NCBI RefSeq assembly: GCF_024399415.1 | Contig: NZ_CP029257.1 | Coordinates: forward strand, 1,573,501-1,637,500 | Origin: Streptococcus oralis | Lineage (GTDB): Bacteria > Bacillota > Bacilli > Lactobacillales > Streptococcaceae | DNA: 64,000 bases | Reading direction: 5' to 3' | In this document: piece by piece, positions 1 through 64,000 of the stretch | How the letters are laid out: every line of letters starts with the position of its first letter | How positions within the stretch are numbered: the stretch's first letter is position 1 | The notes under the pieces: generated by a model | The model's input: the letters and a program-made list of their open reading frames with translations, nothing else | Database searches by the model: none | Told to the model about the DNA's origin: nothing | Position numbers and translations under genes: made by a program

Positions 1-318
1 GTTACCATAAATATCCTGACCCTGGCTGCCGTCAACACACTCGGAATCTCGGTAGACTTTGGGACAGCATTTGTGCTCAGTGTCGTGGCTGCCATTTCTG
101 CCTGCGGTGCCTCTGGAATCGCTGGGGGATCCCTTCTCCTCATTCCTGTAGCTTGTAGCCTCTTTGGGATTTCCAACGACTTGGCTATGCAGGTTGTCGG
201 AGTCGGTTTTGTGATCGGAGTCGTGCAAGACTCCTGCGAAACAGCTCTGAACTCTTCAACAGATGTCCTCTTTACAGCGGTTGCCGAGTATGCTACAAAC
301 CGAAAACTTCGCCCCTAG
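1..318 (+). CDS. sstT: Serine/threonine:Na+ symporter SstT, C-terminal part
   Basis: The frame is open from base 1 and ends at a TAG at 316-318, so only the last 105 residues are present. The segment holds hydrophobic stretches with small-residue-rich motifs ([16 protein letters not shown], then [22 protein letters not shown]). These resemble the conserved C-terminal transport core of SstT, the dicarboxylate/amino acid:cation symporter family member that takes up serine and threonine with sodium at the cell membrane. The gene runs on the + strand, 49 bases ahead of the next gene with no terminator between them. The 5' part lies outside the window. The family call is firm and substrate specificity is by homology. 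Confidence 0.85.
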
Positions 319-367
319 TCTCTGACTCCTCGTTAAACACTTGATTCTATTAGTTTAGGAAATTTTC

Positions 368-1321
368 ATGTCTCTCACTCAACGTACGACAAAACTGATC
401 TTAGCGACCTGTCTCGCTTGTTTTCTCGCTTATTTTTTAGATTTATCATCAGCAGTTTCAGCTGGAATCATCGCTCTCTTAAGCCTCTCCGACACGCGCA
501 GAAGCACGCTGAAATTAGCACGCAACCGCCTCTTTTCCATGCTCCTAGCGCTCGCTATCGGTGTTCTAGCCTTTCAGCTGACGGGCTTTCACATCTGGAG
601 TCTGGGCCTCTACCTGGCTCTCTATGTCCCTCTTGCTTACAAAATGGGCTGGGAAATCGGCATCACCCCTAGCAGTGTCTTGGTCGGTCATCTCTTGGTA
701 CAGGAGTCTACTTCCCCAGATCTCTTGCTTAATGAAGTGCTCCTCTTTCTCATCGGGACAAGCTTTGCACTATTGGTCAACCTTTATATGCCCTCTCGCG
801 AGAAAGCCATCCAAAGCTACCACCTTCAGGTCGAAGAAAAGTTAAAAGACATCCTGCTTCGCTTTAAATACTATCTGTCAAGAGGAGATGGACGCAATCA
901 AGCCCAACTCGTTGACCAATTAGACAAGCTCCTCGATGAAGCTCTCAAACTGGTCTACCTGGATCACTCGGACCACCTCTTTCACCAGACGGACTACCAC
1001 ATCCACTACTTTGAGATGAGACAGCGACAAAGTCGTATCCTGCGAAATATGGCCCAGCAGATCAATACCTGTCATCTGGCCGCAAGTGAGAGTTTGATCT
1101 TGGCCCAGCTCTTTTCTAAGATTGCTGCCCAGCTAAGCCAGACCAATCCTGCTCATGACCTACTTGATGACATCGAACGCTATCTGCAAGTCTTCCGCAA
1201 TCGGAGTCTCCCGAAAACACGTGAGGAGTTTGAAACCCGTGCCACTCTCCTGCAACTACTACGTGAAGCCGAAACCTTTATCCAGGTTAAGGTCGATTTT
1301 TACCAGAAATATGGAAACTAG
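368..1321 (+). CDS. Aromatic acid exporter-like (DUF939) membrane protein
   Basis: A 317-residue protein. Roughly residues 8-145 contain four to six closely packed hydrophobic segments and the rest is hydrophilic and helical, ending in a cytoplasmic tail. This is the layout of the streptococcal/bacillar 'aromatic acid exporter family' (DUF939, FUSC-like N-terminal half plus a cytosolic C-terminal domain). The motif SAGIIALLSLSDTRRST at about residues 31-47 is typical of the family. The substrate is not known; the name comes from the family and not from evidence of export. It may be co-transcribed with sstT and is followed directly by a strong terminator. Confidence 0.75.
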   Translation: MSLTQRTTKLILATCLACFLAYFLDLSSAVSAGIIALLSLSDTRRSTLKLARNRLFSMLLALAIGVLAFQLTGFHIWSLGLYLALYVPLAYKMGWEIGITPSSVLVGHLLVQESTSPDLLLNEVLLFLIGTSFALLVNLYMPSREKAIQSYHLQVEEKLKDILLRFKYYLSRGDGRNQAQLVDQLDKLLDEALKLVYLDHSDHLFHQTDYHIHYFEMRQRQSRILRNMAQQINTCHLAASESLILAQLFSKIAAQLSQTNPAHDLLDDIERYLQVFRNRSLPKTREEFETRATLLQLLREAETFIQVKVDFYQKYGN

Positions 1322-1327
1322 AACGCA

Positions 1328-1360
1328 AAGAACCTCAGAGAATTCCTCTGAGGTTCTTTT
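1328..1360 (+). terminator. Intrinsic terminator
   Basis: A stem of about 13 bp (AAGAACCTCAGAG pairing with CTCTGAGGTTCTT), a five-base loop and a T-rich tail, starting 7 bases after the stop of the exporter-like gene. Confidence 0.9.
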
Positions 1361-1516
1361 GTTTTGGATTTGGGAGGACAGCTTGTTTGACCATTCTCCT
1401 TTGAATCATCAAGATAGGGATATTTTCTGGAAAACATGAATCCCTAACACGGCTAGCCATACTTAAAAAATCACATACTATTTCATCAGTAAGATTAACT
1501 TTCGTAACAATCCAAG

Positions 1517-1987
1517 CTAGAAGACTTTATACTTTTCTCCCGCATAACCGCAAGGGATATAGCCTGCTTGATATAAAGCATACAAATCATCATAAAATGT
1601 TGACTCAGCTTGGGGAACCTCTTTTTTAATGGTCAGGTACCTAGCTATGCCAATGATATCAAATAGAATCTGATCTTTCATGGATGCTACCAGTTTACCT
1701 TCCCCGATCAAGTTATCTAATCGTGCTTCAATTTCAGGAATTATTTCCTCTTTTGCGCTAATTCCCAGTGAGTTCCAGTGCTTATAAATGTCACTCTGGT
1801 TTTTAAAAAGATAGACACTAAAATCACCATCTTTCTCTAATACAAAATTCTCCCATTTTAAACTATTAATATTCTTCTCCGCTTCTTGCAGTTTCTTTAT
1901 CTGTTTGATGGGAACAGTCGTTTCTCTGCTTTTCTTTAAAAAGGGGAGTGAAATCAAACTTTTAATAACGTCATCATTTATTTTCAT
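1517..1987 (-). CDS. Hypothetical cytoplasmic protein in an immunity-like gene patch
   Basis: A 156-residue soluble protein with no signal peptide or membrane segment, which I do not recognise. It is charged and mixed in composition, with a central segment rich in Ile/Leu/Glu (about residues 85-115) that looks helical and an aromatic-rich C-terminus (about 130-156) containing YAGEKY. It is the last gene of the minus-strand run that includes SUKH- and YezG-type proteins, so an immunity role is possible by context only. The start lies 36 bases after the stop of the upstream membrane-protein gene, so the two may be co-transcribed. Confidence 0.6.
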   Translation of the reverse strand: MKINDDVIKSLISLPFLKKSRETTVPIKQIKKLQEAEKNINSLKWENFVLEKDGDFSVYLFKNQSDIYKHWNSLGISAKEEIIPEIEARLDNLIGEGKLVASMKDQILFDIIGIARYLTIKKEVPQAESTFYDDLYALYQAGYIPCGYAGEKYKVF

Positions 1988-2023
1988 AAATAACCTCTAT
2001 TTTATATAGGAAAACCGATTTCC

Positions 2024-2905
2024 TCACATTGTCTCTTCCTGCAACTGTCCACTTTCAACTAGCTTTTTATAGTATCGTTTGCTATACCATTCTCGGTCTG
2101 ATATCTTTAAATAAACCTTATACTCTTCTGGGTATTTGTGGATATAGTAGGCTTGAAAGATATGGACATTGAACATAAAGGCGATAAAATGAGCTCCAAT
2201 AACAAACCAAATCGGCAAAAACAAGCCTAAAATATAGAAATACCACTGAAGAGGGACTTGATACAGCAGATGATAGACCAGCGAAACTGGAAAGAGAACT
2301 GCCGTGGTTCCAGCGAGAATTCTGACTAGCTGCTTGAGGATTGACTTTTCCTCTTGATCATTTAGTCTGCGCTTGAGATTCTGGATACTATTGAGAATAA
2401 TCCAGAAAAAGAGAGCCATACCTATCCCAAGCTCAAGCCAGAAGCCCAGCCATGTATAAGCATCATAGGCCACTGCACTGGCAAAGTACAGTCCTGATAT
2501 GAAAGCGCAAATGGACATGGCAAAGTAGAAGGGAAAGTAGGTCCAAAGCTGGCTAGTCAAACGTTTTTTGGGCCAAAAAACAAGCACCATTCCTAGATAG
2601 GATATCACATATACCGTCAGATTAAAGGGCTTTAGAAAGCTACTCATGTTATGAATCAGCAGTCCTGCTTCCAGAGAAATGATATGAACATCGCTATCTA
2701 CACTGATAAACTCTGGTATCCCGATTAATACGCCATAGATCAGAATCCCTGAAAAGCAAAATCCAAGAATAATCACTGTAAAGAGGCGGTTGATGATGCC
2801 CATATGAATGGGGTTGGGCATCCCTGCGGTCAGAGCAAAATCCCCCTGGGTCACAATTCGCTTACTTCTTTCAAAGTCTGCACCGAAAATACGGATGTCT
2901 TTCAT
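2024..2905 (-). CDS. Multi-pass membrane protein, unknown function
   Basis: A 293-residue protein with about six hydrophobic segments (near residues 40-62, 93-110, 120-142, 150-170, 195-215 and 220-250) and a charged C-terminal tail rich in Tyr/Lys (about 262-293). The N-terminal 35 residues are soluble. I see no transporter signature, protease motif or catalytic residues. It lies between the 156-residue protein and a pair of paralogous membrane proteins on the same strand. It could be a membrane-bound immunity protein by context, but nothing in the sequence proves that. Confidence 0.6.
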   Translation of the reverse strand: MKDIRIFGADFERSKRIVTQGDFALTAGMPNPIHMGIINRLFTVIILGFCFSGILIYGVLIGIPEFISVDSDVHIISLEAGLLIHNMSSFLKPFNLTVYVISYLGMVLVFWPKKRLTSQLWTYFPFYFAMSICAFISGLYFASAVAYDAYTWLGFWLELGIGMALFFWIILNSIQNLKRRLNDQEEKSILKQLVRILAGTTAVLFPVSLVYHLLYQVPLQWYFYILGLFLPIWFVIGAHFIAFMFNVHIFQAYYIHKYPEEYKVYLKISDREWYSKRYYKKLVESGQLQEETM

Positions 2906-3058
2906 TTTTCATCTCCAAATTTCATCTGGCAAAACGCCGTATATCCTTGATAATCTTCCATTTGAGGAGGCCATCACATAGCAACTATCGTAGCAGCTAC
3001 ACCTCGCTTCGTTAAAGATACAGCACTCACTTTCTGGGATTTGACTGTTCCCTAACAC

Positions 3059-3730
3059 CTAGTTACACGTTTCGCTCTCCGGTTCTTTCTTGAACAAGAT
3101 TTTCCCTTGGCTGTAGAGCTTCATAATCTTTACAAAACGAACGGGATTGTTTTGGTTGTACAACAAAAAGAGCACGAAAAACATTATACCTGCTCCCCAA
3201 AAATCATAGCCGCGTTCGATCAGTTGCCCAAATTTTTGAGTACAGTCGTAAAAAACATACAAAAGATAGATAACAAAGGCAAGTATGATGTAACGAGTGA
3301 TTCGATAGATCGTAGCAGATGCCTCAGCTGGATCAAAGTGTTCGTCCCTTACCATCAAATTATGTGACACTGCATAGTAAAAGACCTTCTCCGTTGTTGG
3401 CTGAGCCTTGCGCACATTTTTATAAAGTCCTCGCTCAAGAATTGCGGTAAACAATAGAAACTCAGCCAGCCACAATAGTAACACATAGCTCAAACTGGTC
3501 CAATTATAGACACCAATATCCAAGGCTGAAAGGAGGCCATAGAGACCAGGTCCACCTGCCATCAGAAAAATAACCATTTCAGGAATGTAAGCATTGGTCT
3601 TATAAGCACCTTCCGTATTGAGTAAAACACTCTTTGGAGCAGCCAAGGCCTCCCCAGTCTTTTGGTCATAGTAAACCGCCTGACCATCGCATTCTCCGAT
3701 AAAAACCCGACGACGTCTCAGAAAAAACAT
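3059..3730 (-). CDS. Membrane protein of a tandem paralogous pair (downstream copy)
   Basis: A 223-residue protein. The N-terminus is basic (RRRRVFIG) and leads into a short soluble region with AVYYDQKTGEAL and AAPKSVLL at about residues 18-37. About four membrane segments follow (near 53-70, 80-97, 145-162 and 178-192). It is clearly related to the next gene upstream: both share a basic RRR start, the A(V/I)YYD(Q/R)KT motif, the APKS(V/K)LL motif, the placement of the membrane helices, and a LLYNQNN / VLYNQNN segment near the end. I do not recognise the family. It probably forms an operon with its paralogue, whose stop lies 39 bases upstream. Confidence 0.6.
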   Translation of the reverse strand: MFFLRRRRVFIGECDGQAVYYDQKTGEALAAPKSVLLNTEGAYKTNAYIPEMVIFLMAGGPGLYGLLSALDIGVYNWTSLSYVLLLWLAEFLLFTAILERGLYKNVRKAQPTTEKVFYYAVSHNLMVRDEHFDPAEASATIYRITRYIILAFVIYLLYVFYDCTQKFGQLIERGYDFWGAGIMFFVLFLLYNQNNPVRFVKIMKLYSQGKILFKKEPESETCN

Positions 3731-3769
3731 ACTCTACCTCTTTCTATCTCATTCTTTCAAAAAAAGATC

Positions 3770-4516
3770 TTAGTCCTTCTGCACTTCCTTGATAACAAAT
3801 TCTTCATCCGTCCCCATACTCACTTCCAGATAGACATCTGGATTGTCATCCGCTCGGCAGATGAGGCTCAGTTTTCTAGCATAAAAGCGGTCCAGGATAT
3901 CAAATATTCTGGGTAAATTGTTTTGGTTATAAAGAACAAATGTCAAGCCTAATAAAAGTCCTGTTAGGATAATCTTGATAATCTCTCCTCCGATGGGAGT
4001 GCCCAACCTCTCTTGGTAATTCCAAATAAAATTATAGGCATAGAAAAATCCAACCAAGGGAACCAGAGAGAGCAATGCTCTTATCCAGCGAGTAGCATTG
4101 CGACTATCTTTTTCACTCATCTCCGCCTCAGCTTCCTTTGTTTCCTCTGACTTTTCCATAAGCGCCAGACAGATAGTCTTAGTAGTCACCTGAGCTCTGT
4201 TGACATTTCGATACAAGGCGCGTTCAACAAGGATAGTGATGAAAGCAAACTGCCCTAGCCAAATGAGAAGAACACTCCAGAAGGTAGACATGGTATAGGT
4301 TCCTTGTATAAACAAGCGGGAGAAGGAAATCAACCCACTACCACTTGATAACAAGAGGACAACTAATAGGGGGATATGGCGATTCATCTTGCTAGACTTT
4401 TCTGTATCCAAGAGCTTGCTCTTTGGTGCCTCCAAAAGTTCGTGGGTTTTGCGATCATAATAAATCGCCTTGTCATAGTATTGGTTAAAAAATATCCGAC
4501 GTCTTCCTAAAAACAT
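3770..4516 (-). CDS. Membrane protein of a tandem paralogous pair (upstream copy)
   Basis: A 248-residue homologue of the next downstream gene. It starts MFLGRRRIFF, followed by the shared AIYYDRKT and APKSKLL motifs (residues 17-37). It has about four membrane segments (near 49-65, 76-95, 140-160 and 178-198) and the VLYNQNN block near 200. It is longer than its paralogue because of an acidic insert (about residues 115-135, rich in Glu/Lys) between helices two and three and a longer C-terminal tail. Function is unknown. A TGGTATACT extended -10-like element lies about 105 bases upstream of its start. Confidence 0.6.
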   Translation of the reverse strand: MFLGRRRIFFNQYYDKAIYYDRKTHELLEAPKSKLLDTEKSSKMNRHIPLLVVLLLSSGSGLISFSRLFIQGTYTMSTFWSVLLIWLGQFAFITILVERALYRNVNRAQVTTKTICLALMEKSEETKEAEAEMSEKDSRNATRWIRALLSLVPLVGFFYAYNFIWNYQERLGTPIGGEIIKIILTGLLLGLTFVLYNQNNLPRIFDILDRFYARKLSLICRADDNPDVYLEVSMGTDEEFVIKEVQKD

Positions 4517-4621
4517 CTCTTTCTCTTTCTAGTTTCTTTCAGGAAAAGGTGCACATTTCTGACCTTTCCCTTTTGACTTGTATAAAAACAGTCTCTCATC
4601 CCATAGATAAACTGTTCTACT

Positions 4622-4692
4622 AGTATACCATAAACCCTATGGACTAGCGTTTGGAAAACAATAAAAGACCACCTCGAGGGTGGCCGTTTATC
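4622..4692 (-). repeat. Intergenic terminator/promoter-like module, copy 1
   Basis: A spacer that recurs at 5474-5549 and, shortened, at 6469-6510. Read on the minus strand it first gives a hairpin with a T tract (4661-4690), then a conserved stretch ending in TATGGTATACT, which contains a good extended -10 (TGGTATACT). Each copy therefore sits where one minus-strand gene ends and the next could begin. In this copy the short reading frame found after the -10-like box in the other copies is stopped at once (TAC TAG). Confidence 0.75.
4661..4690 (-). terminator. Intrinsic terminator after the SUKH-type gene
   Basis: Minus-strand stem GGCCACC / GGTGGTC with loop CTCGA and tail TTTTATT, 88 bases beyond the stop of the SUKH-type gene. 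Confidence 0.8.
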
Positions 4693-4777
4693 AGTTCAAA
4701 CTATTTCCATTATGTTCCTTCTGGATGGATTCCATATCTACCGTTGGAAAATTATTTATCATATTTTACCTATCTTT

Positions 4778-5230
4778 TTAAGAGGCATATTCAAGAGCAT
4801 CTGAAAGAAAACTTTCAAGTAAATCATCTAAAGAATTAAATTTTGCAACTACATCCGCAGATGGCATATCCAATTCTAAATATTCATCATTACTAGGATT
4901 ATATACAAACCAACTAATATTGTTCTCTCCAATAAAAACAAACTGTTTATTTTCTTCGACTTCATGCCAAATTTTATTATACTCAAAGAAATCATAAATA
5001 TCTGAAGAACAACTATCATCTGCTTTTAAACCATAAAGAACGCACCCATTAAAATCAAGACCATTTACTTTTGTTATAAATCGTGAATATTCTTGCACCA
5101 TGAATGTCTCAACTTCGTTTGTTTCATTTTGACTAAGAAATTTAATTTTCTCTAAATCAATTGGAGAATTTAGCTTTTCCCCATAACCAGATTCAATCCT
5201 ATCTACTCTTCTTAAAAGTTCAAGCCACAT
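4778..5230 (-). CDS. SMI1/KNR4 (SUKH) family protein, YrhA-like
   Basis: A 150-residue soluble protein. The N-terminal part (WLELLRRVDRIESGYGEKLNSP) and the central motif YSRFITKVNGLDFNGCVLYG (about residues 48-67) match the YrhA-type branch of the SUKH superfamily, where an E/R-x-F-L-x-x-N-G-L-x-F-N-G pattern marks the fold. The C-terminus has an acidic F-x-S-L-D-D-L-L helix, also typical of the family. SUKH proteins commonly serve as immunity proteins of contact-dependent toxins. No toxin gene is present here, so this looks like an orphan immunity gene. Family assignment is good; the partner toxin is unknown. Confidence 0.75.
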   Translation of the reverse strand: MWLELLRRVDRIESGYGEKLNSPIDLEKIKFLSQNETNEVETFMVQEYSRFITKVNGLDFNGCVLYGLKADDSCSSDIYDFFEYNKIWHEVEENKQFVFIGENNISWFVYNPSNDEYLELDMPSADVVAKFNSLDDLLESFLSDALEYAS

Positions 5231-5381
5231 TTATTTACCTCACTAATTATATCTGTCCTTTCCAACAATTACCACAAAACTTCCTTACTATCCTTTATTT
5301 TCATTGTTCTACAAAATACTCTTTTGATAACTGGTAATAACTTTATTGTAAGATTTATTATCTTTAAAAATATGATTTCCA

Positions 5382-5483
5382 TCACTTTCTCATATTCTCA
5401 TAAATCTGTTTTTCCAACGCATCCTCCAATTTAGGTTCAAATGGGTCTTCTGTCTTAGCAACTCTACAATCCCAGTATACCAT
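5382..5483 (-). other. Short ORF or coding remnant beginning MVYWDCRVAK
   Basis: A 33-codon frame starting inside the repeated spacer and ending in TGA at 5382. It begins MVYWDCRVAK and continues with a charged tail (DPFEPKLEDALEKQIYENM). The first ten residues match those of a 29-codon frame in the same position of the third spacer copy (MVYWECRVSK), differing only by D/E and A/S, while the tails differ. This could be a remnant of a duplicated gene, a real small protein, or chance coding within a conserved promoter. I see no convincing ribosome site in this copy. Confidence 0.3.
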
Positions 5484-5549
5484 AAACCCCATGTACTAGC
5501 GTTTGAAAAACAATAAAAGACCACCATGAAGGTAGTCCTTTGTTATCAA
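5474..5549 (-). repeat. Intergenic terminator/promoter-like module, copy 2
   Basis: Nearly the same sequence as 4622-4692 (shared CAGTATACCATAAACCC, ACTAGCGTTTG and CAATAAAAGACCACC blocks). The hairpin arms have changed on one side but still pair (GACTACC / GGTGGTC), which suggests the structure is kept by selection. Confidence 0.75.
5513..5541 (-). terminator. Intrinsic terminator after the helical-repeat-like gene
   Basis: Minus-strand stem GACTACC / GGTGGTC, loop TTCAT, tail TTTTATT, about 21 bases after the stop at 5562. Confidence 0.8.
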
Positions 5550-5561
5550 TCGTCCATTTCA

Positions 5562-6371
5562 TTATTTTACAAGTTCTTCAACTGGATGGCCGTAAAAATA
5601 TTTCATACCTTCCGTCCAGTCTTTGTCTGATAAGTCATCAATATAACGAACCATCAAATCAATTTCATTTTTTGAAATAAGAGTATTGGTATCCACTGGG
5701 ACCTGCTTGCCTGTGTAAATAGACAGAAGGGATGCCTGAGGATAAAGATGGTATTTCTGTTCCTTTTGAGCAGCGATGTATAGAGCAGTCATAATTTCTT
5801 GTGTAAATAAACCAGGAAAAACCTGAAGAGTTTTGTAATAATAGTAATCTAAGTTCTTGTTCTTTATTACATCAAAATATAAACTTCCAACTTCTTCTAA
5901 TCTTGCATTTTCCTCTATAATTGAACGATAGTTGAGAAAGCTATCCAAAGCATCTTGAATAGCGTACTCCACTTCGGTTTCTGTATCTTCCCACTCCTCC
6001 CACAGAGTAAGAAGGTAAGGAACGACTTCATAGGACATTGTTTCCACAGCGCCAGCGACAAAAGTAAATACCGCAAATTCTGAAGCCGAACTTAAAAAAT
6101 GAAAATTTTCAACCTTTTTTAAATCATTATGTGTACAAACTGAACAAAACAATCGAATACAAAGATTGAGTACGGCTTCATCTTTTGTCTGGTTCATCAA
6201 GTCAATCAGCAAGTTTTTTACTGTAAAATCTCCCTTTTTTAAGATTTCAGCAATCAGCAATACACATTCTCTCTCATCATTTACTGAAAGTAAGCCCCTT
6301 TTTAAATCTTCCAGCGCTACTGAACTAACGTGACCGAACGACATTCCTGTCATTAACAGTTTGTTTCCCAT
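5562..6371 (-). CDS. Helical protein, possible immunity protein
   Basis: A 269-residue soluble protein made almost wholly of predicted helices of 12-20 residues, such as DLKRGLLSV, CVLLIAEILKKG, TVKNLLIDLM and AVLNLCIRLFCSV. This resembles HEAT/ARM-type repeats or the helical Imm-type immunity proteins. It has a C-terminal acidic stretch (DDLSDKDWTEGMKYFYGHP) and no membrane segment. The ATG at 6371 is chosen because AAGGAG lies seven bases before it; an ATG two codons earlier nearly touches that site. It has its own terminator and a promoter-like box upstream (6469-6480). I suspect an immunity protein from context; I cannot name the family with certainty. Confidence 0.6.
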   Translation of the reverse strand: MGNKLLMTGMSFGHVSSVALEDLKRGLLSVNDERECVLLIAEILKKGDFTVKNLLIDLMNQTKDEAVLNLCIRLFCSVCTHNDLKKVENFHFLSSASEFAVFTFVAGAVETMSYEVVPYLLTLWEEWEDTETEVEYAIQDALDSFLNYRSIIEENARLEEVGSLYFDVIKNKNLDYYYYKTLQVFPGLFTQEIMTALYIAAQKEQKYHLYPQASLLSIYTGKQVPVDTNTLISKNEIDLMVRYIDDLSDKDWTEGMKYFYGHPVEELVK

Positions 6372-6389
6372 ACCCATTCTCCTTTTATC

Positions 6390-6479
6390 TCAATACTTTT
6401 TTTGGAAATTTCTTGCTTGCTTTTTGACCGATGCTAAGTTATCACCAAATTTACTGACTCTACACTCCCAGTATACCAT
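6390..6479 (-). other. Short ORF or coding remnant beginning MVYWECRVSK
   Basis: A 29-codon frame ending in TGA at 6390, with a basic tail (KKQARNFQKKY). It starts in the third copy of the repeated spacer and shares its first ten residues with the frame at 5382-5483. A GGTGG within the terminator's 3' arm lies six bases before its ATG and might act as a weak ribosome site. It ends just ahead of the helical-protein gene. Confidence 0.3.
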
Positions 6480-6510
6480 AAAAGACCACCTCGAGGGTGG
6501 CCGTTTATCC
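6469..6510 (-). repeat. Intergenic terminator/promoter-like module, copy 3 (shortened)
   Basis: Contains the same CAGTATACCATA box and the same hairpin as copy 1 (identical CCACCTCGAGGGTGGCCGTTT core), but the roughly 30 bases between them are missing. The similarity continues on the other side of the box (CTCTACA-TCCCAGTATACC), shared with copy 2. Confidence 0.7.
6478..6508 (-). terminator. Intrinsic terminator after the YezG-like gene
   Basis: Minus-strand stem GGCCACC / GGTGGTC, loop CTCGA, tail TTTTAT, starting about 10 bases beyond the stop at 6517. Confidence 0.8.
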
Positions 6511-6516
6511 ATGAAA

Positions 6517-7002
6517 CTAGTTCTCATTATATTTTTGTTGAAAGGCTTCCATAGCTTTGAACTGTTCAAACTCTTTTTCATCTCGAGGCTCAAAACCAAG
6601 GTATTTATACTTGAAATATTTTAAAAGAGCACTTGGTCCAAAGCCACTTTCATTCCATGGTGCATAGTCAAACTCAGCAGATAATTTCGTGCCAAGAACC
6701 TTTACCGTACAAGAAGTCCACAAAGGTTGTTCTTCTTTCTTAAAAATTTCTCTCAACTCCCAAGCCAGTCTAAAGATACGTCTTTCGTTTTCTTTAAATT
6801 CTGAAATAGGAATACTATATTGCTTTGGTATATAGAGATTGTAGATATACTCATTTTTCCCTTCTTCATTAAAGAAATAATAAACTCCTCCTCCATCAGA
6901 AGCAAGATTTATACCAATATAAAGATTATCCCAGGCTACTGGTATTGCTTCATTGACGCTCTGTGCGATTTCACGAATTTTTTCTTTAATTTGTTTTTCC
7001 AT
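6517..7002 (-). CDS. YezG-family (DUF600) immunity protein
   Basis: A 161-residue soluble protein. The pattern over residues 1-50 (KIREIAQSVNEAIPVAWDNLYI, then a G-rich turn and GVYYFFNEEGKNEYIY), the middle WELREIFKKE...LWTSCTVKVLG, and the end EFDYAPWNESGFGPSALLKYFKYKYLG match the YezG/DUF600 family. YezG-type proteins neutralise LXG-type nuclease toxins such as B. subtilis YeeF. No LXG toxin is nearby, so this is probably an orphan immunity gene. A good ribosome site (GGAGG) precedes the ATG. It lies 67 bases downstream of asp5 with no clear terminator between, so some read-through from the adhesin-export operon is possible. Confidence 0.75.
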   Translation of the reverse strand: MEKQIKEKIREIAQSVNEAIPVAWDNLYIGINLASDGGGVYYFFNEEGKNEYIYNLYIPKQYSIPISEFKENERRIFRLAWELREIFKKEEQPLWTSCTVKVLGTKLSAEFDYAPWNESGFGPSALLKYFKYKYLGFEPRDEKEFEQFKAMEAFQQKYNEN

Positions 7003-7069
7003 ATGTTCCTCCGATTTAGATGTATTTTCCCCGTCTCTAGTATCCTTTATCTGTGAATGGTACCGCTTC

Positions 7070-7294
7070 TTACTGATAGGTTACCATCATAAAAACGAGA
7101 AGCAAGACAAACAAGGCTAGGCTAATCAAGAGGGTTACCATTTTTACCAAGCGCTTGTTCTGCCAGTAGCCTGGTTTTCCGATATTGCTGGTCGCATCCA
7201 TGGAAAAGAGTTGGCTTTGGCGAGGTTGAATGAGAACCAGGACAATCAAGGCGACGGCTAGGATTATTCCTATAATCATCAAAACTTCCATCAT
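7070..7294 (-). CDS. asp5: Accessory Sec protein Asp5 (SecG-like)
   Basis: A 74-residue protein with two membrane helices (about residues 3-22 and 50-70) joined by a loop containing QPRQSQLFSMDATSNIGKPGYW. This is the SecG layout, and its place at the end of an accessory Sec operon identifies it as Asp5, thought to act with Asp4 as the SecG- and SecE-like subunits of the SecY2 translocon. The ATG at 7294 follows GAGG by five bases. An earlier GTG at 7300 would overlap the asp4 stop and give two more residues. It is the last gene of the operon; I see no strong terminator after it. Confidence 0.85.
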   Translation of the reverse strand: MMEVLMIIGIILAVALIVLVLIQPRQSQLFSMDATSNIGKPGYWQNKRLVKMVTLLISLALFVLLLVFMMVTYQ

Positions 7295-7296
7295 TT

Positions 7297-7476
7297 TCAC
7301 CTCAAGATTCCTAATAATGTAAAGATCAGGGTAAGAAGGATGAGCAAACCGAGTAAAATGGAGAAGGTTTTACTGATTTTTTCTCCTCGGGTAGGCTTTT
7401 CTTTCTTAAGCGCTCCTTGCTTTAACTCTTCCATGCGTCCTTCGACATCCTTGTAAAATAAATCTTTTTTAGTCAT
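7297..7476 (-). CDS. asp4: Accessory Sec protein Asp4 (SecE-like)
   Basis: A short frame read directly from the sequence, 59 residues long. It starts MTKKDLFYKDVEGRMEELK, continues with a basic stretch, and ends in one hydrophobic helix (about residues 36-58: ISKTFSILLGLLILLTLIF and so on) before TGA at 7297. One C-terminal membrane helix after an amphipathic N-terminus is the SecE layout, and the position between gtfB and asp5 is that of asp4 in S. gordonii. Its start overlaps the 3' end of gtfB by 8 bases and its stop lies two bases before the asp5 ATG, so translation is probably coupled. Small size makes it easy to miss. Confidence 0.85.
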   Translation of the reverse strand: MTKKDLFYKDVEGRMEELKQGALKKEKPTRGEKISKTFSILLGLLILLTLIFTLLGILR

Positions 7477-8815
7477 GTCCTTCCCCTATTATCCTTTTCA
7501 TCCTCTCTTGGTAAGTAGCCAAGTCCACATAGTTAGCATGACGACCTTGATGTCCAAGGGCATGGCCCATCTTATCAAGACTGCTGAGAGCTTCTTGAAT
7601 CTTCGCAATCATGTCTCCAACAGCCTGCACATCAAAGAGGTGTTCTGGAGCTGTGTAAGGTCTGTTATGAACTGTCTGGTCAAAGGCTAGGATGAGCATA
7701 TTGTGCTCGAAGGCTTGACGGACAGCATCCAAAAGCTCGTTTCTGTAATTGATATCTAGATAGAGATCGGACAGCTGGTAGAGTTCTCGAATCTTTTGCG
7801 GACTGGCGTTTTGATAGAGAACGACATTGGGATAGGAAAGCAAGGTCAGCAACTTGGACGACATTTCAGTCACTGCCGCGATTCGGACGGTCACCATTGG
7901 CAAGGACTCAATCAGGGTTTCGATATGTTCGATCTGATCCGAGTTGGTAACGATCAAGGCATCTGGTCGAACGAAGTTTTCTCTTTTGAACTGATAATGA
8001 TAACCTAGATGGACAAACTTGTCATGATAGGCTGGATTGGCCAAGGCCAAGGCTTGTTCATAGGTAGCCTTATCTGGTATGAGGATCTGCTTGGCTCTCA
8101 GCCCCTCTTGCTCCAGTAGCAACTGCATATTCCCAGGAAGACAATCACCTAGCGGTTCTTGCCAGACTAAGATATCCTGTCCAGTCTTGTCTGGATAATG
8201 GTATGAGACCAAGAAAGAAGTAGCTAGAGTGTTAAAGAGAAGATGGCTAGTGTCGATTCCCAAGTCTTGCAAAAAGAAAATCGTGAATTCCACTCGATTT
8301 TTAAAATGGCGCAGGGCTTGTCCGGCCAAGGTTAGGAGGATATCACCTGTCACATAATTTTCCAGGACAATTTCCTGTCCCTTTGCATCCTGGTACTTGG
8401 TCAAGATAGCCTGTCCATCTGCACTATAAGTGGTCTTGGCAAAGCAGGCTCCGCATCGGTTATAGTGGTCTGCTTGGTAGATGCGACCGGATAGGTCCTT
8501 CCAGTCGACCTGCTTGACCAGACGGGCCTGAGGAGCATCCATATAGTGAATCACGCCCCTCTCCCGAGAATCCTCTAGGATATGCGCCGACTGGTTATTG
8601 CCCGCAATCTCCCAAAATTCAGGTACGGCTACTTGGTTGAAATAAAGAGCTTTTCCCGACTCGTAACCTAGATAGTAGGTAAAGGGAGAAAGAATCCCAT
8701 CTGGGAGAAAGCCATCTGGCTCGATCACAACTGTAACATGAGACAGACCAGCAGCTTCTAGACTTTCATGCAAATCTCGGCTTTCCTGGCCATAACGATC
8801 AAATAGTTGAATCAT
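7469..8815 (-). CDS. gtfB: Accessory Sec glycosylation chaperone GtfB
   Basis: A 448-residue protein, the usual length of GtfB (Gtf2). It is the non-catalytic partner that binds the adhesin and stabilises GtfA in the GlcNAc transferase that starts SRR-protein glycosylation in the cytoplasm. The N-terminal half (about 1-230) is the family-specific region with a Cys pair (CGACF, 121-125). The C-terminal half is a GT-B-like domain with the block DLYLDINYRNEL at 350-361. That last block and the region around it (about 290-445) resemble the C-terminal domains of both GT8 proteins of this locus. The gene overlaps gtfA upstream by 17 bases and asp4 downstream by 8, which indicates tight co-translation. 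Confidence 0.9.
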   Translation of the reverse strand: MIQLFDRYGQESRDLHESLEAAGLSHVTVVIEPDGFLPDGILSPFTYYLGYESGKALYFNQVAVPEFWEIAGNNQSAHILEDSRERGVIHYMDAPQARLVKQVDWKDLSGRIYQADHYNRCGACFAKTTYSADGQAILTKYQDAKGQEIVLENYVTGDILLTLAGQALRHFKNRVEFTIFFLQDLGIDTSHLLFNTLATSFLVSYHYPDKTGQDILVWQEPLGDCLPGNMQLLLEQEGLRAKQILIPDKATYEQALALANPAYHDKFVHLGYHYQFKRENFVRPDALIVTNSDQIEHIETLIESLPMVTVRIAAVTEMSSKLLTLLSYPNVVLYQNASPQKIRELYQLSDLYLDINYRNELLDAVRQAFEHNMLILAFDQTVHNRPYTAPEHLFDVQAVGDMIAKIQEALSSLDKMGHALGHQGRHANYVDLATYQERMKRIIGEGHD

Positions 8816-10319
8816 GCAGGACCTCCTCTATCGTTTTCTTCCACTTGTCCCTCACTTTGTCTGTTAAAAATCCTCTAGCTAGGTCATAAGATGCTGTTCG
8901 CATAGCTGGCAAATGATTTTCCTGATAGAGCTGGCAGATCTTTTCCGCAAAGGCACTTTTAATCGCCGTTTCAACATGGTCATCCGAACTTGGGATTAAG
9001 TAGCCATTTTGACCGTTCTTGATAAAGGTTTGATTCCCATAAGGAACATCAAAGCCAATCAGGGGCAAGCCTGAACCAACTGCTTCCATCAAGGTCAGAC
9101 CAAAGCCTTCGCTGGTTGAGGCTGTCAGATAGACCTCATACTGGGGATAGATCTGAGCTAGATCTGCATGCCCCTTGAGCTGGATATAGTTCTCCGCTTG
9201 GTGAGATGTGATGATTTCCCTTAAAAGGGACTCCTCACCCCCACTGCCATAAATGTCAAAGGTAAGCTCTGGAAGGACTTGATGCGCCTGGATAACCGCC
9301 TTGACGAGCCAGTCGATGTGTTTTTCCTTAGCCAGACGCGAAGCGGTAATGAGAGAAAAGGGCTTGCGTTCCCTAGCAGGCTCCGTCAGCTGATCAATGC
9401 TCCCAACTGGAATCGTGACGATTCGTGGACGATGCTGACTGTACTGGGCAAATTGACCTTCGAGAACTTCCTTCTGCCGATCCGTAGACACGATAAAGCA
9501 ATCGACCTTGTCCGCATTTGTAAACTGATACTCATAATAGTTATTCCAGAGGAGATAGTCTTCGTTGCTAGCATTTTCACTATAGTGCTCCGCGTGAACG
9601 ACAACTGCTAGATGAGCCTTTTGTGCTTCTTCAAAAACAGCCTGACCAATCCCTGTTTCCCTATCCAAGATGACAAAATCAGACTTGCTCAAGTTCAAAC
9701 GTTGCATAAAATAGCGCATAAGGGCTGGCTTTCCGTACAGAATCCGGTCCTTAAATCGATAGACCTCTTCCTGGCCTTCAGTCAGCAAGATATCGTAAGC
9801 AGTGCTGCCATCTTCATTGAAAAAGGTTCGTTGATAGAGCCTAGCCACCTGGTCTTTAGGTGCGAAATATTCTGTACAGTAACGCGTGTAGGAGAAATAA
9901 TCCTTGCGAATCAAGTTCCCCCCAAACACATACTCTGCATGCTGTACCAGATTCTTAGCCGAGTCTACCAAGTAGCAGGTCACAAACTTGTCCTCATCTG
10001 AAAAGTAGACGCGCAAGATCTTGCCATCCTGCTCCCTATGACTCTCAAGGCCACCAAAAGAGGCCAAGACCTCGTCAACTGTAACACTGGTCGGTGCTAG
10101 CTTGATATCTGTAAAATGATTGTAAAGCCAGATTACCTGATTATCCGCAAAGCCGATATTGGCCGTTAAGTGCTGGATATTGTCTGCTAAAATCAAGTCG
10201 GTAAAGATAAACTTAGATGCTAGGTCTAAGCTTCTAAAAATCCCTGCTCGGTAGACCTGGGCATACTCGACACCACTACTCGCCCAACCGATTCCTAGAT
10301 TTATATTGTAAATTGTCAT
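8799..10319 (-). CDS. gtfA: SRR-protein O-GlcNAc transferase GtfA
   Basis: A 506-residue GT4-type glycosyltransferase that puts the first N-acetylglucosamine on serine/threonine of the SRR adhesin before export, in complex with GtfB. It has a GT-B fold with the family's extra β-meander insert (about residues 60-190). The donor site includes the EX7E motif at Glu404 and Glu412 in SEGFGLTLMEAVGSG, and KPFSLITASRLAKEKHIDWL begins the C-terminal Rossmann domain. The length matches S. gordonii GtfA and S. parasanguinis Gtf1. The gene begins 12 bases after the end of secA2 and overlaps gtfB, as in other accessory Sec operons. Confidence 0.92.
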   Translation of the reverse strand: MTIYNINLGIGWASSGVEYAQVYRAGIFRSLDLASKFIFTDLILADNIQHLTANIGFADNQVIWLYNHFTDIKLAPTSVTVDEVLASFGGLESHREQDGKILRVYFSDEDKFVTCYLVDSAKNLVQHAEYVFGGNLIRKDYFSYTRYCTEYFAPKDQVARLYQRTFFNEDGSTAYDILLTEGQEEVYRFKDRILYGKPALMRYFMQRLNLSKSDFVILDRETGIGQAVFEEAQKAHLAVVVHAEHYSENASNEDYLLWNNYYEYQFTNADKVDCFIVSTDRQKEVLEGQFAQYSQHRPRIVTIPVGSIDQLTEPARERKPFSLITASRLAKEKHIDWLVKAVIQAHQVLPELTFDIYGSGGEESLLREIITSHQAENYIQLKGHADLAQIYPQYEVYLTASTSEGFGLTLMEAVGSGLPLIGFDVPYGNQTFIKNGQNGYLIPSSDDHVETAIKSAFAEKICQLYQENHLPAMRTASYDLARGFLTDKVRDKWKKTIEEVLHDSTI

Positions 10320-10331
10320 ATGATCCTCTTT

Positions 10332-12710
10332 TTATGGAAAATGGGTGAGAATCTCACCTTTGGGCGTTACTTCCACAATCCCCATGAGAAGATTGCGTAC
10401 CATATCTGTACGGATTTGTTGCTTCATGGTTTCAAATCCTGCATAGGCCTCCTGATAGTACTCCACGATAGGGTTCTTTTGAGAAGCAGACTGGCTCCCG
10501 ATTGCTAGACTGAGCTGTTGCAGGTAGTCGACTTGCTCAACCCAGTTGTCATCAATAGCCTTGAGCATGGATATTCTCAGAAAGGAGTCATAGAGCTGGT
10601 GAGGTTGGAGGACTTCTTTTTTAGCTGCGATTTCCTTGGCTATTATTTTCTCTAGTAACTCCCGAATCTGATCTGCATCAGCTAAATCCAGATCAGCCGG
10701 TAATTCTCTCATCCCAAAGCTAATATTTGTTACGATGAAGTGAAAGAGCTCTTGGGGACTGCTATAGGTTTTTTCTGAGATTTGTTTGGTATAGTCTGCC
10801 AGTATATCCTCAAGAATATGCTCCAGGTCACGACTTCCATCCAGCAAACGATCTCTTTCTTTGTAGACCATCTGACGCTGAATATTGACACTTTCCGCAT
10901 ACTCTAAGGTTTGTCTGCGTGCAGAGCGACTGGCACTATCACTAGCCTCTTGAGCTTTTCTGACGAGATTGCGGTACTTGCGAGCCTTGAGTAGGATGGG
11001 TTTGCTGATATCTTCCACTTGATAGTCTTGGTACAGGTCGTGAACCCAAGACGGTCCGAACTTTTTGATCACATCATCTTCAAGCGACACGAAAAATTGA
11101 GACATGCCTGGATCACCCTGGCGGCCAGAACGACCTCTGATTTGCAGGTCAATCCGTCGGCTCTCCATCCGCTCAGTACCAATCACAACCAAACCGCCTA
11201 ACTCTGCTACCCCCGGACCGAGTTTGATATCTGTCCCTCGACCTGCCATAGAAGTCGCAACGGTCACTGCCCCCATCTGTCCAGACTCTGCGATGATCTG
11301 GGCTTCACGCGCCGCATGATTGGCATTAAGGACATTGTGGGAAATCCCCTCTCGCAAGAGCAAGGACGAGTAAAGTTGGGACATTTCAACAGATCCGACA
11401 AAGATCAGGAGTGGATTGCCTTTGGCGTGATAGGTCTTTATAGCTTCGAGAGAAGCATACACTTTCTCAGGGAGTGTCACATAGAGATTGTCCGAATGGT
11501 CCATTCGCCTAAGTGGGCGATTGGTTGGGATGCGAATGACAGACATATTGTAGGTTTCGAAAAATTCTTTTTCTGCCACCTTTCCCGTTCCTGTCATACC
11601 AGAGATTTTACGAAACATCTTAAAGAGACTCTGGTAGGTGATTGAAGCCATGGCTCTGGTTTCAGGAGAGAGCTTCACATGTTCCTTGGCTTCGATGGCT
11701 TGATGGAGACCACCTTGAAGTTTGGTCATTTCCATCAGGCGACCTGTTCCCTTGTCTAACAAGACCATTTCTTGCCCTCGAACCAGGTAGTCCTTGTCCT
11801 TAGTAAAGAGCGTATGGGCTCTGAGAGCATAGACCAGATGCCGAACATAACTAGCATACTCTTCCTTGTAGAGATGGTCGATTGCTAGGAATCCCTCAAC
11901 CGTCTGAGCCCCCTTTCGGGTCAACCAAACTTGGTCTTTTTCTTCCTTGTAGATGTAGTCTTCTCCCTCAACCAAGGTCGTCACTAGGGTATCAATCATC
12001 CCATAATAGTTAGACTGGACACGGGGAGAACCTGCGATAATCAAGGGAGTTTGGGCACTATCGAGTAGAATGTCATCGATCTCATCAATGATGACATAGT
12101 TAAAGGGAGGCAGGAATTTCCCCTCACGAGTGGATGCAAGATTGTCATTGAGATAGTCAAAGCCCAGGACACTATTGGTCGTGTAGACGATATCTGAAGT
12201 GTAGATCTTTCTTTTCTCTTCCGCAGCCAAGTCCTCTTTTGGATCCTCTGAAAAAGGCAGACCGACAGTTAGACCTAAAAATTGGTAGACTGGGCCCATT
12301 TCACCTGCGTCCCGTTTAGCCAGATAGTCATTGGTCGTGACCAGCATGCTACCTTTTCCCGTTAGGGCATTGAGATAGAGAGGCATAGTTGCAGTCAAGG
12401 TCTTGCCTTCACCCGTATTCATCTCAGCCACATTTCCTTGGTGGATCACAATGGCACCCATGACTTGCACATCATATGGAAAGAGACCCAAGACACGTTT
12501 ATCTGCCTCACGAACAAGGGCATAGGCTTCTACCAATAGCTCATCCAAGGTTTCTCCCTGGGCAAGACGCTGGCGAAACTCCTCTGTCTTGGCAGCCATT
12601 TCCTCATCACGGAGAGCTGCCATCTCTTCTTTGAGGGCGTTGATTTGGCTTAGAAGCCTCTTGACCTTTCTCAGTTGTCTTTCCTGATACAAATGATTAA
12701 ACACCAGCAT
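10332..12710 (-). CDS. secA2: Accessory Sec ATPase SecA2
   Basis: The motor that drives the glycosylated adhesin through SecY2. The chosen start gives 792 residues, close to the usual size of SecA2 in this system. Walker A is NTGEGKT and Walker B is [11 protein letters not shown]; the helicase block [11 protein letters not shown] and [11 protein letters not shown] are clear. The C-terminal cysteine-rich zinc domain of housekeeping SecA is absent, as is normal for SecA2. The ATG at 12710 follows GAGGGG closely, and a GTG two codons later has better spacing. A further upstream ATG (12758) would only add residues lying inside asp3. The start overlaps the asp3 stop by 14 bases. Confidence 0.92.
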
Positions 12711-13137
12711 CCCCCTCAATAGAAAACGAAACAAAGTCCAGAGCCTCAAAACCTGCACTAATCAAGGAAAGTCGATAGGTGTAGGCCGTTTCAGGATAGG
12801 TGAAGCTAAAGGAAAATTGTCTTTCAATCTTCTCCTCGATAATTTCCTCATAACGGTTTAAAAAGGTCAGTTTGAGATAGAGGCCATTGGCCGGTTGAAC
12901 CTGCATCTTCATAGATAGACGGTAGGTATGATTTTTCTTAAGAAGAGGGAGGCTGGGTTGGCTTCTGGTAGCCTGGTAGTTGACACTAGAAAACCAGGTT
13001 TTCAGAGTCTCACCTGAAGCCAGTAAAGGGTTTTTCAGGGTAACGTGACCATCTGCATGATAGGTGATCTGGCTACCATAAAGATAAGTGGCTCCCATCT
13101 CACCCCACCTAATATCCTCTCTCTTGATGATAATCAT
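12697..13137 (-). CDS. asp3: Accessory Sec protein Asp3
   Basis: A 146-residue protein of the Asp3 family, β-sandwich (carbohydrate-binding-module-like) in composition. It starts with [16 protein letters not shown] and has a [19 protein letters not shown] strand pair around residues 86-105. Asp1-Asp2-Asp3 form a complex that binds the SRR adhesin, modifies its glycans and passes it to SecA2. Its stop overlaps the start of secA2 and its start overlaps the end of asp2 by 4 bases (ATGA), as expected for a stoichiometric complex. Identification rests on sequence pattern and a fully conserved gene order. Confidence 0.88.
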
Positions 13138-14663
13138 GTCTCACCTCTTCCGTATTCTTCTAGTATCATCTTGTAAAAATGAATAAACCAGGAAACGTTT
13201 GTACCTGTGTCATCATTGTGTCGACCTGCGGTTCCTTTGGACAAAATCTTGGCTCCTGTCTGGCAAAGAGTCTCCACTAGCTGGTCATAGGCACCACTAT
13301 CCATATCCTCGTCCTTCATGTAAGAAAGGCCAAAGGTCGTCTGGGAAAAATCAGCTTGTTTAAATCGGGTCCAAAAACGTTGGTCCAAGTCCTTCATGTC
13401 TTTCTGGCTCACTCCTCCTGTCTGAAGGTGCAAGACATCAAAGCTAGTTGGAAAGACTCCTGGCGCCTCTAGTCGGCCCCGCTGTGCGATGGTTCCTAGA
13501 TTGGTCAAGGGTTTTCCGACTACGACACCCTTGGGTTCAAAGTGGGATCCATAGTAGAGGGCAGGGAAGGTTCCCATTGACAGGCCAGATAGGATCAAGT
13601 CACTTCTATCCAAGCCTAGATAGTCTAGATAGTGTTGGATGGTTGCTTGAATTTTATCTTCTAATTCCTCAGTTCCTAGGTAAAAGGCTCCTCCTTCTAA
13701 TCGAGGGTCCGAAAAGAGGAGAAAGGGGCATCTGAGATTCTTCATCATCCAGTAACCCTCAAAACCTTCCGCCGGACGGTAACCTGAGAAATAGACTGCT
13801 AGAGGAGGCTTGAAATCCCCCGGGTGAAAGAAATAGTTGATTTCCTCGCGTTTTTTGTCATGTAGGATATTGCCTCCGAGAACAAACTTTCCAAACTGTT
13901 TCCGGCTCCAGCGTTGGTGGAGATTGCCGATCTTGACCTTTCCCTGACCACGCGCTTCAAGAGAAATGCTCAGATAAGCATCATAGTCTTGCTCCACTAT
14001 GATTGCTGAGGCAAAGTCTGCTTCCTCAAGGAGAATATCCTGTTTTATCTCTGAGATGGATCCTGCTGGGATCTTTCGCAAACGCAAGCGCAATTCCACT
14101 GGTCCACTCTTTTCATATTCGAGCCAGAGTTCGATTGGCGAGTGGGCTTGGACGGTCTGATTATAGGCCCAAGAGGCTAGCTGGGTATAGGTTTTCCCAA
14201 AATCACCTTCTAATTCCAGATGCTCAAATCCTTGATAGGAGACAGAGCCTTGGAAACTCGGGTGAATCCGTATCGTAACTGGACTCAGCTTGTCTCCATA
14301 ACCACCTTCAAAGAGGGAGGTGGAGAGGTCTCGAACAAAGCCCTGTCGGTCTGACAGGTCCATCGCTTGCATGCAGTGCTGTTTGATGAGGTTCTGAATG
14401 TTTTTATCCTGACTTGCAAACTGTTCGGGATAGAAAACCGTATAGGGTTCCAAGCTAGATGCAAAAGGCAACAAATCTACTAAATAAGCTCCATCCGTGA
14501 GAATGACAGCATGAAAGTGCTCTAGGTCATTCTCATCCATGATTTTCTGGATAGCAGACGGTTTGTTGGGAGGAACATGATACCAGTCTAGTTGAGCTGG
14601 TAGGGCAAGCGTATCTCGCCAATCCTCTGGACCGATTTGCAAGATCTTATACTTCTTTTCCAT
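13134..14663 (-). CDS. asp2: Accessory Sec protein Asp2, SRR glycan O-acetyltransferase
   Basis: A 509-residue protein with an α/β-hydrolase-like C-terminal part. The nucleophile elbow GLSMG puts the serine at 362. Glu452 (KDED) and His482 (GRHND) fall at the positions I recall for the catalytic triad of S. gordonii Asp2 (Ser, Glu, His), which acetylates GlcNAc on the adhesin during export. The middle region (about 130-260) is β-rich and probably holds the accessory carbohydrate-binding-like domains. The start overlaps asp1 by 17 bases and the end overlaps asp3 by 4. All catalytic residues look intact, so acetylation should be active. Confidence 0.9.
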   Translation of the reverse strand: MEKKYKILQIGPEDWRDTLALPAQLDWYHVPPNKPSAIQKIMDENDLEHFHAVILTDGAYLVDLLPFASSLEPYTVFYPEQFASQDKNIQNLIKQHCMQAMDLSDRQGFVRDLSTSLFEGGYGDKLSPVTIRIHPSFQGSVSYQGFEHLELEGDFGKTYTQLASWAYNQTVQAHSPIELWLEYEKSGPVELRLRLRKIPAGSISEIKQDILLEEADFASAIIVEQDYDAYLSISLEARGQGKVKIGNLHQRWSRKQFGKFVLGGNILHDKKREEINYFFHPGDFKPPLAVYFSGYRPAEGFEGYWMMKNLRCPFLLFSDPRLEGGAFYLGTEELEDKIQATIQHYLDYLGLDRSDLILSGLSMGTFPALYYGSHFEPKGVVVGKPLTNLGTIAQRGRLEAPGVFPTSFDVLHLQTGGVSQKDMKDLDQRFWTRFKQADFSQTTFGLSYMKDEDMDSGAYDQLVETLCQTGAKILSKGTAGRHNDDTGTNVSWFIHFYKMILEEYGRGET

Positions 14664-16230
14664 GAGTCACCTCCTCCAACCACTTTTCTAGCTTGATTAG
14701 GAATTGCTCGCCAGTGTGTTCCTTTATCTTTTCAATGGAATGGATTAAAGCATCATTCCACACCTGCAGGCTATCGAGATAGTAATGGGCAGCTTGCGCA
14801 AAATCCGCAATATTTTCCAACAGATAGCCATTCTTCTGATGGCTGACATACTCTGTTTTGACCCTATTGATTTGAGGGATACCAGCACTAATCCCCGCAA
14901 TTTGGGTATAGAGGAGAGGCTGGCTGTTCAGATCGACAATCAAACGAACAAATTCCAGCTGCTTGATTAACTCCGATTCATCCTTCATATTGACAAACGA
15001 ATAACGCATAGCCTGATGGCGATTGTCCTCAAGCGGATTTTCAGCTCCTTGGTAATCAACTTCCTTCTCCAATTCCTGATCTTGAAACCTCTCTGCGACC
15101 ATCTTAGCAACTCGTGTTTCCAGCTGTTTCATTTCTTCTTGACTAGCAGCAAAGGCTCCAAAAACCAGCTCCGTATCCTTGTTTTCAGAAAGGAAATGCA
15201 AGACCTGATAGAGAGCTTGGTCCTCTATCCCCTGCTCAAAGTCCAGTTGATAGTAGAGGATTGACTCCTTCCGAGTCTGACTCTTTCCCAGCTCCAAGCG
15301 GGTATCAAAAGGCGATAAATGTCGGAACTTCTCGGCTTGTTCTGGAAAGCCAGATTGAGCCAAGCGCAAGGTGTCCTCCCTGTCAACCAGAACTAGGTCC
15401 ACCTTAGGCAACAAATCCGCCAACTGAGGTAATTGCTCTTGAGGATTTCGTCCGATAAAAAGACTGAGAACCTTGGTACTTTGACGGGGCAATCGTTCTA
15501 AAAGGAAAGTATTATGCTGGTCACACGCAGGCAGAAAATAGGTCGCTCCTTCCTCAGGGAGTTGGGCTATTTTCTTCTCAAAAAACTCCGCCATCAAATC
15601 TCCCATATCTCGGTAAGACTCTTTTTGGAAACGAAAAGCAAAGATAGGATTGACCTCGATACGCCCCCCATCTTGCAAGTACTCTCTAAACTGCCACAGT
15701 CCCTTGGGATTGAGGTAGTCTTGGTAGAGAGCCTGGCCCTCTTCGTAGTAAATCACACTGGAAACCAGCCCCCGATCATCCATTAGGTAATTGGCAGACA
15801 AAAGCCCATCTTCCTTGAAATACTGAATCGTACTGATAAAACCTTCTATCCCATGCTCTACCTGGGCATAGGGCTTGCCATCCTTCAGCACCAGAATAGT
15901 AAAGGGACTGTAAACAAAGTCGCAATCCTCATCCCACTCAATATCTCTGAGCTGCAAGACCTGTGGTCGAATCTCATGAAAATCCTGCAATTCATCAAAT
16001 AAGGAATAAACCGGTGCTTCTAAAATACCTTGGCGATGGAGAAAATAGCGCAAATGAGGCTGATAGGACAAAAGGAGGACCTGTGCAGGAATCCCTTGGC
16101 GTTGCATCAGGCGAATCTGATTGAAGGTGTCATCAAATTCTAGCTTAAAATGAGAAAAATACCAAGGTGTCAAATCGGCATGCCAGGGACGCTCCTTGCC
16201 ATACCAAGCTGGGATAAAGTAATACATCAA
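14647..16230 (-). CDS. asp1: Accessory Sec protein Asp1
   Basis: A 527-residue protein that begins MYYFIPAWYG, the typical Asp1 start. Asp1 has a GT-B glycosyltransferase-like fold without proven transferase activity, and it scaffolds Asp2 and Asp3 around the SRR substrate. The C-terminal domain includes LYTQIAGISAGIPQINRV and EYVSHQKNGYLL, the degenerate donor-site region of the family. The gene starts 6 bases after secY2 ends. Length and order match other accessory Sec loci. Confidence 0.9.
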   Translation of the reverse strand: MMYYFIPAWYGKERPWHADLTPWYFSHFKLEFDDTFNQIRLMQRQGIPAQVLLLSYQPHLRYFLHRQGILEAPVYSLFDELQDFHEIRPQVLQLRDIEWDEDCDFVYSPFTILVLKDGKPYAQVEHGIEGFISTIQYFKEDGLLSANYLMDDRGLVSSVIYYEEGQALYQDYLNPKGLWQFREYLQDGGRIEVNPIFAFRFQKESYRDMGDLMAEFFEKKIAQLPEEGATYFLPACDQHNTFLLERLPRQSTKVLSLFIGRNPQEQLPQLADLLPKVDLVLVDREDTLRLAQSGFPEQAEKFRHLSPFDTRLELGKSQTRKESILYYQLDFEQGIEDQALYQVLHFLSENKDTELVFGAFAASQEEMKQLETRVAKMVAERFQDQELEKEVDYQGAENPLEDNRHQAMRYSFVNMKDESELIKQLEFVRLIVDLNSQPLLYTQIAGISAGIPQINRVKTEYVSHQKNGYLLENIADFAQAAHYYLDSLQVWNDALIHSIEKIKEHTGEQFLIKLEKWLEEVTHGKEV

Positions 16231-16236
16231 AACCTC

Positions 16237-17454
16237 CTAGAATAGTGGCCGATACCTTTCATTTAGTCGGAGCGCTTGCAGTTCGTCGTGAATCGTAAAG
16301 AGCATGCCGCTCAAAATTAAAAAGAGTCCGGGAATCATGCTGACTTTTAACAAACTCTCATCCTTCAAGACAAACAAGATCGGAAGTCCAGCCAAGGTAA
16401 CGTTAAAGACTGCACCTATCAGAGCAAATCGTAGAACCAAGCGATTTATAAAGCGACTAGTATCCTCACCGGGATAGACTCCGTAGATGTAATCTCCTGA
16501 TTCCTTCATCCGATCTGCGATCTGTTGACCACTCACATTGACAAAGGCAAAGGCAATGCTAAAGACAAAGAGGATAAGGATATAAGCGTAAATCCACAAG
16601 GGTTTCCCCATCGCATACTGCTCCAGTAGGGCAGGGTAGAGCGGATTGCCCTTATCCAGATGGTGAAGCAAGAGCAAGAGATAAGAAGGCAAGCCCATGA
16701 GACTCATCACATACATATAAGGCATGCCACCAGCAGGATTGAGCATGATTTCCAGATAGGAATAGCGTTTAAAGCGAGAATGAAGGCCTATTTTATTGAT
16801 AGGGATGCGGTATCGCGCTCGGTAAAAGAGAACGACTAGATAGGTAAAGAGGACACCAAGCACTACCAATAGGAAAAGCAGCCAAGGAGAGATCTTATGA
16901 ACTTGGACCGATTGGAGGATGTCCTGAGGGAGTGAAGCCACCATACTTGCCAATAAAATGACGACAGGGCCTCCAACTCCGATAGACGCATTGATGTCCG
17001 ACAGCCAAACTAAGAAGAAGGTCCCCGCAACCAAAAGGCTGGTATTGAGGAGAAAGACCAAGAAGGGATTGTAGGGAGCTTGGACAGGGAGGTTTGTCGT
17101 CAAGGCCAAGGCCTGAATCAAGGCAATCCCTAGCGTCAAGTACATTTTTCGCCTATCCTGGACTTCTGAAGAAACTGAATTTAAGCCCAGCTTCTTCGAA
17201 AAGGAAAACATCTGCCACAAGATCATAGCTGACATCCAGGGGGAAAGTCCGATTGAAAAGAGAGAGAGGCTACGAAGATTTCCACCAGTCAGGGCTACTG
17301 AAAAGTCCAGATAGACTGCGCCTCCTCCGAGAAAATCCCGACTATTGAGGTTAACAAAAGGAAGAGCGATACGACTCCCGAGCACATAAATAAAGAGCAA
17401 AAACAGGGTGTGCATCCCTTTTTTTACTGCTATCGATGAACGAAATTTTTTCAC
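16237..17454 (-). CDS. secY2: Accessory Sec channel SecY2
   Basis: A 405-residue SecY-family channel with ten hydrophobic segments. The first segments are [17 protein letters not shown] (with the SecY-type R) and [14 protein letters not shown] (plug/helix 2), and a [22 protein letters not shown] block precedes the last helices. It is shorter than housekeeping SecY (about 430-440 residues), as SecY2 proteins are. It forms the dedicated membrane pore for the SRR adhesin with SecA2 and Asp4/5. It starts about 90 bases after the GT8 gene and ends 6 bases before asp1. Confidence 0.92.
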
Positions 17455-17543
17455 TAGCTCCTCCTTTTCATTTTCATCCTTCCATCATCCTATCAGACGT
17501 GAATAGTCCAGCCCATTTTTCTTGGAATTTTCAAATCCTCATC

Positions 17544-18773
17544 TCAGTTTTCGTGTCGTTTCTCTCTCAGATAAGCCTTCAGAGCTGCTACCATTTCTTC
17601 CGGTTTTTCTGCTGAAAAAACACCTGCATAGGCACTTTTAGGTAGTTCCTGGGACTGGGTATTGTCAAAAGTCAAGATCGGTTTATCAAAGCGTGAAATA
17701 TAGTCATAAACAACACTCAACTTGTCATCGTGGTTAATATCAAGATAGACATCTGTCTGCTGGATCAGTTTTTCGACCAAGAGGGGGAAGGTGTTGGGAT
17801 AGAGGGTAACATTTTTAAAACGTGACAAGAGCATGAGTTCCGGTGCCATCGTCGTATAGGCTGCGATGTAGAAATGCACCTCTGGCAAGGCTTGAACCAG
17901 ATAGTCGATTTTCTCAAGATGCCAGGAGTTGGTCAAATTGACACAAGTCATAACTGGCTGATAGACTGTGACTGGATAGTCAATTCCAGCCTGACGCCAT
18001 TTTTCAGTAATGGCAGACCACTCCATCAGATGATAGTGCCACCAAACCTCACGCAAACGCCCAACCGAATGAGTATTCCAAGGTTTGTCCTGAGAGAGGA
18101 AATGCAAGATAGCTGGCAGAGGCTCCAAAGGGATTTGGAAGATAAATTCATGTCCATGTGATGCAGCCCCACTGTCAAAACCAATCTGGAAATTATAGTT
18201 CTGATCCAGAGGAGCATAGCTGTCATGAAAGAGCATATTGAGGATAGACTGGTCCCCTTCACTGACATGTTGGTGTTCCCGCTCCGTCAGCTCAACTAGC
18301 TCTTGTCTCACAGCTTCTGATCGCCATTTTTTGTTATTGATCAAGAGTACACCTGCATTAAAGCCAACTCCAACTCCAAAACAAGATGGTGCCGCGGCCA
18401 AGTAGTTTTCCCCCAAGTCCATTTCAAAGAGGGGCGTCAAATCAGCCGTCACTACCAGATCGCTGTCCAAGTAAAGAACCTTGTCCTCTGCAACAAAATC
18501 AGGGATAAAATAACGGGCAAAGGTCATGTGATTGATATGGGGCAGTTTGTTGCTCCAGTTCATCTGAAACTGGGCGCCAAGCATCTTGACATCCACTAAC
18601 TCACCGCCCATTTGCTCTACTATCGGTCTGAGAGCACGGAACCACTCCTGGGGAATATCCTGGTTAAAGATATAGACCTTGACATGGCTATTATGGTAGC
18701 AGAGAGACTTGAGCGCTGTTTCAATCTGACGAATATAGGCATAATCTCCTGCAAGAACAATTGTTTTTTTCAT
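17544..18773 (-). CDS. GT8 glycosyltransferase with GtfB-like C-terminal domain
   Basis: A 409-residue cytoplasmic protein of two parts. Residues 1-260 are a GT8 domain: IVLAGDYAYI at the start, metal-binding DSD at 103-105, GFNAGVLLIN at 138-146 and HFLSQDKPW at 224-232. Residues about 271-405 are a second domain that resembles the C-terminal part of GtfB, including DVYLDINHDDKL at 341-352 against DLYLDINYRNEL in GtfB. It probably adds a hexose onto the GlcNAc placed by GtfA/GtfB, matching the gly position in S. gordonii; the donor sugar cannot be read from sequence. It is a paralogue of the next gene upstream, 15 bases away. Confidence 0.85.
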   Translation of the reverse strand: MKKTIVLAGDYAYIRQIETALKSLCYHNSHVKVYIFNQDIPQEWFRALRPIVEQMGGELVDVKMLGAQFQMNWSNKLPHINHMTFARYFIPDFVAEDKVLYLDSDLVVTADLTPLFEMDLGENYLAAAPSCFGVGVGFNAGVLLINNKKWRSEAVRQELVELTEREHQHVSEGDQSILNMLFHDSYAPLDQNYNFQIGFDSGAASHGHEFIFQIPLEPLPAILHFLSQDKPWNTHSVGRLREVWWHYHLMEWSAITEKWRQAGIDYPVTVYQPVMTCVNLTNSWHLEKIDYLVQALPEVHFYIAAYTTMAPELMLLSRFKNVTLYPNTFPLLVEKLIQQTDVYLDINHDDKLSVVYDYISRFDKPILTFDNTQSQELPKSAYAGVFSAEKPEEMVAALKAYLREKRHEN

Positions 18774-18788
18774 TTAGTTTCCTTCAGT

Positions 18789-20015
18789 TTACAACGACTG
18801 CTTCTTTGATTCCAAAAGCGTGCGGATAGACTCGATCATTTGACCTACGGCTGCTGGTGAGTAGACATGACTGTAACCACTCGACTCATGACTAGTGGTC
18901 TCAAAAGCAAATATAGGGATTTCTCTTTGCTGCACCTCTTGGATAATGTTTGCAATTTCATCCTCATGATTGATATCCAAGTAAAAGTCAATCTTTTCTA
19001 GGACCTTTTTGACATTCATGGGATTAAAGTAAGGATAGAGGCGTACATTCAGATGCGATTGCAAGTTCATGATTTCCGGCGCAAAATTGGTATGAGCTAG
19101 GATAGAGAACTCAACATCGGGCAATTCTTGGATTAGGTGCTCGATTTGCTCTATGTGACACGTATTGGTAAAAATAGCGGTCGCATACTGAGGAGCTTGA
19201 ACTAAAGATGCCAATCCTTTATGGAAATCACATTTTTTCATGACGATATCAGACCACTCTAGTCCGTAGTAAAACCACCAGTCCTCCCTGAAACGATTGA
19301 GGTTGATTTGGTACCAAGGCTTGTCCCCTGTATAATGGATAATCTTGGCTGACTTCTCAGTAGCAAGAGAATCCCTATACCAAGTATCCATCTGGTAATT
19401 TCGAGCCACTGTATCCATACCAACCATAAAATTATAGGTAGCTGGCAGCGATTTCCAACGACCTTCAAAGAGGTGATTTAACACGCCCTGATCACCAAAA
19501 ACTTGGTCATGCAGTTGGTCTGTCAAGCTCAACAAGTGCTCCGTCACCTTTTCTTGGCGCCAGAGAGCCACATTAATCAGCAAGACACCTGCATTAAAAG
19601 TGCTAGGAACTAGCGCATCTGCGACAGCAGCTACTGGCCAGTCTGCCATATCTTCTAAAAAGAGTTGATCTAGGTTTGATCTAACGATAATATCCGAATC
19701 CATGTACAAGGCTAGATCTTCGCTAACAAACTGAGGAATAAAATAACGAAAGAAAGTTGCATAACTTAAGTGAGCTAGTGGTAAACGATACCCTTTCAAA
19801 CCTTGATGACTAATCTTGACATTGACGATTTTTGAGGCTAGAGGTTCTAAACGTCTCTCCATGAGCTGAAACCATTCAGATGGCAAATCATCATTGAAAA
19901 CATAAAAAGTCACTGCTCGGTTATGGGCACAAATTGACTTGATTGTTGTCTCAATCTTGTCCATATATGCATTATCACCACCGAGTACAATGGCTTTTTG
20001 AAGCTCTTTTTTCAT
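18789..20015 (-). CDS. GT8 glycosyltransferase with GtfB-like C-terminal domain (first gene of export operon)
   Basis: A 408-residue paralogue of the next downstream gene with the same two-part build. The GT8 domain has IVLGGDNAYM near the start, DSD at 106-108, FNAGVLLIN at 140-148 and HYTGDKPW at 227-234. The C-terminal domain (about 275-400) has KIDFYLDINHEDEI. The ATG at 20015 follows AGGGG by five bases; an in-frame ATG seven codons upstream lacks a site. A strong promoter (20100-20128) lies upstream, so this is the first gene of the glycosylation/export operon. It likely extends the adhesin glycan after GtfA/GtfB; the sugar is unknown. Confidence 0.85.
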   Translation of the reverse strand: MKKELQKAIVLGGDNAYMDKIETTIKSICAHNRAVTFYVFNDDLPSEWFQLMERRLEPLASKIVNVKISHQGLKGYRLPLAHLSYATFFRYFIPQFVSEDLALYMDSDIIVRSNLDQLFLEDMADWPVAAVADALVPSTFNAGVLLINVALWRQEKVTEHLLSLTDQLHDQVFGDQGVLNHLFEGRWKSLPATYNFMVGMDTVARNYQMDTWYRDSLATEKSAKIIHYTGDKPWYQINLNRFREDWWFYYGLEWSDIVMKKCDFHKGLASLVQAPQYATAIFTNTCHIEQIEHLIQELPDVEFSILAHTNFAPEIMNLQSHLNVRLYPYFNPMNVKKVLEKIDFYLDINHEDEIANIIQEVQQREIPIFAFETTSHESSGYSHVYSPAAVGQMIESIRTLLESKKQSL

Positions 20016-20099
20016 TTCGTCCCCTTTTCTTTTCACATTCTTTTGGCTACTTTTCTACTACTATAGTTCTGATTTTTTCGATGATTATCTCACCTTCCT

Positions 20100-20128
20100 A
20101 TTATACCTTTTCCCCTAGTTTATTTCAA
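20100..20128 (-). promoter_or_regulatory. Promoter of the glycosylation/accessory Sec operon
   Basis: Minus-strand TTGAAA, 17-base spacer, TATAAT, about 85 bases before the first GT8 gene and after the adhesin terminator. The export operon can therefore be expressed independently of the adhesin. Confidence 0.75.
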
Positions 20129-20162
20129 ACTCAAAAGAGGATTTCCCTCTTCTCACATATAG

Positions 20163-20199
20163 AAAAAACCTTTGAAAAATCATGTTTTCAAAGGTTTTC
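20163..20199 (-). terminator. Intrinsic terminator after the SRR adhesin
   Basis: A 14-bp stem (AAAACCTTTGAAAA with TTTTCAAAGGTTTT) with a six-base loop and U-rich flanks, 36 bases past the adhesin stop. It separates adhesin and operon transcripts. Confidence 0.85.
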
Positions 20200-20234
20200 C
20201 ATTTTACTATTTATTCATTGATTTTTATATCTTA

Positions 20235-23200
20235 TCAATGACTTTCTTGATCGTCATTCTGACTCTTCTTGGCAAGAAGACCGATACCTGTCACAGCTGC
20301 CAATGCTCCCAATAAAGCAGATGCTACGGAAGTCGACGCTCCTGTATTTGGCAAGACTTGTTTTGGCTTGCTTGAAGCAGATTGACCTTGTCTTGTAATG
20401 TTTGCCATTGAGAGAGAGGTGCTTGTTGAAGTAGATGCCAGAGCACTTGCTGACGCAGATCTACTAATAGAATCTGAAGTTGAGAGACTAGTGATAATCG
20501 ACGCTGACTCGCTCACTGACATGCTTGCTGAAACCGAAGTACTTGCTAGAGTCGATTCACTGGCTAACATGCTAGCTGAGAGTGATTCGCTCACTGAAGT
20601 ACTTGTTGAGATCGAAGCACTCTCCAACGCCAACTCGTCTGCTAGCATACTTGCAGAAGTTGATGTACTTGTTGATACCGATTGGCTAGCACTGACTGAT
20701 GCAGACTGGCTCGAGCTTACAGATACAGACTCACTCGCGCTGGCAGATGCAGACTGGCTAGCGCTGGCTGAAGCCGATTCGCTTGAGCTGACTGAGGCTG
20801 ACTGGCTGGCACTCAATGAAGCCGATTGACTCGAGCTTACTGAGGCGGACTCACTTGAGCTTGCCGAAGCTGATTGACTCAAGCTTACTGATGCTGACTG
20901 ACTAGCGCTCACTGAGGCTGACTGACTCGAACTTGCCGATGCCAATTGACTCGAGCTGGCTGAAGCGGATTCGCTCGAACTTACCGAAGCAGACTGACTA
21001 GCGCTTACTGATGCAGATTGGCTTGAGCTTATAGATACTGATTGACTAGCGCTGGCTGAGGCTGACTGGCTTGAGCTTGCTGACGCAGATTGACTCGAGC
21101 TGACTGATGCGGATTGGCTTGCGCTAACTGAAGCGGATTGGCTTGAACTTACTGATGCGGACTGACTCGAGCTTACAGACGCAGACTGACTGGCGCTCAC
21201 TGACGCTGATTGGCTAGCACTCGCTGAAGCTGATTGGCTCGAGCTTACAGATGCAGACTGACTGGCACTCACTGAAGCGGATTGACTAGCACTTACTGAT
21301 GTTGATTCACTTGCGCTGGCTGAAGCGGACTCACTTGCGCTTACTGAAGCGGATTGACTCGAGCTTACAGACGCAGACTGACTGGCGCTCACTGACGCTG
21401 ATTGGCTAGCGCTCGCTGATGCCGATTCGCTTGAACTTACTGAAGCTGACTGGCTAGCACTCGCTGAAGCTGATTGGCTCGAACTTACAGATGCAGACTG
21501 ACTGGCACTTACTGATGCTGATTCACTTGCGCTGGCTGAAGCTGATTGACTCGAACTTACAGATGCAGACTCACTCGAACTTACTGAGGCAGACTGACTT
21601 GCGCTCACTGAAGCGGATTGGCTCGCGCTCACTGAAGCAGATTCGCTGGAGCTTACAGACGCTGATTGACTCGAGCTTACTGATGCAGACTGACTCGAGC
21701 TGGCTGACGCAGATTCACTTGCGCTCACTGATGCGGATTGACTAGCACTCACTGATGCGGATTGGCTCGAGCTTACAGACGCTGACTGACTCGAGCTGGC
21801 TGACGCAGATTCACTTGCGCTCACTGAAGCGGACTGACTCGAACTTGCTGAGGCTGATTCACTTGCGCTCGCTGAGGCTGATTCGCTGGAGCTGACTGAG
21901 GCTGACTGGCTGGTGCTTACTGAAACAGACTGACTTGCACTCACTGACGCTGATTGGCTGGCGCTGGCTGAAGCGGATTGACTTGCACTTACTGATGCAG
22001 ATCGGCTGGTGCTTACTGAGGCTGATTCACTCGCACTTACCGATGCTGACTCACTGGCGCTCACCGAAGCAGACTCACTCGAACTTACTGAAGCGGACTC
22101 ACTTGCGCTTGCTGAAGCTGACTGACTCGAACTTACTGAGGCAGACTCACTCGAACTTGCTGAAGCCGATTGGCTCGAACTCACCGATGCAGACTGACTG
22201 GCACTCACTGACGCTGACTGACTGGCACTCACTGACGCCGATTGACTGGAGCTGGCTGAGGCAGACTGGCTGGAGCTTACTGAAGCAGATTCACTTGAAC
22301 TTACTGAAGCGGACTGACTGGCACTCGTTGAAGCGGACTGGCTCGAACTTACTGAAGCGGATTGGCTGGAGCTTACCGATGCTGATTGACTCGCACTTGC
22401 TGAAGCAGACTGACTTGAGCTTACGGACGCTGACTGGCTAGCACTTGCAGATGCTGATTGGCTCGAACTTGCTGAGGCAGATTGGCTGGCACTCAATGAA
22501 GCCGATTGACTCGAGCTTGCAGATGCTGACTGGCTGGAGCTTACTGAGGCAGACTGGCTCGCGCTCGCTGAAGCGGATTGGCTGGAGCTTACCGATGCTG
22601 ATCGACTCGCACTTGCTGAAGCAGACTGACTTGAGCTTACGGACGCTGACTGGCTCGAACTTGCTGAGGCTGACTGACTCGAGCTCAATGATGCAGACTG
22701 GCTCGAGCTGACTGAAGCTGACTCACTCGCACTTACAGATGCAGATTCGCTTGAACTTACAGATGCAGATTCGCTTGAACTTACAGATGCTGATTGGCTT
22801 GCACTCAATGAAGCTGACTGGCTCGAACTTACTGAAGCGGATTGGCTTGCACTCGCTGAAGCTGACTGACTCGAGCTCAATGATGCAGACTGGCTCGAGC
22901 TGACTGAAGCTGACTCACTCGCACTTACAGAAGCGGATTGGCTCGCGCTCGCTGAGGCTGACTCACTTGCACTCGCTGAAGCTGACTGACTTGAGCTAAC
23001 TGATGCAGATTTGCTTGAGCTGGCTGAGGCGGATTCGCTTGTGCTTACTGAAGCGGATTGACTAGAGCTCAATGATGCAGACTGGCTCGAGCTGACTGAA
23101 GCTGACTCACTCGCACTTACAGAAGCGGATTGGCTGGCACTCACTGAAGCGGATTGACTAGAGCTCACTGACGCTGATTGACTCGAGCTCGCTGATGCAG

Positions 23201-25913
23201 ATTCACTTGCACTTACTGAGGCGGATTGACTTGCACTTGCAGATGCTGATTGGCTGGAGCTTGTAGATGCAGACTGACTTGCACTCACTGAAGCGGATTG
23301 ACTTGCACTTACCGAGGCTGATTGGCTGGAGCTTGTAGATGCAGACTGACTTGCACTCACTGAAGCGGATTGACTTGCACTTACTGAGGCTGATTCACTT
23401 GTGCTTACTGAGGCAGACTGACTAGCACTTACCGAAGCTGACTGGCTTGCGCTCACTGATGCTGATTGACTTGCACTCGCTGAGGCTGACTCACTCGCAC
23501 TTACAGAAGCGGATTGACTAGCACTCGCTGAAGCTGACTGACTAGCACTTACTGATGCTGACTCACTTGCACTCAATGATGCAGATTGACTCGAGCTCGC
23601 TGAAGCGGATTGACTCGAGCTTACAGATGCAGATTCGCTTGAACTTACTGAGGCGGATTGACTAGCACTCAATGATGCAGATTGGCTGGAGCTTACTGAG
23701 GCTGATTGACTAGCACTTGCTGAAGCAGACTGGCTATTACTTACTGAAATTGACGCTTGATTTGGCGTGATTTGTCCATTAAATGTATCTGAAACCAAAC
23801 CATCCACTGTCGTACTTGCAGTCACCGGTCCACTAGGAAGTCGTCCTCCATTACGATCATATACCTTCTTCAGCTCATTTGCAGTAAAGGTTACACTAGT
23901 CGAGCTCACCGTTGCTTGTTTGGTGAACGTCTCCCCTGCAATTGTAAGAGTAACAGTCCCACCTGGAGTCACACTATCTACCGTAATCGCTTGATTTGTG
24001 AGACCACCTTTTTCGTTAAGGAAACGTTCTTCAATTCTAGGTGTCTGAGGGCGAACCTCAATCGGAATCTCTACTTCATCCGTACTTCCATCTGGATAAG
24101 TTACCACTGCAGTCAAATTATGCCGACCAGCAGACAAATTCGTATTGGTTCCAGATTTCCAAGTATAGGTTGTTCTAGTTCCCTTAGTAATTCCTGTAGT
24201 AGGTAATTCTGGTGTCCCTGTAGCATTCGTGATGTACTGACTGGCTTCACCAACAGAAACAGTCCCTGAATTGGCCGTTAGAGTAAAGTTTCGATTCACC
24301 TCAGCATTGATAGCTGGTTCGTACTTTTCAGACTGAGCATGAACTTCAAATTGAATTGCGGCAGGGTTGGCTGTTAAATCTTTTACAAGACCTACGTCAG
24401 TAGTATTTCCGCTAAAATTCCCTTCCTGATCATAGGTGAAAACATAACGGGTCCACAAACTATTTACTGCTTGATTTTTTCCAACAGAACCCGTGATTGA
24501 AACGGTGAAAGGATTTGATGCTGTAGCATTTCCATCTTTGGCTAGTTTATTTGTCGGAACAATCATGCTGATACTTTGACCATTACTCGTAGTGAATGAG
24601 ACAACAGTTGAAGTAGCCGGATAGGCCGCGGGAACAGCAGTAGGAACAAATTTTGCATGTTCAATTCGACCACTGTTATCAGTAAACTCAATGGTCGCAG
24701 AAAAATTTTCTTCTCGATAAATTTTAAATTTTTGTCCTTCTAGAACTGCGCCACCTGTAACGGTTATTTTCTGAAGTTCTGGCTTCTCTGTATCCCTAGC
24801 AGCTCTGAAGCTAGCAGTATTTGAAGCTTTGGTCAAAGCTTGTCCATTTCTGCTGTCACGAGGTCCAGAGTTGGCACGTAACACAGCATTTGCAATACTA
24901 TTTCGAGCTTCTGTAGCTTTTTGTAGGATAGTGGCAAGATCAGAAACCTCCCCTTTCAAGGCTTCTGCTATCTCATTCTTCGCTAGACTAGCCTTGGCAA
25001 TCGCCTCATCCGAGTTCGGAAGTCCCTGCGCTTGAGCTAGAAACTGCCCAATCTCAGCAGACAAGGCCTCTAATTTCTTCCGTTTTTCTTCATTTTGTTT
25101 TTCCGTCATGGCAACGGAAGTCATTGTGAGACCTGATTCAGCCGTCACATCTTCATTCTTTACAAGACCAGACTCACTTTGAGGCAAGGATTCTGTAGAA
25201 AAATCAACTGCTTTTAATTCTTTTGAAGGTTGTGATTCTTTCACTGTCTCCCGAGCTGGCTCACTTGCTTGGTACTGACTTTGAACACCAACTGAAGCTC
25301 TCTCTGACAGATTACTATTCGCTTGATTTTGTGTTCCAAGGGATTCACTTGAACTAGCAGTTACACTTTGACTGTTTGCCAAAGATTGACTAGTAGAAGC
25401 AGATTGGCTCATCGACTGGCTCATACTAGAAGAGCTTGAGGCACTGATGGACTGACTCGTAGAGGCAGATTGACTGGCGCTCTGCGAATTGAATTCTGAC
25501 AATGACTGGCTTTGACTGGTAGACAGAGACAAGCTAGCAGTATCTTGATGATCCTGAGTCGTCCCCAGTACTACTGAATCTCTCGTCGCCAAGGTATCTT
25601 TTGATTCGACAGTCTTTTCAACAGCGACTGCATCATTGGCATAAACACGCGTTTGCGTCGCAGCAAAACCACCTAAGATCGTCCCCGTAGCTGCTATCCC
25701 TTTCAAGACATCCAAGCCCGTCAACTTCTGACCTTCTTGCTTTTCAACCATTTCTGTCTTTACTTGGCTCGTATCCGCGCTTCCACGCATCACCTTAAAT
25801 AAGCCAAAAAGGGAAGTCGAGGCCCGTAGCCAATGCTTCCCTGATTTGATTAATTTGTACCGTGTCACACGGTCTGTTTCTCTATATTCACCTTTCTGGC
25901 GTCTAAAAAACAT
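20235..25913 (-). CDS. Serine-rich-repeat adhesin with accessory Sec signal, siglec-like region and LPNTG anchor
   Basis: An 1892-residue surface glycoprotein. Residues 1-92 are a long signal peptide with the accessory-Sec motif (KLIKSGKHW at 20-28; Ile replaces Tyr of the KxYKxGKxW consensus, as in Fap1) and likely cleavage after VYA92. Residues about 125-190 are a short serine-rich region, 270-350 a helical segment, and 378-535 a likely siglec-like domain with WTRY at 487-490 matching the aromatic-T-R-X sialic-acid motif. Residues 540-620 and 625-718 are β-rich domains, the first ending in [16 protein letters not shown] second serine-rich region (about 727-1747) of 8-residue repeats follows, then a degenerate stalk, LPNTG at 1854-1858, a membrane helix and a charged tail. 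It should be glycosylated by GtfA/B, exported by SecA2/Y2 and anchored by sortase. Sialoglycan binding is a prediction. Confidence 0.93.
20673..23735 (-). repeat. SRR2 tandem repeat tract of the adhesin
   Basis: About 3 kb of 24-base tandem units (around 127) coding for SAS[V/A/L/T]S[A/S/T]S[Q/E]. The third base of many codons varies between units, so DNA identity is lower than protein identity. The first and third serines of each unit are constant. Such tracts are prone to length change and to assembly collapse. Confidence 0.9.
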
Positions 25914-25968
25914 GTTACTTCCCTCTATATAAAAAAGAATTTATTCACCTATAAAATACTATCTTTTT

Positions 25969-25997
25969 ATTATATACCAAATATACCTACAATTCAA
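25969..25997 (-). promoter_or_regulatory. Promoter of the SRR adhesin gene
   Basis: Minus-strand TTGAAT, 17-base spacer, TATAAT, about 56 bases before the adhesin ATG. A ribosome site GAGGGA lies close to the start. Confidence 0.75.
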
Positions 25998-26195
25998 TAT
26001 CTATAACACACTCTAAAGAAAGAAAATGATTTCAAAAATAACTTGATTTCAAATCTATTCTGTTTTTTCAATATAATCTTCATTTTATTGTTCTATTAAT
26101 ATATTTTATTTATTTTTTAACCATTTCCAAATGCTTTAAAATTTGAGCAAATAATTCCAATCACTCAGGGAATTGATTTTTATTCAAAATATAGA
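25998..26195. other. Very AT-rich spacer upstream of the adhesin promoter
   Basis: About 200 bases dominated by A/T runs, with no open frame or repeat that I can support. It could be curved DNA or a binding region for global regulators acting on the adhesin promoter; nothing specific is visible. Confidence 0.5.
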
Positions 26196-26739
26196 AAAAG
26201 TCCATGAATCAATAGCATCCACAGACTTTTAGGAGTAGAGTATTTAAAGGTAGTTTCACAAATGAACTAATGAGACCGGTAGCCGAGGTAACTTTCTATC
26301 CTTTCCAACAAAAAATTCCATACTAATTAATAGCCGTAATCTACGACACTGAGTTTTACAAATCGATTTCATTTGTAAAACGTGGTTACGACGGAAAAAT
26401 CCACGAATCGATAATATTCGTGGATTTTTCCTAGTGAAGCGTTTAGGTAAGCAGCCATAGCAGTTACCTATTATTAGATTACGACACTGAGTTTTACGAC
26501 GTAAAGTTTTACGAATCGATAATATTCGTAAAACTTTACTAGTGGAGCGCCTAGCCAAGTTCCATAGAAACTTGTCGTTAGTTACTTAGATTGTAACATA
26601 AACAAATAAATTTCTTGAACAACGACACGGAGTTTGGCAAATCGATTCTATTTGCCAAACGTAGTTAGTAAGGCAGTTAGCTAGTTCGCAAAATAGCGAC
26701 TAGCGTCCAACAATTAGGAACTTTAGTTCCAATTGTTGG
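26196..26739. repeat. Array of hairpins with differing stems and a common loop type
   Basis: Six inverted repeats lie between prfC and the adhesin. Four are perfect: 26353-26381 (11 bp), 26393-26431 (16 bp), 26501-26539 (16 bp) and 26632-26660 (11 bp). All four have a 7-base loop starting CGAT, and their arms end AAT/ATT at the loop. 26196-26230 has the same build with loop CAATAGC and three mismatches. 26707-26739 is a 14-bp stem with another loop (TTTA). The flank ACGACAC(T/G)GAG precedes three of them. Most lack a T tract, so they are not ordinary terminators; 26196-26230 is followed by U-rich sequence on the minus strand and might end the prfC transcript. I cannot match them to BOX, RUP or SPRITE elements. 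Confidence 0.8.
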
Positions 26740-26746
26740 TGCTGAG

Positions 26747-28291
26747 TTACATTTTTTCCTCCAACTCCACATCTGGATACTTATCCGCAAACCAGCGGAG
26801 GGCAAAGTCATTTTCAAAGAGGAAGACTGGTTGGTCGAAGCGGTCCTTGGCCAAGATATTGCGGCTTGAGGACATCCGCTCATCCAAGTCCTCAGGCTTG
26901 ATCCAACGAACGGTCTTTTTACCCATTGGGCTCATGACTACTTCGGCATTGTACTCGCCTTCCATGCGGTGCTTAAAGACTTCAAACTGAAGTTGTCCGA
27001 CAGCGCCTAGCATGTACTCGCCTGTTTGGTAATTCTTATAAAGCTGAATGGCTCCTTCTTGCACCAATTGCTCAATCCCCTTGTGGAAGGATTTTTGTTT
27101 CATGACGTTCTTAGCAGAAACTTTCATGAAAATTTCAGGAGTAAAGGTTGGAAGGGGTTCAAATTCAAACTTATTTTTTCCAACCGTCAAGGTGTCTCCA
27201 ACTTGATAGGTACCCGTATCATAAACCCCGATGATATCTCCAGCCACGGCATTAGTCACATTCTCACGACTTTCAGCCATAAACTGAGTCACATTCGATA
27301 GTTTGGCAGTCTTACCAGTACGAGGCAGATTGACACTCATTCCACGCTCAAATTCACCTGATACGATACGAACAAAGGCGATACGGTCACGGTGACGAGG
27401 GTCCATGTTGGCTTGGATTTTAAAGACAAATCCTGAGAAATCCTTGTCATAAGGATCCACAATTTCGCCATCTGTTTTCTTGTGGCCATGTGGTTCTGGA
27501 GCAAACTTAAGGAAGGTCTCAAGGAAGGTCTGCACACCAAAGTTAGTCAAGGCTGAACCAAAGAAGACTGGAGTCAGTTCTCCTGCAAGAATAGCTTCTT
27601 CTGAAAACTCATTTCCAGCTTCATTTAAAAGCTCAATATCATCTTTAACTTGCTCGTAGAAAGGATTGCTACCAAAAAGCTTGTCCCCATCTTCTAGGCT
27701 AGCAAAACGCTCATCACCCTTGTAAAGTTCCAGGCGTTGGTTATAGAGGTCATAGAGCCCTTCAAAGGCTTTCCCCATCCCGATTGGCCAGTTCATAGGA
27801 TAGCTCGCAATACCAAGGACTTCTTCTAGTTCTTGCAAGAGGTCCAGTGGCTCACGACCGTCACGGTCCAGCTTGTTCATAAAGGTAAAGACTGGAATGC
27901 CACGGTGCTTCACAACCTCAAACAATTTCTTGGTTTGGGCCTCGATACCCTTGGCAGAGTCCACGACCATGACCGCAGCATCCACCGCCATCAAGGTACG
28001 ATAGGTATCTTCTGAGAAGTCCTCGTGCCCTGGTGTGTCGAGGATGTTCACGCGCTTGCCATCGTAGTCAAACTGCATAACAGATGAAGTGACCGAAATC
28101 CCACGTTGTTTCTCGATATCCATCCAGTCAGACTTGGCAAAAGTCCCTGTTTTCTTTCCTTTAACCGTACCAGCCTCACGAATCTCGCCCCCAAAGTAAA
28201 GCAACTGCTCAGTAATAGTTGTCTTCCCCGCGTCCGGGTGGGAGATGATGGCAAAGGTACGGCGTTTCTTGATTTCTTCTTGAATAGTCAT
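26747..28291 (-). CDS. prfC: Peptide chain release factor 3 (RF3)
   Basis: A 514-residue translational GTPase that frees RF1/RF2 from the ribosome after peptide release. G1 is SHPDAGKTT (residues 18-26), G3 DTPGHEDF, and G4 MNKLDRD. The residues after the G domain ([18 protein letters not shown]) and the domain 2-3 block ([21 protein letters not shown]) are typical of RF3. The length is the family's usual. It is a single gene with its own promoter, transcribed toward the hairpin array and the adhesin. Confidence 0.95.
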
Positions 28292-28381
28292 AAGTTCTCT
28301 TTCTTTGATCTTCTATTTTTAGTTGTTTCAGTAGCTAAGAATGATGTTTACATTGGATTTTACCATTCCTTTCAACTCTCC

Positions 28382-28410
28382 ATTATAGCGGATTTTGGGG
28401 AGTTTTTCAA
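28382..28410 (-). promoter_or_regulatory. Promoter of prfC
   Basis: Minus-strand TTGAAA, 17-base spacer, TATAAT, about 90 bases before the prfC ATG. Confidence 0.7.
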
Positions 28411-28434
28411 TTGCTCGTCTGATGAAAAGGCAAG

Positions 28435-29127
28435 CTAGAGCACAGATTGCGCCTGATTTCTCTTTTTCCACCTTTTTTTGAACAAGATATCAAAAAGAAC
28501 CAGAGCCAGTGAGAGGATGACGGACACAAGAAGGTATTTTAACCACAAGGGCGCATCTGGAATAAAAGGTGTCTTGTTTAACAAACCATAATTTCCACCC
28601 GTCACCTGATTTACCCCAACTAGAAAGAGATTGAGAATAAAGGTATAGGCTACAATCATATATTTCTTGAGCAAGGTCTTGTCATAGTGATTCATCAAGT
28701 AAATCAAGGAATTCACTAGAAGGGCATAGTGCCCAATCAAAAATGAAAAACTGGTGATATGGGGGAAATCATAGGGGTCAAAAACCGGGTAAACCAAGGC
28801 AAAGACCGCTCCACTTGCTCCTAAGAGGGCAAAATATTGCTTGCTCCGCCATTTATCTGGCAAGAAAACCACCGCAAACATAGCCAAACGGCAATGGTAA
28901 AACGGAAGGCTATTAGAAAATGGAATCCCAAAACCAACATACCAACTATATAGGGCTAGTAACTGGAGGATCTGAATCCCCTTAAACAAGCGGACAAATT
29001 TCGGATTATTGTGATAAGCAAGTGCTCCATAAATACAAAGCACTAAAGTAAGCATCATAATCCCATACCAAAAGAGGGAAATGGGAGGAGGAACCGTCTG
29101 AGATCTGGTGATAAATTGATGGAACAT
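28435..29127 (-). CDS. TIGR02206-type integral membrane protein
   Basis: A 230-residue protein with about seven hydrophobic segments. Its pattern LPFYHCRLAMFAVVFLP (around residues 74-90) and HYALLVNSLIYL (around 132-143) fits the TIGR02206 / YwaF-like family of conserved membrane proteins. No enzyme is assigned to the family. The charged KKRWKKRNQ tail is cytoplasmic by the positive-inside rule. It is a single gene between its own promoter and prfC, with no close partner. The family call is moderate. Confidence 0.7.
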   Translation of the reverse strand: MFHQFITRSQTVPPPISLFWYGIMMLTLVLCIYGALAYHNNPKFVRLFKGIQILQLLALYSWYVGFGIPFSNSLPFYHCRLAMFAVVFLPDKWRSKQYFALLGASGAVFALVYPVFDPYDFPHITSFSFLIGHYALLVNSLIYLMNHYDKTLLKKYMIVAYTFILNLFLVGVNQVTGGNYGLLNKTPFIPDAPLWLKYLLVSVILSLALVLFDILFKKRWKKRNQAQSVL

Positions 29128-29170
29128 ATTTCTATCCTAACTCTTATTTTTTCTATTCTCTAGTTTAACC

Positions 29171-29199
29171 ATTATAGCGAATTAAAAGCGATTTTTCAA
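29171..29199 (-). promoter_or_regulatory. Promoter of the TIGR02206-type gene
   Basis: Minus-strand TTGAAA, 17-base spacer, TATAAT, about 45 bases before the ATG. Confidence 0.7.
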
Positions 29200-29243
29200 T
29201 TTCTATTTCTTTTCAGTTTGGCTCCCTTATTTATAGGAAATTA

Positions 29244-29252
29244 TGGTAAAAT
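29244..29252 (+). promoter_or_regulatory. Extended -10 element of the gat operon
   Basis: TGGTAAAAT on the + strand, 40 bases before the gatC ATG. No good -35 hexamer is present at normal spacing. Confidence 0.5.
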
Positions 29253-29292
29253 AGAACAGACTAAAAATCATCATTTCACGAAAGGATGCAAG

Positions 29293-29595
29293 ATGAAAAT
29301 TACGCAAGAAGAGGTAACACACGTTGCCAATCTTTCAAAATTAAGATTCTCTGAAGAAGAAACTGCTGCCTTTGCGACAACCTTGTCTAAAATTGTTGAC
29401 ATGGTTGAATTGCTGGGCGAAGTCGACACAACTGGTGTCGCACCTACTACAACCATGGCTGACCGCAAGACCGTACTCCGCCCTGATGTGGCCGAAGAAG
29501 GAACAGACCGTGACCGCTTGTTTAAAAACGTACCTGAAAAAGAAAACTACTATATCAAGGTACCAGCTATCCTAGATGATGGAGGAGATGCCTAA
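29293..29595 (+). CDS. gatC: Asp/Glu-tRNA amidotransferase subunit C
   Basis: A 100-residue subunit that stabilises GatA in the amidotransferase converting Glu-tRNA(Gln) and Asp-tRNA(Asn) to the amide forms. It starts [23 protein letters not shown], the standard GatC opening, and ends with [17 protein letters not shown]. The ATG at 29293 follows GAAAGGA by seven bases; an in-frame ATG 25 codons upstream lies before the ribosome site and near the promoter, so I reject it. The stop overlaps the gatA start by one base. Confidence 0.95.
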
Positions 29596-31061
29596 TGACT
29601 TTTAATAACAAAACGATTGAAGACTTGCACAACCTCCTTGTCTCTAAGGAGATTTCAGCTACTGAATTGACACAAGCCACGCTTGAAGATATCAAGTCTC
29701 GCGAGAAAGCTATCAATGCTTTTGTCACTATCGCTGAAGAACAAGCCCTTGCTCAAGCTAAAGCCGTTGATGAAGCTGGAATTGACGCGGATAATGTCCT
29801 TTCAGGAATTCCACTGGCTGTTAAGGATAATATTTCTACTGACGGCATCCTCACAACTGCTGCCTCAAAAATGCTCTACAACTACGAGCCAATCTTTGAT
29901 GCGACAGCCGTTGCCAATGCCAAAGCTAAGGGTATGATTGTTGTCGGAAAAACCAACATGGACGAATTTGCCATGGGTGGTTCTGGTGAAACTTCCCACT
30001 ACGGAGCGACTAAAAATGCTTGGGACCACAGCAAGGTTCCTGGTGGTTCATCAAGCGGTTCTGCTGCAGCTGTAGCTTCAGGGCAAGTCCGCTTGTCTCT
30101 TGGATCTGATACTGGTGGTTCCATCCGCCAACCTGCCGCCTTCAACGGGATTGTTGGTCTCAAACCAACCTACGGAACGGTTTCTCGTTTCGGTCTCATT
30201 GCCTTCGGTAGCTCATTAGACCAGATTGGACCTTTTGCACCAACTGTTAAAGAAAATGCCCTCTTGCTCAATGCGATTGCCAGCGAAGATGCTAAAGACT
30301 CTACTTCTGCTCCTGTCCGCATTGCCGACTTTACTTCAAAAATCGGCCAAGACATCAAGGGAATGAAAATTGCTTTGCCTAAGGAATACCTTGGTGAAGG
30401 GATTGACCCAGAGGTTAAGGAAACCATTCTGAATGCCGCTAAACACTTTGAAAAACTTGGTGCCATCGTCGAAGAAGTCAGCCTTCCTCACTCTAAATAC
30501 GGTGTTGCCGTTTACTACATCATCGCTTCATCAGAAGCCTCATCAAACTTGCAACGCTTTGACGGTATCCGTTATGGCTACCGCGCAGAAGATGCAAGCA
30601 ACCTTGATGAAATCTATGTAAACAGCCGTAGCCAAGGTTTCGGTGAAGAAGTGAAACGCCGTATCATGCTTGGAACATTTAGCCTTTCATCAGGTTACTA
30701 TGATGCCTATTACAAGAAGGCTGGACAAGTTCGTACCCTCATCATCCAAGATTTCGAAAACGTCTTTGCGGATTATGATTTAATCCTAGGACCAACTGCT
30801 CCAAGCGTTGCCTATGACTTGGATTCACTCAACCACGATCCAGTTGCCATGTACTTAGCTGACCTTTTGACCATCCCAGTCAACTTAGCTGGTCTTCCAG
30901 GAATTTCGATTCCTGCTGGATTTGCTCAAGGTCTCCCAGTCGGTCTCCAATTGATCGGTCCTAAATACTCAGAAGAGACTATTTACCAAGCTGCTGCTGC
31001 TTTTGAAGCGACAACAGACTACCACAAACAACAACCCGTGATTTTTGGAGGTGACAACTAA
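29595..31061 (+). CDS. gatA: Asp/Glu-tRNA amidotransferase subunit A
   Basis: A 488-residue amidase-family subunit that releases ammonia from glutamine. The Ser-cisSer-Lys triad region is present: VKDNISTDG around Lys79, and [15 protein letters not shown] with the glycine/serine-rich amidase signature followed by [16 protein letters not shown] holding the nucleophile serine. Length is normal. It lies in an overlapping gatC-gatA-gatB operon (TAATG junctions), as expected for a fixed complex. Confidence 0.97.
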
Positions 31062-32506
31062 TGAACTTTGAAACAGTCATTGGACTTGAAGTCCACGTAG
31101 AGCTCAACACCAATTCAAAAATCTTCTCACCTACTTCTGCCCACTTTGGAAATGACCAAAATGCCAACACTAACGTGATTGACTGGTCCTTCCCAGGAGT
31201 TCTGCCAGTTCTCAATAAAGGTGTTGTCGATGCCGGTATCAAGGCTGCTCTTGCCCTCAATATGGATATCCGCAAAAAGATGCACTTCGACCGCAAGAAC
31301 TACTTCTACCCTGATAATCCAAAAGCCTATCAAATTTCTCAGTTTGATGAGCCAATCGGTTTCAACGGCTGGATTGAAGTGGAGCTAGAAGACGGTACGA
31401 CTAAGAAAATCGGGATTGAACGCGCTCACTTGGAAGAAGACGCTGGTAAAAACACCCACGGTACAGATGGTTACTCTTATGTTGACCTCAACCGCCAAGG
31501 GGTGCCATTGATTGAGATTGTATCTGAGGCTGACATGCGCTCGCCAGAAGAAGCCTATGCTTATCTAACTGCCCTCAAGGAAGTCATCCAGTACGCTGGT
31601 ATTTCTGACGTTAAGATGGAAGAAGGTTCGATGCGTGTGGATGCTAACATCTCCCTTCGCCCTTATGGTCAAGAAAAATTCGGTACCAAGACTGAGTTGA
31701 AAAACCTCAACTCCTTCTCTAACGTTCGCAAGGGTCTTGAATACGAAGTCCAACGCCAGGCTGAAATTCTTCGCTCAGGTGGTCAAATTCGCCAAGAAAC
31801 ACGCCGTTACGATGAAGCCAACAAAGCAACCATCCTCATGCGTGTTAAGGAAGGCGCTGCAGACTACCGCTACTTCCCAGAACCAGACCTCCCACTCTTT
31901 GAAATCTCAGATGAGTGGATTGAGGAAATGCGTACTGAACTGCCAGAGTTTCCAAAGGAACGCCGTGCACGCTACGTTGCTGACCTTGGCTTGTCAGACT
32001 ACGATGCTAGTCAGTTGACTGCAAACAAAGTCACTTCTGACTTCTTTGAAAAAGCTGTTGCCCTCGGTGGCGATGCCAAACAAGTTTCTAACTGGCTCCA
32101 AGGTGAAGTCGCTCAGTTCTTGAACGCTGAAGGTAAGACACTGGAACAAATCGAATTAACACCAGAAAACTTGGTAGAAATGATTGCCATCATCGAAGAC
32201 GGCACGATCTCTTCTAAGATTGCCAAGAAAGTCTTTGTCCACCTGGCTAAAAATGGCGGTGGCGCGCGTGAATACGTGGAAAAAGCAGGCTTGGTGCAAA
32301 TCTCTGATCCAGATGTTCTGATTCCAATCATCCACCAAGTCTTTGCGGATAACGAAGCTGCCGTTGCCGACTTTAAATCAGGCAAACGTAACGCAGACAA
32401 GGCCTTCACAGGATTCCTTATGAAGGCAACCAAAGGACAAGCCAACCCACAAGTTGCCCTTAAACTGCTTGCGCAGGAATTGGCCAAGTTGAAAGAAAGT
32501 GAGTAA
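31061..32506 (+). CDS. gatB: Asp/Glu-tRNA amidotransferase subunit B
   Basis: A 481-residue kinase-like subunit that phosphorylates and amidates the misacylated tRNA. It starts with [16 protein letters not shown], the GatB signature. [15 protein letters not shown] and a C-terminal tail domain (about residues 330-480, helical, YqeY-like) are clear. Length is standard. Its start overlaps the gatA stop. Streptococci lack glutaminyl-tRNA synthetase, so the complex should be essential. Confidence 0.97.
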
Positions 32507-32563
32507 TTTACTCTTTAAACACTTTTTTCTACTTTTAAGACGAGAATGAGACAAGGAGAATAA

Positions 32564-32959
32564 ATGAACAAATTTTTACGATTGCTATTTGTCTTAGTCA
32601 TCATCGCTATGTTAGGCGCTTCTATACTACAAATTTTCTTTCCATCGTACATGGGAAGCCACTCCGGGTACGGAATATCTGCTGGTTGGCAACGAGAAAT
32701 TGGAATATGGAATTTAGCTGTATTGATTATTATTCTCGCTATCAATATTAAATACGATTGGTTCTATCTACGAATCGCACTTCTTGCTCTCATTATTGGC
32801 GGAATTGGAATAGGAACAAATCACTTACTCAATTATATGGAGTATCACTCTCCTGTAAATGCTATCGGTGCTTTTGAAAATTACTTGCTAGCAATAGGGT
32901 GGATTGTGGGATGGCTCATCGAGCGCCATTCCATAAAGAAGCTAAATGCTAGTAAATAA
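32564..32959 (+). CDS. Small four-helix membrane protein, unknown function
   Basis: A 131-residue protein with about four hydrophobic segments (near residues 5-27, 47-60, 66-85 and 104-120) and a basic C-terminal tail (HSIKKLNASK). The ribosome site AAGGAG is five bases before the ATG. I do not recognise a family motif. It lies 57 bases after gatB and about 100 bases before the signal-peptide/zinc-ribbon protein, and may be unrelated to either. The conserved-looking GSHSGYGISAGWQREIG loop between helices one and two might be diagnostic in a search. Confidence 0.6.
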   Translation: MNKFLRLLFVLVIIAMLGASILQIFFPSYMGSHSGYGISAGWQREIGIWNLAVLIIILAINIKYDWFYLRIALLALIIGGIGIGTNHLLNYMEYHSPVNAIGAFENYLLAIGWIVGWLIERHSIKKLNASK

Positions 32960-33057
32960 CGCCTAGTATATCTTAGATGATTTTTAAAGGTTATTAATAG
33001 TTTAATAATCATTCGAATTCAGAATTCTACCTTTTCAATCATATAGTTAGGAGACAC

Positions 33058-34014
33058 ATGAAAAAGTTTTATGCTCTTTTAATGACCTGTTTATTACTTG
33101 TTTTTCTATCCGTGCCTCAAATCGTTGATGCGGGTGTCGGACATTCCAGAAGTGGAGGGAGCAGCCGCAGTAGCTCCAGAAGTAGCAGCCGCTCAAGTGG
33201 AGGTGGAAGTCGTTCTGGTGGCTCATCCTACCACTACTACCGCTCTGGATATGGATCATCCTCTGACAGTTCTGCTAGCTCTCCCTATCTAGGATTTATG
33301 TTCATATTAGTCGGAGGAATCATACTAGTTGTTATCGTTAAATCCTTGCAGAATAAGTCTGGAGATTCGAGTTCAACCTACACTAGTAATGATTATCAAA
33401 CGCTCCATCGTCGAGTTGAACATAACACACTGGCCATTAGTCGTGTGAAATACGGGGATCCTAACTTTGACGCGGAAGCCTTCACATCTTGGGTTAAGGA
33501 AGTCTACCTTAAATTGCAGGTTGCCTGGACTGAGAAAAATTGGAACTCTGTCCGCGCTTTGGAAAGTACCAGTCTCTACTCTCAACATAGCACCCAACTC
33601 GAAGACCATATTCGTGCTAAAACAACTAATGTTTTAGAGAAAGTTTGTATCGAAAATGTTCGCATCAAGGAATTCATTGAAAATCCTGACGGAAACGATA
33701 CCTTAGTGGTGATCCTGTCATCTACCTTGCGGGACTATGTCATTGACGATGAGACTCGCCGTGTCCTTGAAGGAGACCCTAAAAAAGATCTCTTCACCGT
33801 GTATCAATTGAACTTTATCCGTCAACACGGTAGCCAAACGCAAGCAGTCACTCCAGACGAAGTTGTGAGCGACCACTGTCCAAACTGTGGCGCCCCATTG
33901 AAAATCTCTGCAGTTAGTGAGTGCGACTACTGTGGTGCCAATCTCTCTCGCAGTCCAAACCAATGGGTACTCGATACCTATGATGTTGTGGATGAAGACG
34001 AGCTTTATAATTAG
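33058..34014 (+). CDS. TIM44-like domain protein with Ser/Gly-rich region and zinc ribbon
   Basis: A 318-residue protein. Residues 1-25 are a signal peptide or signal anchor (LLMTCLLLVFLSVPQIVDA). Residues 26-75 are rich in Ser/Gly/Arg. A membrane helix spans about 79-98, residues 115-265 form a mixed domain with the TIM44-like pattern (FTSWVKEVYLKLQVAWTEKN), and a four-cysteine zinc ribbon follows (CPNCG...CDYCG, about 280-300). The role is unknown. It ends 8 bases before an SPFH-domain gene, and the pair suggests a membrane-associated complex. A related SPFH/zinc-ribbon pairing is found in the B. subtilis ydj phage-shock-type operon; the parallel is inference. Confidence 0.7.
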   Translation: MKKFYALLMTCLLLVFLSVPQIVDAGVGHSRSGGSSRSSSRSSSRSSGGGSRSGGSSYHYYRSGYGSSSDSSASSPYLGFMFILVGGIILVVIVKSLQNKSGDSSSTYTSNDYQTLHRRVEHNTLAISRVKYGDPNFDAEAFTSWVKEVYLKLQVAWTEKNWNSVRALESTSLYSQHSTQLEDHIRAKTTNVLEKVCIENVRIKEFIENPDGNDTLVVILSSTLRDYVIDDETRRVLEGDPKKDLFTVYQLNFIRQHGSQTQAVTPDEVVSDHCPNCGAPLKISAVSECDYCGANLSRSPNQWVLDTYDVVDEDELYN

Positions 34015-34022
34015 GAGGAATT

Positions 34023-35150
34023 ATGGGATTTATACGTGCAGCCTTATCAGCAGGCTTAAATAGTTTTAATGATAGTAAATTCAAGGAAGCCATTGTCCTT
34101 CCAGATAATGTCTCTGGCGACGCCTTGGCCGTCAAAGGTCAATTACTCACAAAAGACCCAGATGGACGTTCTCGTCACAGCAATCAAAATACTGGACTTT
34201 TGTCAGATGGCAGTGTGGTTATCGTTCCTCAAGGTTATACCGCTGTTTTGGTAAACAACGGTACCTTCCTTGGTGAAGTCCTCGAAGCAGGTAGCCACGA
34301 ATGGCAAGCTGGTGATAACGCCTGGCTCCTTGAAAAAGGTGGTTTAAAAGGCACTTGGGAAAACTTTAAAAACCGTTTCTCTTTTGGTGGACAAGTCATC
34401 ACCCAACAGGAAATTATCTTTATCCGCATGCAACCTATTGCAGGTAATAAGTTCGGCACACAAAATGCGGTCGAATATTTCAGCGAACGTTACCAACAAC
34501 TGCTCAACATCCGTTTTTATGGCTTGTTTGATGTAAAAATAGCAGATCCAGTCCTCTTCTACGTGAGTTCTGTTAGCCGTCAAATTACTGACGGACAGCC
34601 ATTTACTCTCCAAGATGTAGCTCAAGGAACGCTCCGTCAAAATATCGCACCGAAAATCGCGATTGCCATTGCCAAATATACCAACGAAAACAAGGTTGAT
34701 ATCTATAGCCTCAATGCCAATCAAGACACCTTTAACGAACTCGCTAAACAAGAGGTCAACAAGGTTTGGACAGGCCTCTACGGGATTGAAGCCACCAATA
34801 TCTTGCTTGAAGACCTCAGCTACGACCAAGAAAGTCTTGATATCGTTCGCAAGCTTGATAGTGAGCTCGTGGCAATGAAGTACAACACGATTGAAATCGA
34901 AGAACGCCGTGCTCGCAATGAAGCGCTCATTGCTGCAGCTGCCAACGAAGGGAATGGCAATGGGATGAACATGTTTATGGGCATGAATCTTGGCCAAACT
35001 CTGGGTGGTCAACTAAGCCAACAAGTTCAAAATCAAGCACCGGCTCAAAACACTGGACAAACTGCCAGCAAGAATTTTTACATCGAAGTCGATGGAAAAT
35101 ACGTCCTCGTTACTAAAGACGAAGATGGAAATATCGTACCAGTCAACTAA
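34023..35150 (+). CDS. SPFH-domain (virion core protein-like, YdjI-like) protein
   Basis: A 375-residue soluble protein without a membrane helix. It has VVIVPQGYTAVLVNNGTFLGEV early on, then a band-7/SPFH-type core (about residues 90-290, including NRFSFGGQVITQQEIIFIRMQP and LEDLSYDQESLDIVRKLDSE). The C-terminus is Met/Gly/Gln-rich (MNMFMGMNLGQTLGG), followed by a short ordered end. This matches the 'SPFH domain / virion core protein' family of B. subtilis YdjI, which helps place a phage-shock protein on the membrane. It is translated directly after the TIM44-like/zinc-ribbon gene with AGGAGGAA as ribosome site. No PspA gene is adjacent. Confidence 0.75.
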   Translation: MGFIRAALSAGLNSFNDSKFKEAIVLPDNVSGDALAVKGQLLTKDPDGRSRHSNQNTGLLSDGSVVIVPQGYTAVLVNNGTFLGEVLEAGSHEWQAGDNAWLLEKGGLKGTWENFKNRFSFGGQVITQQEIIFIRMQPIAGNKFGTQNAVEYFSERYQQLLNIRFYGLFDVKIADPVLFYVSSVSRQITDGQPFTLQDVAQGTLRQNIAPKIAIAIAKYTNENKVDIYSLNANQDTFNELAKQEVNKVWTGLYGIEATNILLEDLSYDQESLDIVRKLDSELVAMKYNTIEIEERRARNEALIAAAANEGNGNGMNMFMGMNLGQTLGGQLSQQVQNQAPAQNTGQTASKNFYIEVDGKYVLVTKDEDGNIVPVN

Positions 35151-35168
35151 TTAAGCTCCTTCTGACAT

Positions 35169-35197
35169 TTGAGTAATGTTGTCTTTTATGGTACAAT
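35169..35197 (+). promoter_or_regulatory. Promoter of efp
   Basis: TTGAGT, 17-base spacer, TACAAT with an extended TGG, 34 bases before the efp ATG. Confidence 0.7.
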
Positions 35198-35230
35198 AAA
35201 GAGTAAATTATTTATTAAAGAGGTAAAAAC

Positions 35231-35791
35231 ATGATTGAAGCAAGTAAATTAAAGGCTGGTATGACCTTTGAAACAGCTGACGGAAAATTGATCCGCGTTT
35301 TGGAAGCTAGCCACCACAAACCAGGTAAAGGAAATACAATCATGCGTATGAAATTGCGTGATGTCCGTACTGGTTCTACATTTGACACAAGCTACCGTCC
35401 AGAGGAAAAATTTGAACAAGCCATCATCGAGACTGTCCCAGCTCAATACTTGTACAAAATGGATGACACAGCCTACTTCATGAATACAGAAACTTACGAC
35501 CAATACGAAATCCCTGTAGTCAACGTTGAAAACGAATTGCTTTACATTCTTGAAAACTCAGAAGTGAAGATCCAATTCTACGGAACTGAAGTGATTGGTG
35601 TTACCGTTCCTACTACTGTCGAATTGACAGTTGCAGAAACTCAACCATCTATCAAAGGTGCTACTGTTACAGGTTCTGGTAAACCAGCAACGATGGAAAC
35701 TGGACTTGTCGTAAACGTTCCAGACTTCATCGAAGCAGGACAAAAACTCGTTATCAACACTGCAGAAGGAACTTACGTTTCTCGTGCCTAA
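35231..35791 (+). CDS. efp: Translation elongation factor P
   Basis: A 186-residue EF-P that relieves ribosome stalling at polyproline. Three β-barrel domains fit the length. The modification loop reads HHKPGKGNT (Lys at about position 32), which is a lysine type. The C-terminal signature region [23 protein letters not shown] is complete. It is first in a short run efp, Asp23/Gls24-family gene, nusB, a conserved streptococcal order. Confidence 0.97.
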
Positions 35792-35812
35792 TCTCTAGAA
35801 AGAGGTCATTCT

Positions 35813-36202
35813 ATGGGAATTGAAGAACAACTTGGCGAAATCGTTATCGCCCCACGTGTACTTGAAAAAATCATTGCTATTGCTACTGCAAAAGTAGAGG
35901 GTGTACACTCTTTTTCAAACAAATCAGTATCTGACACCCTTTCAAAACTTTCTCTTGGCCGTGGTGTTTATCTTAAAAACGTGGACGAAGAGCTCACAGC
36001 AGATATCTATCTCTACCTTGAGTACGGAGTAAAAGTTCCTAAGGTAGCTGTTGCTATCCAGAAAGCTGTTAAAGATGCCGTCCGCAATATGGCTGATGTA
36101 GAACTCGCTGCTATCAATATTCACGTTGCAGGTATCGTTGCAGATAAAACACCAAAACCAGAATTGAAAGATCTATTTGACGAGGACTTCCTCAATGACT
36201 AG
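35813..36202 (+). CDS. Asp23/Gls24 family envelope stress response protein
   Basis: A 129-residue protein of the Asp23/Gls24 (DUF322) family: IAPRVLEKIIAIATAKVEGVHSF near the start and VKVPKVAVAIQKAVKDAV in the middle are typical. Family members sit at or near the membrane and are linked to cell-envelope homeostasis. This is the short YqhY-type member that bacilli and streptococci keep next to nusB (and often near acetyl-CoA carboxylase genes), and accA-accD are indeed about 2.5 kb away. Its stop overlaps the start of nusB. Confidence 0.9.
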   Translation: MGIEEQLGEIVIAPRVLEKIIAIATAKVEGVHSFSNKSVSDTLSKLSLGRGVYLKNVDEELTADIYLYLEYGVKVPKVAVAIQKAVKDAVRNMADVELAAINIHVAGIVADKTPKPELKDLFDEDFLND

Positions 36203-36617
36203 TCCACTATTAGAATCTAGACGCCAACTCCGTAAATGCGCTTTTCAAGCTCTCATGAGTCTTGAATTCGGTACGGATGTCGAAACTGCTTGTCGTTTCG
36301 CCTATACTCATGATCGTGAAGATACGGATGTGCAACTTCCAGCCTTTTTGACAGAGCTAGTTTCTGGTGTTCAGACTAAAAAGGAAGAACTAGACAAGCA
36401 AATCACACAGCATTTAAAAGCAGGTTGGACCATCGAGCGTTTAACACTCGTGGAGAGAAACCTCCTTCGCTTGGGAGTCTTTGAAATCACTTCATTTGAC
36501 ACCCCACAGTTGGTGGCGGTTAATGAAGCTATTGAGCTTGCAAAGGACTTCTCAGATCAAAAATCTGCCCGTTTTATCAACGGACTACTCAGCCAGTTTG
36601 TAACAGAAGAACAGTAA
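36195..36617 (+). CDS. nusB: Transcription antitermination factor NusB
   Basis: A 140-residue RNA-binding helical protein of the rRNA antitermination complex. It starts MTSPLLESRRQLRKCAFQALMSL and ends with FDTPQLVAVNEAIELAKDFSDQKSARFINGLL, the NusB signature. The ATG at 36195 overlaps the previous gene's stop by 8 bases; an upstream in-frame ATG lies well inside that gene and is rejected. A strong terminator follows. Confidence 0.95.
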   Translation: MTSPLLESRRQLRKCAFQALMSLEFGTDVETACRFAYTHDREDTDVQLPAFLTELVSGVQTKKEELDKQITQHLKAGWTIERLTLVERNLLRLGVFEITSFDTPQLVAVNEAIELAKDFSDQKSARFINGLLSQFVTEEQ

Positions 36618-36618
36618 A

Positions 36619-36656
36619 AAGAAAAAGTGTTTGACAATTATCAAACACTTTTTCTT
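36619..36656. terminator. Bidirectional intrinsic terminator between nusB and the CPBP gene
   Basis: Stem of 13 bp (AAAAAGTGTTTGA / TCAAACACTTTTT), loop CAATTA, with T runs both ways. The same hairpin recurs after the second CPBP gene. Confidence 0.88.
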
Positions 36657-36665
36657 TGACTCCTA

Positions 36666-37391
36666 CTATCTAAAAAAATGATAATAGACATAATTATAAA
36701 CAAAAATCCAGATGGGTTTTGCATAAATGAGAAAGTTGAAAAAACTATGGCACAGGATGGTGATTTTTAGGTTCTTTGTCCAACGGTAGACAAGGGCATA
36801 GAAGAAACCACCTAAACTATAAATAATCAAACTGATAGGATCTCGGTGAGTTAGGATCAAATGACTAAGTCCAAAGATGAGAGCAGATAGGATAACATCC
36901 AGATAGTACTTGGACTGGGGGAAAAAGGTATTCATAAAATACCCTCTATGAATCAGTTCCTCTAATATAGGTGCGACGACTACTGTTAAACTAAAACTGA
37001 GAACAGTTGATAGAAAAGTTGGTTGCCCATTGGAGTATAGAATCGAAAGAAGATCTTGAAAGATATACTTGTTATCAATTAGGTGATGAAACTGTAACTG
37101 AAAAGCATCCACCAATTGACGATCAAAATAAGTAGCCACTAGACCAACTACAAGGTAAAAGAATCTTGACTTCTTTGAACCCTTTTTTTCAAAAATATAG
37201 AGCATCTCTTTCTTTTTGAGCCAGTAGATAAATAATAGCAAAAGAGCTATTACTTCAACTGTTAAAAAGATAGAATAGCCATCTATCCCCCATCCTAAAA
37301 ACTTAGTTAGATGCAAAATCCCTAACTCTGGTAGATAAATCGATAGAAATACCAGTGATGTATAGACTCCCAAATGCCCTAGTTTTTTCAT
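36666..37391 (-). CDS. CPBP family intramembrane metalloprotease (downstream copy)
   Basis: A 241-residue membrane protein with about seven hydrophobic segments. The protease motifs are intact: EELIHRGYF (Glu144, Glu145, Arg149), FGLSHLILTH (His177) and CHSFFNF (His215, Asn219). CPBP (Abi) proteins include Rce1-like proteases and, in lactic acid bacteria, self-immunity proteins for class II bacteriocins. It begins 27 bases after the stop of a double-glycine peptide gene, so it probably protects against, or processes, that peptide. AAGGGG precedes the ATG. It is a paralogue of the gene at 37821. Confidence 0.85.
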   Translation of the reverse strand: MKKLGHLGVYTSLVFLSIYLPELGILHLTKFLGWGIDGYSIFLTVEVIALLLLFIYWLKKKEMLYIFEKKGSKKSRFFYLVVGLVATYFDRQLVDAFQLQFHHLIDNKYIFQDLLSILYSNGQPTFLSTVLSFSLTVVVAPILEELIHRGYFMNTFFPQSKYYLDVILSALIFGLSHLILTHRDPISLIIYSLGGFFYALVYRWTKNLKITILCHSFFNFLIYAKPIWIFVYNYVYYHFFR

Positions 37392-37417
37392 ACTTACCCC
37401 TTTAAATTATTAGACTA

Positions 37418-37600
37418 TTAAGGTATAATTCCGTAACCATAACCAGTCATTCTATTACGTATTGTACTCGAATCAGTTGCAATGCTATAAGCATAAGGCC
37501 AACTCCAATTTATATCATCAACCAACCAAATCATGCCACCACCTGAGGCTTGTTCTAAGTCTTCAGTTGAAAGAGCTGTAAATGTTTCTGTACCTGTCAT
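37418..37600 (-). CDS. Double-glycine leader peptide (putative bacteriocin/pheromone precursor)
   Basis: A 60-residue precursor. The leader ends ALSTEDLEQASGG with Leu at -12 and -7, Ser at -11, Ala at -4 and Gly-Gly at -2/-1, the pattern recognised by C39-peptidase ABC exporters. The mature part would be 39 residues starting GMIWLVDDINWSWPYAY, rich in Trp and Tyr, without cysteine, ending GYGYGIIP. A perfect AAGGAGG eight bases before the ATG at 37600 fixes the start; an earlier in-frame ATG would hide the leader. The next gene is a CPBP protease, a common bacteriocin immunity type. No transporter gene is present here, so export would depend on one elsewhere. I recognise no known bacteriocin. 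Confidence 0.8.
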   Translation of the reverse strand: MTGTETFTALSTEDLEQASGGGMIWLVDDINWSWPYAYSIATDSSTIRNRMTGYGYGIIP

Positions 37601-37664
37601 TGCAAGTACCTCCTTAAAATAAATTTTTGTAAGCTTACATCTACAGTATACATCTTTTTTGTCT

Positions 37665-37693
37665 ATTTTATAGCCTATCTCCTCAACTGTCAA
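37665..37693 (-). promoter_or_regulatory. Promoter of the peptide-CPBP unit
   Basis: Minus-strand TTGACA, 17-base spacer, TAAAAT (or TATAAA at 15), 65 bases before the peptide ATG. I see no ComE/BlpR-type direct repeat. Confidence 0.65.
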
Positions 37694-37774
37694 ATTTTCA
37701 TCCTAAACGGTAGCTTTACTAATTGAGAAATAAGAAATTGATAAAAGAGATTTCTCTATCTTCCCATCAAATTA

Positions 37775-37810
37775 GAAAAAGTGTTTGACAATTATCAAAC
37801 ACTTTTTTCT
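37775..37810 (-). terminator. Intrinsic terminator after the second CPBP gene
   Basis: The same AAAAAGTGTTTGA / TCAAACACTTTTT hairpin and CAATTA loop as at 36622-36654, followed by similar sequence into the gene end. Confidence 0.88.
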
Positions 37811-37820
37811 TTATCTCCTA

Positions 37821-38522
37821 CTATCTAAAAATCAAATAATAAATATAAAATAAGAGCGACGGAGCATAAGGAATCGCATTATAGAAACTATGACAAACAA
37901 TGGTAAATCGAAGACTACCCGTAACTCGATAAGCGACTGCAAATAGAAGACCAAGAATACTATAAATGATGAGACTGATGGGGTCACGATGGGATAGAAC
38001 CAAGTGACTGAGCCCAAAGATGAAAGAAGACAAGATCACATCCAAATAAAACTCCGACTTTGGAAAGAAGGTATTCATAAAATAACCCCTATAGATTGTC
38101 TCCTCAACAACAGGTACAATCGAAATGTTAAAGATTAAAAATACAAGACTTGATAGAGTCGTTTCTCGTCCATTTAAGTAAAGTTCCGAAAGAAGGTCTT
38201 GGAAAATAAAGCTATGGTCAATCAATCGAATGTTCTGCATTCTAAATCCATTTAAAAAAGAATAGATAAGGAAACAAGCCACCAAGAAAGCGAGATAAGA
38301 CCAGCGCCAACCCTTTTTCTCGAAGATAAAGAGCATCTTCTTCTTTTTCAACCACAAAACGAATAAAAAGAAAATAAGTAACACTTCTCCAACTAGGAAG
38401 ATTATATAGCTGTCCATTCCTAAACCAAAGGTCCTAGCTAGAGTTATAGCTCCTAATGGCGTTAAATAAATGTACAGGAACATTAAAACCATACAGATTC
38501 CTAAATGTATTGTCTTTTTCAT
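37821..38522 (-). CDS. CPBP family intramembrane metalloprotease (upstream copy)
   Basis: A 233-residue paralogue of the CPBP gene at 36666, alike over the whole length. Shared blocks include RGYFMNTFFP, LDVILS, FIFGLSHL, SHRDPISLIIYS and CHSFYN. Motifs EETIYRGYF, FGLSHLVLSH and CHSFYNA keep the catalytic Glu, Arg, His and Asn. It has its own terminator. A duplication that copied the gene plus its terminator explains the arrangement. It has no double-glycine peptide directly upstream. It may be an immunity protein for a related peptide or a free-standing protease. Confidence 0.83.
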   Translation of the reverse strand: MKKTIHLGICMVLMFLYIYLTPLGAITLARTFGLGMDSYIIFLVGEVLLIFFLFVLWLKKKKMLFIFEKKGWRWSYLAFLVACFLIYSFLNGFRMQNIRLIDHSFIFQDLLSELYLNGRETTLSSLVFLIFNISIVPVVEETIYRGYFMNTFFPKSEFYLDVILSSFIFGLSHLVLSHRDPISLIIYSILGLLFAVAYRVTGSLRFTIVCHSFYNAIPYAPSLLFYIYYLIFR

Positions 38523-38630
38523 TCTTTCTCTCCTAATGGTAAACTCTCTATTAGGGCAATATAGAGGATATACTATTTATTGTTTTTCTTATTTATCTAG
38601 AGTATTCATGTTTATCCATGCTCTATTATC

Positions 38631-38661
38631 AAAATAGCTAGAACAAAATGTTCTAGCTTTT
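38631..38661 (-). terminator. Intrinsic terminator of the fatty-acid operon
   Basis: Stem AGCTAGAAC / GTTCTAGCT with a five-base loop and T-rich tail, 9 bases after the accA stop. Confidence 0.85.
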
Positions 38662-38669
38662 AAATTTTC

Positions 38670-39437
38670 TTAGTATTTTCTAAAGCGTTGGTAACGTTCT
38701 TCGATAAGTTGGTCGAGTGGTAGTTCTTGCAACCTATTTAGTTCTGCATGCAATTCATTTTTAACGCAACCTAGCAGTTCTTTACTTGACAGCCCTGCTT
38801 CTGAGATTACCTTGTCTACGATTCCCATTTCTAGGAGTTCATGTGAAGTGATTTTCATCAACTCCGCCGCTTCCATAGCACGACTTCCATCCTTCCAAAG
38901 GATAGAGGCAAATCCTTCCGGGCTAAGTACTGCGTAGATTGAGTTTTCTAACATCCAGACACGATTAGCTACGGCTAGAGCTAGAGCCCCACCAGATCCA
39001 CCTTCACCGATAATAATCGCGATGATTGGAACCTTGAGGTCACTCATTTCCATCAGGTTTCGGGCAATTGCTTCACCTTGTCCACGTTCCTCGGCTCCAA
39101 CACCTGGGTAAGCACCCGCCGTATTGATAAAAGTCACAACTGGTCGGCCAAACTTTTCTGCCTGTTTCATCAGGCGCAAGGCCTTACGATAGCCTTCTGG
39201 ATGAGGTTGCCCAAAATTCCGTTTGAGGTTATCATGAAGACTTTTTCCCTTTTGGATACCAACGACAGTTACTGCTTGGTCACCTAACCAACCAATTCCA
39301 CCGATGATCGCACCATCATCACGGAAAGAGCGATCTCCATGCAATTCGATAAACTCGTCAAAGATTCCATTGGCAAAATCAAGTGCGGTCAAGCGACTCT
39401 GCTCGCGTGCCTCTCTGACTATTTTTGCAATATTCAT
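38670..39437 (-). CDS. accA: Acetyl-CoA carboxylase carboxyltransferase subunit alpha
   Basis: A 255-residue subunit of the carboxyltransferase that makes malonyl-Co[29 protein letters not shown] and [17 protein letters not shown] are the oxyanion and CoA-binding glycine-rich regions of AccA. It is shorter than the E. coli protein (about 319) at the N-terminus, as is normal in streptococci. It is the last gene of the fab-acc operon and its start overlaps accD by 4 bases. Confidence 0.96.
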
Positions 39438-40300
39438 CCGCGACTTCCTCCATGCAATCTTACTAATTTAGCAATTGTTTCAGGCAATTCTCTCCGTTTA
39501 ACAATTGCATCAACAAATCCATGTTCAAGTAGAAATTCTGCCTTTTGGAAGTCATCCGGCAAGGTCTCACGAACTGTATTTTCGATAACACGACGTCCAG
39601 CAAACCCAACCAAACTCTGTGGCTCCGCTAGGATAATATCACCTTCCATAGCAAAAGAAGCAGTCACCCCACCTGTTGTCGGATCGGTTAAGATAGTTAG
39701 GTAAAAAAGTCCTGCCTTGGAATGACGTTGAACTGCCGCAGAAATTTTAGCCATCTGCATCAAACTCATGATTCCTTCTTGCATACGGGCTCCACCAGAA
39801 GCTGTGAAGAGAACGACTGACAAGTTTTCTACCGTTGCATACTCAAACAAGCGCGTGATTTTTTCACCCACAACGGTTCCCATAGAAGCCATGATAAAAT
39901 TTGAATCCATGATCCCAAGGGCAACTTTTTGTCCCTTGATACTAGCTGTACCAGTCAGTACTGCTTCATCCAAACCTGTCTTTTCACGCATAGTAGCCAA
40001 TTTTTTCTGGTAGCCAGGAAAGTTTAATGGATCTTGAGTTTCAATACCCGTAAACATCTCCACAAAGCTGTCAGAATCAATCGTCAAATCCAAGCGTTCC
40101 TGAGCTGAAATACGGAAAGTATAGCTACAATGGGGACAAATTCGTTCGCTCCCAAGGTCCTTTTGATAAATGGTGTGTTTACAACCAGGACACTGGGAGA
40201 AGAGTTCATCCGGAACCTCAGGCTTGGCTTGTGGTTTCTGCCTTACGGAACGGTTAGGATTGATCCGAATATACTTATCCTTTTTACTAAATAGAGCCAT
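39434..40300 (-). CDS. accD: Acetyl-CoA carboxylase carboxyltransferase subunit beta
   Basis: A 288-residue subunit with the N-terminal four-cysteine zinc ribbon ([10 protein letters not shown] and CPHCSYTF, about residues 37-59), followed by the crotonase-like core with [12 protein letters not shown] and GGVTASFAM. It pairs with AccA. The gene order accC-accD-accA at the end of the operon is usual for streptococci. Confidence 0.96.
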
Positions 40301-40335
40301 AACTCCCCCTTTTAGTTCTCATACTGTTTGAAAGT

Positions 40336-41703
40336 CTATTCTTTTTCTTGGTATTTTGGCAAGAAAGTTTCCATCAAGAAGGAAGTATCGTAGTCACCAG
40401 CGATAACTCGGCGGTCTGAAATCAGATCCAACTGGAAGTCTGCATTGGTTTGCACTCCTTCAATATCAAGTTCATAAAGTGCCCGTTGCATCTTCATAAG
40501 AGCATCAAAACGATTCTCCCCATGAACAATGATTTTAGCAATCATACTATCATAGTAAGGGGGAATGGTATAACCTGGATAAACTGCTGAGTCCACGCGC
40601 AAGCCAACTCCACCACTTGGTAGATAGAGATTGGTAATTTTCCCTGGGCTTGGAGCAAAGTTAAATGCTGGATTTTCTGCATTGATCCGGCACTCGATAG
40701 CATGACCTCGTAGGACGATATCTTCTTGTTTGAAAGGTAAAGGTTGCCCGGCAGCAATGCGAATCTGTTCCTTCACGATATCAACACCTGAAACAAACTC
40801 TGTGACTGGGTGTTCCACTTGCACACGAGTATTCATTTCCATGAAGTAGAAATTGCCACTCGCTTCATCGAGAAGAAATTCAATCGTTCCTGCATTTTCA
40901 TAGCCTACAGACTCTGCTGCACGAACGGCTGCAGCACCAATTTCATGACGAAGGGTTTTGCCAATCGCAATGGATGGGCTTTCTTCTAAGACCTTTTGGT
41001 TATTCCGTTGGAGTGAACAGTCCCGTTCACCAAGATGGACAACATGACCCTCTTGGTCCGCAAGGATCTGAACTTCGATATGGCGAGCTGGATAAATCAC
41101 ACGCTCAAGATACATAGCGCCATTTCCAAAATTGGCCTTGGCTTCACTGGATGCTGTCTCAAAGGCTGCGACCAAGTCTTCTGCCTTTTCAACCTTACGA
41201 ATCCCTTTTCCACCACCACCTGCCGATGCCTTAAGCATGACAGGATAGCCAATTTTTTCTGCAACTGCAAGGGCCTCTTCAGCCGTGTGAACTTCACCAT
41301 CAGATCCTGGGATAACTGGAACCCCAGCCTTGATCATTTGTTCACGCGCATTGATCTTATCACCCATGGTATCCATTACAGCGCCAGAAGGGCCGATAAA
41401 CTTAATCCCCACTTCGTCACACATAGTGGCAAACTTGGAGTTTTCGCTAAGAAATCCAAAACCTGGATGGATGGCTTCTGCCTCTGTTAAGACTGCAGCA
41501 GATAAAATCGCATTGATATTGAGATAAGATTCTGTCGCCTTACCAGGTCCGATACAGATAGCTTCATCCGCTAGAAGTGTGTGAAGAGCTTCCTTATCAG
41601 CAGTTGAATAAACTGCTACGGTCGCAATGCCCAATTCACGCGCAGCTCGAATAATGCGAACCGCAATCTCACCACGGTTGGCAATCAAAATTTTACGAAA
41701 CAT
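40336..41703 (-). CDS. accC: Acetyl-CoA carboxylase biotin carboxylase subunit
   Basis: A 455-residue ATP-grasp enzyme that carboxylates biotin on AccB. KILIANRGEIAVRIIRAARELGI starts the protein, ATP-binding is KASAGGGGKGIR, and MEMNTRVQVEHPVTE holds the active site. Length is normal. It lies 11 bases after fabZ and 35 bases before accD. Confidence 0.97.
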   Translation of the reverse strand: MFRKILIANRGEIAVRIIRAARELGIATVAVYSTADKEALHTLLADEAICIGPGKATESYLNINAILSAAVLTEAEAIHPGFGFLSENSKFATMCDEVGIKFIGPSGAVMDTMGDKINAREQMIKAGVPVIPGSDGEVHTAEEALAVAEKIGYPVMLKASAGGGGKGIRKVEKAEDLVAAFETASSEAKANFGNGAMYLERVIYPARHIEVQILADQEGHVVHLGERDCSLQRNNQKVLEESPSIAIGKTLRHEIGAAAVRAAESVGYENAGTIEFLLDEASGNFYFMEMNTRVQVEHPVTEFVSGVDIVKEQIRIAAGQPLPFKQEDIVLRGHAIECRINAENPAFNFAPSPGKITNLYLPSGGVGLRVDSAVYPGYTIPPYYDSMIAKIIVHGENRFDALMKMQRALYELDIEGVQTNADFQLDLISDRRVIAGDYDTSFLMETFLPKYQEKE

Positions 41704-41714
41704 GGAGAACCTCC

Positions 41715-42137
41715 TTAGTTTCCAATTGCAAAGGTAAGAGTACCACTCGCTGCAAGCTTACCATCTACTTCAGCCTTTGCTTCAACCACAGCAATCGTAC
41801 CACGACGTTTGACAAAAGTAGCCGTCATGACTAATTGATCACCTGGTACAACTTGCTTCTTAAACTTGACCTTGTCCATGCCAGCGTAAAAGACTAACTT
41901 TCCCTTGTTTTCAGGTTTGGACAATTCCAAGACACCAGCAGTCTGAGCCAAGGCTTCCATGATAAGAACACCTGGCATGACTGGGTATTGTGGAAAATGC
42001 CCATTGAAGAAAGGTTCGTTGATGGTCACATTTTTAATGGCAACAATGGTATCTTCGCTCACTTCCAAGACACGATCCACTAGGAGCATGGGGTAGCGAT
42101 GGGGTAGAGCTTCTTTGATTCCTTGAATATCGATCAT
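41715..42137 (-). CDS. fabZ: 3-hydroxyacyl-ACP dehydratase FabZ
   Basis: A 140-residue hot-dog-fold dehydratase of the elongation cycle. The catalytic His and Glu are in [19 protein letters not shown] (about residues 48-66), after [13 protein letters not shown]. With FabM making the cis double bond, no FabA is needed. It overlaps accB by 4 bases. Confidence 0.96.
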
Positions 42138-42622
42138 TTGATGCGTACCAATCCTTTACCGAACTCAACCATTTCTTCATTTGAAACGAGAATTTCTGTC
42201 ACCACACCATCCTTAGGCGCTGGAATCTCGTTCATGACCTTCATGGCTTCAATGATCACCAAAGTCTGACCTTTTTTAACACTGTCTCCAACTGTAACAA
42301 AGGCAGGTTTATCTGGTCCAGCGGCCAAGTAAGCCACCCCTACAAGTGGACTTTCAACGACATCACCCTCTGGAGCAACCGTCGTTTCAGCTGGTGCTGG
42401 AGCTTTTTCCACTGCACTCTCTACTGGAGTTGAAGGGGCCGAAACTACTGGATTTGCAGCTACTGTAGTTGGCACTGGAGCAACTTGAGCTGGTGCTTCA
42501 GAAGCCATTCTTGCTTCATTCTTACTAAACTGCAATTCATCCGTTCCATTTTTATAAGAAAATTCTCTCAAACTTGATTGGTCAAATTGAGCCATCAAGT
42601 CCTTGATCTCATTTAAATTCAT
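42134..42622 (-). CDS. accB: Biotin carboxyl carrier protein
   Basis: A 162-residue carrier. An N-terminal helical segment (about 1-30) is followed by a Pro/Ala/Val-rich linker (about 38-88) and the biotinyl domain. The biotin lysine sits in [11 protein letters not shown], where Val replaces the usual Met/Leu after Lys, a tolerated change in this group. The gene lies between fabF (2 bases away) and fabZ (4-base overlap). Confidence 0.95.
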
Positions 42623-42624
42623 AA

Positions 42625-43860
42625 TTATTTATTCTCCCAACGTTTGAAAGCAAGAACTGCATTGTGTCCACCAAAACCAAAAGTGTTTGAAATAGCATAA
42701 GGGATTTCTTGCTCCAAGCCTTGTCCATAAACGACATTCGCTTCGATATAGTCTGATAACTCACTTGTTCCAGCTGTCATTGGTACATAGTTATGACGCA
42801 TGGCTTCGATGGTAGCAATTGCTTCTACCGCTCCTGCAGCACCAAGCAAGTGTCCTGTAAAGGACTTGGTTGAAGATACAGGTACTTCTTTACCAAGAAC
42901 AGCTACGATCGCACCACTTTCTCCTTTTTCATTTGCAGGAGTTGAAGTTCCGTGGGCATTGACGTAAGCTACTTGCTCTGGAGAAATTTCTGCTTCTTCC
43001 AAAGCCAACTTCATAGCCTTAATCGCACCTTGACCTTCTGGATGAGGTGAAGTCATATGGTAAGCATCACAGGTATTACCATAGCCAACTACTTCAGCCA
43101 AGATGGTCGCCCCACGTTTTTCAGCATGTTCAAGGCTTTCAAGAACCAACATTCCTGAACCTTCTCCCATCACAAATCCGTTACGATCTTTGTCAAATGG
43201 GATAGAAGCACGAGTTGGATCTTCTGTAGTTGATAGGGCGGTCAAAGCTTGGAAACCGGCTATAGCAAAAGGAGTGATAGATGATTCTGAGCCACCAACT
43301 AACATGACATCTTGGAAACCAAACTTGATAGAACGGAAGGCATCTCCGATGGCATCATTTGATGAGGCGCAGGCTGTATTGATTGATTTACAGATACCGT
43401 TTGCTCCGAAGCGCATGGCAACATTTCCTGAAGCCATATTTGGCAAGGCTTTTGGAAGTGTCATTGGTTTAACGCGTTTTGGACCTTTTTCATGAAGACG
43501 GATAACCTGATCTTCGATTTCTTTGATACCTCCGATACCGGAAGCAACGATGACACCAAAACGATCTTTATCGATTGCTTCTACATCAAGATTTGCATTT
43601 GTCACCGCTTCTTGAGCCGCATACAAGGCATACAAAGAATAGTTGTCAAAACGGTTGGTATCTTTTTTGACAAAGTATTTATCAAATGGGAAATCTTGAA
43701 TTTCAGCCGCATTGTGTACGGCAAATTCACTATGATCAAACTTAGTGATTTCTCCAATTCCAATCTTCCCAGTTTGCAAACTGTTCCAAAATTCTTCTGG
43801 AGTATTTCCGATAGGAGAGGTCAATCCGTAACCTGTTACTACAACTCGATTTAGTTTCAT
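42625..43860 (-). CDS. fabF: 3-oxoacyl-ACP synthase II (FabF)
   Basis: A 411-residue condensing enzyme for chain elongation. The nucleophile cysteine is in NTACASSNDAIG (about 162-173), with the two histidines in VNAHGTSTPANE and SFTGHLLGAAG. It starts VVVTGYGLTSPIG, the standard FabF opening. It follows fabG in the fabK operon. Confidence 0.97.
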   Translation of the reverse strand: MKLNRVVVTGYGLTSPIGNTPEEFWNSLQTGKIGIGEITKFDHSEFAVHNAAEIQDFPFDKYFVKKDTNRFDNYSLYALYAAQEAVTNANLDVEAIDKDRFGVIVASGIGGIKEIEDQVIRLHEKGPKRVKPMTLPKALPNMASGNVAMRFGANGICKSINTACASSNDAIGDAFRSIKFGFQDVMLVGGSESSITPFAIAGFQALTALSTTEDPTRASIPFDKDRNGFVMGEGSGMLVLESLEHAEKRGATILAEVVGYGNTCDAYHMTSPHPEGQGAIKAMKLALEEAEISPEQVAYVNAHGTSTPANEKGESGAIVAVLGKEVPVSSTKSFTGHLLGAAGAVEAIATIEAMRHNYVPMTAGTSELSDYIEANVVYGQGLEQEIPYAISNTFGFGGHNAVLAFKRWENK

Positions 43861-43888
43861 CTGTCTTACCTATATCTTTCCTTATTTT

Positions 43889-44620
43889 TTACATGCTAAG
43901 TCCGCCATCAACAGCGAGAACTTGTCCAGTCAAATAATCCTGTCCAGCCAGGAACACTGTAGCATCTGCGATATGTTCTGCTTGACCGAACTGTTTCATT
44001 GGGATTTGTGCCAATGTCGCTTCCTTGACCTTATCAGACAAAACAGCTGTCATATCTGACTCGATCATTCCTGGTGCAAGAGCATTTACGCGCACATTAC
44101 GATTGGCAACTTCACGTGCTACTGACTTGGTAAACCCAATCAAACCCGCTTTAGAAGCCGCATAGTTGGCTTGTCCGATATTTCCCATCAAACCGACCAC
44201 ACTCGACATATTGATAATCGCACCTTCACGTGCCTTGATCATCTGTTTCAAGACTGCTTGCGTCATGTTGAAAGCACCTGTCAAGTTAATCTTAATCACT
44301 TTTTCAAAGTCTTCCTCGGTCATCTTAAGCATGAGAGTATCCTGAGTAATCCCAGCATTGTTGACCAAGACATCGACAGAACCGAGTTCAGTAATCGCTT
44401 GATCTACCATACGCTTGGCATCTGCAAAGTCTGAAACATCACCTGAAATCGGTACTACTTTGACACCGTAGTTTGAAAACTCAGCCAGCAATTCTTCTGA
44501 GATTGCTCCACGACTATTCAAAACTACATTAGCGCCTAGTTGAGCAAATTTGTGAGCAATGGCAAGTCCGATACCACGACTTGAACCTGTTACAAAGACA
44601 TTTTTGTTTGTAAGTTGCAT
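43889..44620 (-). CDS. fabG: 3-oxoacyl-ACP reductase (FabG)
   Basis: A 243-residue short-chain dehydrogenase. The NADPH site is TGSSRGIGLAIA, with NNAG at about 88-91 and catalytic Ser-Tyr-Lys in NMSSVVG...YAASKAG. The end LAGQDYLTGQVLAVDGGLSM is typical of FabG. It is placed between fabD and fabF. Confidence 0.97.
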   Translation of the reverse strand: MQLTNKNVFVTGSSRGIGLAIAHKFAQLGANVVLNSRGAISEELLAEFSNYGVKVVPISGDVSDFADAKRMVDQAITELGSVDVLVNNAGITQDTLMLKMTEEDFEKVIKINLTGAFNMTQAVLKQMIKAREGAIINMSSVVGLMGNIGQANYAASKAGLIGFTKSVAREVANRNVRVNALAPGMIESDMTAVLSDKVKEATLAQIPMKQFGQAEHIADATVFLAGQDYLTGQVLAVDGGLSM

Positions 44621-44665
44621 TCTATTTCTCCTGTTTCCTGTTGTATTTTGTGGGAGAAGGGATCA

Positions 44666-45586
44666 TTAGTTTCCTAACAAAGCATCCAAGCTTGCTTGGT
44701 CTTCAACGTTAGCTAGCTGAGCTGTTTTATCGATTTTTTTGACAAAGCCTGATAGGACCTTACCCGGACCAATTTCAATAAAGTTGGTTACCCCAGCATC
44801 CTGCATCACAGCAATACTTTCATAAAAACGAACAGGTTCTTTGACCTGACGCGTCAAAAGCTCTTGGATTCGACCTTTTTCCATAACAGCAGCTTCCGTA
44901 TTGCCAACTAGTGGGCAAGTAAAATCAGAGAAACTCACTCCTTCAAGAGCTCCAGCTAGTTGCTGACTGGCTGGCTCAAGAAGAGCTGTATGGAAAGGAC
45001 CAGATACATTTAAAGGAATCAATCGTTTTGCTCCTGCATCCTGCAAGAGTTCAACTGCGCGGTCAACCGCAGCCACCTCACCACCGATAACGATTTGGCT
45101 TGGGGTGTTGTAGTTAGCTGGAGTCACTACTCCAACTTTAGAGGCTGTTTCACAAGCTTCCTCAATCACTTCAACTGGAGTATTAAGGACGGCAACCATC
45201 TTCCCAGAGCCTGCAGGTGCAGCCTCTTCCATATAAGCACCACGCTTAGCAACCAAGGCAACTGCCTCTTCGTAGTCCAAGGCACCACTTGCTACAAGAG
45301 CAGAATATTCCCCAAGAGACAATCCTGCTACCATATCCGGCTGATAACCCTTTTCTTTCAATAGTCGGTAAATAGAAACCGAAGTCGCTAAAATAGCTGG
45401 CTGCGTATAACGAGTCTGGTTTAACTTGGTTTCTTCCTTATCAATCAAGTCACGTAGGTCATAACCCAAAACCTGACTGGCTTGGTCAATTGTTTCCTTG
45501 ACGATAGGGTAGCGATCATAGAGATCACGCCCCATTCCTAGATACTGAGCACCTTGACCGGCAAATAGAAAGGCTGTTTTAGTCAT
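44666..45586 (-). CDS. fabD: Malonyl-CoA:ACP transacylase (FabD)
   Basis: A 306-residue transferase. FLFAGQGAQYLGMG starts the fold and the nucleophile serine is in AGLSLGEYSAL (GLSLG in place of the usual GHSLG, as is common in streptococci). The catalytic His is in VSGPFHTALLEPA. Its start overlaps the end of fabK by 8 bases. Confidence 0.96.
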   Translation of the reverse strand: MTKTAFLFAGQGAQYLGMGRDLYDRYPIVKETIDQASQVLGYDLRDLIDKEETKLNQTRYTQPAILATSVSIYRLLKEKGYQPDMVAGLSLGEYSALVASGALDYEEAVALVAKRGAYMEEAAPAGSGKMVAVLNTPVEVIEEACETASKVGVVTPANYNTPSQIVIGGEVAAVDRAVELLQDAGAKRLIPLNVSGPFHTALLEPASQQLAGALEGVSFSDFTCPLVGNTEAAVMEKGRIQELLTRQVKEPVRFYESIAVMQDAGVTNFIEIGPGKVLSGFVKKIDKTAQLANVEDQASLDALLGN

Positions 45587-46553
45587 TTCTTACAACTCCT
45601 GCCCAACGAGAGGCTTCTTCTTGAATTTTCTTGGCTGCGCCATAGTATAGATCTTTTAGGATTTCTTCGACAGTTTCCTCTTTAGAAACCAAACCAGCGA
45701 TCTGACCTGCCATGACGGATCCACCTTCTACATCTCCATGAACAACGGCTTTAGCAAGAGCACCAGCTCCCATTTGTTCAAAGATTTCTAAATCTGGATC
45801 TTCTTGTTTAAAGGCATCCTTTTCAGCCTGTTCAAAGTCACGAGTCAACTGATTTTTAATGGCGCGAACAGCATGTCCAAAATGTTGAGCTGAAATAGTC
45901 GTATCGATATCACGCGCTTTTAAGATTTTTTCCTTGTATTTTGGATGGGCGTTAGATTCCTTGGCTACTACGAAACGCGTACCAACTTGAACGGCCTCAG
46001 CACCAAGCATAAAGCCTGCAGCGACACCTTCACCGTCCGCAATTCCTCCAGCTGCGATAACCGGAATTGAAACAGCTGCAGCAACTTGGCGAACCAAGGT
46101 CATCGTTGTTAATTTACCAATATGTCCACCGGCTTCCATTCCCTCTGCAATAACTGCATCTGCACCAATTTTTTCCATGCGTTTTGCCAAAGCAACACTT
46201 GGAACAACAGGAATAACTGTAATTCCTGCATCATGGAAACGAGTCATGTATTTACTTGGATTTCCTGCACCAGTTGTAACCACCTTGACTCCTTCTTCAA
46301 TCACGAGATCAACGATGTCTTCTACAAAAGGTGACAAGAGCATGATGTTGACACCAAAAGGTTTATCCGTAAGTGATTTGATTTTATCGATATTAGCCTT
46401 TACGACCTCTTTAGGTGCATTCCCACCACCGATGATTCCTAGACCACCAGCTTTTGATACTGCACCAGCCAAGTCACCGTCTGCAACCCAGGCCATTCCT
46501 CCTTGAAAAATAGGATAATCAATGTTCAATAATTCTGTAATACGTGTTTTCAT
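45579..46553 (-). CDS. fabK: Enoyl-ACP reductase II (FabK)
   Basis: A 324-residue FMN-dependent reductase of the nitronate-monooxygenase-like TIM-barrel family. It performs the last step of each elongation cycle in streptococci and replaces FabI. IFQGGMAWVADGDLAGAVS is near the start, and VIAEGMEAGGHIG and VIAAGGIADGEGVAA form the flavin site. It is the first gene of the fabK-to-accA run, behind a FabT-type palindrome. The start is placed at the ATG after GGAGG. Confidence 0.96.
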   Translation of the reverse strand: MKTRITELLNIDYPIFQGGMAWVADGDLAGAVSKAGGLGIIGGGNAPKEVVKANIDKIKSLTDKPFGVNIMLLSPFVEDIVDLVIEEGVKVVTTGAGNPSKYMTRFHDAGITVIPVVPSVALAKRMEKIGADAVIAEGMEAGGHIGKLTTMTLVRQVAAAVSIPVIAAGGIADGEGVAAGFMLGAEAVQVGTRFVVAKESNAHPKYKEKILKARDIDTTISAQHFGHAVRAIKNQLTRDFEQAEKDAFKQEDPDLEIFEQMGAGALAKAVVHGDVEGGSVMAGQIAGLVSKEETVEEILKDLYYGAAKKIQEEASRWAGVVRND

Positions 46554-46601
46554 AGTGCCTCCATCATTCCTTGCTTACGTAATAGTTCGATGAGTTTATC
46601 A

Positions 46602-46614
46602 TTTGAGTTTCAAA
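46602..46614. promoter_or_regulatory. FabT-type operator upstream of fabK
   Basis: TTTGAGTTTCAAA, a palindrome of TTTGA and TCAAA half-sites with a three-base centre. It matches the half-sites and spacing of the reported pneumococcal FabT box (TTTGATTATCAAA) and lies about 50 bases before the fabK ATG, where FabT is known to act. Confidence 0.7.
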
Positions 46615-46631
46615 CTATTACCTAAACAAGA

Positions 46632-46654
46632 GGGAGTGGGTTTCCCCAACTCCT
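46632..46654 (-). terminator. Hairpin between acpP and fabK, likely partial terminator
   Basis: Minus-strand GGAGT-TGGGG / CCC-ACTCC stem with a three-base loop followed by CTCTTGTTT. The T tract is weak, so it probably reduces rather than stops transcription into fabK. Confidence 0.5.
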
Positions 46655-46670
46655 TCTAGTAATATGTTAA

Positions 46671-46895
46671 TTATTTTGTTTGCTCTTCAACGTAGGCAAC
46701 CAAGTCACCAACTGTTTTCAAATTATCTTCTGCTTCGATTTGGATATCGAAAGCATCTTCGATTTCAGAGATTACTTGGAACAAGTCCAATGAATCTGCA
46801 TCCAAATCATCAAAAGTTGATTCAAGTGTTACTTCTGATGCGTCTTTCCCAAGTTCTTCAACGATAATTTCTTGTACTTTTTCAAATACTGCCAT
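46671..46895 (-). CDS. acpP: Acyl carrier protein
   Basis: A 74-residue acidic helical protein that carries the growing acyl chain on phosphopantetheine. The attachment serine is in [11 protein letters not shown] (about residue 36); a DSL motif with Asp before Ser is correct for ACP. It lies between fabH and fabK, the fatty-acid-synthesis ACP position. Confidence 0.95.
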
Positions 46896-46952
46896 GATAG
46901 GACTCCTTTAAAATATAAAAAATTTATAACTATGTGTTTACCACATGATTAC

Positions 46953-47927
46953 CTAGATTGTAAGAATGAGTGTGCCCCATGTCAAACCTCCACCGAAGCC
47001 TGATAGGAGAATCGTCTGGCTACCATCTAAACGAATCATACCATTCTCCACACACTCTGAGAGCAAAATCGGGATACTTGCTGCACTGGTATTTCCATAC
47101 TCCATCATATTGGCAGGAAGTTTGTCTCGGTCAACACCGATCTTCTTAGCCATCTTATCCAAAATGCGGATATTTGCCTGATGAAGCAGGAGATAATCCA
47201 ATTCCGATGCTGCGATTGGACCATTTTCAATGGTTTCTTTGATCGACCTAGCAACATCACGATTTGCAAAATCAAAAACTGCTCGTCCATCCATTTTCAA
47301 AAAAGCAGGAACTACTTCTTGTTCCGAGAAAGGAGAAGCCAAAGCCGTTTGACCATAGGTCAAACACTCGCTCCGAGAGCCATCTGTATAGAGACTATCC
47401 ACAAGGAAGTGACGTGTTTCGCTCGCTTCCAAGAGAACCCCACCAGCTCCATCTCCAAAGAGAACAGCTGTCGAACGATCTGACCAATCAACTGCCTTGG
47501 ACAAGGTCTCAGCCCCGATAACAATCCCTTTTTTGAACTGTCCAGAACTTAAAAACTTTTCTGCAGTTGAGAGAGCAAATACAAAGCCACTGCAAGCTGC
47601 TGTCAGATCAAAGGCGAAAGCTCTATGCGCTCCGATATTTGCCTGAACTCGAGCTGCTGTGGAAGGCATCATCGAGTCTGGAGTAATCGTCGCTACAATA
47701 ATAAAATCAATCTGATCCGCTGTTAAGCTCCCTTTAGCCAACAAGCTCTTAGCTACTTCTGTCGCCAAATCACTTGTAGACTCTGTTTTTGAGATATGTC
47801 TTTGTTTAATTCCTGTCCGACTTGAAATCCACTCATCGTTTGTGTCCATGATTTGGGCTAAGTCATGATTAGTGACCACTTGCTCTGGAACATAATGAGC
47901 AACCTGGCTTATTTTTGCAAAAGCCAT
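46953..47927 (-). CDS. fabH: 3-oxoacyl-ACP synthase III (FabH)
   Basis: A 324-residue initiating condensing enzyme using acetyl-CoA. The triad is in [13 protein letters not shown] (Cys), [10 protein letters not shown] (His) and [11 protein letters not shown] (Asn). It begins [18 protein letters not shown]. Its start shares one base with the fabT stop, so the two are translated together. Confidence 0.96.
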
Positions 47928-48361
47928 TATTTCAAATCCTCCAAAAATTGATAAAGGTTCGTTAAGCCTCTGCCCATGACTTCTTTTTCCTCAGGGCTCA
48001 TGCCATCGATGATTTTTTCGACCATAGCCTTGTGGAATCGTTTATGAAGACGGTGAACCAAACGACCTTGCTTTGTCAAATGCAGATAGACCACTCGACG
48101 GTCTTGGTCAGAACGAATACGCTCAATATAACCTTTTCTCTCCAGGTTATTCAAACTCGTCGTCACTGTTCCAAGAGTTACCATCAGTTCTTTGGAAACC
48201 TTACTTGGCGTTGCCTCCGGGAACTTCCCAATCACATCGATCGTGTGCATTTCTTTGATGGAGATGTCTTTGAATCGACTACCTCGTAAGCTAACCTCCT
48301 CGATCACAAGGACATTATTAAAAATAGATGTTAGATAATCATTTACTTGTTGGTAGTCCAA
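47927..48361 (-). CDS. fabT: Fatty-acid biosynthesis repressor FabT (MarR family)
   Basis: A 144-residue winged-helix regulator that represses the fab genes when bound to long-chain acyl-[42 protein letters not shown] covers the DNA-binding helices (about 38-80), followed by the wing [16 protein letters not shown]. The start is TTG at 48361, supported by GAGGGAGGG seven bases before it and by the usual FabT N-terminus MDYQ. Its own promoter and a FabT-type box upstream imply self-control. Confidence 0.93.
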
Positions 48362-48385
48362 ATCGTTTCCCTCCCTCTAAAAAAC

Positions 48386-48398
48386 TTTCACAATCAAA
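48386..48398. promoter_or_regulatory. FabT-type operator upstream of fabT
   Basis: Minus strand TTTGATTGTGAAA matches 11 of 13 bases of TTTGATTATCAAA. It lies just downstream of the -10 of the fabT promoter, near the expected transcript start, suited to repression. Confidence 0.6.
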
Positions 48399-48413
48399 GC
48401 ATTTGATAGAAAA

Positions 48414-48442
48414 AGTATAACAAACTTCAAAAAATTATGCAA
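48414..48442 (-). promoter_or_regulatory. Promoter of fabT-fabH-acpP
   Basis: TTGCAT, 17-base spacer, TATACT with TGT before the -10 (extended), about 53 bases before the fabT start. Confidence 0.75.
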
Positions 48443-48450
48443 GTATTTTT

Positions 48451-49236
48451 TTATTTTCCTGAAAATTTTGGTCTTCTTCTTTCAGAATGCGCTCGAACTC
48501 CTTCTTTAAAATCTTCAGTTAAAGATAACGATTCTTGTAATTCCAATTCTAATTCAGCATAATTCTGCCAATCCTTAAATTGACTTTCCCAAACTAGCTT
48601 TTTAATCGCTGCGTATGAGTTTGCTGAACCTCTTCTTAATTTTTTCAGAACTTGTTCTCTTGTTTTTTCTAATTTGTCAACTTCACAAACACGGTATACC
48701 ACGCCCCATTCTAGCGCTTTTTCAGCAGTCAAGGCTTCTCCTGTCATGGCAAGTTGTGCAGCTCGTGTTACCCCGATACTACGACTCAAGAGATGAATCC
48801 CACCAGCGTCTGGTGCCAAGCCAACTCCAACAAAGGCTTGAATGAATTTTGCCTTGTCAGTCGCCAAACAAAAATCAACTGCTACTGCCATATTTGCTGC
48901 GGCACCAGCAACCGCTCCATCTACTTCCATCAAAACAGGTTTTGGAATTTGCTTGATTTTAAAAGAAATTGTATTGACTAATTCTGCAATCTTATTCAAA
49001 GAAGGGATATCATCTTCGTCCACTGCGCGTTTCATCTCAACCAAGTCTCCTCCAACTGAAAAGACCTTCCCATTCGCATTAATCAAGATGAACTGCACAG
49101 CTTGATCCTGCTCTGCTAGGGTCAAAGCTTCTAAAATTTCCTCACACATTGGTATATGGAAACCATTTGCCACTTCGGGACGATTCAAAGTAATGATAGC
49201 AAGATCATCTACGATCTGATATAGGATATGATTCAT
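48451..49236 (-). CDS. fabM: trans-2,cis-3-decenoyl-ACP isomerase (FabM)
   Basis: A 261-residue crotonase-fold enzyme that introduces the cis double bond for unsaturated fatty acids in streptococci. It starts [29 protein letters not shown]. The oxyanion-hole region reads [17 protein letters not shown], and [22 protein letters not shown] is the family's second glycine-rich block. The ATG at 49236 follows AAAGGAGA; an upstream in-frame ATG (49350) lies before the mapped promoter and is rejected. Gene order fabM-fabT-fabH is standard. Simple enoyl-CoA hydratases share the fold, but context favours FabM. Confidence 0.9.
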
Positions 49237-49271
49237 AGCTTCTCCTTTTCTTTTGTAAGGCATTAAAATTG

Positions 49272-49284
49272 TTTTATCATCAAA
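49272..49284. promoter_or_regulatory. FabT-like site at the fabM promoter
   Basis: Minus strand TTTGATGATAAAA matches 11 of 13 bases of the FabT box and touches the -10 hexamer. Confidence 0.4.
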
Positions 49285-49312
49285 GTATACCTTTTTTTGG
49301 ATAAAGAGGCAA
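49284..49312 (-). promoter_or_regulatory. Promoter of fabM
   Basis: TTGCCT, 17-base spacer, TATACT, 48 bases before the fabM ATG. Confidence 0.7.
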
Positions 49313-49460
49313 GGAAAAACTAAAGGAAAGTGTCTCAGCTGATTATTCACCCATCATTTATGAGTGTGAGTAAAATTTGACACTCTTACTTTTAAATCGT
49401 TATCACTTTTCAGAATAAGTTAGTGTTTTCTTCTATTATAATAGGAAGTTATTTTCGTCA

Positions 49461-49489
49461 TTGAAAAATGCCCCTCTTTCTGCTATAAT
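49461..49489 (+). promoter_or_regulatory. Promoter of the aspartokinase gene
   Basis: TTGAAA, 17-base spacer, TATAAT, 30 bases before the ATG, which leaves a leader of only about 20 bases. Confidence 0.8.
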
Positions 49490-49518
49490 CGTATAAAATA
49501 CTTACTTGAGGAGTCCTT

Positions 49519-50883
49519 ATGAAGGTTGTAAAATTTGGCGGAAGCTCGCTTGCCTCTGCTGGTCAGTTAGAAAAAGTCTTAAATATCGTTAAAAGTGATA
49601 AAGAACGCCGTTTTGTAGTTGTTTCTGCACCCGGAAAACGCAATGCTGAAGATACCAAGGTGACCGATGCCTTGATTAAATACTATCGCGACTATGTGGC
49701 TGGAAATGACATCAGTGCTAGCCAAAGCTGGATCATTGACCGTTATGCCGCTATGGTTAGTGAACTAGGGTTAAAACCTGCTGTTTTAGAAAAAATCTCT
49801 AAAAGTATTCGTGCCTTGGCAACTCTTCCTATAGAGGACAATGAATTTCTCTATGATACCTTCCTAGCGGCTGGAGAAAATAACAATGCCAAATTGATTG
49901 CAGCCTACTTTAACCAAAACGGCATTGATGCACGCTATGTTCACCCAAGAGAAGCTGGGATTGTTGTCACAAGTGAACCAGGAAACGCACGTATCATTCC
50001 ATCTAGTTATGACAAGATTGAAGGCTTGGCTGATAGCAACGAAGTCCTTGTTATCCCTGGTTTCTTTGGTGTGACTAAAGAAAATCAAATCTGTACTTTT
50101 TCACGTGGAGGTTCAGATATCACAGGTTCTATCATTGCAGCAGGTGTTAAGGCTGATCTCTATGAAAACTTTACAGACGTAGATGGTATCTTTGCTGCCC
50201 ATCCTGGTATTATCCACCAACCGCACTCCATTCCTGAATTAACCTACCGTGAAATGCGTGAGTTGGCATATGCTGGATTTTCAGTCCTTCATGATGAAGC
50301 CCTTCTTCCTGCCTACCGCGGAAAAATTCCTCTTGTTATCAAGAATACCAACAACCCTGATCACCCAGGAACACGCATTGTTTTAGAACACAGTAGTGAT
50401 AAATTCCCAGTAGTAGGGATTGCGGGTGACTCAGGATTCGTCAGCATCAACATGTCAAAATACCTCATGAACCGCGAAGTCGGGTTTGGTCGCAAGGTTC
50501 TTCAAATCCTTGAGGACCTCAATATCGGTTGGGAACACATGCCTACAGGTATTGACGATCTTTCAATCATCCTCCGCTCTCGTGAATTAACTCCTATCAA
50601 AGAAGAAGAAATTCTACGTCAACTCGTTCAAAAGGCTGAAGTGGACCATGCTGAAATCGAACATGACCTTTCCATCATTATGATTGTCGGAGAAAAGATG
50701 AAGAGCCATATCGGGGTAACTGCTACTGCAACACGTGCTTTGTCTGAGAATAAAATCAACATCCAGATGATGTCCCAAGGTTCAAGTGAAGTTTCCATCA
50801 TGTTTGTTGTCAATAAAGAGCAAGAAAAAGCAGCTATTAAGGCTCTCTATCATGCCTTTTTCGATGAAAGTAAGGAAGACTAA
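49519..50883 (+). CDS. lysC: Aspartate kinase
   Basis: A 454-residue enzyme that makes aspartyl-phosphate for lysine, threonine and methionine synthesis. It begins MKVVKFGGSSLASA (the KFGGS aspartokinase signature). FSRGGSDITGSIIAAG is the second signature. The C-terminal part (about 300-454) has two ACT domains (SINMSKYLMNREVGF and IMIVGEKMKSHIGVTATA), so feedback control is likely. Which amino acid inhibits it cannot be read here. It is followed after 2 bases by a DUF956 gene. The short leader leaves no room for a lysine riboswitch. Confidence 0.93.
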   Translation: MKVVKFGGSSLASAGQLEKVLNIVKSDKERRFVVVSAPGKRNAEDTKVTDALIKYYRDYVAGNDISASQSWIIDRYAAMVSELGLKPAVLEKISKSIRALATLPIEDNEFLYDTFLAAGENNNAKLIAAYFNQNGIDARYVHPREAGIVVTSEPGNARIIPSSYDKIEGLADSNEVLVIPGFFGVTKENQICTFSRGGSDITGSIIAAGVKADLYENFTDVDGIFAAHPGIIHQPHSIPELTYREMRELAYAGFSVLHDEALLPAYRGKIPLVIKNTNNPDHPGTRIVLEHSSDKFPVVGIAGDSGFVSINMSKYLMNREVGFGRKVLQILEDLNIGWEHMPTGIDDLSIILRSRELTPIKEEEILRQLVQKAEVDHAEIEHDLSIIMIVGEKMKSHIGVTATATRALSENKINIQMMSQGSSEVSIMFVVNKEQEKAAIKALYHAFFDESKED

Positions 50884-50885
50884 CC

Positions 50886-51257
50886 ATGGCCCAATCACTC
50901 AATCAAGTCATTGACCTCCAAACCACTGGGACATCTTACCTCTCCATCTCTGGAAAAGTTGGAAAATTTTTAGTTGGGGATCAAGCCTTGGAGTTTTATC
51001 CTGATGTCAATGTCGAACAATATATCCAAATCCCCTGGTCCAGTATTCAGCAAATCGGAGCCAATGTAACTGGTCGCAAAATCAGTCGTCACTTTGAAGT
51101 CTTTACTGACCAAGGAAAATTCCTCTTTGCTTCAAAAGACTCTGGAGCTATTCTCAAAATCGCTCGGGAAAAATTAGGAAATGACAAGGTTGTGAAACTT
51201 CCGACTCTACTCCAGACCGTTGGACAAAAACTTAAAAATCTATTTGCAAAAAAGTAA
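50886..51257 (+). CDS. DUF956 family protein (ManO-like)
   Basis: A 123-residue soluble, β-rich protein. The pattern SLNQVIDLQTTGTSYLSISGKVGKFLVGDQALEFYPD at the start and IQIPWSSIQQIGANVTGRKISRHF in the middle is that of DUF956, usually found beside mannose PTS operons and possibly regulating mannose uptake. Here it follows lysC by two bases and lies far from any PTS gene, an arrangement seen in Mitis-group streptococci as far as I recall. The -35 of the serS promoter overlaps its 3' end. Confidence 0.8.
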   Translation: MAQSLNQVIDLQTTGTSYLSISGKVGKFLVGDQALEFYPDVNVEQYIQIPWSSIQQIGANVTGRKISRHFEVFTDQGKFLFASKDSGAILKIAREKLGNDKVVKLPTLLQTVGQKLKNLFAKK

Positions 51258-51272
51258 AAACTTTAGTATAAT
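51244..51272 (+). promoter_or_regulatory. Promoter of the serS T-box leader
   Basis: TTGCAA, 17-base spacer, TATAAT. The -35 lies in the last codons of the DUF956 gene. Confidence 0.8.
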
Positions 51273-51278
51273 CATAGC

Positions 51279-51456
51279 AACGGATAAGTAGGTTATCTCC
51301 TTCTTTCAGAAAGTCTGTGGGTGCTGCGAGCAGATAGGAGGGATAGGTGAAATTCTACCGTTAGTAACAATTACATATACAATCAAGTGCACACCTGTGA
51401 AGTTGGATGGAACCGTGGCCCTGCCACTCCAACACTTTGTCAGGTGTGCTTTTTTC
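51279..51456 (+). promoter_or_regulatory. T-box riboswitch leader of serS
   Basis: A leader of about 180 bases. The conserved T-box segment TTGGATGGAACCGTGG (near 51403-51418) lies between the arms of a terminator (GCACACCTG at 51389-51397, CAGGTGTGC at 51441-51449, then six T). The 5' part can fold as stem I, with TCTCC near 51296 offering UCU or UCC as serine specifier codon. Uncharged tRNA(Ser) should favour antitermination and raise serS expression. I could not compute the fold, so the specifier is a proposal. Confidence 0.88.
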
Positions 51457-51470
51457 ATAAAGGAGTTCTT

Positions 51471-52745
51471 ATGTTAGATATTAAACGTATTCGCACAGAT
51501 TTTGATGCTGTCGCAGAAAAATTGGCTACACGTGGTGTAGATGCTGCTGTCTTAAATGAGATGAAAGAAATCGATGCTAAACGTCGTGACATCTTGGTCA
51601 AGGTTGAAACTCTCAAAGCAGAACGTAACACAGTTTCTGCTGAGATTGCCCAAGCCAAACGCAACAAGGAAAATGCCGATGATAAGATTGCTGCAATGCA
51701 AACCCTATCTGCTGAAGTCAAAGCCTTGGATGCTGAATTGGCAGACATCGATGCTAAATTAACAGAATTTACCACTACTCTTCCAAACATCCCTGCCGAC
51801 AGCGTTCCTGTTGGGGCTGACGAAGATGACAATGTGGAAGTTCGCCGTTGGGGGACTCCACGCGAGTTTGACTTCGAACCAAAAGCTCACTGGGATCTTG
51901 GTGAAGACTTGGGTATCCTTGACTGGGAACGTGGCGGTAAAGTAACAGGCGCTCGCTTCCTTTTCTATAAAGGTCTTGGGGCTCGTTTGGAACGTGCTAT
52001 CTACAACTTCATGTTGGATGAGCATGGCAAGGAAGGCTATACGGAAGTCATCACGCCTTACATGGTTAACCACGACTCTATGTTTGGTACTGGTCAATAT
52101 CCAAAATTCAAGGAAGATACTTTTGAACTCAGCGACACCAACTTTGTCTTGATTCCTACGGCTGAGGTGCCTCTCACAAACTACTACCGTGATGAAATCC
52201 TTGACAGCAAAGACCTACCAATCTACTTTACCGCTATGAGTCCATCTTTCCGTTCTGAAGCTGGTTCTGCAGGTCGTGATACACGTGGCTTGATTCGTCT
52301 ACACCAATTCCACAAGGTTGAAATGGTCAAATTTGCCAAACCAGAAGAATCATACGAAGAATTGGAAAAAATGACAGCCAACGCTGAAAATATCCTTCAA
52401 AAACTCAATCTTCCATACCGTGTCGTTGCGCTCTCTACTGGGGACATGGGCTTCTCAGCTGCCAAGACTTACGACTTGGAAGTTTGGATTCCAGCGCAAA
52501 ATACCTATCGTGAAATCTCAAGCTGTTCAAATACAGAAGATTTCCAAGCCCGTCGTGCTCAAATTCGCTACCGTGATGAAGCCGATGGCAAGGTGAAACT
52601 TCTTCACACCTTGAACGGTTCTGGACTTGCAGTTGGACGTACAGTTGCTGCTATTCTTGAAAACTACCAAAATGCAGATGGCTCTGTGACCATCCCTGAA
52701 GTTCTTCGTCCATATATGGGTGGTGCTGAAGTTATCAAACCATAA
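51471..52745 (+). CDS. serS: Seryl-tRNA synthetase
   Basis: A 424-residue class II synthetase. An N-terminal coiled-coil arm (about residues 28-100, rich in Ala/Lys/Glu) binds the long variable arm of tRNA(Ser). Motif 2 is [18 protein letters not shown] and motif 3 [18 protein letters not shown]. The ATG at 51471 follows AAAGGAG; an in-frame ATG 28 codons earlier lies inside the T-box terminator and is rejected. It is controlled by the T-box leader. Confidence 0.97.
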
Positions 52746-52750
52746 AAATA

Positions 52751-52781
52751 AGGCCTAGCTATTTCTAGCTAGACCTTTTTT
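52751..52781 (+). terminator. Intrinsic terminator after serS
   Basis: Stem AGGCCTAGCTA / TAGCTAGACCT with a three-base loop and six T. It reaches into the 3' end of the convergent TDT gene. Confidence 0.88.
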
Positions 52782-53668
52782 CGTAACCAAATCAGATAAG
52801 CCCCCAATACAAAGAATAAAATAGTGAGGCAAATAGCAGTTTCAGCTAAAACCAGATAATCCAGAAATGGAAGTTTCAAGATACCCTGAGCCATCTTGAG
52901 CGAGGTAGCTGTGATAATGGTTGGGAAGGTGAGGGCTGAGAAGGCTGGTTGAAAGCCTTGTTTTAAAATATTGGGCAGGCGAGTCAACACAAAGAAAAAG
53001 AAGGACTGAGATGCCAAAATCATGACGATCAAGAGCCAAGTCGGTAGCCCTGCTCCTCCAACTCGAACTATGGAAGCTAAGAGTAGAGAAAAGGGAGCAC
53101 AGTAGATTCCTTCCTGTCCAAGCAAGGCCACTGGGAGTGGATCTTTCTTTAAATCGCTATAAATAAGGGGATAGAGATAGAAGGTCAAGACAAAACCAAA
53201 ACTCAAGGTCGCATAGGCAATTTCAATGATACCGACAAGAGGATAGGTCAAGGCTGCTACTGCAATCCCCACATAGAGAACCGTCCAGCTAGGAGTCGCA
53301 TTGACCCTCCGACCTGGACAGGCAAATTTGATGGTAAAAGTAGCAATCAACGCCAAATCCAAGAGAAAGGAAAACCACCAGATCCCTTGTGCTACTATAG
53401 GAAGAGCAGGGAATACGCGAAAGACATAGGTCGATAAAATCATCCCAGCCATAGGAAAAGTGGCCATCCCAGACAAAAGAGGGGGCTTGGTCAATTCTTG
53501 CTTGGTTTCTTCCCAATTAAAAAGATGAAGAATCAGAAAGAAAATCCACAAAACTAAACCAATCAGACTCAATAAATGCGACAGAACTGGCCAAGTATCT
53601 GCAATCAGATTTCCTGCACCTGCTAAACCTAATAAACAGCCAGAGAATACCAAGGGGAGCTTTTTCAT
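52769..53668 (-). CDS. TDT family transporter (TehA-like)
   Basis: A 299-residue protein with about ten hydrophobic segments in the pattern of the tellurite-resistance/dicarboxylate (TDT) family, which includes TehA and SLAC1-type anion channels. LPLVFSGCLLGLAGAGNLI at the start and MATFPMAGMILSTYV (about residues 70-84) are typical. The ATG at 53668 follows GGAGG by five bases, so a TTG four codons earlier is not used. The substrate is unknown. It is convergent with serS. Confidence 0.8.
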   Translation of the reverse strand: MKKLPLVFSGCLLGLAGAGNLIADTWPVLSHLLSLIGLVLWIFFLILHLFNWEETKQELTKPPLLSGMATFPMAGMILSTYVFRVFPALPIVAQGIWWFSFLLDLALIATFTIKFACPGRRVNATPSWTVLYVGIAVAALTYPLVGIIEIAYATLSFGFVLTFYLYPLIYSDLKKDPLPVALLGQEGIYCAPFSLLLASIVRVGGAGLPTWLLIVMILASQSFFFFVLTRLPNILKQGFQPAFSALTFPTIITATSLKMAQGILKLPFLDYLVLAETAICLTILFFVLGAYLIWLRKKV

Positions 53669-53728
53669 CCGAGCCTCCAATAATCATGTTATTATTAGTA
53701 TAGCATAAAAGCGCTTAAAATAGCATAG

Positions 53729-53764
53729 AAAAATGAAGACTGGATTGCTCAGTCTTCATTTTTT
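53729..53764 (-). terminator. Intrinsic terminator after the AhpD-like gene
   Basis: Stem AAATGAAGACTG / CAGTCTTCATTT with a seven-base loop and flanking T/A runs. Confidence 0.88.
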
Positions 53765-53778
53765 CTTTCTGATTCGAA

Positions 53779-54327
53779 CTAGGCATAAGGTTGCAATTCT
53801 GGGTTAATAGGCGTATTGGCTAGGTTGTTGGCATAGTTGCAGAGGCTGGCAAGACTAACACCCAGAACCACGTCCAAGGCATTTTGTTGCGTGTAGCCAG
53901 CTTGCAAAAATTCAGTCAAGGCTTCATCTCCTACACGCCCTTTGGTATTGATGACCGCCAAGGTAAACTTAGCTAGAGTATCTAGTTTTGGATCTGTCTC
54001 GATTGGAGTACGGTTGCGGAGGGCTTGGAGAAGATCATCATTCATCTGAATTTGTTTGATCGAAAAGGCTGTGTGACCTGCGACGCAGAAAGCACAACCA
54101 TTGGTTACGGCAGCTGTGATTTGTACTACTTCGCGTTCCACTGGTGTCAGGCTATTGCGGCGGTTGATAGCTCCGACAGTTCGGTAGGCTTCAAGCGCGG
54201 TTGGGGCATTGGCCAAGAGACCGATTAGGTTGGGAATATAGCCATTGTTATCTTTTTGTACTGTTTCAAGAACTTCTTTTACTTCTGCTGGTGCTGATTC
54301 TACTGTGTGGATGGTAAATGTTGTCAT
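53779..54327 (-). CDS. Carboxymuconolactone decarboxylase (AhpD-like) family protein
   Basis: A 182-residue helical protein with the AhpD-type redox motif NGCAFCVAGHTAF (Cys-x-x-Cys, then His four residues on) at about residues 77-89. EVVQITAAVTNGC precedes it as in the family. Such proteins act as peroxidase-linked thiol reductants or related disulfide enzymes. No peroxiredoxin gene is adjacent, so the partner is unknown. It is a single gene with its own terminator. Confidence 0.87.
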   Translation of the reverse strand: MTTFTIHTVESAPAEVKEVLETVQKDNNGYIPNLIGLLANAPTALEAYRTVGAINRRNSLTPVEREVVQITAAVTNGCAFCVAGHTAFSIKQIQMNDDLLQALRNRTPIETDPKLDTLAKFTLAVINTKGRVGDEALTEFLQAGYTQQNALDVVLGVSLASLCNYANNLANTPINPELQPYA

Positions 54328-54429
54328 AAGAAACCTCTTTTCATTTTATTGTCATTTAGTCTATCATAGAATTTTCCCCTTGGATAATATATATTTTCAA
54401 TCGCCTTGATAGGAAATGTCTATGAAATG

Positions 54430-54454
54430 AAAAAATCACACTAAAAGTGTGATT
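54430..54454 (-). terminator. Intrinsic terminator after the AGCS symporter gene
   Basis: Minus-strand AATCACAC / GTGTGATT stem, five-base loop, TTTTTC tail, beginning just after the stop. Confidence 0.85.
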
Positions 54455-54457
54455 GGG

Positions 54458-55780
54458 TTAGTGTTTAAAATACTTTTTAGTCTCAGCAATGACGACTGGC
54501 GACAAGACTAAGAGGGCAATCAAGTTTGGCAAAGCCATCAAGGCATTGACGATATCTGCGATAATCCAGACCATGTCCAGCTCGATAAAACCTCCCAACA
54601 AGACCATGACTACAAAAACCACACGGTAGAGCCAGATAAAACGAACGCCAAAGAGAAACTCGAAACAGCGTTCTCCATAGTAATTCCAGCCTAGAATTGT
54701 CGTAAAGGCAAAGAGAACCAGAAACATGGTCAGAAGAGCAGGCCCAAAATTCGAAAAAATTGTTGAGAAGGCTGACTGGGTAAGCGCAACTCCATTCAAA
54801 TCACCGCTCCAAACCCCAGTTACCAAGATTGTCAGACCTGTCAGAGTACAGATAATGAGGGTGTCAATAAAGGTTCCTGTCATGGAAATCAAGCCTTGCT
54901 CAACAGGCTCATTTGTCTTAGCCGCAGCAGCTGCAATCGGAGCTGAACCAAGGCCAGATTCGTTCGAAAAGACTCCTCTCGCCACACCATTTTGAATCGC
55001 AGTACGGATAGTCGCACCTGCAAATCCTCCTACTGCAGCTACGGGGCTGAAAGCGGAAGTAAAGATTAGGGTAAGTGTAGCTGGGATTTTCTCAATATTA
55101 AAGAAAATCACAATCAAGGTTCCTAGAATATAGACGATGGCCATAAAAGGAACGACTGCTGTTGAAACCTTGGAAATGGATTTGAGTCCACCAAAGACTG
55201 CAATCGCTACAAAAACAGACAAAACGAGTGCTGTGATAGCTGGATCAATTTGAGCTGTATTTTGGATAGATTCTGTAATTGAATTGACTTGGGTAAAGGT
55301 ACCAATCCCCAGAAGGGCCACCAATACACCAGCTAGGGCAAAGAAGATTGCAAGGGGACGCCACTTTTCTCCCATTCCCAAAAGGATATAGTGCATGGGC
55401 CCTCCAGCTACAGCTCCATTTGCATCCTTGGTGCGATACTTGATAGCCAGCAAGCCTTCTGCATACTTGGTTGCCATCCCAAAGAAGGCAGCCATCCACA
55501 TCCAAAAGAGAGCACCTGGCCCACCAACCTTAATGGCTGTCGCGACTCCGATGATATTTCCCGTTCCAACAGTAGCCGCAAGGGCTGTACACAAGGCTGC
55601 AAAGCTCGATACATCTCCATGTCCCTTATCCTTGGTAAAGATCAACTGAAAGGCCTTGGGAAGACGAGCTAGCTGTAAAAGTCCTAGTCGAATGGTCAGG
55701 TAGATTCCCGTTCCGACCAATAACAGTAAGAGGGGAGGTCCCCAAACGAAAGCATCAAGCGCTTTTAGCAATTCTAACAT
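54458..55780 (-). CDS. Alanine/glycine:cation symporter (AGCS family)
   Basis: A 440-residue membrane protein with about ten helices. GTGNIIGVATAIKVGGPGALFWMW (helix 2-3), FGMATKYAEGLLAIKYR, GPMHYI and NEPVEQGLISMTGTFIDTLIICT are the AGCS landmarks. It takes up or exports alanine or glycine with sodium. The glycine riboswitch upstream indicates that its expression follows glycine, so glycine is a likely substrate. It is a single gene with riboswitch and terminator. Confidence 0.93.
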   Translation of the reverse strand: MLELLKALDAFVWGPPLLLLLVGTGIYLTIRLGLLQLARLPKAFQLIFTKDKGHGDVSSFAALCTALAATVGTGNIIGVATAIKVGGPGALFWMWMAAFFGMATKYAEGLLAIKYRTKDANGAVAGGPMHYILLGMGEKWRPLAIFFALAGVLVALLGIGTFTQVNSITESIQNTAQIDPAITALVLSVFVAIAVFGGLKSISKVSTAVVPFMAIVYILGTLIVIFFNIEKIPATLTLIFTSAFSPVAAVGGFAGATIRTAIQNGVARGVFSNESGLGSAPIAAAAAKTNEPVEQGLISMTGTFIDTLIICTLTGLTILVTGVWSGDLNGVALTQSAFSTIFSNFGPALLTMFLVLFAFTTILGWNYYGERCFEFLFGVRFIWLYRVVFVVMVLLGGFIELDMVWIIADIVNALMALPNLIALLVLSPVVIAETKKYFKH

Positions 55781-55803
55781 GTCCTACTCCTATCTTTTCA
55801 ACC

Positions 55804-55838
55804 CCAAAAGAAAGAGCACATGCAAGATACATGTACTC
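55804..55838 (-). terminator. Riboswitch expression-platform terminator
   Basis: Minus-strand GAGTACATG / GAGCACATG-type stem (one G-U pair) with a seven-base loop and TTTCTTTT, 25 bases before the symporter ATG. Confidence 0.75.
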
Positions 55839-55879
55839 TGGAATGCTTAGATAAATGCCAAAAAGTGGTCTATCCTAGC

Positions 55880-55972
55880 TCTGTCCTTTTACCTGAGAGT
55901 TTGAGCAGTTGCCTGCCTTGCCCCTTCGGTGCCTTTACGGTCTCTCCAGAGTTCCGTCCATTTACAGTCATG
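55880..55972 (-). promoter_or_regulatory. Glycine riboswitch aptamer
   Basis: Minus strand shows the conserved blocks CTCTGGAGAGACC, GGCACCGAAGGGGCAA and CTCAAACTCTCAGGTAAAA, then GGACAGAG. CTCTG and CAGAG pair to close P1. I see only one complete aptamer; a short segment upstream (around 55975-56000) with GTGGAGAAAGG might be a degenerate partner. It should control the symporter through the terminator at 55804-55838. Confidence 0.92.
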
Positions 55973-56034
55973 GAAAACAAACCTTTCTCCACTTCTATTA
56001 AACTTCATTCGGTGTTGGTATTTAATTCTTTATT

Positions 56035-56063
56035 ATTTTACAAAAAAAGTTAGCTTTTGTCAA
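56035..56063 (-). promoter_or_regulatory. Promoter of the riboswitch-symporter transcript
   Basis: TTGACA, 17-base spacer, TAAAAT on the minus strand, about 60 bases before the aptamer. Confidence 0.75.
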
Positions 56064-56127
56064 TATTTTCTATGAAAATTTTTGACTTTTCATTTCTTTT
56101 TTCAGAAAGAGCGAATCCTTCTTCTCT

Positions 56128-58464
56128 CTATCCTTTAAAGGTCACAATGGTAGCGCCACTGCCTCCAGCATTTTGTGGAGCATAGCCGAAACTCTTGACA
56201 TGCTTGTTTCTTTGTAGGTATTTAGTGACGCCCTCACGGATGACACCTGTTCCGATACCATGGATGATGTCGACTTGCGCCATGTTATTGAGCAGGGCTT
56301 GGTCAATAAAGGCGTCCAGCTCATTCATGGCCTCTTCGTACCGTTTGCCTCGGAGATCCAGTCTTGCTTGCGGACCACGACCAGAAGCACGTTTGACGAC
56401 ATTGACTTGTTTTTTCTTGACTGGGGCTTCTTGTTGAGCCTGAACAAGATCAAATTCTTTCTCTTCCAAGGTCATCTTAATCAAGCCAACTTGAGCTTCC
56501 CAACGGCCGTCCTTGAGCTGATTGGTCAAGGTTCCACGTTGGCCATAACTGAGAACAATGATATCATCCCCAACCTTTGGAGCTCGGTTTTTCTTGGCCT
56601 TTTGAAGGACCTTGTTTTTAGACAAGTCGACTTTTTCAGGAGCTAGTTTTTTCAGTTTAGCCTTGGCTTCAATGATTTCATGGGGTTTGAGTTGAGACTT
56701 GCTGTGAAGATTCTTGAGAATCTGGTCACTCTCATTTAGAGCAAGTTCCACAATCTCGGCAGCCTGTTCACGCGCCTTGTTGAGCTCAGTTTCCTTCTCG
56801 CGATTGAGTTCATTATAGAGCTTTTTGAGTGCTCGGTTCATCTTGAGGTTTTCTTGCTCCACCTCACGAATATTGTCCAAGCGTTTACGGCTTTCAAGCG
56901 TTTGCTCTTCTAATTGTTCAATGATGCGATTGACGTCATTATCTTGGTTGACCTGCTGGCTGGCATCTCCTACGATGACATCTGACAAGCCCAGGCGTTT
57001 GGCAATTTCAAAGGCATTGCTTCGGCCAGGAACTCCCTGCATAAAGCGATAGGTCGGACGCAGACTTGCTGTATCAAACTCCATGCTGGCATTTTGCACA
57101 AAGGCTGTTTCGATACCGTAGGCCTTGAGCTCTGGATAGTGGGTCGTCGCCATGGTCTTGACCTGACGCAGACGAAGATCCTCCAGAATAGCCATAGCAA
57201 GGGCTGCTCCTTCCTGTGGATCGGTACCAGCCCCGAGCTCATCTAGCAATAAGAGCGAGTGCTGATTGACCTTGCCAAGAATATCTACGATATTGGTCAT
57301 GTGGCTGGAGAAGGTAGACAAACTTTGTTCGATAGACTGCTCATCCCCGATATCGGCAAAGATTTCTTCGAAAATACCGACACGGCTTCCTTTATCAGCT
57401 AAGATTGGCAAGCCAGATTGGGCCATAAGTTGAGTCAAGCCCAGGGTTTTGAGCATGATGGTCTTCCCACCTGTATTGGGACCTGTAATGACAATGGCCG
57501 TTAATTCCTTACCAAAGTGTACATCGTTCGCGACAGCATTTTTGACCAAAGGATGGCGAACATGAAGGAGTTGAATCTCTTGGTTCTCTGAAAGTTGAGG
57601 AACAACTGCTTGTCTTTCTTGGATGAAACGCACCTTGGCACGAATCAGATCCAGATGGCCGATAATCCAAGCGTCATTAGCAATCTCAGCAGCATGAGGA
57701 CGAACCCGTTCCGATAGTTCCTGCAGGATGCGAATCATCTCATAGCGTTCATCAGCTCGCAGACTAGCGATTTCTTCGCTCAGCTTGACCACCTCACGTG
57801 GCTCGATATAAACCGTATTACCACTAGCAGAGATGTCATGGACAACACCTGCAATCTTATTGCGATAGGTGTTCTTGACTGGTAAGACTTGACGGCCATT
57901 TCGGCTAGCGATTATGCCTTCCGTCAACATCTGCGCTTTTTGCTTGAGTAAGTCTTGCAAGACATCTCGAACTTGACTCTCGCTATCATGGATTTTCCGA
58001 CGGATGCGTGCTAGCTCTTCACTGGCGAAATTTTCGATAAATCCTGCATCATTTAGAGATTGAAGACTCCCTTGCAAGTGTGGGAACTCATGCAGTTTTT
58101 CAAACCATCTCGCCAACTGCTCCAAGCGTACATTTTCAAGATTGGCATAAAAACTTTGCAACTCTCTGCTAGCAAACAAGACTCGTTTGAGGAGCAGGAA
58201 CTCCTCAATATTGAGGTCCGCCCCCATCTCCAGACGCTTGCAGACAGCTGAAATCTCACGTGTCGCTAGGATGGTAAAGTGGGGTTGCTCCACAAAAAGG
58301 GCTTGCATTTCCTCCATCTCTGTAAAGGCTTGTTTGATCTTATCCACCTTGGCAGTTGGAACCAAGCCTTTTAGCTCCTCTAGACCTTGTTCTGTCAAGA
58401 GATGCGGTTCAAACAAGGCTTTGATTTTATTAAATTCTAAGGTTTCTAGTATTTTTGTATTCAT
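56128..58464 (-). CDS. mutS2: MutS2 family endonuclease / ribosome-associated ATPase
   Basis: A 778-residue protein. The MutS core has Walker A GPNTGGKT (about 331-338), the DEAD-like [15 protein letters not shown] and the THYPELKAY switch. A coiled-coil follows (about 515-630), then a KOW-like segment ([16 protein letters not shown]) and a C-terminal Smr domain ([15 protein letters not shown]...[12 protein letters not shown]). MutS2 limits recombination, and its B. subtilis homologue also splits collided ribosomes; both are family knowledge. It is preceded by its own extended -10 (58493-58498) and by zapA-cvpA. Confidence 0.95.
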
Positions 58465-58492
58465 ATTTTTTCCTTATATGCTGGTTTACAAG

Positions 58493-58501
58493 ATTATAGC
58501 A
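58493..58501 (-). promoter_or_regulatory. Extended -10 element of mutS2
   Basis: TGCTATAAT, 29 bases before the ATG; no good -35. It allows mutS2 expression separate from zapA-cvpA. Confidence 0.5.
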
Positions 58502-58535
58502 ACTAGAGGTTTTGACCTAGTCCTCCAATCTGTAA

Positions 58536-58566
58536 ACAAAGGGCTAGGAAAAATCCCGCCCTTTTT
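58536..58566 (-). terminator. Hairpin after cvpA, probable terminator
   Basis: AAAGGGC / GCCCTTT outer stem with an inner GG/CC pairing, then TTTGTTTA. It lies directly at the cvpA stop; the tail is moderate. Confidence 0.5.
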
Positions 58567-59113
58567 ATCCGATTAAATTTGTCACCCAGAGTTGTTTGAT
58601 AAGGTTTGTCGTAAAAGGGACACTTTGGATGATGTGTTTGGCTACTATACTTTTTTCGAGTGAATTTTGAATGACTGCCAGAGGCACCGTTGCAAGAATG
58701 GTCAGAGCCATTTGCAAGACGAATAAGGTTACCAATAGCGACAAAACGCCTGAACCGATACGCAACCATTTGACATCTAGCTTTTTAGTTGGAATCAAGT
58801 GCAGGAACAAACCGATAAAACGTCCGATAGTGTAGCAAATCCCAAAAACTAGAAGATAGGCTAGACCCGCATAAAAGACCTTGTCTAGATGAAACAGCTG
58901 GTCTGAAGGGAAGAAAAAGGTTCCCTGTCCTTCCTGAGGATTGGCATAAGGGACAAGTAAGTGGAAGTGATCTCCCAATGATTTATAAAACTGTCCCGCA
59001 ACAAAGGCTGAAATCACTGCCACGAGGAAATAATAAACTTGCAGGACCAGGCCTCTACGGTAGCCGATGTAAAAGCCCCAAGCCAGAACCAATAAGAGTA
59101 GGATTGAAATCAT
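58565..59113 (-). CDS. CvpA family membrane protein
   Basis: A 182-residue protein with four membrane helices (about residues 1-20, 24-45, 80-105 and 120-145), in the CvpA/YshB family. It starts MISILLLLVLAWGFYIGYRRGLV, and the GYRRG motif after helix one is typical. The family is linked to colicin V production and envelope stress, with no settled mechanism. Its start overlaps zapA by 4 bases, and zapA-cvpA-mutS2 is the conserved order in Firmicutes. Confidence 0.87.
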   Translation of the reverse strand: MISILLLLVLAWGFYIGYRRGLVLQVYYFLVAVISAFVAGQFYKSLGDHFHLLVPYANPQEGQGTFFFPSDQLFHLDKVFYAGLAYLLVFGICYTIGRFIGLFLHLIPTKKLDVKWLRIGSGVLSLLVTLFVLQMALTILATVPLAVIQNSLEKSIVAKHIIQSVPFTTNLIKQLWVTNLIG

Positions 59114-59412
59114 AAGGAGTCCTCAATCTTGCTCTGTTCTTGTTTGACAGCAATTAACTTGTGGCGAAGTTCTAACAACTCTTGCTCCTTGTCATCAAAT
59201 TCAATCTCACGGTTGAGTTGTGTAGACAGACAATTGACCGCCAAAAGAAGCGCAATGGTTTCATCATCCGCCCCAGGCATTTGTTCTTTAATTGCTTGGT
59301 ATTTTTCAGTCGCAACCTTGGCAATTTCCTCCATAAAGAGGTTGTCATGCTCGGTTGTTAAGGTTAATGTCTTTTTTCCGAATGTAAACTTATATCGATT
59401 TAGATTTGCCAT
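59110..59412 (-). CDS. zapA: Cell division protein ZapA
   Basis: A 100-residue protein. The N-terminal β-rich part (NRYKFTFGKKTLTL) and C-terminal coiled-coil (about 60-100) fit ZapA, which cross-links FtsZ filaments. ALLLAVNCLSTQLNREIEF precedes the coil. The ATG at 59412 follows GAGG by eight bases; a GTG three codons earlier falls within the ribosome site. It is the first gene of zapA-cvpA-mutS2. Confidence 0.88.
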   Translation of the reverse strand: MANLNRYKFTFGKKTLTLTTEHDNLFMEEIAKVATEKYQAIKEQMPGADDETIALLLAVNCLSTQLNREIEFDDKEQELLELRHKLIAVKQEQSKIEDSL

Positions 59413-59429
59413 AAAATTCACCTCACGAT

Positions 59430-59458
59430 ATTATACCAAATTTCGCTAACTTTGTCAG
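59430..59458 (-). promoter_or_regulatory. Promoter of zapA-cvpA
   Basis: CTGACA, 17-base spacer, TATAAT preceded by TGG, 18 bases before the zapA ATG. Confidence 0.75.
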
Positions 59459-59482
59459 TTTTTACCAATTCTCCTGCTTTTG

Positions 59483-59491
59483 TGGTACAAT
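59483..59491 (+). promoter_or_regulatory. Extended -10 element of rnhC
   Basis: TGGTACAAT with its last base 7 bases before the rnhC ATG, so transcription would start at or within a base or two of the start codon. The -35 is poor. Confidence 0.6.
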
Positions 59492-59498
59492 AGAGACT

Positions 59499-60380
59499 AT
59501 GGCAAGTATCACACTCACACCAAGTGAACAGGAAATTCAGAGCTTTTTAAGTCAGTATCAGAAGGCTCTCAGTCCTAGTAAAAATCCTTATATTCGCTAT
59601 TTTTTTAGACTGCCTCAGGCAACAGTTTCCATCTATACTTCTGGAAAAGTCCTCCTGCAAGGCGAAGCTACTGAGCAATACGCCAGTTTCTTTGGCTACC
59701 AAGTTCAACAAGAAAACAGTGGACAAGATTTTCCTATGATTGGGACTGATGAGGTGGGAAATGGTTCCTACTTTGGTGGGCTTGCTGTCGTGGCTTCCTT
59801 CGTGACACCGGACCAGCATGCCTTCTTGCGAAAACTCGGTGTGGGGGATTCAAAAACCCTGACAGACCAAAAGATTCGTCAGATTGCCCCTATCCTCAAG
59901 GAAAAAATCCAGCACCAAGCGCTCCTCCTTTCACCGAGCAAGTACAACGAAGTTATCGGAGAGCGTTACAATGCTGTTTCTGTAAAGGTTGCCCTTCACA
60001 ATCAGGCTATCTTTCTCCTGCTTCAAAAAGGAGTCCAGCCAGAAAAAATCGTGATTGATGCTTTTACAAGCGCTAAAAACTATGACAAGTACTTGGCGCA
60101 AGAAGCCAACCGTTTTCCAAACAAGATCACTTTGGAAGAAAAAGCCGAGGGCAAATACCTGGCTGTTGCGGTTAGCTCCATCATCTCTCGTGACCTCTTT
60201 CTGGAAAATCTAGAAAATCTGGGACGAGAACTGGGCTATCAACTGCCAAGTGGCGCTGGAACTGCATCTGATAAGGTTGCAAGCAAAATCCTGCAGTCCT
60301 ATGGCATGAAGGGACTTCATTTCTGCGCCAAACTGCATTTTAAAAACACTGAAAAAGCCAAAGCACTTCTAGAAAGGTAA
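59499..60380 (+). CDS. rnhC: Ribonuclease HIII
   Basis: A 293-residue enzyme that cuts RNA in RNA-DNA hybrids. The N-terminal TBP-like substrate-binding domain (about 1-75) is characteristic of HIII. The catalytic core starts with [14 protein letters not shown] (Asp-Glu) and includes [10 protein letters not shown] and [11 protein letters not shown]. It starts [17 protein letters not shown]. No ribosome site is visible before the ATG, and the promoter's -10 ends only 7 bases upstream, which suggests a leaderless mRNA. lepB follows after 3 bases. Confidence 0.95.
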
Positions 60381-60383
60381 ATT

Positions 60384-60998
60384 ATGAATTCGTTTAAAAC
60401 ATTTCTAAAAGAATGGGGAGTTTTCTTCCTGATTATCGCACTGGTCGGTCTTAGCCGTATCTTTCTTTGGAGCAATGTCCGTGTGGAAGGACACTCTATG
60501 GACCCTACCCTAGCTGACGGAGAAGTTCTCTTCGTTGTTAAACACCTCCCAATTGACCGCTTCGACATCGTGGTTGCGCATGAGGAAGACGGAAATAAAG
60601 ATATCGTCAAGCGCGTTATTGGAATGCCAGGAGATACCATCCGCTATGAAAATGACAAACTCTTTATCAACGGTGAGGAAACGGATGAACCCTACCTAGC
60701 TGAATACCTCAACTTGTTCAAAACAGAAAAGTTGCAAAACACCTATACTGGAAAAGGATTTGAAGGCAATAAGGGAGTTTACTTTAGAGAACTTGCTCAA
60801 AAGTCACAGGCCTTTACAGTCGATGTCAATTCCAATACCAGCTTCAGCTTTACTGTCCCTCAAGGTGAGTACCTTCTCCTTGGTGACGATCGTCTAGTCT
60901 CTAGCGACAGCCGCCATGTTGGCACCTTCAAGGCCAGCGATATCAAGGGCGAAGCAAAATTCCGTTTCTGGCCACTTAACCGTATCGGAACTTTTTAA
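60384..60998 (+). CDS. lepB: Signal peptidase I
   Basis: A 204-residue membrane-anchored protease with an N-terminal helix (about 12-30). The catalytic Ser is in EGHSMDPTL (about 38-46) and the Lys in VKRVIGMPGD (about 72-81). The late box LLGDDRLVSSDSRHVG is present. It cleaves Sec signal peptides outside the membrane, possibly including the adhesin's. It is in an operon with rnhC and ends at a strong terminator. Confidence 0.95.
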   Translation: MNSFKTFLKEWGVFFLIIALVGLSRIFLWSNVRVEGHSMDPTLADGEVLFVVKHLPIDRFDIVVAHEEDGNKDIVKRVIGMPGDTIRYENDKLFINGEETDEPYLAEYLNLFKTEKLQNTYTGKGFEGNKGVYFRELAQKSQAFTVDVNSNTSFSFTVPQGEYLLLGDDRLVSSDSRHVGTFKASDIKGEAKFRFWPLNRIGTF

Positions 60999-61003
60999 GA
61001 TAA

Positions 61004-61041
61004 GGAAGAGGCCGAGAATGCTAAGTCTCAGCCTCTTTTTC
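61004..61041 (+). terminator. Intrinsic terminator after lepB
   Basis: AAGAGGCCGAGA / TCTCAGCCTCTT stem with an eight-base loop and five T. Confidence 0.9.
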
Positions 61042-61127
61042 TATTGCGAGAAGAAGACCTTTTAGTCTCCTAGCTTGTTGAAAGAAGCTAAGGGTACGAC
61101 TCTCACGAACTCATGTAAAGGAAACCT

Positions 61128-63497
61128 ATGGAAGTTTATTTTTCAGGCACCATTGAACGGATTATTTTTGAAAATCCCAGTAATTTTTATCGCATTCTCC
61201 TCCTAGATATTGAAGATACGGACGCAGAGGACTTTGACGATTTTGAAATCATCGTTACAGGAACCATGGCAGACGTGATTGAAGGGGAAGACTACACTTT
61301 TTGGGGGCAAATCGTTCAGCACTCCAAGTATGGGGAACAGCTACAGATCAGTCGTTATGAGCGGGCAAAACCAACTAGCAAGGGCCTCGTCAAGTACTTT
61401 TCCAGTAGCCATTTCAAAGGAATTGGTCTCAAAACGGCCCAAAAAATCGTTGATAGCTATGGTGACAATACCATTGATGAAATTCTGGAACATCCTGAAA
61501 AGCTAGAAGGCATCTCAGGACTCTCTGCCAAAAACCGTGAGGCTTTTGTTTCCACTCTTCGTCTTAACTACGGAACCGAGATGGTCTTAGCTAAACTAGC
61601 TAACTACGGCATTCCCAATAAACTGGCCTTTCAGATTCAAGATTTTTACAAGGAAGAAACGCTGGATATTGTTGAAAATTATCCCTATCAACTGGTTGAG
61701 GATATCAAGGGCTTGGGTTTTACCATTGCTGACCAATTAGCTGCCGAACTAGGTATCGAAAGTCAAGCTCCTGAGCGCTTCCGCGCTGGCCTTGTCCACA
61801 GTCTTTTTCAGGGATGTATGGATACGGGCGATACCTATATGGAAGCCCGAGATTTGCTGGAACAAACCCTGACTCTCCTAGAGTCTTCCCGTCCCGTGGA
61901 ACTCGATCCCAGCCAAGTTGCTCAGGAATTATCTCATTTGATTGAAGAAGACAAGGTTCAGCAGATTGATACCAAAATCTTTGATAACAGCCTCTTTTTC
62001 GCTGAAGAAGGCATTCGCAGTCACTTGGTTCGTATCCTTGAAAAAGAAAAGCAGAAAAATCAGGATCTAGAAACCATTCAAAAGCATATCGCTACTGTCG
62101 AGCAAGAACTGGGGATTGAGTACGATAGGATCCAAAAACAGGCTATTTGTGACGCTATCCAGAACAAGGTCTTTATCCTAACAGGCGGACCTGGTACTGG
62201 TAAGACGACTGTTATCAATGGGATTATCGCTGTTTATGCCCTTTTAGAAGGGCTTGATCTCAGGAAAAAAAGCAACCTGCCTATCCTTCTTGCTGCTCCA
62301 ACTGGTCGAGCGGCTCGGCGCATGAATGAATTGACAGGTTTACCTAGCGCGACCATACACCGTCATTTGGGGATGACGGGAGACGATGATACCAGTCATC
62401 TAGAAGATTATCTGGATGCCGACTTCATCATCGTGGATGAGTTTTCTATGGTGGATACTTGGCTAGCTAACCAACTCTTCTCCAATATCTCCTCTAACAG
62501 TAAAATCCTCATCGTGGGGGATAGTGACCAGTTGCCTTCTGTCAGTCCTGGACAAGTCCTTGCAGACCTGCTCCAGATACCCCTGATACCTCAGACGCGC
62601 TTGGAACGGATTTACCGTCAGAGTGAAGAATCAACTATCGTCACCTTGGCTAGTCAGATTCGACAAGGCATCTTGCCAGCCGACTTTACCCAGAAAAAAG
62701 CTGACCGCTCCTACTTTGAAATCGCTAATGGCTATATACCAGCTACCATTGAGAAAATTCTTGGTGCTGCCCTCAGAAGTGGCATTCCGGCTCGCGATAT
62801 TCAGGTGCTAGCACCTATGTATCGAGGAACTGCTGGTATTGATGCCATCAACCAACTCATGCAAGACCTGCTCAATCCTCAGCAAAAGGGGCAAGTTAGC
62901 TTTGAAGCAACTCAGTGTCACTATCGAACGGGGGACAAGGTTATTCACCTAGTCAACGACGCTGAAGTCAATGTCTTTAATGGAGACCTAGGCTACATCA
63001 CAGACCTGATTCCTGGAAAATACACCGAGTCCAAACAAGACGAGATTGTCATTGATTTTGACGGCAATGAGGTCATCTATCCACGCAACGAATGGTACAA
63101 GATTCGACTAGCCTATGCCATGAGCATCCATAAGTCTCAGGGAAGTGAGTTTCCTGTTGTCATCCTACCCATCACCAGTGCTAGCAAGCGCATGCTGGAG
63201 CGAAATCTCATCTACACAGCCATTACACGCGCCAAAAGCAAACTTATCTTACTAGGTGAATTACAGGCTTTCGACTATGCAGTCAAGCATATCGGGACTG
63301 CCCGCAAGACCTATCTGATTGAGCGTTTCAGTGATTTAATTGAAACTAATATTGAAGAAAGTAAACAGGCCTTCTCTGAAACTGCCACACCAAGTGACTC
63401 TGAACAATCCTACATCCTCACCGAAGAAAACTGGTCTAGTATTCCAGCCATGATTGGGATTACAGATGCAGACCTCAAAGAGATTTTTGGAAAATAG
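61128..63497 (+). CDS. recD2: RecD-like DNA helicase (RecD2/YrrC)
   Basis: A 789-residue SF1B 5'-3' helicase. The N-terminal OB-like part (about 1-75) and tandem helix-hairpin-helix region (about 85-200) are specific to RecD2. Walker A is GGPGTGKTTV (about residues 352-361), motif II is IVDEFSMVD, motif III VGDSDQLPSV and motif VI YAMSIHKSQGSEFP...YTAITRAKSKL. RecD2 acts without RecBC in DNA repair and replication. It is a single gene with its own terminator. Confidence 0.95.
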   Translation: MEVYFSGTIERIIFENPSNFYRILLLDIEDTDAEDFDDFEIIVTGTMADVIEGEDYTFWGQIVQHSKYGEQLQISRYERAKPTSKGLVKYFSSSHFKGIGLKTAQKIVDSYGDNTIDEILEHPEKLEGISGLSAKNREAFVSTLRLNYGTEMVLAKLANYGIPNKLAFQIQDFYKEETLDIVENYPYQLVEDIKGLGFTIADQLAAELGIESQAPERFRAGLVHSLFQGCMDTGDTYMEARDLLEQTLTLLESSRPVELDPSQVAQELSHLIEEDKVQQIDTKIFDNSLFFAEEGIRSHLVRILEKEKQKNQDLETIQKHIATVEQELGIEYDRIQKQAICDAIQNKVFILTGGPGTGKTTVINGIIAVYALLEGLDLRKKSNLPILLAAPTGRAARRMNELTGLPSATIHRHLGMTGDDDTSHLEDYLDADFIIVDEFSMVDTWLANQLFSNISSNSKILIVGDSDQLPSVSPGQVLADLLQIPLIPQTRLERIYRQSEESTIVTLASQIRQGILPADFTQKKADRSYFEIANGYIPATIEKILGAALRSGIPARDIQVLAPMYRGTAGIDAINQLMQDLLNPQQKGQVSFEATQCHYRTGDKVIHLVNDAEVNVFNGDLGYITDLIPGKYTESKQDEIVIDFDGNEVIYPRNEWYKIRLAYAMSIHKSQGSEFPVVILPITSASKRMLERNLIYTAITRAKSKLILLGELQAFDYAVKHIGTARKTYLIERFSDLIETNIEESKQAFSETATPSDSEQSYILTEENWSSIPAMIGITDADLKEIFGK

Positions 63498-63506
63498 TGC
63501 AACAGA

Positions 63507-63534
63507 AAACCCACCTAGTCAGGTGGGCTTTTTC
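63507..63534. terminator. Bidirectional intrinsic terminator between recD2 and tig
   Basis: CCCACCT / AGGTGGG stem, four-base loop, T-rich on the + side and A-rich on the other. Confidence 0.88.
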
Positions 63535-63544
63535 TCTTTTAAGA

Positions 63545-64000
63545 TTATTTAACTGTTGCAGTGCTTGTGATCAATTCAACAGCTTTTTTGATAGTGATAT
63601 CGTGTTTCAACATGTCAGCTGAAAGCAAGTTTTGTACTTGTGCAACTTCCATGTTGTAGTCTGCTGCCAATTGCTCGATTTCTTTTTGGATTTCTTCTTC
63701 TGAAGCGTCAAATCCTTCAGCCTTGGCAACTGCTTCGATAACAAGGTTAGTCTTCGTACGTGACTCAGCTTCTGCTTCGTATTGTTTGTGAAGGTCTTCT
63801 TGAGTAGTTCCTGTGATTTGGAAGTACATGTCAGGGTTGATACCTTGGCGTTGCAAGTTTCCAAGGAATTCATTTACTGAACGGTGAACTTCTTCATGGA
63901 TCATTTCTTCTGGAAGTTCTACGATTTCAGCATTTTCTACAGCTTTATCGATTGCTGCACCTTCAACGGCATCTTTGTAAGCTTCTTCTTTCGCAGCAGT
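63545..64000 (-). CDS. tig: Trigger factor, C-terminal part
   Basis: The frame is open to the window edge; 151 residues of the C-terminal domain are present, ending at TAA (63545-63547). [25 protein letters not shown] and [22 protein letters not shown] are typical of the chaperone arm domain of trigger factor, the ribosome-bound folding helper and prolyl isomerase. The ribosome-binding and isomerase domains lie outside the window. Confidence 0.95.

Follow-up and report, generated by a model that had tools for sequence, protein, structure and literature searches.

What is the array of palindromes that lies between prfC and an adhesin gene in Streptococcus oralis, and why do its hairpins differ in sequence from copy to copy and still pair? 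In the first-pass annotation of the window (the whole stretch of 64,000 nucleotides that was analyzed), these palindromes were taken to be either a structured element under selection for pairing or a mobile palindromic repeat. The "or" did not survive, as both seem to be true of one and the same unit: its arms covary, and its copies are dispersed, modular, and present at some sites and absent from others. The array is probably made up of units from a Streptococcus-wide family of modular, non-coding, BOX-related repeats, which would be recognized by their fold, mobile, able to dock at sites through their tip, and prone to multiply in tandem.

The array is bounded on the left by the start of the adhesin gene (20235-25913, minus strand) and on the right, at position 26746, by prfC (26747-28291, minus strand). 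Four hairpins with 7-nt loops and one degenerate relic had been reported in this gap, and an inverted-repeat scan together with the sequence itself bore this out. The loops of the four hairpins read, from left to right on the plus strand, CGATTTC, CGATAAT, CGATAAT, and CGATTCT. The repeat scan returned three sets of perfect arms around 7-nt loops, one of 11 bp (26353-26363/26371-26381) and two of 16 bp (26393-26408/26416-26431 and 26501-26516/26524-26539); the fourth set, of 11 bp (26632-26642/26650-26660), was taken directly from the sequence. The arms of the relic (26196-26209/26217-26230) are 79% complementary. Arm lengths of 11 or 16 bp had been described, of which 16 bp holds but 11 bp does not: both "11-bp" members are in-register 16-bp stems whose outer pairs close an internal loop with three bases per side. 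Likewise, the recurring flank given as ACGACACTGAG reduces to ACGAC, the sole true flank, since part of the remainder belongs to the stem. The string AATCGATNNNATT occurs four times in the window, always within the array, against 0.18 occurrences expected from 100 shuffles. Hairpins are thus present as described, but each is the first hairpin (H1) of a longer unit and not the whole element. The features are as follows.

26196..26230, plus strand: relic H1 hairpin, loop CAATAGC, 79% of 14 pairs, terminator-like on the minus strand
26342..26386, plus strand: unit 1, H1 alone; TACGAC and a 16-bp stem (26348-26363/26371-26386) with internal loop, loop CGATTTC
26386..26470, plus strand: unit 2; TTACGAC, H1 at 26393-26431 (loop CGATAAT), linker TAGTGAAGCGTTTAG, H2; no H3 seen
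26480..26497, plus strand: start of another unit, truncated (TACGACACTGAGTTTTAC), running into unit 3; from the sequence and the repeat scan
26495..26612, plus strand: unit 3; TACGAC, H1 at 26501-26539 (loop CGATAAT), linker, H2 (loop CCATAG), decayed H3
26620..26746, plus strand: unit 4, complete; flank ACGAC, H1 at 26627-26665 (loop CGATTCT), linker, H2 at 26680-26704, H3 at 26707-26739, tip TGCTGAG
26747..26749, minus strand: prfC stop codon (TTA on the plus strand), directly adjoining the tip of unit 4

Comparison of the array with related loci gave the plan of the unit. It is about 125-130 nt long and consists of TTACGAC, H1 (16 bp, loop CGAYNNN), TAGTRAGGNNNNTAG, H2 (loop approximately CCATAG), H3 (loop CTTTAG), and a short tip; the hairpin seen in the array is only the first third. 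The length of H1 is nearly fixed. When the stem between CGAC and the loop could be 11-19 bp long, 16 bp was the length of 264 and 15 bp of 19 among the 283 stems accepted, a count in which the choice of stem length partly favored TAGT behind the stem; when 15-17 bp were allowed, 16 bp was found in 357 and 15 bp in 26 of 383 rows. Neighboring units on the same strand are most commonly spaced 75-80 or 124-126 nt apart. Two covariance models were built, R1 for H1 and its flanks and R2 for the full unit, the latter with a single erroneous pair, between columns 25 and 31, in the loop of H1. Unit 4, the sole complete three-hairpin unit of the array, was matched by R2 at 26620-26751 (114 bits, E 1.6e-21), unit 2 at 26386-26506 (74 bits, with the H3 portion of the model skipped), unit 3 weakly at 26507-26619 (25.5 bits), and unit 1 at 26349-26385 (18.2 bits). 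In the window units other than the last, H3 is absent or decayed. The relic lacks the CGAC flank and had no R2 match at E up to 1. Rfam release 15 at the gathering score returned nothing over the array or over the units in 20 + 4 further loci; at E up to 1 there were three sub-threshold matches over the array (E 0.43-0.54). The array had no match in phage and plasmid collections.

The annotation had proposed a search of the genome and its relatives and a covariance model made from the hits. Both were carried out, and the model finds the unit across Streptococcus. R1 matched 173 of 197 Streptococcus genomes at E up to 0.01, and deeper scoring at E up to 0.1 gave 129 matches in G120, 118 in G035, 34 in G064, and 17 in G014. 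Across the order, R1 matched 42 of 295 genomes at E up to 0.001, all of them Streptococcus (one of 74 genera); among the rows listed, at least four Streptococcus genomes had no match. Across the phylum, R2 matched two of 398 genomes at E up to 0.01, again both Streptococcus (one of 266 genera). At these search sensitivities the unit was absent from every other genus sampled in the order and the phylum. The number of candidates scored per genome was at most 27 in the 197-genome search, 150 in the deeper scoring, 18 in the order, and 8 in the phylum, so the counts are lower bounds; weak relatives outside the genus may have been missed because few candidates per genome (18 and 8) were combined with strict filters. 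A pattern scan of named genomes found at least 116 stretches, and all 80 listed were from Streptococcus. The species among the matches listed include S. oralis, S. mitis, S. infantis, S. cristatus, S. pseudopneumoniae, S. pneumoniae, S. suis, S. sobrinus, S. acidominimus, and S. moroccensis. The window genome itself carries units at three places, with two more from the R2 search of the phylum.

The observation that gave the array its interest, that arms vary between members yet stay complementary, holds well beyond the window, and identical stems everywhere, the counter-case named beforehand, were not what we found: stems vary among copies. Among 19 H1 sequences (19 of 26 arms, near-duplicates omitted), all 16 pairs changed on both sides and the covariation was 0.976, compared with 0.220 in shuffles. 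For the full unit we used 31 of the 41 diverse units found, ten having been dropped by eye for an incomplete H3 or for resembling another. RNAalifold gave a structure of H1, an outer three-pair helix, H2, and H3, on which covariation scored 0.875; shuffles gave 0.254 and slid versions 0.203 at most. Paired cells made up 93.1% of the total (61.7% in shuffles, at most 48.3% when slid), and 285 cells carried a double change (89.0 in shuffles). The number of pairs with double changes, 25 of 28, exceeded the shuffles only slightly (22.0, with 25 or more in 18 of 500). The covariation figures lean towards structure because the choice of sequences required H1 pairing and an H3-like loop; pairing of H2 was not a selection criterion, and there 91.2% of cells were paired, with double changes in six of seven pairs.

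The folding strand can be read from the mispairs. Among 256 non-redundant 16-bp arm pairs there were 299 mispairs of the A.G or G.A type and 27 of the T.C or C.T type, the former concentrated at positions 11-13 counted from the loop, where they make up an internal loop. Elsewhere in the stem the asymmetry was weak (33 A.G/G.A, 22 T.C/C.T), and G.U (129) was more frequent than A.C (75). After thinning to stems whose arms differed at more than 5 of the 16 positions, which left about 42 stems, A.G/G.A averaged 40.9 and T.C/C.T 3.6 (p about 1e-8 on rounded means), and G.U averaged 26.7 against 16.3 for A.C, which was not significant (p 0.13). The A.G/G.A internal loop is strand-specific, and it is mainly this feature that shows the unit strand, not its complement, to be the folding strand. 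Since sheared G.A pairs can form in RNA as well as in single-stranded DNA, the strand evidence does not separate the two. As the fold is kept while the letters of the stem change, these results suggest that the folded single strand itself is recognized by something in the cell.

The alternatives weighed in the annotation omitted a link to BOX, and a relation to BOX-type composites does exist in one genome. In G035, 12 of 15 aligned copies have GAGTA at their end and five have TACTCTTC at the opposite end of the aligned stretch; there, the units serve as the terminal modules of elements that carry BOX ends. The BOX copy on L163 has both such ends, and those on L174 and L209 have one. Neighboring units on opposite strands diverge in seven of seven cases (not deduplicated), as expected if each unit is an end module. 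No BOX-like ends (TACTC...GAGTA) were found beside the window array: the window holds seven matches with up to two mismatches, against 7.7 expected, and the one nearest the array (26809-26823) is inside prfC. The arrays of the window, of the S. mitis type, and of the S. suis type end otherwise than BOX. An exact match to a described element such as BOX, SPRITE, or RUP, the last a 107-bp repeat with IS630-Spn1 ends, was a further outcome that the annotation had foreseen. When tested on the pneumococcal-type BOX copies in L163, L174, and L209, R2 gave no significant match (8.7 bits and E 1.6 for the one that overlapped), and it does find other, genuine units on the same three loci.

Several known repeats resemble the unit in part. 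REP/BIME elements are folded, interspersed palindromic units that form tandem arrays and occupy sites after genes; our unit shares these habits and is set apart, by description, by its three-hairpin anatomy and its detection in a single genus. SPRITE, as described in the accessible text of PMC3049150, has an 18-bp duplex followed by a U-rich tract and AAAA/TTTT ends. Both are streptococcal, intergenic, and built on a long hairpin, whereas our unit comprises three hairpins and its H1 has a stem of 16 bp that no T tract follows; the comparison, and the judgment that the unit is unlike SPRITE, are by description. The accessible text of the same report gives 36 genes with a stop codon inside a BOX repeat, and the tips of our units likewise lie at convergent stop codons, in 14 of 46 genes. 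It also describes BOX-type families in S. suis with boxE and boxF, which average 115 and 133 nt (PMC3049150); boxF comes near our unit in size, and the two modules may be the same unit as ours. The distribution differs: as far as the accessible text goes, the repeats of that report are nearly absent outside S. pneumoniae and S. mitis apart from the related set in S. suis (PMC3049150), and the same models gave 14 BOX elements in small-intestinal streptococci (PMC3875467), whereas our unit is in 173 of 197 Streptococcus genomes. A unit with variable stems and constant loops was not found described in the accessible main text of the open literature, including PMC3049150, PMC2267715, PMC2828477, PMC3875467, PMC3395615, and PMC10969869; BOX terms were absent from the text of PMC4427978. 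In our reading the family forms a new branch within the BOX-type structured interspersed repeats.

Where the units sit bears on what they do. With open reading frames called mechanically by script, the distance from H1 to the stop codon was 74-79 nt in 14 of 46 distinct genes that face the 3' tip of a unit; in these 14 the tip abuts the stop codon of the convergent gene, which reads TTA (8), TCA (5), or CTA (1) on the unit strand. The 70-79 nt bin held two of 42 cases for starts at the 3' side, one of 49 for stops at the 5' side, and none of 48 for starts at the 5' side, and no 10-nt bin under 400 nt exceeded four in these three neighborhoods. Of the 14 docked genes, prfC is certain, and GroEL-like and pyruvate-dehydrogenase-like ends were named by eye. 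At the prfC stop codon, 30 loci from 30 genomes carry arrays of differing make-up, other repeats, or none. Orientation to tandem neighbors was random (27 same, 26 opposite, from 49 tandem contexts among 67 loci grouped by single linkage of neighbor proteins, which merged some unrelated loci). Units lay between convergent genes in ten of 65 cases, compared with 139 of 1091 pairs in the background. Separately, further repeat-like insertions occupy the spacer between pdhA-like and pdhB-like genes (L326-L334), and in several of them the end likewise coincides with the upstream gene's stop codon.

We consider it unlikely that the units serve the host as RNA structures, acting in transcripts as terminators, stabilizers of mRNA, or attenuators. 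Covariation of the kind seen in RNA, the docking of tips at stop codons in 14 of 46 genes, and insertions in the metK leader and ahead of purM are consistent with such a role, and related BOX elements are reported to be transcribed in the accessible texts of PMC3395615 and PMC3049150. The random orientation to tandem genes argues against it, as do the folding strand being antisense to the docked gene and the variation of arrays among related genomes at the single prfC site. The terminator evidence points both ways. The annotation had reasoned that the lack of T tracts argues against simple terminators, which stands for the four H1 hairpins, none of which is terminator-like, but not for the array: a terminator scan of 25914-26746 found four terminator-like sites (0.3 in shuffles), namely the relic (minus strand), 26333-26347 (minus strand), and the H3 core at 26717-26730 (both strands). 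We rejected simple terminators as an account of the array, in which the H3 core and the relic score but the H1 hairpins do not.

The preferred reading, of mobile units recognized by their fold, draws on sites where insertion can be seen. The empty version of the site upstream of metK, as in L402, has the sequence GTTATA-GAGTTACAAAGTACTGATAGAAAATTCTA-CC. Filled versions have a unit flanked on both sides by a 29-bp copy (28 of 29 identical; L397 and L208), a shorter flanking duplication (L227 and L136), the right copy only (L400, L401, and L132), or several tandem units (L398 and L399); the match between copies may partly be unit sequence, because the unit junction also reads GAGTTAC. The metK leader, which carries units in L395-L401, L227, L208, and L136, presumably resembles a SAM-binding leader; Rfam gave no match on the metK loci L402, L408, L395, and L400. 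The far end of the metK query, which looks BOX-like by eye in L395, matches seven further places in the window genome (G000 C1:207880, 193782, 544758, 402227, 67006, 1916988, and 413520). At purM, the insertion point is after codon 8, and the unit is flanked there by two diverged copies, each about 40 bp long and containing the ribosome-binding site, the start, and the first codons; six of the 20 loci printed are filled (L365-L369 and L372) and 14 are not. In this purF-purM spacer (G000:C1:42182-43582; L365-L369 and L372), the unit leaves a 14-codon leader frame, a copy of the purM start, and then hairpins; each of the six filled loci printed has this leader frame in readable form, by appearance a candidate attenuator. 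L372 additionally holds a pneumococcal-type BOX inside the H1 stem, with a TTA duplication relative to the uninterrupted stem in related genomes. The 3-bp duplication of this BOX copy differs from the 29-bp and about 40-bp duplications of the units at metK and purM, which counts against our reading.

Long target duplications were rejected as a general rule. Most flanks have none; flank pairs sharing at least 14 bp numbered 12 of 194, compared with three of 962 when shuffled, and eight of these 12 are the metK site in different genomes, two are within the unit, and two are L147 and L121. The matching pairs are mostly metK or unit sequence, so that long duplications are demonstrated for just two events, at metK and purM. 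Both insertions sit where a duplication would protect the gene, so selection may have favored it, or a tandem duplication may have come first.

Taking these sites with the fold, we propose that the units move or have moved as selfish elements mobilized in trans. The 3' tip would dock at harmless sites such as stop codons, and units would then multiply in place into tandem arrays, probably by recombination. The folded strand, as DNA during movement or as RNA, may be recognized by its shape, loops (CGAY, CCATAG, and CTTTAG), and flanks (CGAC and TAGT), and not by its stem sequence; pairing would be kept because it is this shape that is recognized. A more specific version, which we hold to be quite unlikely, is that mobile DNA spreads as a shape-recognized folded single strand, which strand exchange or template switching would insert where there are short matches of the TTA(C) type, leaving direct duplications of about 29-40 bp, with BOX composites arising from two captured units as their ends.

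A gene that mobilizes the units was not found: a family search for Y1 transposases gave no clear link, and the longest open reading frames between units, judged by eye from their first 50 residues, contained no evident transposase, several resembling housekeeping genes. It is very unlikely that the units are non-autonomous relatives of IS200/IS605 elements, transposed by a Y1 enzyme as single strands 3' of TTAC via their folded ends. IS608 targets TTAC, the unit has a strand-specific fold, TTAC immediately precedes the first hairpin in many units and TTA or TTAC stands at many 3' junctions, and Y1 genes are present in 16 of the 24 genomes examined. The window genome, however, has no match, and Y1 genes occur in ten of 12 unit-rich genomes (the window genome among the 12) against six of 12 without a unit match in the 197-genome search, which is no clear link. 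Composite elements have inverted, outward-facing ends, and the long direct duplications found at metK and purM are, to our knowledge, not expected of Y1-type transposition. Least probable of all is that mutation and not selection keeps the pairing, with template switching repairing one arm from the other (quasipalindrome correction): neighboring copies do have perfect arms of differing sequence, and A-C-type mispairs were not significantly rarer than G-U after thinning, but the A.G and G.A mispairs that recur at positions 11 and 13, found together in 68 of the 256 arm pairs, would be lost under such correction, which also leaves the fixed stem length and the constant loops and flanks unexplained and as sole cause is spoken against by the strand-specific mismatch motif.

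Descriptions of BOX and similar repeats have treated them as short elements, defined by sequence, in a few species of Streptococcus; here a BOX-related unit of three hairpins, defined by its fold, occurs across the genus and likely escapes sequence models because its stems vary. The covariance model can now be used to annotate streptococcal genomes, and the unit offers a testable handle on how BOX-type elements are mobilized. Effects on expression can be measured at two natural insertion sites, the leader of metK and the start of purM.

Two minor observations concern the rest of the window. The adhesin next to the array has KxYKxGKxW signal, GspA/SrpA Siglec-like, Rib, and LPXTG domains in Pfam, and its repeat region matches the profile of the phage T4 gp5 C-terminal repeat. 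A glycine riboswitch (RF00504) is found on the minus strand at window positions 55871-55959 with a score of 63.9 bits.
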